A program made the translations under genes and the position numbers. The notes beneath the pieces are model-generated. The model worked only from the letters and a program-made list of their open reading frames with translations, did not search any database and was not told where the DNA came from. A stretch of DNA of 32,823 nt, taken from NCBI GenBank assembly GCA_035533015.1, contig DATLUQ010000049.1, positions 1-32,823 of the forward strand, given 5' to 3'. How positions within the stretch are numbered: the stretch's first letter is position 1; every line of letters starts with the position of its first letter. This stretch comes from Gemmatimonadaceae bacterium. Lineage in GTDB: Bacteria > Gemmatimonadota > Gemmatimonadetes > Gemmatimonadales > Gemmatimonadaceae. This document shows, piece after piece, positions 1 through 32,823 of the stretch.

Positions 1-177
1 TTGGGGTTCCGTCGTGGCGCGGTTCTCGCCCGACGGGACGAGGCTCTCCCAGTCCCCGCCGACGTCCTTGAAGTCGCGGAAGTCGGCGTAGAACCGCGCG
101 ACGGGGCCCCCACGCTTGCGGGCCCGGAGGCGGGGTTTGACATCCTTATCGTTTTCGTACCGGCGCAGCTTCGGCAT
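1..177 (-). CDS. Tyrosine-type site-specific integrase, N-terminal fragment (runs off window)
   Basis: The minus strand reads 59 open codons from an ATG at 177 to the window edge with no stop. The peptide starts MPKLRRYENDKDVKPRLRAR and continues with an ARFYADFRDF segment, then GGDWESLVPSGE and ATTEP. From memory this basic N-terminus plus the RFYADxRD strand is typical of the arm-binding domain of phage-type tyrosine integrases; the catalytic domain would lie beyond the edge. No good Shine-Dalgarno sequence is seen. It lies just beyond the 3' end of a tRNA-Ile gene, the usual place for an integrase of a tRNA-targeting element, and this context supports the call. The family call rests on 59 residues only, so a different DNA-binding protein cannot be excluded. 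Confidence 0.6.
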   Translation of the reverse strand, partial: MPKLRRYENDKDVKPRLRARKRGGPVARFYADFRDFKDVGGDWESLVPSGENRATTEPQ

Positions 178-306
178 GGCGAGACCCGGGTGAACGTGGG
201 GGCGCCTCCACACCGTAGTTGACCTGCCACTCCGCCTACCACCATTCGCGCGACCGGATTCGCGGCCGCACAAGCAGCGGAAGGGCGGAACCACCGGCCG
301 ACGTTT

Positions 307-332
307 GTTACCGCTATTGTTACCGTGGTAAC
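307..332. repeat. GTTACC repeats between integrase and tRNA
   Basis: GTTACCG occurs directly repeated at 307-313 and 319-325, and the second copy forms an inverted pair with GGTAAC at 327-332 (2-nt spacer). Such short direct and inverted repeats next to an integrase could be arm-type integrase or excisionase sites, or an integrase operator. No function can be shown from sequence alone. Confidence 0.4.
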
Positions 333-334
333 AC

Positions 335-372
335 AAAAAGCTCGGCCGCACCTAAGTCACGATGCGGCCGAG
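335..372 (-). terminator. Rho-independent terminator of tRNA-Ile
   Basis: A perfect 10-bp stem pairs 341-350 (CTCGGCCGCA) with 363-372 (TGCGGCCGAG) around a 12-nt loop. On the minus strand it is followed by C and five T residues (335-339). It lies 10 nt beyond the tRNA 3' end, so it most likely ends the tRNA transcript and shields the integrase gene from it. Confidence 0.85.
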
Positions 373-381
373 AGATAGAAG

Positions 382-455
<74 letters not shown>

Positions 456-468
456 TGCAAGAGCGTGA

Positions 469-497
469 AACCTAGCCCCGCCCCCCACCTCGGTCAA
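469..497 (-). promoter_or_regulatory. tRNA-Ile promoter
   Basis: On the minus strand TTGACC (492-497) is separated by exactly 17 nt from TAGGTT (469-474). Transcription would begin around 462, a few bases before the mature tRNA 5' end at 455. This is the best sigma70-like promoter on the left side of the window. Confidence 0.75.
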
Positions 498-501
498 CGA
501 T

Positions 502-525
502 TTCGCACCCTGGCCGCGGTGCGAA
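502..525 (-). terminator. Possible terminator hairpin after the Asp-rich gene
   Basis: Perfect 8-bp inverted repeat, TTCGCACC (502-509) with GGTGCGAA (518-525), loop 8 nt. It lies between the end of the Asp-rich gene (578) and the tRNA promoter. There is no T tract, so it is at best a weak or factor-assisted terminator. Confidence 0.35.
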
Positions 526-577
526 CCACAGACGAAGCACGAACCGGTTCGTCCGGACCGCGCCCCGCATCGCTCGT

Positions 578-895
578 TCACTCGTCGTACTTGCCCGGCC
601 GCGTGGGGTGCTCGTCGTCGTCCACGTCCAACTCGTCGTACTCGTCGTCGAGATCTACGAGGTCGTCGTCATCATCATCGTCGTCGTCGAGGTCGTCGTC
701 GTCGAGATCATCATCGTCGTCGTCGAGGTCGTCGAGATCGTCATCGTCGAAGTCGTCGTCGTCGTCAGCGTCGACGTCGTCCGCCTCCAGGTCATCATCC
801 CCGAACTCATCGGGCTCATCGTCATTCTTTCTCTGGCGCAGAACGAACTGCTCGTCTGACGAACCGAACTCGGCCAGCATTGCTCGACTCTCCAT
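578..895 (-). CDS. Asp-rich low-complexity acidic protein
   Basis: Encodes 105 residues from ATG 895. By count 49 are Asp and 10 Glu, so over half the protein is acidic. Residues 1-25 are ordinary sequence (MESRAMLAEF..., FVLRQRK). Residues ~34-90 are almost pure Asp with isolated Leu every few residues, and the tail ends HPTRPGKYDE. There is no signal peptide or membrane segment. The DNA is a GAC/GAT trinucleotide tract, so length changes would stay in frame. An alternative ATG at 922 adds nine residues (MVVVVLQPS); I prefer 895 because the extra segment is unlike the rest, but neither start has a clear ribosome site. It lies 59 nt downstream of typA on the same strand and may be co-transcribed. 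The family is not recognised; metal or basic-protein binding is a guess from charge alone. Confidence 0.6.
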   Translation of the reverse strand: MESRAMLAEFGSSDEQFVLRQRKNDDEPDEFGDDDLEADDVDADDDDDFDDDDLDDLDDDDDDLDDDDLDDDDDDDDDLVDLDDEYDELDVDDDEHPTRPGKYDE

Positions 896-936
896 GGAGG
901 GTTGAAGTACCACGACGACCATCTGCCGTTTCTCTT

Positions 937-960
937 TCCTACTCGTCTACTCCCCTACAA
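937..960. repeat. Degenerate TCCTACNN octamer array, three units
   Basis: Three consecutive 8-bp units read TCCTACTC, GTCTACTC and CCCTACAA. They belong to the octamer family better preserved at 2865-2896, 3361-3392 and 5441-5489. The stop codon of typA (955-957) falls inside the third unit. Confidence 0.45.
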
Positions 961-2790
961 CGAAGCTCGCTCTCGCTTCGCGCCCCGCATCAACTTCTTG
1001 CGATCCGACGTGCTCAGATACCGCTTGCGCAGCCGGAGGCTCGCCGGCGTGATCTCGATCAATTCGTCGTCTTCGATATACTCAAGAGCGCCTTCCAGGG
1101 TCAACTCCCGGGGGGGTTCGAGGGTAATGTGGTCGTCCGCTGACTTGGACCGCATGTTGGTCAGCTTCTTTTCCTTGGTGGGGTTGACGTCCATATCGCC
1201 CGGACGTGAATTCTCGCCCACGATCATCCCTTCGTAAACCAGGTCGCCGGGTTTCACAAACAGCGTGGATCGCTCCTGCAGGTTGCCGAGCGCGAATGCC
1301 ACGATCGCGCCACCCTCCATGGACACCAACGTACCACGGCTGCGGCCCTCCAGCGGACCCGCCCACGGACCATAGTCCAGGAACCGGTGGTGCATGATGC
1401 CCACACCGCGCGTGTCCGTCAGAAACTCGCTGCGATAGCCGAACAATCCGCGGGCCGGAATCCGGTACAACAACCGCACCAGCCCCTGCCCGGGGTTCTT
1501 CATCTCGATCATCTCGGCGCGACGCGGCCCCAGCTTCTCGAACACGATGCCCAGCGATTCCTCGGGCACGTCGATGGCCAATTCTTCATACGGCTCAAGC
1601 CGCTCACCGTTGGGACCCTCGCGGGTGATCACCCGCGGACGCGACACCTGGAACTCGTACCCCTCCCGGCGCATGGTCTCCATGAGAATGGAGAGGTGCA
1701 GTTCGCCGCGCCCCGACACGGTCCAGGTATCGGTGGAATCGGTGTCTTCGACCCGCAGCGCCACGTTGCGCTCGAGCTCCTTGAACAGCCGCTCCCGCAC
1801 CTGCCGCGAGGTGACGAACTTGCCATCCTGACCCGCGAACGGGGAGTTGTTCACCAGGAAGTCCACCGAGATCGTGGGCTCCTCCACGGCGATACCAGCC
1901 AGCCGGTCGGGATGCTCGAGGTCGGTGACGGTGAGGCCGATCTCGACGTTCTCGAGGCCGGCCAGAGCGACGATCTCGCCGGCCGCAGCCTCCTGCAGTT
2001 CCACGCGCTCCAGCCCCTCGAACGCGAACAGCTTGGTCACCCGTGCCTGGTCGCTCTTCTGGGCCGGATCGAGCGGCAGCAGCATCACCGGGTCACCCAG
2101 ATGCACCGTGCCGCGCTCCACACGCCCGATGCCCAGGCGTCCCAGGTACGGCGAATAGTCGATGGTGGACACGAGCATCTGGAAGGGCCCCGCGGCGTCG
2201 TGCGGCGGGGCCGGCACGTGCTCCACGATGGCGTCGAACAGCGGCTTGAGGTCCACCGGCGTCACGTCCAGGTCCATCGTGGCCACGCCGTCGCGCGCCG
2301 AGGCGTAGACCACGGGGGCGTCGAGCTGATCGTCGTCGGCCTCGAGTTCGATGAATAGATCGAGCACCTCGTCGTGCACGCGCACCGGGTCGGCACCCGG
2401 CCGGTCGATCTTGTTGATGACCACGATGGGCACGCGCCCCAGGGCGAGCGCCTTGCGGAGCACGAAGCGCGTCTGCGGCATGGGGCCGTCGAACGCATCG
2501 ACCACGAGCAGTACGCCGTCCACCATGCGCAGAATGCGCTCGACCTCGCCACCGAAGTCGGCGTGGCCCGGCGTGTCGACGATGTTGATCTTGGTGCCCA
2601 GCCAGTGCACCGAGGTGTTCTTGGCAAGGATCGTGATGCCCCGCTCGCGCTCGAGCGGGTTGGAATCCATCACGCGCTCCTGGACTATCTGGTTGTCACG
2701 GAAGGCGCCCCCCTGTCGGAGCATCTTGTCGACGAGGGTCGTCTTGCCGTGATCGACGTGCGCGATGATGGCGATGTTACGAATTTCCAT
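955..2790 (-). CDS. typA: Translational GTPase TypA/BipA
   Basis: A 611-residue ribosome-binding GTPase of the EF-G/LepA superfamily, involved in ribosome assembly and stress or cold adaptation. The start [17 protein letters not shown] contains the G1 loop (AHVDHGKT, residues 10-17). RGITI (switch I), DTPGHADF (G3), NKIDRPGA (G4) and ASARDG (G5) follow in order. The C-terminal half has the EF-G domain V-like region and the BipA-specific C-terminal domain, ending in a basic tail ([14 protein letters not shown]). Length matches the family (about 605-615). The reading frame stays open upstream to 3129, but that extension is low-complexity, covers the promoter and overlaps the S23 gene, so ATG 2790 is the start. 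The probable -10 ends only 8 nt before the ATG, implying a very short or absent leader. Confidence 0.97.
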
Positions 2791-2798
2791 AGCCTTGA

Positions 2799-2828
2799 AA
2801 CTTAGTGGAGATCGCGGCGCTCGTTCAA
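2799..2828 (-). promoter_or_regulatory. typA promoter
   Basis: On the minus strand TTGAAC (2823-2828), an 18-nt spacer and TAAGTT (2799-2804) stand immediately before the gene. A start site 6-7 nt past the -10 would fall at or within two bases of the typA ATG (2790). This predicts a leaderless or nearly leaderless mRNA. Confidence 0.6.
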
Positions 2829-2864
2829 GTCTCGATGGAGGAGAGATTTGGACGCCTGGTGGGC

Positions 2865-2896
2865 GTAGGAGGGTAGGAGGGTAGGAGAGTAGGACG
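2865..2896. repeat. Octamer array, left flank of the S23 gene
   Basis: Four tandem 8-bp units on the plus strand: GTAGGAGG, GTAGGAGG, GTAGGAGA, GTAGGACG. Read on the minus strand these are TCCTAC-containing units, the same family as the array at 3361-3392 but in opposite orientation. It begins 16 nt beyond the S23 stop codon. Confidence 0.8.
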
Positions 2897-2912
2897 GGAA
2901 CTGCCATTGACT

Positions 2913-3287
2913 TCAATCCGCCGGTGTATTGGGGCGGCGGCGAAGGGCGACGATGAGGCGGGTGAGCATGCCTTTGACCCGCGAGGACTGCGAGGACAAC
3001 GCCGGAAAATCGGCCGGGCGGCCGAGACCCAACCGCAAGGCGAGGGCGAGCTGGAATTCCAGCTCGGTGGCTGAGCCGAGCGCAATGTGAAGAAACGAGA
3101 GTCGCGCCGCGTTGCCGGAGCGGCCGCACCCCTCGGCGATGTTGGAGCCCACGGAGACAGCGGCCCGACGCATCTGGGATGAGAGGCCGAACCGTTCACT
3201 CGCCGGGAATGCGGTGGTGACACGGTAGGTGAGAACGGCGAGCGCCATGGCCTCGTTGGTGACTTTGAGATTGCGCGGATTCTGCAT
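2913..3287 (-). CDS. Four-helix-bundle protein, S23/23S rRNA intervening-sequence family
   Basis: A 124-residue protein starting at ATG 3287. The family signature is plain: FGLSSQMRRAAVSVGSNIAEG at about residues 33-53, a GR pair, then SFLHIALGSATELEFQL at about 64-80, followed by a last amphipathic helix and a basic tail. Known members form four-helix bundles, were first found inside 23S rRNA intervening sequences, and have no agreed cellular role; a related fold is the accessory protein of diversity-generating retroelements. Here there is no 23S rRNA and no reverse transcriptase nearby. The gene stands alone between typA and a divergent small gene. It is bracketed by inverted 8-bp repeat arrays at 2865-2896 and 3361-3392, suggesting a small repeat-bounded cassette. 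Family assignment is firm; function is unknown. Confidence 0.9.
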   Translation of the reverse strand: MQNPRNLKVTNEAMALAVLTYRVTTAFPASERFGLSSQMRRAAVSVGSNIAEGCGRSGNAARLSFLHIALGSATELEFQLALALRLGLGRPADFPALSSQSSRVKGMLTRLIVALRRRPNTPAD

Positions 3288-3360
3288 GCTTCAACCTGGT
3301 ACAGAGTGGCCGAACCACCGTACCGTTGGACACCGTTCGCCATCGAATTCATGCGTTCAC

Positions 3361-3392
3361 TCCTACCGTCCTACGGTCCTACCGTCCTACCG
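3361..3392. repeat. Octamer array, right flank of the S23 gene
   Basis: Four tandem 8-bp units: TCCTACCG, TCCTACGG, TCCTACCG, TCCTACCG. It is the inverse of the array at 2865-2896, so the S23 gene is bounded by inverted arrays. It lies about 75 nt upstream of the S23 start codon. Confidence 0.85.
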
Positions 3393-3480
3393 TCCCAACT
3401 CTCCACTCCCCTCTTGCGCTCGTTCCGCCAATCCCGCATCCTCCCCCCACAGGCTTCACGCTATCGGAGGAGGTGACACC

Positions 3481-3672
3481 ATGCACCAGTCCGGCGACAC
3501 CGCTGGCATGGATTATCCGCACGGACGCGGGTACGGTCATGACTACATGCGCGGTGGCGAAGTACTCGGCGGCTATGGCTATGCCGACCGAGAGGAGTAC
3601 CAGAAACCCCGGGGCGAAAAGCAGGACCCCAAGCACGAGAGCAACGAGGCCGGTCGGAGCGGGCGAACGTAG
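3481..3672 (+). CDS. Small Gly/Tyr-rich hypothetical protein
   Basis: A 63-residue protein chosen from ATG 3481 because GGAGGTG stands 5-6 nt upstream, among the strongest ribosome-binding sites in the window. Residues 10-35 are rich in Gly, Tyr and His (MDYPHGRGYGHDYMRGGE), and the C-terminus is polar and charged (REEYQKPRGEKQDPKHES). There is no signal peptide, membrane segment or Cys. An in-frame upstream extension exists but runs through the octamer repeat and is low-complexity. The gene is divergent from the S23 gene and ends before a strong hairpin shared with the convergent cupredoxin gene. The family is not recognised; the composition suggests a disordered protein. Confidence 0.65.
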   Translation: MHQSGDTAGMDYPHGRGYGHDYMRGGEVLGGYGYADREEYQKPRGEKQDPKHESNEAGRSGRT

Positions 3673-3720
3673 CGCACGGCGCGACGTGAACGTCGCGCCA
3701 GTGCGCCGACCCAAGTGAAG

Positions 3721-3753
3721 AGCGGGGCGCGGATCATGGATCCGCGCCCCGCT
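3721..3753. terminator. Bidirectional terminator hairpin
   Basis: A perfect 15-bp stem, 3721-3735 (AGCGGGGCGCGGATC) with 3739-3753, and a 3-nt loop ATG. It sits between the convergent small gene (ends 3672) and cupredoxin gene (ends 3787), so it can end both transcripts. Neither side has a proper T tract. Confidence 0.7.
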
Positions 3754-3786
3754 CCGCCGTTTCACCCCCTCCACGCTCCTGAGCTT

Positions 3787-4170
3787 TCACATCACCGTGA
3801 TCGTCCCCGCCATCCCCGCGTGAATCGTGCACTGGTAACTGAACGTCCCAGCACTGTTGAACGTACGCGTGTACGACCCGCTGCTCCTGTCGCCCGACGA
3901 GGTACCGTCGCCGAAGGTGACGTTGTGCGTGGTGCCCGTGCTCCAGGTCCAGGTGACGGTGGTGCCCACCGCCACAGTGGTCGCGCCGGGATTGAAGAAG
4001 TTGTCCCCGATCGCGATCGAATTGCTGGTGCTGCCCCCGTTGCCCCCGTTATTCCCGCCGTTGTTTCCGCCAGTGTTCCCGTTGCCGGCGGGGGCCATGG
4101 GGCTCCCCCCGCTGCAGCCGACGGCCGCCACCAGCGCCGCCACCGCCATGACTCGCGAAATACCGTGCAT
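3787..4170 (-). CDS. Plastocyanin-like cupredoxin lipoprotein
   Basis: A 127-residue exported blue-copper-type protein. The N-terminus MHGISRVMAVAALVAAVGC is a lipoprotein signal with the acylated Cys at residue 19. A disordered Gly/Asn linker (about residues 29-47, repeated GGNN) follows, then a single cupredoxin domain (about 50-127). Type 1 copper ligands are visible: His82 (THNVTF), Cys114, His117 and Met120 (CTIHAGM). ATG 4170 is chosen because GGAGGTCCG precedes it directly and it gives a clean signal peptide; the open frame further upstream codes for nothing recognisable. It likely anchors in a membrane facing the periplasm and carries electrons, but no redox partner gene is adjacent. 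It is monocistronic, with a strong hairpin after its end. Confidence 0.9.
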   Translation of the reverse strand: MHGISRVMAVAALVAAVGCSGGSPMAPAGNGNTGGNNGGNNGGNGGSTSNSIAIGDNFFNPGATTVAVGTTVTWTWSTGTTHNVTFGDGTSSGDRSSGSYTRTFNSAGTFSYQCTIHAGMAGTITVM

Positions 4171-4463
4171 CGGACCTCCGGAAAGTGGTTGACGCATCAT
4201 CCAATACCGGCATGGCGAATGTCGTTCCGTACGGAAGTTGTTAGGAGACAGAGACTTACGACGCTGGCACCACCAGACGGACGACTCACGCCCTGGCAGA
4301 GGCGTTGCGCCCCATCGGGGGGCCGTGTGGCACCGGGCGGTCGGCAGCTCGGCGAGCCCCAGCGCAAGGGTCCGCGCCGGCGCAATCATCCCGACCGTAC
4401 ACAGCTGCCAGCTCTCGCCTCTCAGCCTGCCGTCAGCAGGCTGCCTCTAGCCGTTAGCCGCCC
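4171..4463. other. Intergenic region with a 12-bp palindrome and a decayed repeat
   Basis: No gene is supported in these 293 bases. A perfect palindrome TTCCGTACGGAA lies at 4225-4236, upstream of the cupredoxin gene, and could be an operator. Near 4408-4463 there is a run of related short words (CAGCCTGCCGTCAGCAGGCTGCC, then TAGCCGTTAGCCG) including the inverted pair CAGCCTGC/GCAGGCTG. It looks like another decayed intergenic repeat and could also end the convergent-side transcript of the CDF gene. Confidence 0.4.
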
Positions 4464-5396
4464 CTAATGAAGATGCTCGGCATCCCGGCTGTCCATCTCC
4501 GTCCGTTCCAGCTGCATCGTCACGTGATGGATTCCCAGCTCCTGCAGCACGTCGTGCGCCTTCTCCAGCACCCGCTGATGATCCGCGGGCTCCCGCACCA
4601 CCGCGTGCGCGCTGGCCGCCACGAGGCCTGACGACACGGTCCAGACGTGCAGATCGTGGACGCTCTCAACCCCAGGAATTGCCACGAGCCGCGCCCGCAC
4701 ACCGTCCAGCGGAATGTGCCCCGGCGCCGACTCGAGCAGCACGTCCACCGACTCACGCACCAGCGACCAGGCCCCACGCATGATGAGCGCGGTGCTGAGC
4801 AGCGACGCGAGCGGATCGGCGGGCAGCCACCCGGTGGTTCTGATGAGAATGGCCGCCACCACGGTGCCCCCCGACGCGAACAGATCACCCACGACGTGCA
4901 GGTACGCGCCGCGCACGTTCAGGTTCTGGCCGTGCACCGGGTGCAGAATGAGCGCCGCCGCGGCGTTCACTGCCAGGCCGGCCACCGCGACCACGAGCAT
5001 CAGGCCGCCCGCCACGGGCTCCGGATTGCGCAGTCGAAGTATGGCCTCCACCAGAATCCAGCCCGAGATGCCGAGCAGCGTGGCCCCATTGATCAGCGCA
5101 GCCAGGATCTCCCAACGCAGATAGCCGTACGTCTTTTCGGCACTGCCCTGCTGGCGGCAGAACCAGGCGACGAACAGCGACAAGCCGAGCGCTCCAGCGT
5201 CGGTGAGCACATGGCCGGCATCGGCGAGCAGAGCCAGCGAATTGGACAGCCACCCACCCACGGCCTCGCCCACGAGAAGGACGAGGGTGAGCGCAAGCGC
5301 CACCCGCAGCGCCCTGGCGCCTTTGGAGCGCGTCTCGCCGCCGGGTTTTTGGGATTGGCGGTGGCCGGCATGGTCGTGGTTGTGCGCGTGCGCCAT
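4464..5396 (-). CDS. Cation diffusion facilitator (CzcD/ZitB-type metal exporter)
   Basis: A 310-residue inner-membrane antiporter that exports Zn2+ (possibly Co/Cd) in exchange for protons. The first 12 residues are His-rich (MAHAHNHDHAGH), typical of CzcD/ZitB. Six membrane segments follow. The transport-site pairs are His62/Asp66 (GHVLTD) in the second helix and His167/Asp171 (HVVGD) in the fifth, the HxxxD/HxxxD pattern of the zinc branch. The cytoplasmic C-terminal domain contains HDLHVW and ends in a His-containing tail (EHLH). Length is normal. It is divergent from the CNNM gene at 5491, and a TAGCTT hexamer lies 10 nt before the ATG. No metal regulator gene is adjacent. Confidence 0.95.
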   Translation of the reverse strand: MAHAHNHDHAGHRQSQKPGGETRSKGARALRVALALTLVLLVGEAVGGWLSNSLALLADAGHVLTDAGALGLSLFVAWFCRQQGSAEKTYGYLRWEILAALINGATLLGISGWILVEAILRLRNPEPVAGGLMLVVAVAGLAVNAAAALILHPVHGQNLNVRGAYLHVVGDLFASGGTVVAAILIRTTGWLPADPLASLLSTALIMRGAWSLVRESVDVLLESAPGHIPLDGVRARLVAIPGVESVHDLHVWTVSSGLVAASAHAVVREPADHQRVLEKAHDVLQELGIHHVTMQLERTEMDSRDAEHLH

Positions 5397-5440
5397 GGAG
5401 GCGGAAGCTAGCTGGGAACTGGGATGCTCGGACAGTCCGG

Positions 5441-5489
5441 CCTACTGTCCTACTCTACCCTCCTGCCGTCCTACCGTCCTACCTTTCTC
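5441..5489. repeat. Solo octamer array abutting the CNNM start codon
   Basis: About six degenerate 8-bp units of the TCCTACNN family (TCCTACTC, TCCTGCCG, TCCTACCG, TCCTACCT among them), in the same orientation as 3361-3392. It ends directly before the ATG at 5491, in the place where a ribosome-binding site would be. No S23 gene accompanies it. Confidence 0.75.
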
Positions 5490-5490
5490 C

Positions 5491-6813
5491 ATGGCCATAC
5501 GCCTCGCGGTAATCGTCGTGCTGCTGTTCCTGAACGGGTTCTTCGTGGCCGCCGAGTTCGCGCTGGTGCGGGCGCGGCGGTCGCGTCTGGAGGCCATGGC
5601 GCGGCGCGGCAACTGGATGGCCAAGCTGGCCATCCGCGCCACCCAGAACCTGCCCCGGATACTCTCGGCCACGCAGATCGGGGTCACCGTGGCCAGCCTG
5701 GCCATCGGCGCGCTGGCCGAGGACACGCTGGGTCCGTACGTGTCGGCGTGGCTGGGAGGGTTGCCGCTGGGCCTCGACGTGGGCGTGCGACTGGCCATCG
5801 GCGCCACGGCGGCGTTGGCGGTGGTGAGCTACTTCCACGTGGTGGTGGGCGAGTTGGTGCCGCGTGGCGCAGCGCTGCACCACCCCGAAGAGATGGCCGG
5901 CTGGCTCACCCCGCCGCTGCTCGCGTTCGTGTGGCTCACGGCGCCCTTCTCCTGGCTGCTCAACCGGTCGGCCCAGATCACGCTGCGACTGCTCGGGCAG
6001 GGCGCGGGCCGGGCCGAGGAGAACGTCCACTCGCCCGAGGAACTGCGTATTCTGGTGGAGCAGAGCCAGGAAGGGGGCCTGCTGCTGCCGCAGGATGCCC
6101 ACCTCATCGAGGGCGTATTTGAGTTCTCTGAAAAGAACGCCCGCGAGGTGATGACGCCGCGCACCGAGATCGACGCGCTGCCGGCGGAGGCGACGCTCGA
6201 CGACACGCTGCGGCTGGTCCAGACCACCCACCGGTCGCGCTACCCGGTGTACGAGGACTCGATCGACAACGTGATCGGGCTGGTGCTGGCCAAGGACCTG
6301 CTGCCGGTGCTGTACCATCCGCCGGCCGAGTTCTCGCTGCGCCAGATCATGCGGCCGGTGCACGTGGTGCCGGGCTCTCGCGAGGTGGAGGAAGTGCTGG
6401 CCGACTTCAAGCGGCTCAAGGAGCACATGGCGATCGTGCTCGACGAATACGGCGGCACGGCCGGCGTGGTGACCATGGAGGACCTGCTGGAGGAGATCGT
6501 CGGCGAGATCCTGGATGAATACGACGAGCCGCTGCCGCCCGAGACGCTCCCGGCGGGGGACGCGACGCTGGTACCGGGTTCGATGAACGTCGGCGAGTTC
6601 AACGAGCGGTTCGCGCTGTCGGTGCCCGACGTCGACTACACGACCATCGGCGGGTTCGTGTTCGGGGTGCTGGGGCGCCTGCCGGTGGCGGGCGACCGGG
6701 TGACAGCGGCCGGCGCCACGTTCACGGTGAAGGAGTTGGACGGGCGGCGCATCGAGACATTGGCCGTGAAGGTGGCCGGCGACGAGAAGAAGCCGGCCGC
6801 GGCGCCCAAGTAG
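5491..6813 (+). CDS. CNNM/CorC-type membrane protein (hemolysin family)
   Basis: A 440-residue inner-membrane protein. The N-terminal CNNM (DUF21) domain (about 1-190) starts MAIRLAVIVVLLFLNGFFVA and contains FFVAAEFALVRARRSRLE and VVGELVPRG (usually GELVPK in relatives). A CBS pair (about 200-330) includes REVMTPRTEI, RYPVYEDSIDNVIGLVLAKDLL and DEYGGTAGVVTMEDLLEEIVGEI. A C-terminal CorC/HlyC transporter-associated domain (about 345-430) includes DYTTIGGFVFGVLG. Relatives are linked to Mg2+/Co2+ (or Na+) transport; the old name hemolysin C is misleading. The frame is open upstream to 5203, but that stretch is antisense to the CDF gene and then reads the octamer repeat, so ATG 5491 is the start. 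There is no Shine-Dalgarno sequence. Confidence 0.93.
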   Translation: MAIRLAVIVVLLFLNGFFVAAEFALVRARRSRLEAMARRGNWMAKLAIRATQNLPRILSATQIGVTVASLAIGALAEDTLGPYVSAWLGGLPLGLDVGVRLAIGATAALAVVSYFHVVVGELVPRGAALHHPEEMAGWLTPPLLAFVWLTAPFSWLLNRSAQITLRLLGQGAGRAEENVHSPEELRILVEQSQEGGLLLPQDAHLIEGVFEFSEKNAREVMTPRTEIDALPAEATLDDTLRLVQTTHRSRYPVYEDSIDNVIGLVLAKDLLPVLYHPPAEFSLRQIMRPVHVVPGSREVEEVLADFKRLKEHMAIVLDEYGGTAGVVTMEDLLEEIVGEILDEYDEPLPPETLPAGDATLVPGSMNVGEFNERFALSVPDVDYTTIGGFVFGVLGRLPVAGDRVTAAGATFTVKELDGRRIETLAVKVAGDEKKPAAAPK

Positions 6814-6824
6814 CAGGGTGGTGG

Positions 6825-6860
6825 CGGTCGGTCAGGAAGCTCCTTATAGTGGACCGACCG
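6825..6860. promoter_or_regulatory. Inverted repeat upstream of the small membrane protein gene
   Basis: A perfect 9-bp inverted repeat, CGGTCGGTC (6825-6833) and GACCGACCG (6852-6860), with 18 nt between that include a -10-like TATAGT (6845-6850). It could be an operator over a promoter for the gene at 6900, or a terminator for the CNNM gene ending at 6813. No -35 is evident. Confidence 0.45.
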
Positions 6861-6899
6861 TTCAATCCTGCTCAGTCCCCCCTCCCAGGAGACTCGCCT

Positions 6900-7286
6900 A
6901 TGGCTGGCGCATCCAATACCCGCGCGCTGAGCATCGCCCTCGTCGTGTTCGGCCTCATCTTCGTGTTCGGCATCTACCCACTCACGATCGTGTGGCCGTC
7001 CGGCTGGAGCTGGGCCCCCGGCGGAGAGCAGTACCTCCAGATGATCCTGGGGATCTACGCCACGCTGGGCGTATTCCTGCTGCTCGCCGCGCGGAAGCCG
7101 CTGCAGAACCTGAGCCTTATCTGGTTCACGGTGTGGTCCAGTTTCGTGCACGCCGGGATCATGGCGTACCAGTCCATGACGGACCCCATGCAGCACGGCC
7201 ACATGATAGGAGACGTCGCCGCGCTGTTCCTGGTGGCAATCGTGCTGGCGGTGCTCACGCCCCGCGGGCAGGCCGCAGAGGTCTAG
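6900..7286 (+). CDS. Small four-TM membrane protein, DUF6632-like
   Basis: A 128-residue integral membrane protein. ATG 6900 is chosen because AGGAGA lies 7-8 nt upstream. Four hydrophobic stretches are seen at about residues 9-27, 44-62, 72-92 and 104-122. Motifs such as LQMILGIYATLGVFLLLAAR and LIWFTVWSSFVHAGIM resemble what I recall of DUF6632, but this naming is from memory. The second half carries several Met and His (MTDPMQHGHMIGD) facing one loop. Its stop TAG shares the CTAG tetranucleotide with the stop of convergent pdxA, so the two genes overlap by 4 nt with no terminator between. Function unknown. Confidence 0.8.
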   Translation: MAGASNTRALSIALVVFGLIFVFGIYPLTIVWPSGWSWAPGGEQYLQMILGIYATLGVFLLLAARKPLQNLSLIWFTVWSSFVHAGIMAYQSMTDPMQHGHMIGDVAALFLVAIVLAVLTPRGQAAEV

Positions 7287-8179
7287 CCGGCGCGATCCGG
7301 CGGAGATCGCGCCGCGATCCGGGCCGCGAGCAGTGTGGCGGCGATGATGCTCGACGGGTCCGCCCGGCCCTGTCCGGCGATATCCATCGCGGTGCCGTGG
7401 TCGGGGCTGGTGCGGGGAAAGGGCAGCCCCAGCGTAACGTTCACGGCGCTGCCGAACGAAGCGACCTTGATGGCCGTCATGCCCACGTCGTGATACGGCG
7501 CGATGACGGCGTCGAACTCGCCGCGCAGGGCGCGCACGAACACGGTATCGGCCGGGAATGGGCCGGCCAGGCCGCTGGCCCGCGCCGCGGGAGCGAGCAC
7601 GCGGTCGTCCTCGTCGCCAAACCGGCCGCCGTCGCCGGCGTGCGGGTTGAGCGCGCAGAGGGCGATGCGCGGCTCGGCGATGCCGAACCAGTTCTGCAGC
7701 CCGCGCCGCGTGATGGCGGCGGCCGACGCGATGGCGCCAGCGGTCACGGCGCGCGGCACGTCGCGGAGCGCCAGATGCGTGGTAGCCAGCACCACGCGCA
7801 GCCGGTCGGAGGCGAGCATCATGGCCACGCGCTCGCCGGTGAGCGCGGCCAGCATCTCGGTATGACCGGGGTAGTCGTAGCCGCCGGCGAGCAGGGCCGC
7901 CTTGTCGATGGGCGCGGTGACGATGCCCTGCACGTCGCCGGCGAGGGCCAGGGCCACGGCGCGCTCGATGGCCAGTCCCGCCAGCCGGCCCGCGTTGGCG
8001 GCCGACTGGCGGGGCGCCCACGTTCCCACGGCGAGGTCGACGTCGAGCCCGGCACCGGTGGGCCCCACGAGCACGAGATCGGCGGCCGCGGCTACCCGCG
8101 GGTCGGCGCGGAGTGCGGCGACGATCTCCGGCCCGATGCCGCGCGGGTCGCCCAGGGTGACGGCGAGGCGCAGTCGCAC
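7283..8179 (-). CDS. pdxA: 4-hydroxythreonine-4-phosphate dehydrogenase
   Basis: A 298-residue cytoplasmic enzyme that oxidises 4-phosphohydroxy-L-threonine to the precursor condensed by PdxJ in pyridoxal-phosphate synthesis. The start LAVTLGDPRGIGPE is the PdxA signature (usually GDPAGIGPE). Metal-binding His residues appear in order in YPGHTEML, LNPHAGDGGRFGDED and APYHDVGMTAIK, and the NVTLGLPFPRTSPDHGTA segment near the C-terminus is characteristic. Start is GTG 8179, 4 nt after the SurA-like gene stops, which fits translational coupling. Adjacency of surA and pdxA is also found in enterobacteria. It is the last gene of the minus-strand operon. Length is slightly short (families are about 320-335) but all key motifs are present. 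Confidence 0.95.
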   Translation of the reverse strand: MRLRLAVTLGDPRGIGPEIVAALRADPRVAAAADLVLVGPTGAGLDVDLAVGTWAPRQSAANAGRLAGLAIERAVALALAGDVQGIVTAPIDKAALLAGGYDYPGHTEMLAALTGERVAMMLASDRLRVVLATTHLALRDVPRAVTAGAIASAAAITRRGLQNWFGIAEPRIALCALNPHAGDGGRFGDEDDRVLAPAARASGLAGPFPADTVFVRALRGEFDAVIAPYHDVGMTAIKVASFGSAVNVTLGLPFPRTSPDHGTAMDIAGQGRADPSSIIAATLLAARIAARSPPDRAG

Positions 8180-8183
8180 GACG

Positions 8184-9569
8184 TCAGGGCGCCGGTCCGC
8201 CGCCGGGCTTCCAGCCGGCAGGGGGCAGCAGCGCGTCGTGCATGATCTCCACGAACTCCGTCTTGCGAAGCCCGTCCAGGTAGCGCCGGATGGCGGCGCT
8301 CTGTTCCAGATTGTCGCGCAGTCGCGAGCGCACGTCGCTCAGGGTCATGGAACCGCCCGGCTGGTAGGACTCGATGCGGGCCACCACGAACTTGGGCACG
8401 TTGGGCGTCTGCGCGTTGGCGATCCGGAACACCACGACGTCGTCGGCCTTGAGGCCGGCAAAGGCGTCCTGATACGTCTGCGGCAGCGAATCGAACGGAT
8501 ACGGCGTGAGGATGGACGTCTCCTCGCGGCTCGCGTAGTCGTGATACTTGGCGGCGAGGGTGTCGAAGGGCACACCGCGTTCCCACATCGTCTTCACGGA
8601 ATCGGCGAGTCGCGCCGTGCGAGCGATGTCGGCCGAATCGATCACGGGCCGGATGAGGATGTGGCGCGCCTTGCGCTCGGGACCGTTCACGCGGTCCACA
8701 CGCAGGATGTGATACCCGAAGGGCGTTTCGAACACGGGACTGATCTGCCCGGGCTCGACGGAGAACAGCATCCGCTCGAACGACGGCACGAGCCCGCCGC
8801 CGCGCCGGTTCCACCCCAGGTCACCACCCACTTCGCGCGTCGTGGAGTCCATGGACTCCCGCTTGGCGATGCGCGCGAAGTCCCCGCCAGCCACGATCTC
8901 GGCGCGCAGCGATTCTGCTTTGGCGTACGCCGCCGCCTTGGCCTTGGCCGAGGCTTGCGGGTTGATCACGATCTGGTGCCAGGTGAAGGTCGCCGGCCGC
9001 TTGGGCAGATTGCCCTTCATGGCGTCGAACGCCTGCTGCACTTCCCGCTCTGATACCGAGACGGGCAGGATCTGGCCGTCCTGTTTGAGCTTTGCGGCCG
9101 CGGCCTGCTGCAACTGCGCCGTGCGAAGCTGGTCGATCAGGAACGTCCGGTACTCGTCGGGAGTGCCGAGCCCGGCCTTTGCCAACTCGGCGCGGTACTG
9201 CGCTTCGGTGGGAAAGCGGGCGCGCGTCTGGCGGATCTGCGCATCGATGGTGGGGGCGAGCACGGAGTCGGGCAGATCGATCTTCAACTCCTTGGCCTTC
9301 TGGAGGAGAAGCCGCTCGTCGATCAGTCCGTTGATGAGGTTGAGCTGGAACGACGCCCAATCGGCGGAGTCGGCCGGCAGCAGGAAGTTGGGATCCTGCT
9401 GTTGCCGGGAGATGATCGCTTGGGTGACCTCGGATTCCATGATCGGGTCGGAGCCGACCACGGCGACGACGCGATCGAGGGGAACCGGCTTGGCGGCGGC
9501 CTGGGCCACGACCATGCGCGGGACAGCCGCGGCAGCCACGGCGAGCAGAAACGCGAGCGACTTCTTCAT
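8184..9569 (-). CDS. surA: SurA-like periplasmic peptidyl-prolyl isomerase/chaperone
   Basis: A 461-residue exported protein. Residues 1-22 form a signal peptide (MKKSLAFLLAVAAAAVPRMVVAQ). The SurA N-terminal chaperone region begins with LDRVVAVVGSDPIMESEV and extends to about 180. A first parvulin domain covers about 185-300 (ESMDSTTREVGGDLGW, PVFETPFGYHILRVDRV), and a more divergent second parvulin region follows (RKARHILIRP onward). SurA escorts unfolded outer-membrane proteins through the periplasm. The gene sits between a lipoprotein parvulin (upstream) and pdxA (4 nt downstream). A 20-bp hairpin ends 11 nt before its ATG, so expression relative to the upstream gene may be tuned there. 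Orthology to enterobacterial SurA is inferred from domain order and the pdxA neighbour. Confidence 0.9.
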   Translation of the reverse strand: MKKSLAFLLAVAAAAVPRMVVAQAAAKPVPLDRVVAVVGSDPIMESEVTQAIISRQQQDPNFLLPADSADWASFQLNLINGLIDERLLLQKAKELKIDLPDSVLAPTIDAQIRQTRARFPTEAQYRAELAKAGLGTPDEYRTFLIDQLRTAQLQQAAAAKLKQDGQILPVSVSEREVQQAFDAMKGNLPKRPATFTWHQIVINPQASAKAKAAAYAKAESLRAEIVAGGDFARIAKRESMDSTTREVGGDLGWNRRGGGLVPSFERMLFSVEPGQISPVFETPFGYHILRVDRVNGPERKARHILIRPVIDSADIARTARLADSVKTMWERGVPFDTLAAKYHDYASREETSILTPYPFDSLPQTYQDAFAGLKADDVVVFRIANAQTPNVPKFVVARIESYQPGGSMTLSDVRSRLRDNLEQSAAIRRYLDGLRKTEFVEIMHDALLPPAGWKPGGGPAP

Positions 9570-9580
9570 GAGCGGAAGAT

Positions 9581-9625
9581 ACCCGCGGCACGCCGCCGAG
9601 GTTCACTCGGCGGCGTGCCGTGGGT
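9581..9625 (-). terminator. Strong hairpin between the two parvulin genes
   Basis: A 20-bp stem (9581-9600 with 9606-9625, one G-U type mismatch) and a 5-nt loop GTTCA. It begins 5 nt after the stop of the upstream lipoprotein parvulin gene and ends 11 nt before the SurA-like start. No T tract follows on the minus strand. It may be a partial terminator, an RNA processing site or a structure limiting ribosome access. Confidence 0.6.
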
Positions 9626-9630
9626 ACGTC

Positions 9631-11085
9631 CTACTTCTTCTTGGTCTTGGTGGTATCCGCCGGCGGGGCGCCGGGGAGCGGCACCTGCGACGGCGGCTGG
9701 TTGGCCGCGCGGGCCGAGTCGGCCGTGCTGCGGAGCTTGCGCGCGATCTCGACGGCGCGGTCCAGTGCGTTCTGGTTCACGCTCCAACTGAATTTGGACT
9801 CGAGCGCGAGCTTGAGCGGCGTGGGAATGGCGATCGGCCGGACCGTACCCGCCATGATGGCGGCGATCAGCGAATCGACCCGTGTGGCGGCGAGCGTCTC
9901 GCGCGCCGACTCGGTCTTGGCGCTGTCGGCCAGGGCGTGCGGATCCACGCCAAGGGACGTCCAACCGCCGGTCACCCACTGGAGATAGCCGGCGCTCATC
10001 GCGGTCTGCTCTGCGGGCGAGAGCACGATGTGCAGGCTGTCGGCCCGTTTGAGCATCACTTCCTGGCCGGCGAGGCTGCGCAGGAAGATCTGGATGATCG
10101 AGTCGGGCGCCTGCTGGATCTGCTGGGTGATGTTCTGCTGCGGCGGCATGCCGTCGAGCCAGGTCAGGTACCGGGACACCGTCAGATTGCCGCCCTTGTA
10201 GCTGGCCAGCACGGTGTTGTCCTTGCGGTGCGAGGCAGGGTCGGCCGCTGCGACCTTGGCGGCCTGCGCGGCCCCGGGCTTCACCTGGATGCCCGACGTC
10301 GAATCGAGTTGGGCGACGTAGGCCTGCTCGGCCTTGCTCGCCGCGATCCGCGTGAACTCGCTGTCGTACTCGGCCTTGGCCTCTGCGTAGGGCAACCGCT
10401 GGATGATGTGGTACCCGTACTGCGTCTGCACGAGGCCGGAGATCTGGCCCGGCTTGAGCGCCGCCACCGCGTCGCCGAACTCGGGCACCATCTCGCGGCG
10501 CGGGAACACGCCCAGGTTGCCGCCCTGCTGCGCGGACCCGTCGGAGCTGTACTTCTTGGCCATCTCGGCGAAGTTCTTGGCGTTCACCTGCGGCAGGATG
10601 CTCATGGCCTTCTTGTGCACCGAGTCTTTCTGGGACTGGGTGGCCGCGGGCGGGAACTGGAACAGGATGTGGCGGGCGTCGAAGACGTCGGCGGCACCGG
10701 CGTCGTACGTGGCTTCGGACGGCGGCTGATTGGTGAGTGTGCTATCGATGTGCGCCTGGAAATGCCGCAGGAGCATGTTGATCGTGTATGTCTGCCCCGC
10801 GTCGGCCAGTTCCTTGGGAGTGTTGAGCGAGTCGTTCTTGGCCGCGGCCAGCCCCATCAACTGGTAGTCCACCCAGAGGCCGGCCACGATGGCGGCGTTT
10901 TCCTTGGTGGGCTGCACCTGGAGCGGCGTCTTGCCCATCAGGTCGCCGAGTCGCGTGACGGACAACTCCTGCGAACCGGCGCGGGCGACGGTATCCGAGT
11001 GGGCGTTGAAGGCATCCTTGATGCCTTGGCATCCCGTGATCGCCACGCAGGCGACGGTGAATGCCAACAGGGACCGAGTTTTCAT
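9631..11085 (-). CDS. Parvulin-type peptidyl-prolyl isomerase lipoprotein
   Basis: A 484-residue exported lipoprotein. The N-terminus MKTRSLLAFTVACVAITGC gives a lipobox ITGC with Cys19 acylated. A SurA/PrsA-like helical region follows, then a canonical parvulin domain at about 137-240. That domain reads DARHILFQFPP, FAEMAKKYSSDGSAQQGGNLG, MVPEFGDAV, LKPGQISGLVQTQYGYHIIQ. The remaining helical part carries no second recognisable parvulin. The C-terminus is low-complexity (QPPSQVPLPGAPPADTTKTKKK). It probably folds secreted proteins at a membrane surface alongside the SurA-like protein encoded next. It is in the operon 34 nt downstream of mfd. Confidence 0.9.
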   Translation of the reverse strand: MKTRSLLAFTVACVAITGCQGIKDAFNAHSDTVARAGSQELSVTRLGDLMGKTPLQVQPTKENAAIVAGLWVDYQLMGLAAAKNDSLNTPKELADAGQTYTINMLLRHFQAHIDSTLTNQPPSEATYDAGAADVFDARHILFQFPPAATQSQKDSVHKKAMSILPQVNAKNFAEMAKKYSSDGSAQQGGNLGVFPRREMVPEFGDAVAALKPGQISGLVQTQYGYHIIQRLPYAEAKAEYDSEFTRIAASKAEQAYVAQLDSTSGIQVKPGAAQAAKVAAADPASHRKDNTVLASYKGGNLTVSRYLTWLDGMPPQQNITQQIQQAPDSIIQIFLRSLAGQEVMLKRADSLHIVLSPAEQTAMSAGYLQWVTGGWTSLGVDPHALADSAKTESARETLAATRVDSLIAAIMAGTVRPIAIPTPLKLALESKFSWSVNQNALDRAVEIARKLRSTADSARAANQPPSQVPLPGAPPADTTKTKKK

Positions 11086-11119
11086 CTGCCTGATGCTCCA
11101 GGGTATAGGGGGCGGACGG

Positions 11120-14100
11120 TCACACCAGGCTGCGCAGGGCGCGCGCCAGCCCGTCGAGCATGGAGGCTCCGCCCAGCCGCGTGAGCTTGAGAGAGAGCGG
11201 CCGGGAGCGACGGACTTCCGCCTGGAACTGCACTTCGTGAAAAGCCGCGGACAACCCCTTCATGCGAGGCACCGCGGAATCGTGAAAGGTAATACGCGCT
11301 TCGTTCCCGCGCACCAGGATGCTCTCCACCCCCAGCGCACCACCGGCCAGGCGCAACTCGGCCAGCGCCAGCGTGGCGTCGGCCGGCGGCGGAAGGGGAC
11401 CAAACCGATCGCGTAACTCCGCGCGCAACGCCTCGAGATCGCGGGCGCTGCCGAGCCGCGAGATGCGGCGGTAGATGTCGAGCTTGGCGTCCTGCGACTC
11501 CACGTAGTCGTCGGGCAGGTGGTGGGGCACGTCCATGTTGACGTCGGCGGGCACGAGCTTGGGCGTGGCATCGCCCGCCGCCAGGTGGTGCACCGTCTCG
11601 TCGAGCAGGCGCAGATACAGGTCGAAGCCCACGGCCTGCACGAATCCCGACTGCTCGGGGCCGAGCAGGTTCCCCGCTCCGCGCATTTCCATGTCGCGGA
11701 GCGCGATGCGGTAGCCGGCGCCCAATTCGGTGTGGTGCTCGAGCACGCGCAGCCGGCGTTCGGCGTCCAGATCCATGACGTCGGGTACCAGCAGGTAGCA
11801 GTGGGCGCGGCGGTGCGACCGCCCCACGCGGCCCCGCAGCTGGTAGAGCTGGGCCAGCCCGAAGTGGTCGGCGCGGTTCACGAACATCGTGTTGGCGTTC
11901 GGCACGTCGAGGCCGCTCTCCACGATCATCGTGGACACGAGCACGTCCACCGCGCCGCTCACGAACTGGTGCATCACCTCTTCCAGCGCCCGCTCGGGCA
12001 TCTGGCCGTGGGCCACGGCGATGCGGGCCCGCGGTGCGGTGCGTTGCACGTGGTCGGCCACGCCGACGATGGTCTCGATGCGGTTGTGCACGAAGAACAC
12101 CTGTCCGCCGCGGTCCAGCTCGCGGGCGATCGCTTCCTCGATGAGCCCATCGTCCCACGGCTCGAGCGAGGTGAGCACGGGCGAGCGGTCGCGCGGCGGC
12201 GTTTGCATGAGCGTCATGTCGCGCAGCCCGGCCAGCGACATGTGCAGGGTGCGCGGAATGGGCGTGGCGGTGAGCGTGAGCACGTCCGTCTCCAGGCGCA
12301 GCTGCTTGAGGCGTTCCTTGTGCTTGACGCCGAACCGGTGTTCCTCGTCGATCACGAGCAGCCCCAGCTCCTTGAACACCACGTCGGGGCTGAGCATGCG
12401 GTGGGTGCCGATCACGATGTCGACATTCCCCTCGGCGAGCGCCGTCACGACGTCCTTCTGCTGCTTGGCGCTCTGGAAGCGGCTCAGCATCTCGATGCGC
12501 ACGGGGAAGTCGGCCAGGCGCTCGCTGAACGTGCGGGCGTGCTGGTCGGCGAGGATGGTGGTGGGAACGAGCACGGCCACCTGCCGCCCCGACTGCACGG
12601 CCTTGAACGCGGCGCGCACCGCGATCTCGGTCTTGCCGTAGCCCACGTCGCCCACGAGCAGCCGGTCCATGGGGCGCCCGCTCTCCATGTCCTGCTTGAC
12701 AGCCACGGTGGCGGTGCGCTGGTCCGGCGTGTCTTCGAACAGGAAGGAACTCTCGAGTTGCTTCTGCCAGGGCGTGTCGGGCACGTGCGGCGGCCGCGTG
12801 GCCACCTTGCGCCGGGCATACAGGTCCAGCAGCTCGACGGTCATCTCGCGAATGGCGGCGCGCGTCTTGTCGCGTTGCTGCGCCCACCGCTTGCCGCCCA
12901 GCTTGTGCAGCCGCGGCGGCGGCGAGGCCTCGCTCACGTCGGCGGCCGAGCGGTAGCGCTCCAGTTGGTCGATGCGATAGAGGGGGACGTTCAGCCGGTC
13001 GCCGCCCTCGTACTCCACCACCGCGACCTCGAGGGTGCTCTGCCCGACGACGATGGTCTCCATGCCACGGTAGATGCCCACGCCGTGCTCGAGGTGCACC
13101 ACGTAGTCGCCGGCGCGCAGTTCGGCGCTGTCGAGGGCCAGACCGCTCACGTAGCGCCGCTTGCGGCGGATGCGGCGTTCGCGGCGGAACACCTCGTGAT
13201 CGGTGAGCACGCGCAGCCCGGCCGAGCCGTCGCCGGGGGGGATGACGAATCCGCCCTGGAGCACCCCCACGGTGAGGGCCGCGGGGGAGGGCCCGCTGGC
13301 CTCGTCGGCGAGCAGTTCCTCCAGGCGTTCGGCCTGGCCGGCGTTGTCGCACAGCACGATGGTGGGCGTGTGGTCGCGCACCAGCCGGCGCAGCAGGCGA
13401 ATGTCGCGGTCCACGGACTCGGGCTCGAGCAGCGGGAAGGCGACGTCGGCCTCGGCGCCGGCGGGCGCGAGGCGCAGGGTGCCGAGTGCGGCGAGCTCGC
13501 CGAGCACGCGGTCGGGGGCCTCGAACAGGTCGTCGCGGGCGGCGGGGTCCTCACCGCGCCGCTGGGCCACGGCGATGTGGTGCAGCGCTTCGTCCCAGGT
13601 GCGGCGCAGCTCGGGCTCGAGATGCGTGCCCTCGGGTTCGAGGATCACCGTGTCGGGCGGCAGCAGGGCGAGCAGGGTGGTGCGCTCGGCGCCCGACGCG
13701 GCGGCCAGCGCCGGCGCCTCGGCGGGCAGCACGAGGGCGTGCGGCACCTCGCGCGTGGACCGCTGCGTGCCGATGTCGAACTGCCGGAGCTCCACGATCT
13801 CGTCGCCCCAGAACTCGGCGCGCACGGGATCGGCCATACCAAAACTGTAAATATCGAGGATGCCGCCGCGCACACTGAACTGCGCGACGTCCTCCACCAT
13901 GGGCACGCGCTCGAAGCCCATGGCCTCGAGGCGGGCCACGAGGTCGGCCAGCCGGTGGAGCCCGCCCTTGCGCAGTTCCAGCCGCAGGCTGCGCAGGGCG
14001 CCGGGAATGCGCGTGCGCTCGAGCACGGCGCGGGCCGTGGTGACGAGCACGCGCACGTTGCCGCGCGACACGCGTTCCATGGTCTCCACCCGCTCGCCCG

Positions 14101-14401
14101 CGATCTCGAGGTGCGGCTCCGCCTCGCCCAGCCCCTCGCGCGGCGGGTAGAAGGCCGCGGCTCCCTCGGGGATGAGCGCCTGCAGGTCGGCCAGCCACCG
14201 CTCGGCTTCGGGCACCCCCTCGGCGACCACGGCGAAGAACCGCGCGGGCAGCCGGCGCGCGAGCGCGGCGAGGAGCACGGCGTCGCTCGACCCACGGAGC
14301 CCGGTCACCTGCAGCGCCGCGCCCGGTCCGGGAAGCGCGGCCAGTGTGCGGTTGAACGCAGGCAGCCGTTCGAGGCCGTCGAGCAGGGCGTCGAGCGGCA
14401 C
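11120..14401 (-). CDS. mfd: Transcription-repair coupling factor Mfd
   Basis: A 1093-residue ATP-driven translocase that removes stalled RNA polymerase and recruits UvrA to the lesion. Order seen: an N-terminal UvrB-like region (FYPPREGLGEAEPH, FSVRGGILDIY), the RNA-polymerase-interaction segment (DYVVHLEHGVGIYRGMETI, about residue 430), Walker A GDVGYGKTEIA (about 583), DEEHRFGVKHKERLK (about 684), and motif III/IV (LTLTATPIPRTLHMS). These are followed by LRGRVGRSHRRAHCYLL, the TRG region (GAGNLLGPEQSGF) and the C-terminal regulatory domain with ADVNMDVPHHLPDDYV. Length is close to the family norm of about 1150. GTG 14401 overlaps the stop of the upstream BatA-like gene by one base (TAGTG), indicating coupled translation. 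Confidence 0.97.
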   Translation of the reverse strand: MPLDALLDGLERLPAFNRTLAALPGPGAALQVTGLRGSSDAVLLAALARRLPARFFAVVAEGVPEAERWLADLQALIPEGAAAFYPPREGLGEAEPHLEIAGERVETMERVSRGNVRVLVTTARAVLERTRIPGALRSLRLELRKGGLHRLADLVARLEAMGFERVPMVEDVAQFSVRGGILDIYSFGMADPVRAEFWGDEIVELRQFDIGTQRSTREVPHALVLPAEAPALAAASGAERTTLLALLPPDTVILEPEGTHLEPELRRTWDEALHHIAVAQRRGEDPAARDDLFEAPDRVLGELAALGTLRLAPAGAEADVAFPLLEPESVDRDIRLLRRLVRDHTPTIVLCDNAGQAERLEELLADEASGPSPAALTVGVLQGGFVIPPGDGSAGLRVLTDHEVFRRERRIRRKRRYVSGLALDSAELRAGDYVVHLEHGVGIYRGMETIVVGQSTLEVAVVEYEGGDRLNVPLYRIDQLERYRSAADVSEASPPPRLHKLGGKRWAQQRDKTRAAIREMTVELLDLYARRKVATRPPHVPDTPWQKQLESSFLFEDTPDQRTATVAVKQDMESGRPMDRLLVGDVGYGKTEIAVRAAFKAVQSGRQVAVLVPTTILADQHARTFSERLADFPVRIEMLSRFQSAKQQKDVVTALAEGNVDIVIGTHRMLSPDVVFKELGLLVIDEEHRFGVKHKERLKQLRLETDVLTLTATPIPRTLHMSLAGLRDMTLMQTPPRDRSPVLTSLEPWDDGLIEEAIARELDRGGQVFFVHNRIETIVGVADHVQRTAPRARIAVAHGQMPERALEEVMHQFVSGAVDVLVSTMIVESGLDVPNANTMFVNRADHFGLAQLYQLRGRVGRSHRRAHCYLLVPDVMDLDAERRLRVLEHHTELGAGYRIALRDMEMRGAGNLLGPEQSGFVQAVGFDLYLRLLDETVHHLAAGDATPKLVPADVNMDVPHHLPDDYVESQDAKLDIYRRISRLGSARDLEALRAELRDRFGPLPPPADATLALAELRLAGGALGVESILVRGNEARITFHDSAVPRMKGLSAAFHEVQFQAEVRRSRPLSLKLTRLGGASMLDGLARALRSLV

Positions 14402-16191
14402 TAGCCCTCTCCCCCCGCCCCGCGCGCCGCGATCGCGCCCTCGAGCACGAGCACGGCGAGCAGGGCGGCGAGCAGCGGGACGACCACCGGCCGGCGCGCC
14501 GTCACGTCGAACACGGCGGCGGCAAAGCGGTCGGCGTCGGTGAACGCGCGGGCGTGGCCGCCCAGGAGGCGGGCGAAATCGGCCGGCGCCCAGCGCGCGA
14601 GTTCCGACTCACGAGGCTCGGGGTTCACCACGAGGGCGCCCACGCGGCGACCGTCACGGGTGAAGAAGTAGGTGCCCGCGCGGTCGGGCGCCGTGAACTC
14701 GGTGCCCGCCGCGCCGGGGGCGCCGTCGAGGGCGCCGGCCCACGACGGCCATATCAAATGTTGTATGGGCGCGGCGGAAACGACGCGGCCCGGGTCGCCC
14801 GACAGGCGGTTGGCGAACACGCCCGCCAACCAGGGCACGAAACCGGCGCTCACCGGCAGGGTCGTGGCGTCGGGCGTGAGCGGCGACGCCACGAGCACGT
14901 ACCCCGGACCGGCCACGATCCAGGGCTCGGCGCCGGCGCGGGCCAGCGTGTCGGTACGCGCGGCCCCGGTGGCGAGCAGCGAATAGCGGAGCGTGGCCTG
15001 CGTGGCGCCCGCGCCGTCGCCGGCCACCAACACGGCGCCGCGGCGCACCGGCCCGAACTGCCAGGGCACGCCGGCCCGGGCCAGGGCACGGTTGGCGGCG
15101 CCCAGCCGCACCGGGTCGGTGGGCGCGGTGATCAGGGCCGGGAGCGCGGTGACCTCGTCGGCCGGCGCCACGGTCACGTCGCCTCCCGCTGCCACACGTC
15201 CGTCGCCGCGCAGCACGTCCACGGCGCTGGCCACGAACGGCCCCGCGTCGGGGGCCACGCGCACCCGCGGCGCAGCGCCCACCCAGGCCGCGAAGTAGCG
15301 CACGTTGTCGCCCGGCAGTTCATCGGCGTCCAGTTCCACGGTACCGGCCAGCCAGCCGCGAGCCGCCGGCGTGGCGCGCACGAGGATCTCCTCGCCCGGG
15401 GCTGCCGTGCCCCGGGCCAGCGTGCTTCCCGCGAGTGCGATGCGATACGTGGTGGAATCCTGGGCCATGAGGCGCGCGCTCACGGCGCCGCGCGGAGTCC
15501 ACCGTTGGGGCTGTGCATCGGCGCTCACCACCGCACGGTTGGCGGGGGGCGCACCAGCCGGCACCCAAGCCACCACGGGCACCGCGCCGAGTTGGGCGGG
15601 AGCGGTCCAGGTAGTGCGCTGCGCATCGGTGATGAGCGCCACCTGCTGGCCGGCGAGTCCGGCATTGCGCACGGCGGAGGCCGCGCGGGCCAGGGCCAGT
15701 GCGGGATCGCCGGCCCCGCCAAGCGGCGAGATGCGCCGCACGGCATCGCGCAACTCGGCGGCCGTGCCGGCGCGAGCCTGTCCGTCGGCCGTCACCAGCC
15801 ACACGCGATCGGCCGTCGTGGCGCCGCTCAGCGCGCGCTCGGCCAATGAATCCAGGTGCGCGAACAGCGGACGGCCGTCCTGCACGGCGGCGGTGCTGAG
15901 CGAATTGTCGAGCACCACGGCCATCGCGGTGGGTCCATGTCCGCCGCCGAACAACCGGGCCGCCGGCCGCGCCGCGGCGAGCGCGATGAGCAGCACGGCG
16001 GCCACACGCGCCACCATGAGCAGCAGGTTGCGCAGGCGCAGCGTGCGGCTGTGCTCGCGCTCGGCGCGGGCCAGGTAGCGGGCGGCGGGAAATTCCACGC
16101 GCGCCCCGATCCGCCGTCGCAGCAGGTGCAACAGCAGCGGCACCGCGGCCGCCACGCCGAGGGCGAGGAACCAGGGAGAGAGAAAGCTCAT
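14401..16191 (-). CDS. BatA-like von Willebrand A membrane protein
   Basis: A 596-residue inner-membrane protein. MSFLSPWFLALGVAAAVPLL is the classic BatA N-terminal segment, followed by a basic stretch (LLRRRIGARVEFPAARYL) and a second membrane helix (about 55-78). A vWA-like domain begins AMAVVLDNSLST with the metal-site pattern DxSxS. The long periplasmic part has no recognised domain, and one last hydrophobic helix (VVVPLLAALLAVLVLEGAIA) lies near the C-terminus. ATG 16191 overlaps the DUF58 stop (ATGA); the open frame upstream is Arg-rich shadow of the DUF58 gene. Relatives belong to MoxR-DUF58-Bat clusters linked to aerotolerance and envelope stress, but no MoxR ATPase gene is in this window. 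Confidence 0.88.
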   Translation of the reverse strand: MSFLSPWFLALGVAAAVPLLLHLLRRRIGARVEFPAARYLARAEREHSRTLRLRNLLLMVARVAAVLLIALAAARPAARLFGGGHGPTAMAVVLDNSLSTAAVQDGRPLFAHLDSLAERALSGATTADRVWLVTADGQARAGTAAELRDAVRRISPLGGAGDPALALARAASAVRNAGLAGQQVALITDAQRTTWTAPAQLGAVPVVAWVPAGAPPANRAVVSADAQPQRWTPRGAVSARLMAQDSTTYRIALAGSTLARGTAAPGEEILVRATPAARGWLAGTVELDADELPGDNVRYFAAWVGAAPRVRVAPDAGPFVASAVDVLRGDGRVAAGGDVTVAPADEVTALPALITAPTDPVRLGAANRALARAGVPWQFGPVRRGAVLVAGDGAGATQATLRYSLLATGAARTDTLARAGAEPWIVAGPGYVLVASPLTPDATTLPVSAGFVPWLAGVFANRLSGDPGRVVSAAPIQHLIWPSWAGALDGAPGAAGTEFTAPDRAGTYFFTRDGRRVGALVVNPEPRESELARWAPADFARLLGGHARAFTDADRFAAAVFDVTARRPVVVPLLAALLAVLVLEGAIAARGAGGEG

Positions 16192-17129
16192 GGCAGGTGC
16201 TGCCGCGCGGCGAACGCCTTGCGGAGCGGCACGCCGAAGGGCGCGTCGGTGGACACCACCTCGTAGCCCACGCCCACCGCGCCCAGGCGTGCGCGCCATT
16301 CGTCGAGCACCTCGATCACGGTGGCGCGATACGCGGCCCGGACCTCGGCGACGGTGGCCGGCACCTCGAGCGCCGACTCCGGATCGACGAAGAGCAGCTC
16401 GCCGTGCGACGGCAACTCGCGCTCGTCTGGATCGAGCACGTGCAGGACGGTCACGTCGTGGCCGGCGGCGCGCAGCCCGCGCAGGGCACGCACGACGTCG
16501 TCCACTTCCATGAGCAAATCGGAAACGAGCACCACCATGCCGCGGCGGTCGAGCAGCCGCGCCGCCTGGGCGAGCGCGGCGGGAGCGCTCGAGGCGCGTC
16601 CCGCGCCCGTTTCGCCCAGGGCCGTGACCAACCGGCGCCACTGGCCGTGGCGGGCGCGCGGGGGCACGGCAGTGCGCACGCGGTCATCGAACCGCACGAG
16701 ACCCACGGCGTCGCGCTGGCGAAGCAGCACGAGGGCGAGCGACGCAGCCACGACTTCGGCGTATGCGAGCTTGGTGAGCCGTGGGGCGGCGTGGCCCCGC
16801 CCGGCGGCGGGCAGTTGGGCGCCGCTCCACACCATGGACCGGCTCACGTCGAGCACGATCGTGGCCCGGAGGTTGGTCTCCTCCTCGTACTGCTTGATCA
16901 CCAGGCGGTCGGCGCGGGCGGCGATGCGCCAGTCCACGTGCCGGAGGTCGTCGCCGGGCAGATAGGGGCGGTGCTCGGCGAATTCCACCGAAAAGCCCTT
17001 GCGCGGCGACCGGTGGAGGCCCGTCATGAAGCCGTCGACGACCCAACGAGCAATAATTTCCACGCGGCCGAGCGCGGCGAGATGCGCTGGGTCGAGCAGA
17101 TCGGCTCGCGTCGCGCGGGCAGTCTCCAT
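16188..17129 (-). CDS. DUF58 domain protein (vWA fold)
   Basis: A 313-residue protein with the DUF58 hallmark at about residues 42-80: SPRKGFSVEFAEHRPYLPGD, then LRHVDWRIAARADRLVIKQYEEE. A vWA-like core follows with the metal-site motif VLDVSRSM (DxSxS), FDDRVRTAVPP, and MVVLVSDLLMEVDDVVRALR. These proteins sit beside MoxR AAA ATPases and Bat proteins and are thought to act as chaperone partners in envelope or cofactor-enzyme maturation. ATG 17129 is chosen over an in-frame TTG at 17168 because the TTG lies inside the probable -35 box. It is the first gene of the operon and overlaps the BatA-like gene by 4 nt. Confidence 0.93.
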   Translation of the reverse strand: METARATRADLLDPAHLAALGRVEIIARWVVDGFMTGLHRSPRKGFSVEFAEHRPYLPGDDLRHVDWRIAARADRLVIKQYEEETNLRATIVLDVSRSMVWSGAQLPAAGRGHAAPRLTKLAYAEVVAASLALVLLRQRDAVGLVRFDDRVRTAVPPRARHGQWRRLVTALGETGAGRASSAPAALAQAARLLDRRGMVVLVSDLLMEVDDVVRALRGLRAAGHDVTVLHVLDPDERELPSHGELLFVDPESALEVPATVAEVRAAYRATVIEVLDEWRARLGAVGVGYEVVSTDAPFGVPLRKAFAARQHLP

Positions 17130-17139
17130 TGGGAGGCGA

Positions 17140-17168
17140 AAACTAGACGGCGCGCGCCACGCGGGCAA
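17140..17168 (-). promoter_or_regulatory. Promoter of the DUF58-BatA-mfd-parvulin-pdxA operon
   Basis: On the minus strand TTGCCC (17163-17168), a 17-nt spacer and TAGTTT (17140-17145) precede the DUF58 ATG by 10 nt. A start site 6-8 nt beyond the -10 would give a leader of only a few bases and no ribosome-binding site, as for typA. Confidence 0.6.
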
Positions 17169-17200
17169 ATAGGTTCGAGCGCGGAGTGGGCATCAGGCGT

Positions 17201-17445
17201 GCATCCAGAACGGACCGGTTCATCCGGATGCTCCTGATTGAACGGATCCTCCGGATGGAAATGGTTGGGGGCTCCGGCGCGGAGATCCCCGTGGTCATCG
17301 CAGTCCCGATTTGGTGGGTAGACACCGCCGGCCGACCTCACCCCGGCGCGCCGAGTCTCCCCGTCGCAGCCCCCAGGTCAGTTGCAGTTGATCAGAAGCA
17401 TCCGATCAATCCGGAGCATCCGTGCGAACCCGTGCGTTCTGGATG
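17201..17445. mobile_element. Copy L of a ~240-bp element with 9-bp-iteron inverted ends
   Basis: The two ends are imperfect inverted repeats of about 56 bp (17201-17256 and 17390-17445, roughly 80% matching by eye), beginning CATCCAGAACG at each outer end. Each arm contains 9-bp iterons with a CGGAT core (CCGGATGCT, ACGGATCCT and similar). The centre includes CCGAGTCTCCCC and GTCAGTTGCAGTTGATCAG, shared with copy R at 17945-18185 in the same orientation. No transposase is encoded, so it resembles a non-autonomous, MITE-like element. With its flanks it fills the 17130-17561 gap, where I see no gene. Confidence 0.75.
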
Positions 17446-17561
17446 TCGGTTTGAATTGCGGCGTGTCTGCGTGCGCATCGGGCGCCCGAATTCCCGATTA
17501 AATGATGTGCGCCGCGTAGCTTTGGTGGTCCGGTCCGCTACCGGCGCCCCGAAGCTGGGGC

Positions 17562-17984
17562 ATGGCCCCCGGCGACCTACTCCACGAAGAACTCACCCAC
17601 TCGGTGATCGGTGCATTCTTCGAGGTCTACAACAGCCTCGGATTCGGTTTTCTCGAGCACCTGTACGTCATGGCGATGGAACGGGAACTACGCGCGCGTG
17701 GACATCGGGTGAGTCGCGAGGTGTACGTGCCAGTGAGCTACAAAGGGGAACTCCTGGGCAGGCAACGTCTCGATATGATCGTTGACGACGCGCTGGTGGT
17801 GGAGACCAAGTCCACCTACGAGCTGCACCGGGCCGCCACGCGCCAGGTCTACAACTATTTGCGCGCCACACTCCTCGATGTCGGTCTGCTGCTGCATTTC
17901 GGGCCGACACCCAGGTTCTTCCGGGTCATTGCGCCGCAGAAACTGCATCGAGAGCGGAGGGGTTGTACGGATACATCGGATTGA
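17562..17984 (+). CDS. GxxExxY protein (PD-(D/E)XK nuclease-like fold)
   Basis: A 140-residue protein from ATG 17562. The family-defining GxxExxY motif is GFLEHLY (residues 29-35). The nuclease-like core is Asp71 (QRLDMIVDD), then Glu81-x-Lys83 (VVETKS), followed by Gln95 and Tyr97 (RQVYNYLRA), the pattern of the PDDEXK_3 family. No substrate or role is established for these proteins. The gene stands alone between the divergent DUF58 operon and lepA, flanked by two direct copies of a ~240-bp inverted-ended element. Copy R begins inside the gene: residues 128-140 ([13 protein letters not shown]) and the stop codon are encoded by its left arm. No clear promoter or ribosome site is seen. Family call firm; activity untested, though the catalytic-type residues are all present. 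Confidence 0.92.
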
Positions 17985-18185
17985 CCGGATGCTCCGGATC
18001 GAGAAACCCGGTGGCTTCGGCGCCGAGATCTCCGTGGTCACCGCCGTCCCGGCGCGAGGCGTGGACATCCCCCAGCCGCACTCCGGCGCACCGAGTCTCC
18101 CCTTCGGAGCCCCCAAGTCAGTTGCAGTTGATCAGGAGCATCCGATCAATCCCGAGGTTCCGGCCGAACCGCTGGGTTCTGGATG
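17945..18185. mobile_element. Copy R of the ~240-bp iteron-ended element
   Basis: Aligns almost without gaps to copy L (17201-17445). Left arm 17945-17999 has iterons ACGGATACA, TCGGATTGA, CCGGATGCT, CCGGAT; the right arm 18130-18185 is its imperfect inverse, ending TTCTGGATG. Shared inner words include CCGAGTCTCCCC and GTCAGTTGCAGTTGATCAG. The left 40 bp lie inside the GxxExxY coding region. The element fills most of the gap before lepA; I see no gene in 17985-18298. Confidence 0.75.
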
Positions 18186-18217
18186 CCCGCAGAGCGCACC
18201 GGGCACACCGGCGCGGC

Positions 18218-18246
18218 TTGGACCGACCGCCCGGGCCGACTAACTT
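18218..18246 (+). promoter_or_regulatory. lepA promoter
   Basis: TTGGAC (18218-18223), a 17-nt spacer and TAACTT (18241-18246) lie about 50 nt upstream of lepA and just outside copy R of the iteron element. It is the probable main promoter of the plus-strand gene chain running to 29972. Confidence 0.65.
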
Positions 18247-18298
18247 TGATGGTTACCCAACGCATGCTCGGTTTCGCGTCCCGCGAGCGCCGCGCATC

Positions 18299-20125
18299 GT
18301 GTCGTCACCGCCAGCATCGAGCGCCGTGGATCTCTCGCACATCCGCAATTTCTGCATCGTCGCCCACATCGATCACGGCAAGTCCACCCTCGCGGACCGC
18401 CTGATCGAGGCCACGGGCATGCTCCAGAAGCGCGAGATGAAGGAGCAGGTGCTCGACACGCTCGACCTCGAGCGCGAGCGCGGCATCACCATCAAGCTCA
18501 ACGCCGTGCGCATGTCGTACACGGCGCCCGACGGCCAGACGTACGAGCTGAACCTGATCGACACGCCGGGCCACGTGGACTTCACGTACGAGGTGTCGCG
18601 CTCGCTGGCGGCGTGCGAGGGCGCGATCCTGGTGGTCGACGCGTCGCAGGGCATCCAGGCGCAGACGCTCTCCAATCTGTTCCTGGCCATGGACGCGGGG
18701 CTCGAGATCATCCCCGTGCTCAACAAGATCGATCTTCCGGGCGCCGAGCCCGAACGCCGCAAGAAGGAAGTGCACGACCTGATCGGCGCCAACCCCGACG
18801 AGATCCTGCTGGTGAGCGCCAAGGAAGGGATCGGCATTGCCGAGCTCCTGGAGGAGATCGTGAAGCGCGTTCCGCCGCCCAAGGGCGACTCGAACGCGCC
18901 GCTTCGCGCGCTGATCTTCGATTCGTACTACGACCGGTACCGGGGGGCGATTCCGAGCGTGCGCGTGGTGGACGGCGTGATCCGGCCAGGGCAGAAGATC
19001 TTCTTCGCCAGCGGCAGCCGCGACGCGTACGAGGTGGCGGAGGTGGGGGTCAACCAACTGCGACAGGTCATGGCGCCCGAGCTCGGCCCCGGCGAGGTGG
19101 GCTACGTGGTGGCCAACGTGCGGTCGGTCAAGGAGACACGGGCCGGCGATACGATCATGGACTTCGAACGGCCCGCCGCCACTCCGCTGCCCGGCTACCA
19201 GGACGTGCACTCGATGGTGTTCTCGGGGCTCTACCCCACCGACACCCAGCAGTACGAGACGCTCCGCGACGCGCTGGACAAGCTCATCCTCAACGACGCG
19301 TCGCTGCACTTCACACCGGAATCGTCCACTGCCCTGGGATTCGGATTCCGCTGCGGATTCCTGGGCCTGCTCCACATGGACATCGTGCAGGAGCGGCTGG
19401 AGCGCGAGTTCGACCTCGATCTCATCACCACCGTGCCGAACGTGGAGTACCACGTGTACCACACCGACGGCGCGATGCAGCTGATCGAGAATCCGTCCAA
19501 GATGCCGGCACCGGCGGAACTGGCCCGCATCGAGGAGCCGTACGTCAAGGCGCGCATCATGGCGCCGGCCGATTATATCGGTCCTATCATGACGCTGGGC
19601 AACGAACGCCGCGGCGTCTACAAGAACATGACGTACCTGGACCCCTCGCGCGTGGAGTTCGACTGGGAGTTCCCGCTGGCCGAGGTGATCCTGGACTTCT
19701 TCGACCGCCTCAAGACGATCAGCCGCGGCTACGCGTCGCTGGACTACGAGATGTTGGACTACCGGCCCAGCGATCTCGTGAAGCTCGACATGCTGATCAA
19801 CGGCGACGCGGTGGACGCGTTCTCGGTGATCATCCACCGCGACAAGGCGTACGAGTGGGGGCGCAAGATCGCCGACAAGCTCAAGGAGCTGATCCCGCGC
19901 CAACTGTTCGAGGTGGCCATCCAGGCCGCCATCGGCACCAAGGTCATTGCCCGCACCACGGTGAAGCCGCTGCGCAAGGACGTCCTGGCCAAGTGCTACG
20001 GCGGCGACATCACCCGCAAGCGCAAGCTCCTGGAGAAACAGAAAGAGGGCAAGAAGCGCATGAAGCAGGTGGGCGCCGTGGAGATCCCGCAGGAAGCCTT
20101 CCTCGCCGTGCTGCAGGTCGATTAG
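18299..20125 (+). CDS. lepA: Elongation factor 4 (LepA), ribosome back-translocating GTPase
   Basis: A 608-residue translational GTPase. The core starts [20 protein letters not shown] with G1 [22 protein letters not shown] (G3), NKIDLPGA (G4) and SAKEG (G5) follow. EF-G-like domains II, III and V come next (FIFASG-like region, [31 protein letters not shown]). The LepA-specific C-terminal domain contains [16 protein letters not shown], then [19 protein letters not shown]. Two in-frame GTG starts are possible: 18299 (608 residues) and 18326 (599 residues, beginning MDLSHIRN like many LepA proteins). Neither has a good ribosome site, so the exact start is open. Upstream lies a clear promoter; the GT9 gene follows 46 nt after the stop. 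Confidence 0.97.
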
Positions 20126-20171
20126 CGGGCGCAGCGGGGGTAGATTGGCTCGTGCCCCCGACCCCGTGCGC

Positions 20172-21185
20172 ATGACCTCGCTCGTCGTCCAGACCAGTTT
20201 TCTCGGCGACATGGTGCTCACCACTCCGCTCATCGCGGAGCTGGCGGTGCGCGGGCCCGTGGACGTCGTGGCCACGCCGGCGTCGGCCGGACTGCTCGAC
20301 AACAACCCGTCGGTGCGCCGCGTGATCGTATACGACAAGCGCCGCTCGGGGCGCGGCATTCGCGGGTTCCGGCGGATTGCTCGCGACATGCGGGCCAGCG
20401 GCGCCGACGTCGTCTACCTCGCCCAGGGCTCGATGCGCAGCGCCGCCCTGGCGATGGCGGCGGGCGCCGGCACCCGCGTGGGATTCGCCAGCTCGGCCGG
20501 CCGGCCACTGTACTCGCGCACCGTGCCCTATCGGCAGGACCTGCATCACGCGGCGCGGCTCTGGCAGCTGGCCGCTCCCGACCGTGTCCCCACCACCGAA
20601 CAGATCCGCCCACGGCTTTATCCCGGCCACGCCGAGCGGGCGGCCGTGGATGCGCTCATCGGCGCGTCGCGCGATGCACGCCCCCTGGTGGCGCTGGCGC
20701 CGGGCAGCGTGTGGGGCACCAAGCGCTGGCCATATTACAGGGAGTTGGCGCGCGAACTCGCCCCGGCAGCGCGCGTGGTGGTGCTGGGCAGCCCGGACGA
20801 CTGCCCGTTGGCCACCGAGATTCTCGCCGCCGCGGGTCCAGGCGCCGTGGACACCACGGGGGCGTTGTCGCTGCTCGGCTCGGCGGAACTGATCGGCCGA
20901 TGCGCGGTGCTCGTGACCAACGATTCGGCGCCGCAGCACCTGGGCTCGGCCATGGGCACGGCCACCGTGACCGTGTTCGGCCCCACCGTGCCGGCGTTCG
21001 GGTTCGGCCCGCTGGCACCGCATTCAATAGTTGTGGAGCGCGCGGGACTGGAGTGCCGGCCGTGCGACAAGCACGGGCCGCCCGAGTGCCCGCTCGGCCA
21101 TTGGAAGTGTATGCGCGAACTCCCGGCCCGTGACGTGGCCGCGCACGTGCGCCATCTTCTCACGATCATCACCCAACCAACATGA
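20172..21185 (+). CDS. Glycosyltransferase family 9, heptosyltransferase-like
   Basis: A 337-residue GT-B fold enzyme of the ADP-heptose:LPS heptosyltransferase family. The N-terminus TSLVVQTSFLGDMVLTTPLI matches the conserved FLGDhhhxTP motif. The C-terminal donor-binding half has LVALAPGSVWGTKRWP, LITDDSAP-type segment VLVTNDSAPQHLGSAMGT and VFGPT, followed by a Cys cluster (CRPCDKHGPPECPLGHWKCM) common in heptosyltransferase II. It probably adds a sugar to lipopolysaccharide core at the cytoplasmic membrane face. ATG 20172 is chosen; in-frame GTG 20166 and TTG 20145 are alternatives, the latter preceded by a G-rich run. The stop overlaps the ROK start (ATGA). Confidence 0.92.
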   Translation: MTSLVVQTSFLGDMVLTTPLIAELAVRGPVDVVATPASAGLLDNNPSVRRVIVYDKRRSGRGIRGFRRIARDMRASGADVVYLAQGSMRSAALAMAAGAGTRVGFASSAGRPLYSRTVPYRQDLHHAARLWQLAAPDRVPTTEQIRPRLYPGHAERAAVDALIGASRDARPLVALAPGSVWGTKRWPYYRELARELAPAARVVVLGSPDDCPLATEILAAAGPGAVDTTGALSLLGSAELIGRCAVLVTNDSAPQHLGSAMGTATVTVFGPTVPAFGFGPLAPHSIVVERAGLECRPCDKHGPPECPLGHWKCMRELPARDVAAHVRHLLTIITQPT

Positions 21186-22171
21186 CCGCAGCTGCGACGC
21201 AGGAATTCGTCATCGGCGTGGACCTCGGCGGCACCAACGTCGTGACCGGAGCGCTCACGACCGACGGATCACGCACGTACGGCGTACGGTCGGCGCCCAC
21301 GGAAGTGAAGGCCGGCGCCGAAGGAGTGGTGGACCGCATCGTGGCCCAGATCGAGGCGACGATCGCCGACACGATGACCCAGGCGGGGGTGACGCGAGCC
21401 GCATTTCGGGGCGTCGGGGTGGGCGCGCCCGGTCCGCTCGACCGGGTGCGGGGGTTGGTGATCGTCGCGCCCAACCTCGGGTGGCGCAACTTCCCGCTGC
21501 GCGACCGCATCTCGGAACGCGTCGGCCTCCCGGCCTCGCTCGACAACGACGCCAACTGCGCCACCGTGGGTGAATGGTGGCTGGGCGCGGCGCGCGGGGC
21601 GCGCCACGTGGTGGGCCTCACCATCGGCACCGGGATCGGCGGCGGGTTGATCATCGATGGCAAGCTGTTCCACGGCGCGTCGGACGTGGCAGGCGAGATC
21701 GGGCACACCACGATCGACGTGAACGGCCGCCACTGCACGTGCGGCAACTACGGGTGTCTCGAGGCATACGCGTCGGGCCCGGCCATTGCCACTCGGGCGC
21801 GCGAGGTGTTGATGCGCGAAGGGACGGGATCGCTCATGCCGAACATGGTACACGGGGACCTCGAGCGACTCACGGCGCAAACGGTCTACGACGCCGCCAA
21901 GGCGGGCGATCCCGTGGCCGACGAAATCGTGCGCGACACGGCGCGCTATCTGGGCGCCGGCGTGGCGAACCTGCTCAATATCTTCAATCCCGACGTGGTG
22001 GTGGTGGCGGGCGGCGTGACGCTGGCGGGTGAGCGGCTGTTCACGCCGTTGGGCGCCGAGGTGCGGCGCAGAGCGTTCGCGCCGGCGGTGGCGGCCGTGA
22101 AGATCGTGGCGGGGGAGTTGCCGGGGACCGCGGGAGTCGTGGGGGCCGTGAGGACCTTCCTTGACAGCTAG
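21182..22171 (+). CDS. ROK family sugar kinase (glucokinase-like)
   Basis: A 329-residue ASKHA-fold kinase. The phosphate-binding loop is DLGGTN (from Asp14), the catalytic region is SLDNDANCATVGEWW, the second phosphate loop is TIGTGIGGGLI, and GEIGHTTI supplies the ROK zinc-binding His. The zinc Cys cluster is CTCGNYGCLE with Cys185, Cys187 and Cys192. AGGVTLAG near the C-terminus contacts adenosine in relatives. Substrate is probably glucose or N-acetylated hexose, which cannot be decided from sequence. The start overlaps the GT9 stop by 4 nt, so the two are probably translated together. There is no N-terminal DNA-binding domain, so it is an enzyme rather than a ROK repressor. Confidence 0.93.
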   Translation: MTAAATQEFVIGVDLGGTNVVTGALTTDGSRTYGVRSAPTEVKAGAEGVVDRIVAQIEATIADTMTQAGVTRAAFRGVGVGAPGPLDRVRGLVIVAPNLGWRNFPLRDRISERVGLPASLDNDANCATVGEWWLGAARGARHVVGLTIGTGIGGGLIIDGKLFHGASDVAGEIGHTTIDVNGRHCTCGNYGCLEAYASGPAIATRAREVLMREGTGSLMPNMVHGDLERLTAQTVYDAAKAGDPVADEIVRDTARYLGAGVANLLNIFNPDVVVVAGGVTLAGERLFTPLGAEVRRRAFAPAVAAVKIVAGELPGTAGVVGAVRTFLDS

Positions 22172-22222
22172 ACAGCCCCGGCAAAGCCTGCGCCAATACG
22201 TTCAGAGGTTCGGAAATTATCA

Positions 22223-23191
22223 GTGAAGAGACTGGGCCTCATCGGAACGTTCGTCTGGGACATCATTTATGGTCGCGATGTCCGGCAACTGCCCATCGAA
22301 GAATGGGGCGGCGTGACGTATACCCTGGCGGGGCTCGATGCTGCCCTGCCCGACGATTGGGAAATCGTCCCCCTCATCAAGGTCGGATCTGACCTCGCGC
22401 CGCGGGCGCGCGAGTACTGTCGCTCGCTCCGCCGTATGAGCCCTGCGGCTCCGCTCATCGAGGTGCCCTATCCCAACAACCGGGTGGAAATCCGCTACGT
22501 GAGCGAGTCGCGGCGCACGGAGCGGCTCACCGGCGGCGTGCCGCCATGGAGTTGGGCCGGGCTGCAACCGCTCCTCCACGGGCTCGACGCGCTCTACATC
22601 AACCTGCTCGCCGGGTGGGAGGTGGACCTCGAGACCGCCCAGCTCATCCGGCAGCACTTCCGGGGGCCGATCTACTGCGACCTCCATTCGCTGATGCTTG
22701 CCATCCAGCCCGACGGCCTGCGGACCCCACGACCGCTGCCCAACGTGCGCGACTGGTGTGCCTGTTTCGACCTGATCCAGGTGAACGAGGACGAAATGGC
22801 CCTGATGGCGCCCGACCCGCTGGCCCTGGCCGCCACGGCGCTCGACGCCGGCGCGCGGTGTTTGGTGGTTACGCTGGGGGCCCGGGGCGCCGTGTACTTC
22901 GCGGCGCCGGACTTCGAGCGGCTGAGCGATCTGCACCGTCCGCGGCCGCTGGGGGCGACGGCGGGGCCGCTGCGCTCGGCGCTCGTGCCGACGCCCGTGT
23001 CAAGTCCGGCCGGGGGCGACCCGACGGGTTGTGGAGACGTATGGGGCGCGACCTATTTCTCTCGGCTGCTCGCCGGTGATATGTTGCGGCACGCCATCCT
23101 CGCCGCGCATCGCGCGGCCGGCCGAAACCTGGAGCACCGCGGAGCCACCGGGCTCGCGCAACACCTTCGAGGGGAACTCAGCGCCACGTGA
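22223..23191 (+). CDS. PfkB-family (ribokinase-like) carbohydrate kinase
   Basis: A 322-residue protein starting at GTG 22223. It has the ribokinase-like fold with the C-terminal PfkB signature in the form GGDPTGCGDVWGATYF, keeping the catalytic Asp of GCGD; the usual form is DTxGAGD. The N-terminal half is divergent (LIGTFVWDIIYGRDV, EEWGGVTYTLAGL), so the substrate cannot be predicted. YINLLAGWEVD, CDLHSLML and DLIQVNEDE are the expected core strands. It is separated from the ROK gene by 51 nt, and its stop overlaps the STAS-HATPase start (GTGA). Tight coupling to a regulatory kinase-like gene rather than to other sugar genes is unusual. Confidence 0.85.
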   Translation: MKRLGLIGTFVWDIIYGRDVRQLPIEEWGGVTYTLAGLDAALPDDWEIVPLIKVGSDLAPRAREYCRSLRRMSPAAPLIEVPYPNNRVEIRYVSESRRTERLTGGVPPWSWAGLQPLLHGLDALYINLLAGWEVDLETAQLIRQHFRGPIYCDLHSLMLAIQPDGLRTPRPLPNVRDWCACFDLIQVNEDEMALMAPDPLALAATALDAGARCLVVTLGARGAVYFAAPDFERLSDLHRPRPLGATAGPLRSALVPTPVSSPAGGDPTGCGDVWGATYFSRLLAGDMLRHAILAAHRAAGRNLEHRGATGLAQHLRGELSAT

Positions 23192-24075
23192 CCACCGTCA
23201 TCAACGTCCCGCCGTCGCTCGACGATCAGTCGTTCGAGCAGGTGCTGGAACAGCTGGCGCCCGTGCCAATGGACGAGAAGGTCCTGGTCGACGCGCGCCA
23301 CTGCCGGTGGGCATCGCCCTACGGGCTCACGGCGCTGCTCGCGCTGGCCCAGACGCGAGCCGAGCGGCCGGCGTTCGCGGCGCCCGAGGGTGAGGAGACG
23401 GTGGGCTACTGGGCCCGCACCGACTTCTTCAAGTACGCCGACGAGCTGTACGAGCTGCACGGGACCGTCCCCAAGCGCGCGGGCGGCGACTCGCGCGTCC
23501 TGCTCGAGGTCACGCCGGTGGCGAAGAGCGAGGACGTGCACGAGGTGGTGGAGCGCATCCAGCAGAAGGCCCAGCAGATCATCAGCACCGAGCTCAATCT
23601 CGACGCCAAGGCCACGGTGGGCTTCGCGATGACGCTCTCCGAGATCTGCCAGAACATCGTCGAACACGCCGGCCGCGGCGGTTGGGTTGCCGTCCAGGCC
23701 TACACCTGGAAGAAGCGGCTCGGGCGGCGCGTGGTTCAGATCGCCGTGTGCGACGCCGGCATGGGGTTCCGCAACTCGCTGGAGGGCGCGCCGGGCCGGG
23801 TGCGCGACGACCGGTGGGACGACGGCGCGGCGCTGGAGGCGGCGGTGATCCGCGGCGTGAGCCGGTTCCGCGATCCGGGGCGCGGCCAGGGGCTGTCGGG
23901 CGTGCGGCGGTATTGCGGCCGATGGGAAGGCAAACTCTCAATTCGCAGTGGCACGGCGCGCATCGCGCTCGTGCCCAAGTGGGATGAGGACGTCCCGCTT
24001 GAGGAAGATCTCTCCCCCTTTCCCGGTGCTCAGGTGCAGGTCACGATCCCTGAGCGCACGGCAGGCAAAGAATGA
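23188..24075 (+). CDS. STAS-HATPase fusion, anti-sigma/RsbW-type regulatory ATPase
   Basis: A 295-residue soluble protein. The N-terminal part (about 1-110) resembles a STAS domain (KVLVDARHCRWASPYGLTAL). The residue just before the conserved Gly is Tyr45, not the usual phospho-Ser/Thr. The C-terminal half is a GHKL ATPase. Its N-box is Glu152...Asn156...His160 (SEICQNIVEHAG), its G1 box is Asp189-Ala-Gly-Met-Gly (CDAGMGF), and its G2 box is GRGQGLSG (from Gly231). This matches RsbW/SpoIIAB-like serine kinases. Such proteins usually phosphorylate or sequester a STAS or sigma partner. The next gene encodes a STAS-like protein, a plausible partner, but no sigma factor is nearby. Both ends overlap neighbours by 4 nt. 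Role inferred. Confidence 0.8.
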   Translation: MTTVINVPPSLDDQSFEQVLEQLAPVPMDEKVLVDARHCRWASPYGLTALLALAQTRAERPAFAAPEGEETVGYWARTDFFKYADELYELHGTVPKRAGGDSRVLLEVTPVAKSEDVHEVVERIQQKAQQIISTELNLDAKATVGFAMTLSEICQNIVEHAGRGGWVAVQAYTWKKRLGRRVVQIAVCDAGMGFRNSLEGAPGRVRDDRWDDGAALEAAVIRGVSRFRDPGRGQGLSGVRRYCGRWEGKLSIRSGTARIALVPKWDEDVPLEEDLSPFPGAQVQVTIPERTAGKE

Positions 24076-24626
24076 ACCACATCGACCTGGGCACCGTGCT
24101 GCGGCAGACGGTATCGGCCAATCTCTACTCGAACCTCGTGACCCGGCCCACGGGGGCCGCGGTGCGCAATCAGATCGAGTTGCTCATGCGCGAGGCCCAT
24201 GAGCGCACCCTCACCGTCCTCGATTTTTCCCACGTGTCGATGATGGACTTCTCGTGCGCCGACGAGGTGATCGCCAAGCTGTTGTTGCGCTACTGTGACG
24301 AGAATCCGCCGCACGAAGCGTACTTCCTGTTCCGCGGCATGACCGACGACCACTGGGAGGCCATCGAGACGGTGCTCGAGCGCCACGGCCTGGCGCTGGC
24401 CATCGAGCAGGAAGACGGAGTGCACGTGGTGGGGGTGCTCAGCGAGCGCGAGCGCCGGGCGTGGGAGGCGGTTCAGCGGCACGGGCGCGCCGCGGCCGCC
24501 GACCTGGCTGGCGAGATCGGCGAGGACGAGCCCGACATCCGCCGCACGCTCGACGCGTTGTGGCGCCGTCGCCTGGTCATGCGTCTGGATGAGGAATACG
24601 TGGTGCTCGGAGGAGAGCGTGGCTGA
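24072..24626 (+). CDS. STAS-like (DUF4325-type) protein with C-terminal winged helix
   Basis: A 184-residue protein from ATG 24072. Residues about 25-110 resemble the STAS-like DUF4325 fold: TLTVLDFSHVSMMDFSCADE, then VIAKLLLRYC. Ser61 sits at the position phosphorylated in classical STAS anti-sigma-factor antagonists. Residues about 125-180 (LSERERRAWEAVQRHGRAAA, ADLAGEIGEDEPDIRRTLDAL, then WRRRLVMRLDEEYVVL) look like a winged helix-turn-helix. It would thus link a partner-switch domain to a DNA-binding domain in one polypeptide. It overlaps the STAS-HATPase gene by 4 nt and the next small gene by 8 nt. Domain calls are from pattern recognition, the winged helix being the less certain one. 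Confidence 0.72.
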   Translation: MNHIDLGTVLRQTVSANLYSNLVTRPTGAAVRNQIELLMREAHERTLTVLDFSHVSMMDFSCADEVIAKLLLRYCDENPPHEAYFLFRGMTDDHWEAIETVLERHGLALAIEQEDGVHVVGVLSERERRAWEAVQRHGRAAAADLAGEIGEDEPDIRRTLDALWRRRLVMRLDEEYVVLGGERG

Positions 24627-24924
24627 ACGGCTCCACCGTCCGTTGCGGGTGGCGCAGTTGATCGCCACCAAGCCGGACGACCCGGCGCGCGGATCGGCGG
24701 TGTTCATGCACCCCGAAGACGCCCGCCAACGCCTGCTCACCGATGGCGAGCTGGCGTGGGTGTACGGTCCGCGGCGCCACGAACTCGCCACCGTGCACTA
24801 CGACGACGCACTGCCCCGCGGCGACGTGGTGCTGCGCGACGTCGTCGGCGCCTCGCCGTCCGAGATCGTGCGGGTGATCAAACCAGACCTGGATTCGCGC
24901 GGACGACCGCCCGCTTACGCATGA
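24619..24924 (+). CDS. Small hypothetical protein, possible double-psi beta-barrel
   Basis: A 101-residue protein starting at GTG 24619, chosen because GGAGGAG stands just upstream. The middle (AVFMHPEDARQRLLTDGELA, then WVYGPRRHELATVHYDDALPR, then GDVVLRDVVG) has the HPEDA...DGD/EL...RG pattern of molybdopterin-dinucleotide-binding and aspartate-decarboxylase-like double-psi barrels, but it stands alone without an oxidoreductase. The C-terminus reads VRVIKPDLDSRGRPPAYA. It lies in the operon after the STAS/winged-helix gene and 10 nt before the PLP enzyme gene. Neither a molybdenum enzyme nor an AAA ATPase is nearby, so the resemblance may be structural only. Confidence 0.6.
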   Translation: MAERLHRPLRVAQLIATKPDDPARGSAVFMHPEDARQRLLTDGELAWVYGPRRHELATVHYDDALPRGDVVLRDVVGASPSEIVRVIKPDLDSRGRPPAYA

Positions 24925-24934
24925 CAACCGGCCG

Positions 24935-26097
24935 ATGACCAGGAAACCACGGCGCCCGCTCGATCGCGCCACGCTGCCGCTCCACGGCGGCCTCGATGCC
25001 GGCGACCGCGACGTCGACGCCCCGGTGGTGCGCGCGCTGTACCAGTCGGTCAACTACATCCAGGAAATCGGCACCGCCGAGGGCATGCGGTATCCGCGGT
25101 ACGGCAACGCGCCCAACGCCGAAGCCGTGCAGCGCCGGATGGCCGCGCTCGAGGGCGCCGAAGCGTCAGTGCTGCTCGCCAGCGGCATGGGCGCCACCGC
25201 CTGCGCGCTCACCGCTCTGCTCCGCCCCGGCGATCACATCGTGGCCAGCGCGTGGATCTACGGCGGCACGCGCACCCTGCTCGAGCAGGAATTCACCTCC
25301 CTCGGCATCGAGGTGTCGCTCATCGAACCGAACGAGGTGCGCGTCTGGCGCCGCGCCGTGCGCAAGAACACGCGGGTCGTGTTCGTCGAGACGCCGGTCA
25401 ATCCCAGCTGCCGCGTGCTCGACCTCAAGCCGGTGAGCTACGTGTGCAAGGACTCGGGCATTGCGCTCGTGGTCGACGCCACGTTCGCCAGCCCGGTGAA
25501 CTTTCGCCCGCTCGAGCATGGCGCCGACGTGTCCATCCACTCGGCCACCAAGTACCTGAATGGCCACCACGACGTGATGGGCGGCGTCGTCTCGGGCACC
25601 GCGCCCTATATTGAAGAGGTGCGGCAGAAGATGATGATCTGGGGCCAGGCGCCCGACCCGTTCGCCGCGTGGCTGCTCGAGCGCGGACTCAAAACGCTCG
25701 ACGTGCGCGTGCAGCGGCAGAACGCCAACGGTATGCGCGTGGCCGAATGGGCCGAGAGCTGCAAAGAGATCAGGCGCGTCCACTACCCGGGCTTGCCCTC
25801 TCACCCGGATCATGCCGTGGCCAAGCGCACGCTCGACGGGTTCGGCGGCATGCTGGCGTTGGAACTCGGTGGCGGCGCGCGCGCCGTGGACCGCATGCTC
25901 CGCCGGTTGCGGCTGTTCCAGCACGCGCCGAGCCTGGGCGGAGTCGACTCCCTGGTCTCGGAGCCGCGCCACACCTCGCACGCCGCCGTTCCGGCCGACG
26001 AGCGCGCCCGAGCGGGAATTGCCGATGGATTCGTGCGGCTGAGCATCGGCATCGAGAGTGCCGACGACCTCATCGCGGACCTCGACCAGGCGTTGCG

Positions 26098-26101
<4 letters not shown>
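24935..26101 (+). CDS. Cys/Met-metabolism PLP enzyme (gamma-synthase/lyase family)
   Basis: A 388-residue fold-type I pyridoxal-phosphate enzyme. Visible hallmarks: RYPRYGNAPNAEAVQRRMAALEG (substrate-entrance region, Tyr and Arg of the neighbouring-subunit PLP contact), LLASGMGATA, VFVETPVNPSCRVLDL, VVDATFASPVNFRPL, and the PLP Lys206 in HSATKYLNGH with the GG of MGGVVSG. The C-terminal part has VHYPGLPSHPDH, GGVDSLVSEPRHTSHA and VRLSIGIES. The family includes cystathionine gamma-synthase/lyase, methionine gamma-lyase and O-acetylhomoserine sulfhydrylase; which reaction applies cannot be settled from sequence. ATG 24935 follows the small gene by 10 nt, and the stop overlaps the FtsE TTG. Confidence 0.92.
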
Positions 26102-26801
<700 letters not shown>

Positions 26802-26805
<4 letters not shown>

Positions 26806-27653
26806 GACGTACCGTGCGCGATGCCTCGGCCGCCGTCGGCCGCGCTCCCCTGCTGAGCGCGCTCAGCATCACCACCATCGCGTTCTCGTTGTTCGCCTTC
26901 GGCCTGTTCGGGCTCGTGGCGCTCAACATCCGCGCCGCGCTTCAGCAGGTGGAAGCGCGTGTGGAGATCCGCGCCTTCGTAGCTGACGGCACCGACGCCC
27001 AGGCGCTGGCCGCCGCGGCGGGCGACATCGGCGCGTTTCCCGAAGTGCAGAGCGTGGACATCGTTTCCAAGGATCAGGCGCTGACCCGCGCCCGCCGTGA
27101 ACTCCCGGAGTTTTCCGACGTATTCGAATCGGGCGTGCTGCCGGCGTCCATCGACGTCAGGCTCAAGCCGGGATTCCGCGACCCCGCCACCGTGGACAGC
27201 GTGGCTCAGCGGCTCAAGAGCTACCCGTTCGTGGACGACGTTCGCTACGGTGAGGACTGGCTGGTGCAACTGTACCGGCTGCGCAATATCGCCGGCGTGG
27301 CCGGGCTGGTGCTCGGCTTCGCCTTTGCCGCCGTGGCGGTGATCATCATCGGCGCCACGATCCGCATGGCCGTGCTGGCGCGCGCCGAGGAGATCTCGAT
27401 CATGCGCCTGGTGGGCGCCACCGACGGGTTCATTCGCCGACCCTTCCTGCTCGAGGGGTTCGCCAAGGGCGTGGCGGGCGGACTGCTCGCCCTGTTCCTG
27501 ACCTGGACCGGCATGCACCTCATCGACCGGTACCTACACTTCCACACGGTGTTCTTCAGCCCGTGGATGGCCGCGCTCGGCGTGGCCGCTGGCGCCCTCC
27601 TCGGTGTGCTCGGCAGCGCGGTGGCCGTCGGGAGGCACCTACGCGCGCTGTGA
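26802..27653 (+). CDS. ftsX: Cell-division permease FtsX
   Basis: A 283-residue inner-membrane protein with the FtsX layout. The first membrane helix is at about 20-42 (LSITTIAFSLFAFGLFGLVA), followed by a periplasmic loop (about 45-165: VEIRAFVADGTDAQ, VQSVDIVSKDQAL, LPASIDVRLKPG, VDDVRYGEDWL). Three helices follow near 175-200, 222-245 and 255-275, with EEISIMRLVGATDGFIRRPF between. The periplasmic loop of FtsX is where EnvC-like activators bind in other bacteria. GTG 26802 overlaps the ftsE stop; its own stop overlaps the EnvC-like gene (GTGA). Length is within the family range. Confidence 0.94.
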
Positions 27654-28858
27654 CGCGGCCCCCGGGCCTCGTCGCCGCGCTCGCTCTCGCTGGTGCGCTC
27701 GCGCTCGTGGGAGCACCGCGCGCCGCGCGCGCCCAGCAGACGCAGACCGAGATCAAACTCCGGGCCCAGCGCGATACGCTCGACCAGATCCGCCGCGAAC
27801 GCGCCGAATTGGAGGCGCGCATGCGCACCCTCCAGAGTTCGGCGCACAGTCTGAGCGACGAGGTCACCAACCTCGATGAGCGCGCCAGCGCAACGGCCCG
27901 CCTGGTGAATGCGCTGGACCGTCAACTGGTGGAGATCAACGCCGACGTGTCGGACGCCACCGGCAACATGGTGCGCGCCGAGGACGACCTCACCGCGCAG
28001 CGTGCGGTGCTCGACCATCGCCTGATGGAGATCTACAAGCGCGGCCCCATGTTCACGTTTCAGGTGCTGCTCTCGGCGCAGTCGTTCGGGGACCTGGTCG
28101 CGCGCTACAAGTATCTCCACCTGCTCACGCTGCGAGACCGCGCTCTGGTGAAGCACGTCCAGGACCTGCGCGACCAGGTGCAGCTGGAGCGCAACCGCCT
28201 GGTCACGCTGCAGAACGCGGTGGTCCAGAACCGCAGCGACAAGGCCCGCGAGGAAGGTGAACTGCGCGCGCTCGAACGCCAGCGGCAGCACAGCCTGTCG
28301 ACGGTCAATCAGCAGGTGCAGCAGACCCAGGCGCGTCTGGCCGCGGTGCGCCGCACGGAGTCGCAGCTCACCGGCGCCATCGCCAGCCTGGAAGCCGCCC
28401 GCAAGCGCGCCGAGGCGGCAAGCCCGAGCACGGCGGTCAGTCGGAGCACGATCAGGACCAGCGACTACGGTAAGCTCGACTGGCCGGTGCAGGGCGACAT
28501 TCTGTACCCGTTCGGCCGGCAGGTGCAGTCCAACAATACCACCATTCGCTGGAACGGCATCGGCATCGCCGCGCCCCTCGGCACTCCGGTGCACGTCGTG
28601 GCCGCGGGCGAGGTGGTGAGCGTGTCGCAGCTCGGGCTCTACGGCCTGACGGTGATCGTGGACCACGGCGGCGGCGACTATTCCATTTACGGATCGCTGC
28701 AGGAATCGCGCGTGAAGCGCGGCGACCACGTGATCAAGGATCAGGTGATCGGCTCCGTCGGCATGTCCGATCCGGATTTCCCCGCCCATCTCCACTTCGA
28801 GGTGCGCGAGCACGGCGGCCCCGCCGTCGATCCCACCACCTGGCTCCGCCACCGATGA
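27650..28858 (+). CDS. EnvC-like murein hydrolase activator with degenerate LytM domain
   Basis: A 402-residue exported protein. Signal peptide about 1-28 (ending RAARA), then a long coiled coil (about 30-255, repeated Gln/Arg/Glu/Leu), and a C-terminal LytM/M23 domain (about 280-402). The zinc site is broken: the usual HxxxD motif is RWNGIGIAAP, with Trp and Gly in place of His and Asp, and the usual YAHL is YGSL, without His. The final HLHFEVR is kept. This loss of zinc ligands is as in enterobacterial EnvC, which does not cut peptidoglycan itself but activates amidases when coupled to FtsEX. Position directly after ftsX, by GTGA overlap, supports the same role here. No amidase gene is in the window. 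Confidence 0.92.
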   Translation: MTRPPGLVAALALAGALALVGAPRAARAQQTQTEIKLRAQRDTLDQIRRERAELEARMRTLQSSAHSLSDEVTNLDERASATARLVNALDRQLVEINADVSDATGNMVRAEDDLTAQRAVLDHRLMEIYKRGPMFTFQVLLSAQSFGDLVARYKYLHLLTLRDRALVKHVQDLRDQVQLERNRLVTLQNAVVQNRSDKAREEGELRALERQRQHSLSTVNQQVQQTQARLAAVRRTESQLTGAIASLEAARKRAEAASPSTAVSRSTIRTSDYGKLDWPVQGDILYPFGRQVQSNNTTIRWNGIGIAAPLGTPVHVVAAGEVVSVSQLGLYGLTVIVDHGGGDYSIYGSLQESRVKRGDHVIKDQVIGSVGMSDPDFPAHLHFEVREHGGPAVDPTTWLRHR

Positions 28859-29064
28859 CCATCGTCAAACGCTGCAACGTGTGCTCCCGCTTCCGCGGCT
28901 ACGAAGAAGGCGACCGGTTCTGCCTCGCGTGCGGAAACGAAGGACTGGACTCGGCCTGCGCCTGCGGCCGCACCTTCGAGTACGCGCTGGTGGAGCCCGA
29001 GGGCGAACTCCACTGTCCGCGGTGCGGGCAGTCGCTGCGCGGCCGCTCGTCCGAGTTCGTGTGA
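28855..29064 (+). CDS. Small double zinc-ribbon protein
   Basis: A 69-residue protein beginning at ATG 28855. Eight Cys form four pairs: Cys7/Cys10 (CNVC), Cys23/Cys26 (CLAC), Cys35/Cys37 (CAC) and Cys54/Cys57 (CPRC). Two zinc ribbons are therefore likely. The ribbon knuckles resemble those of rubredoxin-like and RNA-polymerase-associated ribbons, but no specific family is recognised. It overlaps the EnvC-like gene (ATGA) and the endonuclease IV gene (GTGA), so it is translated with them. Function unknown. Confidence 0.8.
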   Translation: MTIVKRCNVCSRFRGYEEGDRFCLACGNEGLDSACACGRTFEYALVEPEGELHCPRCGQSLRGRSSEFV

Positions 29065-29972
29065 CCGTGGCCAGGGCCACGCGTCGCGCACCGGCCGGGG
29101 CGGCGGCGGGCGCCACGGGCGCCGAGCAACTGGGCGCCCACGTATCGATTGCCGGCGGCACGGCGGAGGCCCCGCCGCGCGCCGCCGCGATCGGCGCCAC
29201 GGCCATGCAGATGTTCACGAAGATGGCCAACCGGTGGGCCGAACGCGCCGTGGCCGCCGCCGAGGCCAGCGCGTTCCGCAGCGGGCTGGCCGCCACCGCC
29301 GTCCGGACGACCGTCGTCCACGACTCGTACCTGATCAACCTGGCCAGCCCCGATCCGGTGCTGCGCCGGCGGTCGATCGAGTCGTTCGTGGCCGAGCTGG
29401 AGCGGTGCGCCGCGCTTGGTATTACATATCTCGTATCACATCCCGGCAACTTCATGGACGAGCGGGCCAGCGGCATCCGCCGCAACGCCGACGCGATCGC
29501 CGAAGCGCTGGAGCGCGTTCCGGGCAAGACCGTGCTCTGCCTGGAGACCACCGCCGGCGCGGGCACCGTGATCGGCAGCACGTTCGAAGAACTGGCGCTG
29601 CTGCTCGAACTCGTGCCCGCCGCGCAACGCAAACGCCTGGGGGTGTGCGTCGACACCTGCCACATCTACTCGGCGGGCTACGATCTGGTGCGCGACTTCG
29701 ACGGCGTGTGGGCCCGCTTCGACGACGTGCTCGGCCGGCGCCGGCTGCGCGTCCTGCATCTTAATGATTCCAAAATGCCGTTCGAATCGCGACGCGACCG
29801 CCACGAACTGATCGGCGAGGGCACGCTCGGCCCGGGCCCCTTTCGCCGTATCATGACCGACCCCCGGTTCCAGGCCGTGGCCAAGGTGCTCGAGACCCCC
29901 AAACTCGAGGACGCCACCAAGACCGACCGGCGGATGCTCGCCCGGCTGCGGCGCTACGCCGCCGGTCGTTGA
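29061..29972 (+). CDS. nfo: Deoxyribonuclease IV (endonuclease IV, AP endonuclease)
   Basis: A 303-residue TIM-barrel enzyme that cuts 5' to abasic sites in base-excision repair using three zinc ions. Conserved metal and active-site segments appear in order: LGAHVSIAGG, VVHDSYLINLASP (usually HAPYLINLA), SHPGNFMD, CLETTAG, GVCVDTCHIYSAGYD, HLNDSKMPF, DRHELIGEG and LETPKLED. The first ~20 residues are a basic, Ala/Gly-rich extension (VARATRRAPAGAAAG) beyond the usual start. GTG 29061 overlaps the zinc-ribbon stop; an internal start is possible. It ends the plus-strand chain. Repair by nfo and by mfd in the same window is coincidence as far as the sequence shows. Confidence 0.96.
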   Translation: MTVARATRRAPAGAAAGATGAEQLGAHVSIAGGTAEAPPRAAAIGATAMQMFTKMANRWAERAVAAAEASAFRSGLAATAVRTTVVHDSYLINLASPDPVLRRRSIESFVAELERCAALGITYLVSHPGNFMDERASGIRRNADAIAEALERVPGKTVLCLETTAGAGTVIGSTFEELALLLELVPAAQRKRLGVCVDTCHIYSAGYDLVRDFDGVWARFDDVLGRRRLRVLHLNDSKMPFESRRDRHELIGEGTLGPGPFRRIMTDPRFQAVAKVLETPKLEDATKTDRRMLARLRRYAAGR

Positions 29973-30036
29973 TCCGGCCGCCGATGTCGAAGCGATCTGG
30001 CGGATTTGGGGTACTGTCCCTATCCTCACGTGGATC

Positions 30037-30393
30037 ATGATCGCCCCATCGCGCTCGTCCCGACCGCTCAACACCCGGCTCATGCGCCGGGTCGCGCTCT
30101 TCGCGCTCTTCGCGCTGGAGCTCGTGGTCGCGTTCGCGCCGCTGATGGAGCCTGATCACGAAGCGACCAAGTCGCACGTCGAGGAGACGGGAACCCAGCA
30201 CCAATTTCTGGTGCACGACGACGCGAATTGCGCCGTCTGCGCGCTGCGGTCGATCACCGCGCTCCCCTCGGGCCGCGCCGTCGTCCTTCCCAACGCCCAC
30301 ACGCAGCTAGTCGCCGCTGCCCAAGTGCACTTCACCGTGACCACGGGCACCGAAGCGGCCAATCCGTCGCGAGCTCCGCCGATCTTCGGCTGA
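30037..30393 (+). CDS. Small CxxC membrane protein ahead of efflux genes (DUF2946-like)
   Basis: A 118-residue protein from ATG 30037 (ATG 30082 is an alternative start nearer the hydrophobic segment). One membrane segment or signal at about 18-36 (VALFALFALELVVAFAPL). A His-rich polar stretch follows (EPDHEATKSHVEETGTQHQF, then LVHDD), with Cys65/Cys68 in CAVC. The His-plus-CAVC layout resembles DUF2946-type small proteins often encoded beside copper or other metal-efflux systems; this is from memory. Here a TolC-family gene and an RND adaptor gene follow. It may bind metal on the outer face. Function unproven. Confidence 0.6.
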   Translation: MIAPSRSSRPLNTRLMRRVALFALFALELVVAFAPLMEPDHEATKSHVEETGTQHQFLVHDDANCAVCALRSITALPSGRAVVLPNAHTQLVAAAQVHFTVTTGTEAANPSRAPPIFG

Positions 30394-30480
30394 GTTCGCT
30401 GCGACCTCAGGATGCACCGCGCGCGCCCGCGCGCAGGGGACACCCCCCGGCATCCCTTTCGACCATCATCGAGGGCCTGC

Positions 30481-31776
30481 ATGCGAACGTCCATTTGGAT
30501 GTGCGCGCTGGTGTGTGTTGCCAGCGTCGCATCCGCACAACAACGCGCGCCTGCCGGCGGCTCCGTCGCCGACACGCTCCGCCTCACTCGACGCCAGGCC
30601 ATCGCCATGGCGCTGCTCTCCAACCCCACGATCGGCGTGGCCAAGGAGCAGACGGCGCAGGTCCAGGCCCAGCGCGTCGAGGGCATGGCGATTCCCGATC
30701 CGTTGTTCTCGGCTGCTTACGATTCCATGCCGCGGATCACCGGGTTCGGCCCATCGGTCTCCAAACCGGTGAGCCTGAGCGTGGTCGTGCCCTTTCCCGA
30801 CAAGCTGCGGCTGGAGAGCCGGCTCGGCACCGCCAACGTCAACGCGTCGCAGCAGAATCTGCGGCTCGTCGAGCAAGGCATCGCCGCCTCGGCCAGCCAA
30901 GCGTACGACGCCGTGCTCGTGGCGGCCATGCACCGGCGCGACTTTCTCGAGGCCGACTCGTTGGCCACGGACTTTCTCAAGAAGACGCAAGCCCGGTTCA
31001 ATGCCGGCACGGTGGCCCGGCTCGACGTGATCAAGGCGCAGGTCGATCTCGCCTCCGCCGGCAACGACCTCATCGCCAACTCGCGCGACATCGCCACCGC
31101 GCAGGCCGGTCTGAACCGCATCATTGGGCGCGCCCTCGGCTCCCCGATCGACCTCACCGACTCGCTCACCGTGCCGCCGCCCCTGCCCGACCTCGATGCC
31201 GTGCAGCAGGCCGCGCTCCGGTCGCGGCCGGAGATCCGCTCGCTCGAGGCCCAGCAGCGCGCGGCGCAGGCCAACGCGTCGCTCGTCCGCGAGCAGGCGT
31301 TCCTGCCCGATCTGTTCGCGTCGGCGAGTCGCGACGCATCCGTAGCCGGCCCAGCCTGGTACTCGGTAGGCATCGCGATGCCCATTCCCATCCTGTTCTG
31401 GCAGCACTCGCGCGGCGACTTCGCCGAGACTCAGCACCGTGAACTCGAACTGGCGGCCACCCTGCGCGACACGCGGGCCGCCGTCGGCCAGGACGTGCAG
31501 ACCGCCTTCGCGAACGCCGACGCCGCCGAGCGCCAGGCCGTATTCATCCGCGATCAGTTGCTGCCCTCGGCGCGCGAAGCGTATCGCGTGGCCACCACGA
31601 GCTACGGACTGGGCGGACTGTCCGCCCTCGACGTGCTCGACGCCCGCCGCTCCCTGCTCGATGCCGAAAGCCAATACGCCGATGCCCTCGCGGCTGCCAA
31701 TTCGGCCCGCGCCGATCTCGAGCGCGCCGCCGGCGTGCCGCTCACCACGTTCGCCCCTGGAGCTCCCCGTGAGTAA
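30481..31776 (+). CDS. TolC-family outer-membrane efflux protein
   Basis: A 431-residue outer-membrane channel of RND-type efflux. The signal peptide is MRTSIWMCALVCVASVASAQ. The OEP domain is seen twice as helical repeats: LTRRQAIAMALLSNPTIGVA, ARFNAGTVARLDVIKAQVDL, ALRSRPEIRSLEAQQRAAQA, VATTSYGLGGLSALDVLDAR, as in CzcC-like proteins. ATG 30481 is chosen for the signal peptide; GAGGG lies about 5 nt upstream. The stop TAA overlaps the start of the RND adaptor gene by 8 nt. Gene order channel-adaptor, followed in relatives by an RND pump, points to a heavy-metal (CusC/CzcC-like) efflux system, though metal specificity cannot be read here. Confidence 0.9.
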   Translation: MRTSIWMCALVCVASVASAQQRAPAGGSVADTLRLTRRQAIAMALLSNPTIGVAKEQTAQVQAQRVEGMAIPDPLFSAAYDSMPRITGFGPSVSKPVSLSVVVPFPDKLRLESRLGTANVNASQQNLRLVEQGIAASASQAYDAVLVAAMHRRDFLEADSLATDFLKKTQARFNAGTVARLDVIKAQVDLASAGNDLIANSRDIATAQAGLNRIIGRALGSPIDLTDSLTVPPPLPDLDAVQQAALRSRPEIRSLEAQQRAAQANASLVREQAFLPDLFASASRDASVAGPAWYSVGIAMPIPILFWQHSRGDFAETQHRELELAATLRDTRAAVGQDVQTAFANADAAERQAVFIRDQLLPSAREAYRVATTSYGLGGLSALDVLDARRSLLDAESQYADALAAANSARADLERAAGVPLTTFAPGAPRE

Positions 31777-32823
31777 GCGCCCGTTCGCGCCCGCGACATT
31801 CGCCGTCGCCGCGCTCATTGCTCTTGCCGGCGTCGTCGCCGGCTGCACCTCGTCGTCGTCCGCCACCGAAGACACCACGGCGATCGTCAAGCCGTCGACC
31901 TTCAAGGTCACCGACGCCCAGCGCGCCCGGCTGAAGATCGTGACGCTGGCCGACACCACCTTCCGGCCCTCGCTCGACGTCACCGGCACCGTGGAGTTCA
32001 ATGGCGATTCCTCCACCCAGGTGATCGCTCCGATCTCCGGCCCGGTGACGCGATTGCTGGTGAACGTCGGCGACGAAGTCAAAGCCGGAACGCCGCTGGC
32101 GGCGGTGTCGTCTCCCGACTTCGCCTCGGCCATGGCCGGCTATCGCAAGGCCGAGGACGCCGCGCGCAACACGCAGCGGATTCTCACGCTCAACCAACAG
32201 CTCTACGCCAACGACGCATTGGCCCGCAGCGACCTCGATCAGTCGCGCACCGATGCGTCGTCGGCCGCCGCCGACCTCGACGCCGCCGCCGAGTCGCTGC
32301 GGGCGCTCGGCGTGTCCGACAGCACCATCGCCGCCATCAGCAGCGGCAAGCCGACGGGCGTCGTGGAGGGCATCATCCGGTCGCCCATCGCCGGCGTGGT
32401 GGTGGAGAAGCTGATCACGCCCGGCCAACTGCTCGCGGCTGGCGGCACGCCGACGTTCACCGTGGCGAACCTTTCCACGGCATGGGTCATGGCCAGCGTC
32501 TACCCGGCCGATCTCGATCTCGTGGGCAAGGGCCAGTCGGCGAGCATCTACACCGACGCGTCGCAGCGCCCGGTGTCGGGCCGCGTGGACTACGTGGCCG
32601 CGCTGGTCGATCCCGGCACCAAGGCCACCGCCGTCCGCGTCGTGGCCGACAATCGCTCCCAATTGCTCAAGCGCGACATGTTCGTGCGCGTGCAGATCCA
32701 CTCCACGCGCGCGCGCACCGGCATCCTGATTCCCGCGGCGGCGCTCCTGCGCAACGGGGACAACCTGCCGTTCGTGTTCGTCGCCACGCCCGACGGCTCG
32801 TTCGCGCGTCGCGACATCACGTA
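31769..32823 (+). CDS. RND efflux periplasmic adaptor, partial (runs off window)
   Basis: Open from GTG 31769 to the window end, about 351 codons, with no stop. The N-terminus is a lipoprotein signal (SKRPFAPATFAVAALIALAG, then VVAGC) with Cys26 as the lipidated residue. The adaptor core follows: a barrel-sandwich half (STQVIAPISGPVTRLLVNVG, then DEVKAGTPLAAV), a helical hairpin (YRKAEDAARNTQRILTLNQQ, LARSDLDQSRTDASSAAADL), and the second half (IIRSPIAGVVVEKLITPGQL). A beta-barrel (LSTAWVMASVYPADLDLVGK, then SGRVDYVAALVDPGTKATAV) and the start of the membrane-proximal domain complete it. These are features of CusB/CzcB-type adaptors. It overlaps the TolC gene by 8 nt. The RND pump is presumably beyond the edge. 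Confidence 0.93.
   Translation, partial: MSKRPFAPATFAVAALIALAGVVAGCTSSSSATEDTTAIVKPSTFKVTDAQRARLKIVTLADTTFRPSLDVTGTVEFNGDSSTQVIAPISGPVTRLLVNVGDEVKAGTPLAAVSSPDFASAMAGYRKAEDAARNTQRILTLNQQLYANDALARSDLDQSRTDASSAAADLDAAAESLRALGVSDSTIAAISSGKPTGVVEGIIRSPIAGVVVEKLITPGQLLAAGGTPTFTVANLSTAWVMASVYPADLDLVGKGQSASIYTDASQRPVSGRVDYVAALVDPGTKATAVRVVADNRSQLLKRDMFVRVQIHSTRARTGILIPAAALLRNGDNLPFVFVATPDGSFARRDIT

Follow-up and report, generated by a model that had tools for sequence, protein, structure and literature searches.

Proteins of the GxxExxY and S23/four-helix families are annotated in many bacterial genomes without a role. A locus in the window, the whole 32,823-nucleotide stretch of Gemmatimonadaceae DNA analysed here, raises the question of what ties a gene of the first family to the repeats around it, as an intact GxxExxY gene lies there between two direct copies of a short palindromic element. 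An earlier note on this DNA had read the arrangement as a composite mobile cassette, in which elements without genes of their own surround the gene for a nuclease that possibly acts on them. Below, G000 denotes the genome of the window (its contig C49), G001 a sister species, and L-numbers denote loci.

The left copy, L (positions 17201 to 17445, plus strand), is a solo-type palindrome with GCATC...GATG ends. In a BLAST search of the whole genome, the right copy, R (17945 to 18186, plus strand, with the alignment starting at 17944 or 17945), aligns with L as a direct repeat that is 78% identical (E 4.9e-49; lengths 242–245 bp), with ungapped blocks of 110 bp (86%) and 105 bp (72%) and homology in the central parts as well. 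The arms of both copies are built of 9-bp iterons of the CGGAT type (CGGATNNNN). Those of L (17201–17256, plus strand, and 17390–17445, minus strand; 54 and 57 bits with arm model R1) are 82% complementary over 55 nt, whereas those of R (17945–18000, plus strand, and 18130–18186, minus strand; 46 and 50.5 bits with the same model) are weaker, pairing over 23 nt at 91% and giving a 58-bp BLAST match at 78%. The outer arms of the two copies also pair mutually (17197–17256 with 18131–18190, 78% complementary). The locus is intergenic, with a DUF58 gene (leftward) and lepA (rightward) as neighbors. The GxxExxY gene (17562–17984, plus strand, 140 aa; supported by profiles, predicted structure and dN/dS) ends within R, whose left arm, on translation, encodes its last 13 codons and stop (17945–17984). 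The direct copies aligning over their whole length, the inverted iteron-built ends of about 55 bp and the gene 3’ end made from R had all been described in the earlier note, and all three were borne out. The last of these is a recurrent feature, given that the ORF stop falls within the downstream arm at 16 of the 50 loci that have such an arm.

The window protein is a full member of the GxxExxY family (TIGR04256, E 3.6e-31, 107.9 bits against a cut-off of 35; PF13366, E 3.4e-33, 114.9 bits against a cut-off of 22), which is annotated without a role, and its closest named relatives come from Gemmatimonadota MAGs. Its active-site residues are intact: the putative catalytic positions are E32, D71, E81 and K83, plus Q95 and Y99, and across 84 relatives from the phylum these residues are near-invariant (E of the GxxExxY motif in 81, D in 83, E and K of ExK in 80 each, Q in 79, Y in 78). 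The combination of E, D, ExK and QxxxY is the pattern of PD-(D/E)XK nucleases of the Cas4/RecB type. A sequence search of solved structures yielded no significant match for the nuclease; the AlphaFold2 model, built from 8 sequences (mean pLDDT 85.8), best matched in the PDB SSO0001, which we take to be a Cas4 protein (E 1.6e-4, with a moderate TM of 0.55), followed by LHK-Exo and, less securely, lambda exonuclease. By residues and modeled fold, the protein is a predicted nuclease of the Cas4/lambda-exonuclease-like PD-(D/E)XK type. Comparison of the G000 gene with its G003 orthologue gave a dN/dS of 0.19, indicating that the nuclease is under purifying selection. PADLOC returned no match for this protein or for the S23 protein encoded elsewhere in the window, and the mentions of GxxExxY in the openly licensed literature are incidental, with no description there of an association with such elements.

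To quantify that association, we scored inverted repeats within 350 bp of each gene, using 25 PIN-domain loci from the same relatives and 80 random window positions as controls. Inverted repeats scoring 40 bits or more accompanied 74% of 72 GxxExxY loci, compared to 12% of the PIN loci and 4% of the random positions; 43% of the GxxExxY loci, and 0% of either control, had inverted repeats of 35 bits or more with one on either side of the gene; and iteron-type arms were present at 37 of 84 GxxExxY genes in the phylum, compared to 2 of 25 PIN loci and 1 of 80 random positions. Because control genes and random positions mostly lack such repeats, those in the window are far above chance expectation. 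No strong inverted repeat was seen at 20 of the 84 GxxExxY genes, and the repeats at another 27 were of other kinds, some resembling plain terminator hairpins.

Such hairpins suggest an explanation in which the palindromes function in RNA, as bidirectional terminators or REP-like structures, and the nuclease gene is merely adjacent. The intergenic position of the palindromes is compatible with this, as are some loci outside the genus where plain terminator-like repeats are the only ones present. However, arm complementarity is no higher within elements than between elements of the same genome (0.748 and 0.725, 0.778 and 0.772, 0.769 and 0.774, respectively, that is, about 0.77 in both cases), so pairing is not conserved. 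No excess of compensatory pairing was detected inside elements, which reduces the weight of a pure hairpin explanation, the RNAalifold covariation term gave pairing no support, and the palindromes match no Rfam family. The arms are thus maintained as shared sequence rather than by pairing within the element, as expected if they are recognized by a protein. With iterons, sharp GCATC boundaries and empty sites, none of which would be expected of terminators, we regard the hairpin explanation as improbable.

The gene occurs in two arrangements. At L018, L019, L021, L032, L040–L042 and in G002, as well as in Bacteroides and Sphingomonas, it is enclosed by a single pair of inverted ends, whereas in the window, in G003, and at L013 and L015, there is a palindrome on each side of it. 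We take the first arrangement, end-gene-end, to be the basic autonomous one; insertion next to a solo copy, or a duplication, could have produced the second. Gene-less copies are numerous. Searching four congeneric genomes with a 58-position arm model and pairing convergent arms by hand from the listed arms, we obtained 29 convergent pairs (5, 13, 2 and 9 per genome), of which 24 lie away from any GxxExxY gene, the solo copies being about 160–245 bp long. The largest number in the genus, 13 pairs, is found in G001, which nevertheless has no GxxExxY gene with these arms in an assembly that is 93% complete; its solo copies may be relics, or the cognate gene may be unassembled. The earlier note had linked its proposal to elements and genes being found together. 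Elements turned out to be mostly gene-less, whereas most GxxExxY genes adjoin inverted repeats, many of them of the iteron type, a combination that fits the relationship between autonomous and non-autonomous elements rather than a refutation.

Orthologous sites differ in their occupancy. G000 and G003 share the L-gene-R arrangement, inherited in place, between the DUF58 gene and lepA, where G001 carries one solo element and no gene; a site with a single copy, of the kind that the earlier note proposed to look for, does exist. The site after lepA holds a solo copy in G001 and G003 and none in G000, and the gene-bearing element of G002 is absent from the orthologous site in G003 and G000. The L007 site is occupied in G000 and G003 by a copy of 166–169 bp and has none in G002, whereas in G001 it holds a 73-bp palindrome (L277:101-173, contig C272 of G001) that is barely more than two arms. 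One pair of orthologous solos (L007:1419-1587 and L261:101-266) has an arm that is 95% identical and located on the opposite side, with the orientation of the center unchanged, for which a partial flip or arm conversion is possible. Elsewhere, two pairs of orthologous sites in the genus g22 (L076/L190 and L170/L177) have flanks that are 75–89% identical and GxxExxY genes that cannot be aligned as DNA, suggesting gene replacement or very fast change in place, and G059 contains several broken pieces of GxxExxY genes (L100, L103, L187 and L188), indicating decay or rearrangement of copies.

These comparisons bear on the composite cassette, that is, a composite transposon in which L and R would carry the nuclease as cargo in one unit of 985 bp. 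In its favor, the gene has direct copies to either side in G000 and G003, the palindromes on both sides at L013 and L015 are similar in layout, and the sister species has a single copy. Recombination between L and R, however, would be just as likely to leave that single gene-less copy; end-gene-end forms are common at other loci; and the unit has no transposase, no bounding target duplication and no second location in the whole genome. The gene-less elements and the orthologous site with one solo copy lend the earlier note support, whereas the composite as a mobile unit finds little credence with us.

The element ends are sharp at GCATC/GATGC, and the flanks show a weak, GC-rich preference. 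For the genus elements, we found no sign of target duplication: the flank score averaged 5.34, within the range of the null (mean 5.01, sd 0.19, maximum 5.71). Insertion between conserved genes without target duplication, polymorphic orthologous sites and a nuclease as the sole gene would also be features of a homing-type enzyme that cuts element-free alleles, the element then spreading by repair from occupied ones. Homing keeps to one site, though, and the same ends are found at many unrelated sites per genome, with flanks that have only the GC-rich preference in common, so we consider homing very improbable. No near-identical recent copies were found among the elements; movement was therefore not caught in the act, which counts against the reading that we favor below.

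The same anatomy is present in Bacteroidota and Alphaproteobacteria, and the pattern is therefore not local. In a survey of other phyla that used annotated plasmid records, the gene in Bacteroides finegoldii proved to be enclosed by TTCACCACAGAGG...CCTCTGTGGTGAA ends between radA and an FAD gene, and that in Sphingomonas by TTCACGCGAAGG...CTTCGCGTGAA ends between fabD and fabG, where the right arm again lies within the ORF. Parabacteroides distasonis (radA-FAD) and Sphingomonas paeninsulae (fabD-fabG) provide the respective empty sites, and no target duplication was evident at either. Bernardetia has an element of the same design, a GxxExxY gene in Treponema is accompanied by a short inverted pair (ACACGGATTCG/CGAATCCGTGT), and the repeats in Fusobacteria, Persicobacter and Prevotella are less clear.

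Within the phylum, the arms are coupled to the protein. The two iteron classes, CGGAT and CRGAG, require 2 changes on the protein tree, compared to 9.8 when shuffled (0 of 500 shuffles as low), and a Mantel test restricted to pairs from different genomes gave r 0.17 (null sd 0.035, maximum 0.135). The GxxExxY genes of G018 have quite different arms within this one genome, showing that arms follow the gene rather than the genome. This link between iteron type and nuclease lineage is a further point in support of the earlier note. Co-descent of the gene and its arms as a unit explains the tree signal as well as recognition does; either way, gene and arms belong together.

The coupling also bears on the view that the solo copies are ordinary MITEs moved by an unrelated transposase, in which the nuclease gene has settled as a passenger or parasite. 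The abundance of solos in G001 without a cognate gene speaks for this view, and nesting of this kind does occur. In G067, seven sites (L180–L186) carry a MITE family of 300–390 bp that contains a GxxExxY fragment and ACACGAAG iterons and has terminal GTAGTGGGTCAGTTT and target duplications of 8–9 bp. We considered these copies as GxxExxY MITEs with target duplication and rejected them because their ends differ; we read the family as another kind of MITE that took up a GxxExxY element before multiplying. The passenger view sits poorly, however, with iteron classes that track the nuclease tree across genomes, with an association that recurs in several phyla with differing iterons, and with genus elements that lack target duplication, and we judge it rather unlikely.

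The reading towards which we lean, with somewhat more confidence than doubt, is a family of small selfish palindromic elements that have the GxxExxY nuclease as their autonomous gene and work in a REPIN/RAYT-like manner. It builds on the observed anatomy, the association with the gene, the solo populations, presence and absence between species, the coupling of iterons to protein lineage, the intact active-site residues and purifying selection; binding, cleavage and mobilization in trans by the nuclease are what we infer from them. The chief difficulty for this reading is G001, rich in solo copies but lacking a gene of this class; the GxxExxY genes that have no strong inverted repeat, and the terminator-like repeats at others, also speak against it. 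The autonomous form would consist of two inverted iteron ends around one nuclease gene, and the solo copies would be its derivatives without a gene, much like MITEs or REPINs. The nuclease would recognize iterons of its own class of element and nick or cleave at the inverted ends, and element and solo copies might thereby be copied or moved to intergenic sites with no duplication of the target. The gene in the window lies between two such copies and has one arm recruited as its 3’ end.

The window contains a second gene of comparable setting. The S23/four-helix gene (23S_rRNA_IVP; 2913–3287, minus strand; PF05635, 6.6e-32) lies beside typA, with a flanking inverted repeat of 37 bits and adjoining tandem repeats of the GTAGGAGG type in inverted arrangement. 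Inverted repeats are found on both sides at 82% of 22 S23 (TIGR02436) loci, and the iterons of these elements are 7–8 bp long, which suggests that S23 and GxxExxY elements are one design with two alternative proteins. More tentatively, and with less confidence than in the selfish elements as such, we suggest that they could represent a new class of minimal mobile element in several phyla, in which a sole Cas4/lambda-exonuclease-like protein recognizes terminal iteron arrays and mobilizes gene-less copies without target duplication, the S23/four-helix (IVS) elements being a second branch. If both proteins are residents of iteron-ended palindromes, one anatomical rule would explain single genes scattered between unrelated ones. 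A family of repeat elements would then have a Cas4-type nuclease as its only protein, which may bear on how enzymes of this type came to be recruited elsewhere. The nuclease and the gene-less copies in related genomes together suggest an unrecognized kind of small mobile DNA.

Among known systems, the 23S rRNA IVS of Coxiella encodes an S23 protein, with heptameric tandem repeats next to its gene, and has a terminal stem (PMC4990558). In common with the elements described here, it has one small gene enclosed by inverted ends, with tandem repeats alongside, but its protein is a four-helix bundle instead of a nuclease and the iteron period of S23 elements is 7–8 rather than usually 9; moreover, an IVS is an S23 gene in a 23S rRNA helix, whereas the window locus is intergenic and holds a nuclease gene. 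Like MITEs, the gene-less copies are short, non-coding and intergenic, with terminal inverted repeats; they differ in the lack of target duplications in the genus set, in iteron-array ends, and in that no related transposase was identified. A composite transposon does not fit either, as L and R are too short to encode a transposase and there is no target duplication. RAYT proteins act on REPs, which are 20–40 bp long and carry a GTAG/CGTC tag. The arms described here are arrays of 9-bp iterons spanning about 55 bp, and their ends are GCATC/GATGC with a GC-rich flank. In REPIN/RAYT systems, REP palindromes are paired with TnpA-REP, a Y1 HUH transposase (PMC3116915, PMC3686654, PMC8266576), whereas the window gene matches PF13366/TIGR04256 only and its predicted product is of the PD-(D/E)XK Cas4/lambda-exonuclease type. 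With an unrelated enzyme and no REP tag on its palindromes, the element does not belong to REPIN/RAYT. Nevertheless, many short gene-less palindromes accompany few gene-bearing loci per genome (24 of 29 pairs are solo), copies flank the gene (L and R in the window), target duplication is not evident, and the repeat class tracks the protein lineage, so that, by analogy and in its mode of life, the element resembles REPIN/RAYT populations.

What the first reader, a model, noticed from the sequence alone, without database searches (positions are those of the whole stretch)
23188..24924. Embedded partner-switching module: STAS-HATPase, STAS-like/winged-helix and a small barrel-like protein
The first protein combines a STAS-like half (with Tyr where the phospho-Ser usually is) and an RsbW-type ATPase with intact N, G1 and G2 boxes. 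The second combines a STAS-like domain (Ser61 in the phospho-site position) with a probable DNA-binding winged helix. This would let a switch kinase act directly on a transcription factor, with no sigma factor. The trio is translationally coupled to a PfkB kinase upstream and to a PLP enzyme and ftsEX downstream.
Basis: partly seen in the sequence, partly recalled or inferred. Interest (0 to 1): 0.7.

Follow-up and report, generated by a model that had tools for sequence, protein, structure and literature searches.

The report
Protein kinase switch in core operon
Nearly all sampled members of one class of soil and freshwater bacteria (Gemmatimonadota) carry, inside a housekeeping operon, a two-protein switch related to one recently shown in other bacteria to turn on antiviral genes after DNA damage; the phosphorylation half is intact, but the DNA-reading half looks worn out, so it probably controls something else.

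Summary
The trio is real. P1 (23188-24075) is STAS + SpoIIAB/RsbW-like kinase; P2 (24072-24626) is STAS-like + winged helix; P3 (24619-24924) is a lone molybdopterin-dinucleotide-binding-type barrel. P1 occurs in 282 and P2 in 280 of 298 sampled genomes of the phylum, mostly single-copy and in the same order in all 80 loci examined, in a lepA...ftsEX neighbourhood. P3 is confined to one family (102 of 298). The pair is homologous to CapK/CapS, a kinase/repressor pair published in 2026 (PMC13373217). The Ser that CapK phosphorylates in CapS (S54) aligns with Ser61, Ser in 81 of 81 relatives; on plasmids it is Ser in 9 of 9 P2 homologues beside a P1 and A/T/C/C in 4 of 4 without one. The DNA-binding half is not: CapS's three DNA-contact features occur together in 0 of 81, the winged helix is cut short in 9 of 81, and CapK's ssDNA-sensing Trp is absent. 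No immune operon adjoins. Verdict: new variant of a known kind, a housekeeping CapK/CapS-like switch with unknown input and probably a non-DNA output. Nothing was tested biochemically.

The parts
22223..23191 (+). PfkB-family sugar kinase, upstream partner in the operon; stop overlaps P1 start (GTGA)
   Evidence: Pfam PfkB E 6.3e-9; upstream of P1 in 75 of 80 loci, 76 of the 80 being long enough to show it
23188..24075 (+). P1, 295 aa: STAS domain plus GHKL (SpoIIAB/RsbW/CapK-like) kinase
   Evidence: in 282 of 298 genomes
23188..23466 (+). P1 residues 1-93: STAS domain, no Ser at either phospho-site register (S43-P44-Y45)
   Evidence: structure match TM1442 Z 9.4, 4hyl Z 8.8; register
23488..24063 (+). 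P1 residues 101-292: GHKL kinase domain
   Evidence: SpoIIAB 1l0o Z 13.2, rmsd 3.0, 135 aligned; RsbW 6m36 Z 11.8
23641..23670 (+). P1 N box, E152-A161; N156 aligns with CapK catalytic N218
   Evidence: E152, N156, H160 in 81 of 81; alignment
24072..24626 (+). P2, 184 aa: STAS-like (DUF4325-type) domain plus winged helix; CapS homologue
   Evidence: in 280 of 298 genomes
24135..24167 (+). P2 residues 22-32, LVTRPTGAAVR loop, likely kinase-facing
   Evidence: L22, T24, R25, T27, G28, R32 in 81 of 81; role inferred
24246..24266 (+). P2 residues 59-65, DFSCADE; Ser61 codon 24252-24254, predicted phospho-acceptor
   Evidence: D59, S61, C62, A63, D64, E65 in 81 of 81; aligns with CapS S54
24444..24605 (+). 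P2 residues 125-178: winged-helix fold, poorly conserved, DNA contacts of CapS missing
24619..24924 (+). P3, 101 aa, stand-alone molybdopterin-dinucleotide-binding-type domain; one family only
   Evidence: Pfam PF01568 E 1.5e-7; 102 of 298 genomes, all in family f1
24935..26101 (+). Cys/Met-metabolism PLP enzyme, downstream neighbour
   Evidence: Pfam E 6.8e-123; 63 of 80 loci

Best explanation
P1 and P2 are a kinase-substrate switch of the CapK/CapS kind, fixed in the core genome of the class. Unstimulated, P2 is unphosphorylated and its STAS face pairs with itself or with a partner. On an unknown signal P1, a GHKL serine kinase, phosphorylates P2 at Ser61; this breaks the STAS contact and releases P2 or its partner. 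No sigma factor is in the circuit. Because the DNA contacts of CapS are gone, the output is more likely a protein contact (as in VapS, which holds a protein partner) than MarR-type repression. Shown here: genes, folds by prediction, homology, conservation, covariation of Ser61 with the kinase gene. Inferred: phosphorylation, contact breaking, non-DNA output. Unknown: signal, partner, phosphatase.
For: Gemmatimonadota-only profiles find CapK- and CapS-type proteins on plasmids (P1 profile E 4.5e-33 to 1.9e-8; P2 profile E 1.1e-14 to 7e-4). Profile-profile: P2 vs foreign P2 E 2.4e-18 over residues 21-172, P1 vs foreign P1 E 2.6e-31 over nearly the whole length. A mixed profile matches solved CapS structures 9z71 (E 1.4e-15) and 9z72 (1.5e-11) with Ser61 on the phospho-site. 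The protein at L250/L251/L261 is WP_001567865.1, the CapS of PMC13373217. P1 N156 = CapK N218, 81 of 81. Ser61-equivalent: Ser in 9 of 9 P2 homologues beside a P1, A/T/C/C in 4 of 4 whose plasmid has no P1; 1 in 715 if independent, which they are not. The two invariant P2 stretches, 22-32 and 59-65, lie where STAS proteins meet their kinase (inference from SpoIIAA/RsbV). DNA contacts absent.
Against: No biochemistry. No complex could be modelled. P1 lacks CapK's N-terminal HTH and its ssDNA-stacking Trp68. In strict alignment with canonical STAS proteins Ser61 sits one residue late. S61-x-x-D64 could also be a structural helix cap. The winged-helix fold is predicted with high confidence (block pLDDT mostly 93-97), which favours some DNA role. 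No protein partner is identified.
Confidence: 0.55

Rival explanations
1. Same kinase-Ser61 switch, but P2 is still a DNA-binding repressor, controlling its own or another operon.
For: Confident winged-helix fold; matches to MarR/TrmB/ArsR-type folds; homologous CapS is a proven repressor (PMC13373217); MarR_2 hits to 2.3e-5 in relatives.
Against: N145, K151 and G169-G170 together in 0 of 81 relatives, against N in 9, K/R in 10 and GG in 11 of 12 foreign homologues; K151 replaced by Asp/Glu in 51 of 81; winged helix much less conserved than the STAS part (mean entropy 2.50 vs 1.66 bits); truncated in 9 of 81; mostly neutral to acidic domain.
Confidence: 0.28
2. Canonical anti-sigma switch: P1 holds a sigma factor and P2 is its antagonist.
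For: P1's best structural matches are SpoIIAB, RsbW and UsfX.
Against: No sigma gene among the shared neighbours recognised in the 80 loci (only the listed window genes were sought); P1 aligns full length with CapK-type proteins; the genome has a separate canonical RsbV-RsbW-RsbU set; 10 of the 13 genomes without a SpoIIE-type phosphatase keep P1 and P2.
Confidence: 0.06
3. P1 is an ATP-dependent clamp or scaffold without kinase activity; Ser61 is a structural helix cap.
For: S61-x-x-D64 fits a capping box (recalled); the canonical phospho-position is F60.
Against: Ser lost in 4 of 4 kinase-less homologues; all catalytic boxes invariant; homologous Ser54 is phosphorylated (PMC13373217).
Confidence: 0.08

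Closest known systems
CapK/CapS (PMC13373217, EMBO J 2026; abstract, sections 7, 10, 12, 13, 14 and passages read)
   Same: Adjacent genes; STAS-GHKL kinase plus STAS-winged-helix substrate; catalytic Asn; phospho-Ser aligned with Ser61; no sigma factor
   Different: No N-terminal HTH on P1, no Trp68, no CapS DNA contacts, no immune operon; near-universal in a class rather than sporadic. The word Gemmatimon* does not occur in the paper's main text
VapKSC (same paper)
   Same: STAS-GHKL kinase without extra HTH; STAS substrate that acts on a protein
   Different: No VapC-type gene recognised beside it; P2 has a winged-helix fold rather than a short tail
SpoIIAB/SpoIIAA, RsbW/RsbV
   Same: Kinase fold and STAS fold
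   Different: STAS domain on the kinase itself, winged helix on the substrate, phospho-Ser one residue later, no sigma factor seen
DUF4325 STAS-like domains (PF14213)
   Same: 2 of 21 P2 relatives match weakly (best 0.0089); the Janibacter homologue is above cut-off (2.1e-6)
   Different: The window P2 itself has no DUF4325 match at E 1 or better

Membership tests
CapK/CapS | Kinase with STAS and GHKL domains and catalytic Asn (CapK N218) | tested here: met
   N156 in 81 of 81
CapK/CapS | Substrate with STAS and winged helix and the conserved phospho-Ser (CapS S54) | tested here: met
   S61 in 81 of 81
CapK/CapS | capK immediately followed by capS | tested here: met
   same order and strand in 80 of 80 loci; in the 5 f6 loci a cyclophilin-like gene lies between
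CapK/CapS | N-terminal HTH on CapK | tested here: not met
   P1 begins at the STAS domain; the paper found the HTH dispensable
CapK/CapS | ssDNA-stacking Trp68 | tested here: not met
   aligned to a gap; at the nearest residue, S10, aromatic or His in 3 of 81
CapK/CapS | DNA contacts N145, K151, G169-G170 of CapS | tested here: not met
   all three in 0 of 81
CapK/CapS | Adjacent immune operon | tested here: not met
   lepA-ROK-PfkB-P1-P2-PLP-ftsEX neighbourhood. In the paper 348 of 443 had one, so not strictly defining
CapK/CapS | Phosphorylation activated by ssDNA | not testable with these tools
   needs purified proteins
VapKSC | VapC-like nuclease gene beside the pair | tested here: inconclusive
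   none among the neighbours recognised in the window; no PIN profile was run over all loci
RsbW/RsbV-type sigma switch | Phospho-Ser directly after the Asp of the STAS motif | tested here: not met
   F60 in P2, P44 in P1
RsbW/RsbV-type sigma switch | PP2C (SpoIIE-type) phosphatase | tested here: inconclusive
   one full and one partial elsewhere in the genome; 10 genomes with P1 and P2 have none
DUF4325 | Match over the Pfam cut-off | tested here: not met
   weak in 2 of 21 relatives

The most novel reading that the evidence does not exclude
A phospho-switch known so far mainly as a sporadic controller of immune operons has a core form, nearly universal in a bacterial class, whose substrate has lost DNA reading and instead gates a housekeeping protein encoded in or near the lepA-PfkB-ftsEX operon. 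P1 keeps a conserved aromatic and basic loop (W174 aromatic in 78 of 81, K/R at 176, 177 and 180 in 69, 75 and 80 of 81) where CapK's K237/K239 lie, so nucleic-acid sensing through a rebuilt groove is not excluded.
Probability: 0.4. Interest if true: 0.75.

Novelty: new variant of a known kind. Interest (0 to 1): 0.6.

Why it matters
CapK/CapS was described as a controller of immune and possible stress operons. A near-universal, mostly single-copy form in a whole class, embedded among translation, sugar-kinase and cell-division genes, would show the same kinase-STAS unit serving core physiology, and gives a defined serine (Ser61) to mutate. It also bears on whether such switches moved from housekeeping into defence or the reverse.

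Tried and rejected
Canonical register for the phospho-site: from RsbV S56, SpoIIAA chains and hhalign (all low probability) I first judged Ser61 misplaced by one; the solved CapS S58A chain and CapS S54 showed that this family uses the later residue, so I withdrew that.

SOS substitute: I asked whether the class lacks LexA, which would make the switch an alternative damage response; LexA is present in 60 of 61 genomes, so rejected.

PP2C dependence: not universal. Viral contigs: A3 found no relative. Phage records: 2 partial P1 hits only. Plasmids: window P2 gave no hit. PADLOC called P1 'DrmA' at 4.1e-12 over the ATPase part only: taken as a shared GHKL domain. Rows of the fold searches outside the named folds were not pursued; the CapS structures were not among the rows shown (library ends April 2026).

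Literature: searches listed nothing on this pair in Gemmatimonadota; the CapK/CapS paper came only. Its supplementary files could not be read.

Selection: the 80 loci were picked by me from listed matches with usable contigs, about one per genus, 46 via P1 and 34 via P2, so presence of the gene used for picking is by construction; three (L122, L123, L144) are close relatives. Foreign regions opened: 6 of the 11 records; one each of the records listed; 8 of the 47 records (plus the two IncHI2 ones already opened).
Full report
What is there. Three short overlapping genes follow a PfkB-type kinase gene in the window: P1 (23188-24075, 295 aa), P2 (24072-24626, 184 aa) and P3 (24619-24924, 101 aa). 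The PLP enzyme starts 10 bases after P3. The window is contig C49 of a 3.03 Mb, 66-contig genome, 95% complete. The 80 best relatives of P1 among named genomes carry mostly Gemmatimonadota or Gemmatimonadaceae titles (a few are titled only 'bacterium', and one as Kuenenia), so the host is most likely a Gemmatimonadota bacterium.

Folds. Pfam sees P1 as a GHKL ATPase (E about 2e-5) with a faint STAS match and P2 as a faint HTH; relatives sharpen both (STAS_2 1.2e-5 in a P1 relative, MarR_2 2.3e-5 in a P2 relative). AlphaFold2 with alignments of relatives gave confident models (P2 pLDDT 90.0, pTM 0.86; P1 87.2, 0.88). P1 residues 101-292 match SpoIIAB first (1l0o Z 13.2, rmsd 3.0, 135 aligned), RsbW next (6m36 Z 11.8); residues 1-93 match single STAS antagonists (Z about 9). 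P2 residues 121-183 match winged helices (Z about 10); its STAS-like part matches RsbS (Z 9.5, 101 aligned). P3 is a stand-alone Molydop_binding-type domain.

Conservation. In a sample of 298 genomes of the phylum P1 is found in 282, P2 in 280 and P3 in 102. Six of the 298 lie outside the class; within it the counts are 281 and 280 of 292. Most matched genomes have one copy. P3 is in 102 of the 103 genomes of the window's family and in none of the other 195. I fetched 80 loci, about one per genus: P2 follows P1 in 80 of 80, PfkB precedes in 75, ROK in 72, LepA in 64, PLP follows in 63, FtsE in 46 (some loci are too short to show every neighbour). In the five loci of family f6 a cyclophilin-like gene lies between P1 and P2 (Pfam on one of them E 2e-45). 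In 80 further loci P2 was found in 78, the other two ending at the contig edge; 63 of 78 junctions overlap by 4 or 1 bases with my choice of starts.

Residues. Over the window and 80 loci (81 sequences) the P1 residues S151, E152, Q155, N156, E159, H160, D189, G191, G193 and G231-G235 are the same in 81 of 81, and P2 has L22, T24, R25, T27, G28, R32, D51, D59, S61, C62, A63, D64, E65 in 81 of 81. Tyr45 of P1 is not invariant; Pro44 is. The winged-helix part of P2 varies far more (mean entropy 2.50 bits against 1.66 for residues 3-121) and is cut short in 9 of 81, eight of them in family f2.

The wider family. Plasmid records contain distant P1 homologues, and beside most of them stand STAS-like/winged-helix proteins. 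Distinct places with both genes: Sphingobium, Nostoc, Cytobacillus, Janibacter, IncHI2 plasmids of Enterobacterales, two of Vibrio gigantis, Acinetobacter johnsonii and Citrobacter koseri, nine in all. Phaeobacter and Bradyrhizobium plasmids have a P1 homologue and no P2 homologue; two Pseudomonas and two Acinetobacter plasmids have a P2 homologue and no P1 homologue anywhere on the record (chromosomes not checked). Profiles trained on Gemmatimonadota alone recover the foreign proteins (all P1 homologues except the Vibrio L252 one, and 6 of the 9 paired places for P2 at E 0.01), and profile-profile comparison gives E 2.6e-31 for P1 and 2.4e-18 for P2. Seven of the nine pairs adjoin immune-type genes: multiubiquitin/ThiF/DUF6527 sets or ThiF in five, a CBASS cyclase with a SAVED-HNH effector in one, a type I methyltransferase in one. 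Two E. coli chromosomes carry the pair before a multiubiquitin-ThiF-DUF6527 set, one of them between eno and a gamma-mobile-trio island.

The known system. A 2026 paper (PMC13373217; abstract, passages and sections 7, 10, 12, 13, 14 read) names these CapK and CapS. CapS WP_001567865.1 is the very protein on the IncHI2 plasmids. It reports that CapK phosphorylates CapS Ser54 when activated by ssDNA, that this splits the CapS dimer and lifts repression, and that a related VapS holds a toxin-like partner instead of DNA. CapS reads D52-S53-S54; S54 aligns with window S61, and CapK N218 with P1 N156. The HMMER alignment to the V. cholerae S58A structure puts the mutated residue on the same column. 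Canonical STAS antagonists use the residue before it. The Ser is present in 9 of 9 foreign P2 homologues beside a P1 and is A, T, C, C in the 4 without one, which ties it to the kinase, though relatedness makes the naive figure (1 in 715) optimistic.

What differs here. P1 lacks CapK's HTH and Trp68. CapS DNA contacts N145, K151 and G169-G170 occur together in 0 of 81; the foreign set has N in 9, K/R in 10 and GG in 11 of 12. K151 is Asp or Glu in 51 of 81. No immune operon adjoins. A basic, aromatic loop (W174 to R180) is conserved where CapK has K237/K239, so another nucleic-acid contact is possible but untested. A SpoIIE-type phosphatase is missing in 13 of 298 genomes, of which 10 keep P1 and P2. 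LexA is present in 60 of 61 genomes, so the switch does not replace the SOS response.

Mechanism. The best-supported core is kinase P1 acting on P2 Ser61 (either output: about 0.83 by my estimate). The output is the open part: I put a protein contact at 0.55 and DNA binding at 0.28. Signal, partner and dephosphorylation are unknown. Nothing was measured.

Judgement. It is a new variant of a known kind.

Noticed in passing
L247 2941-5345 (own genome C13): A canonical partner-switch set: STAS protein with IDSSGLG, RsbW-type kinase and a PP2C-containing protein, separate from the finding.
   Followed up: partly
L134-L138 (family f6): A cyclophilin-type peptidyl-prolyl isomerase gene sits between P1 and P2 in all five f6 loci.
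   Followed up: partly
L254, L255, L257, L258: CapS-like proteins on plasmids without a CapK homologue have lost the phospho-Ser (A, T, C, C) while keeping the DNA-binding helix.
   Followed up: partly
L164, L165, L166: Shorter CapK-like proteins without the N-terminal HTH and without an aligned Trp68 beside CapS-like proteins, in Nostoc, Cytobacillus and Janibacter.
   Followed up: no
window 24619-24924: P3, a lone molybdopterin-dinucleotide-binding-type domain, in 102 of 103 genomes of one family and in none of 195 others; purpose unknown.
   Followed up: partly
G235: A 99% complete genome of the window's family in which P1, P2 and P3 were not found.
   Followed up: no
window 23515-23973: PADLOC's DrmA model matches the P1 ATPase part at 4.1e-12.
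   Followed up: no
L261 4730-9352: An E. coli O111:H8 chromosome carries the CapK/CapS-multiubiquitin-ThiF-DUF6527 set next to eno and a gamma-mobile-trio island.
   Followed up: no
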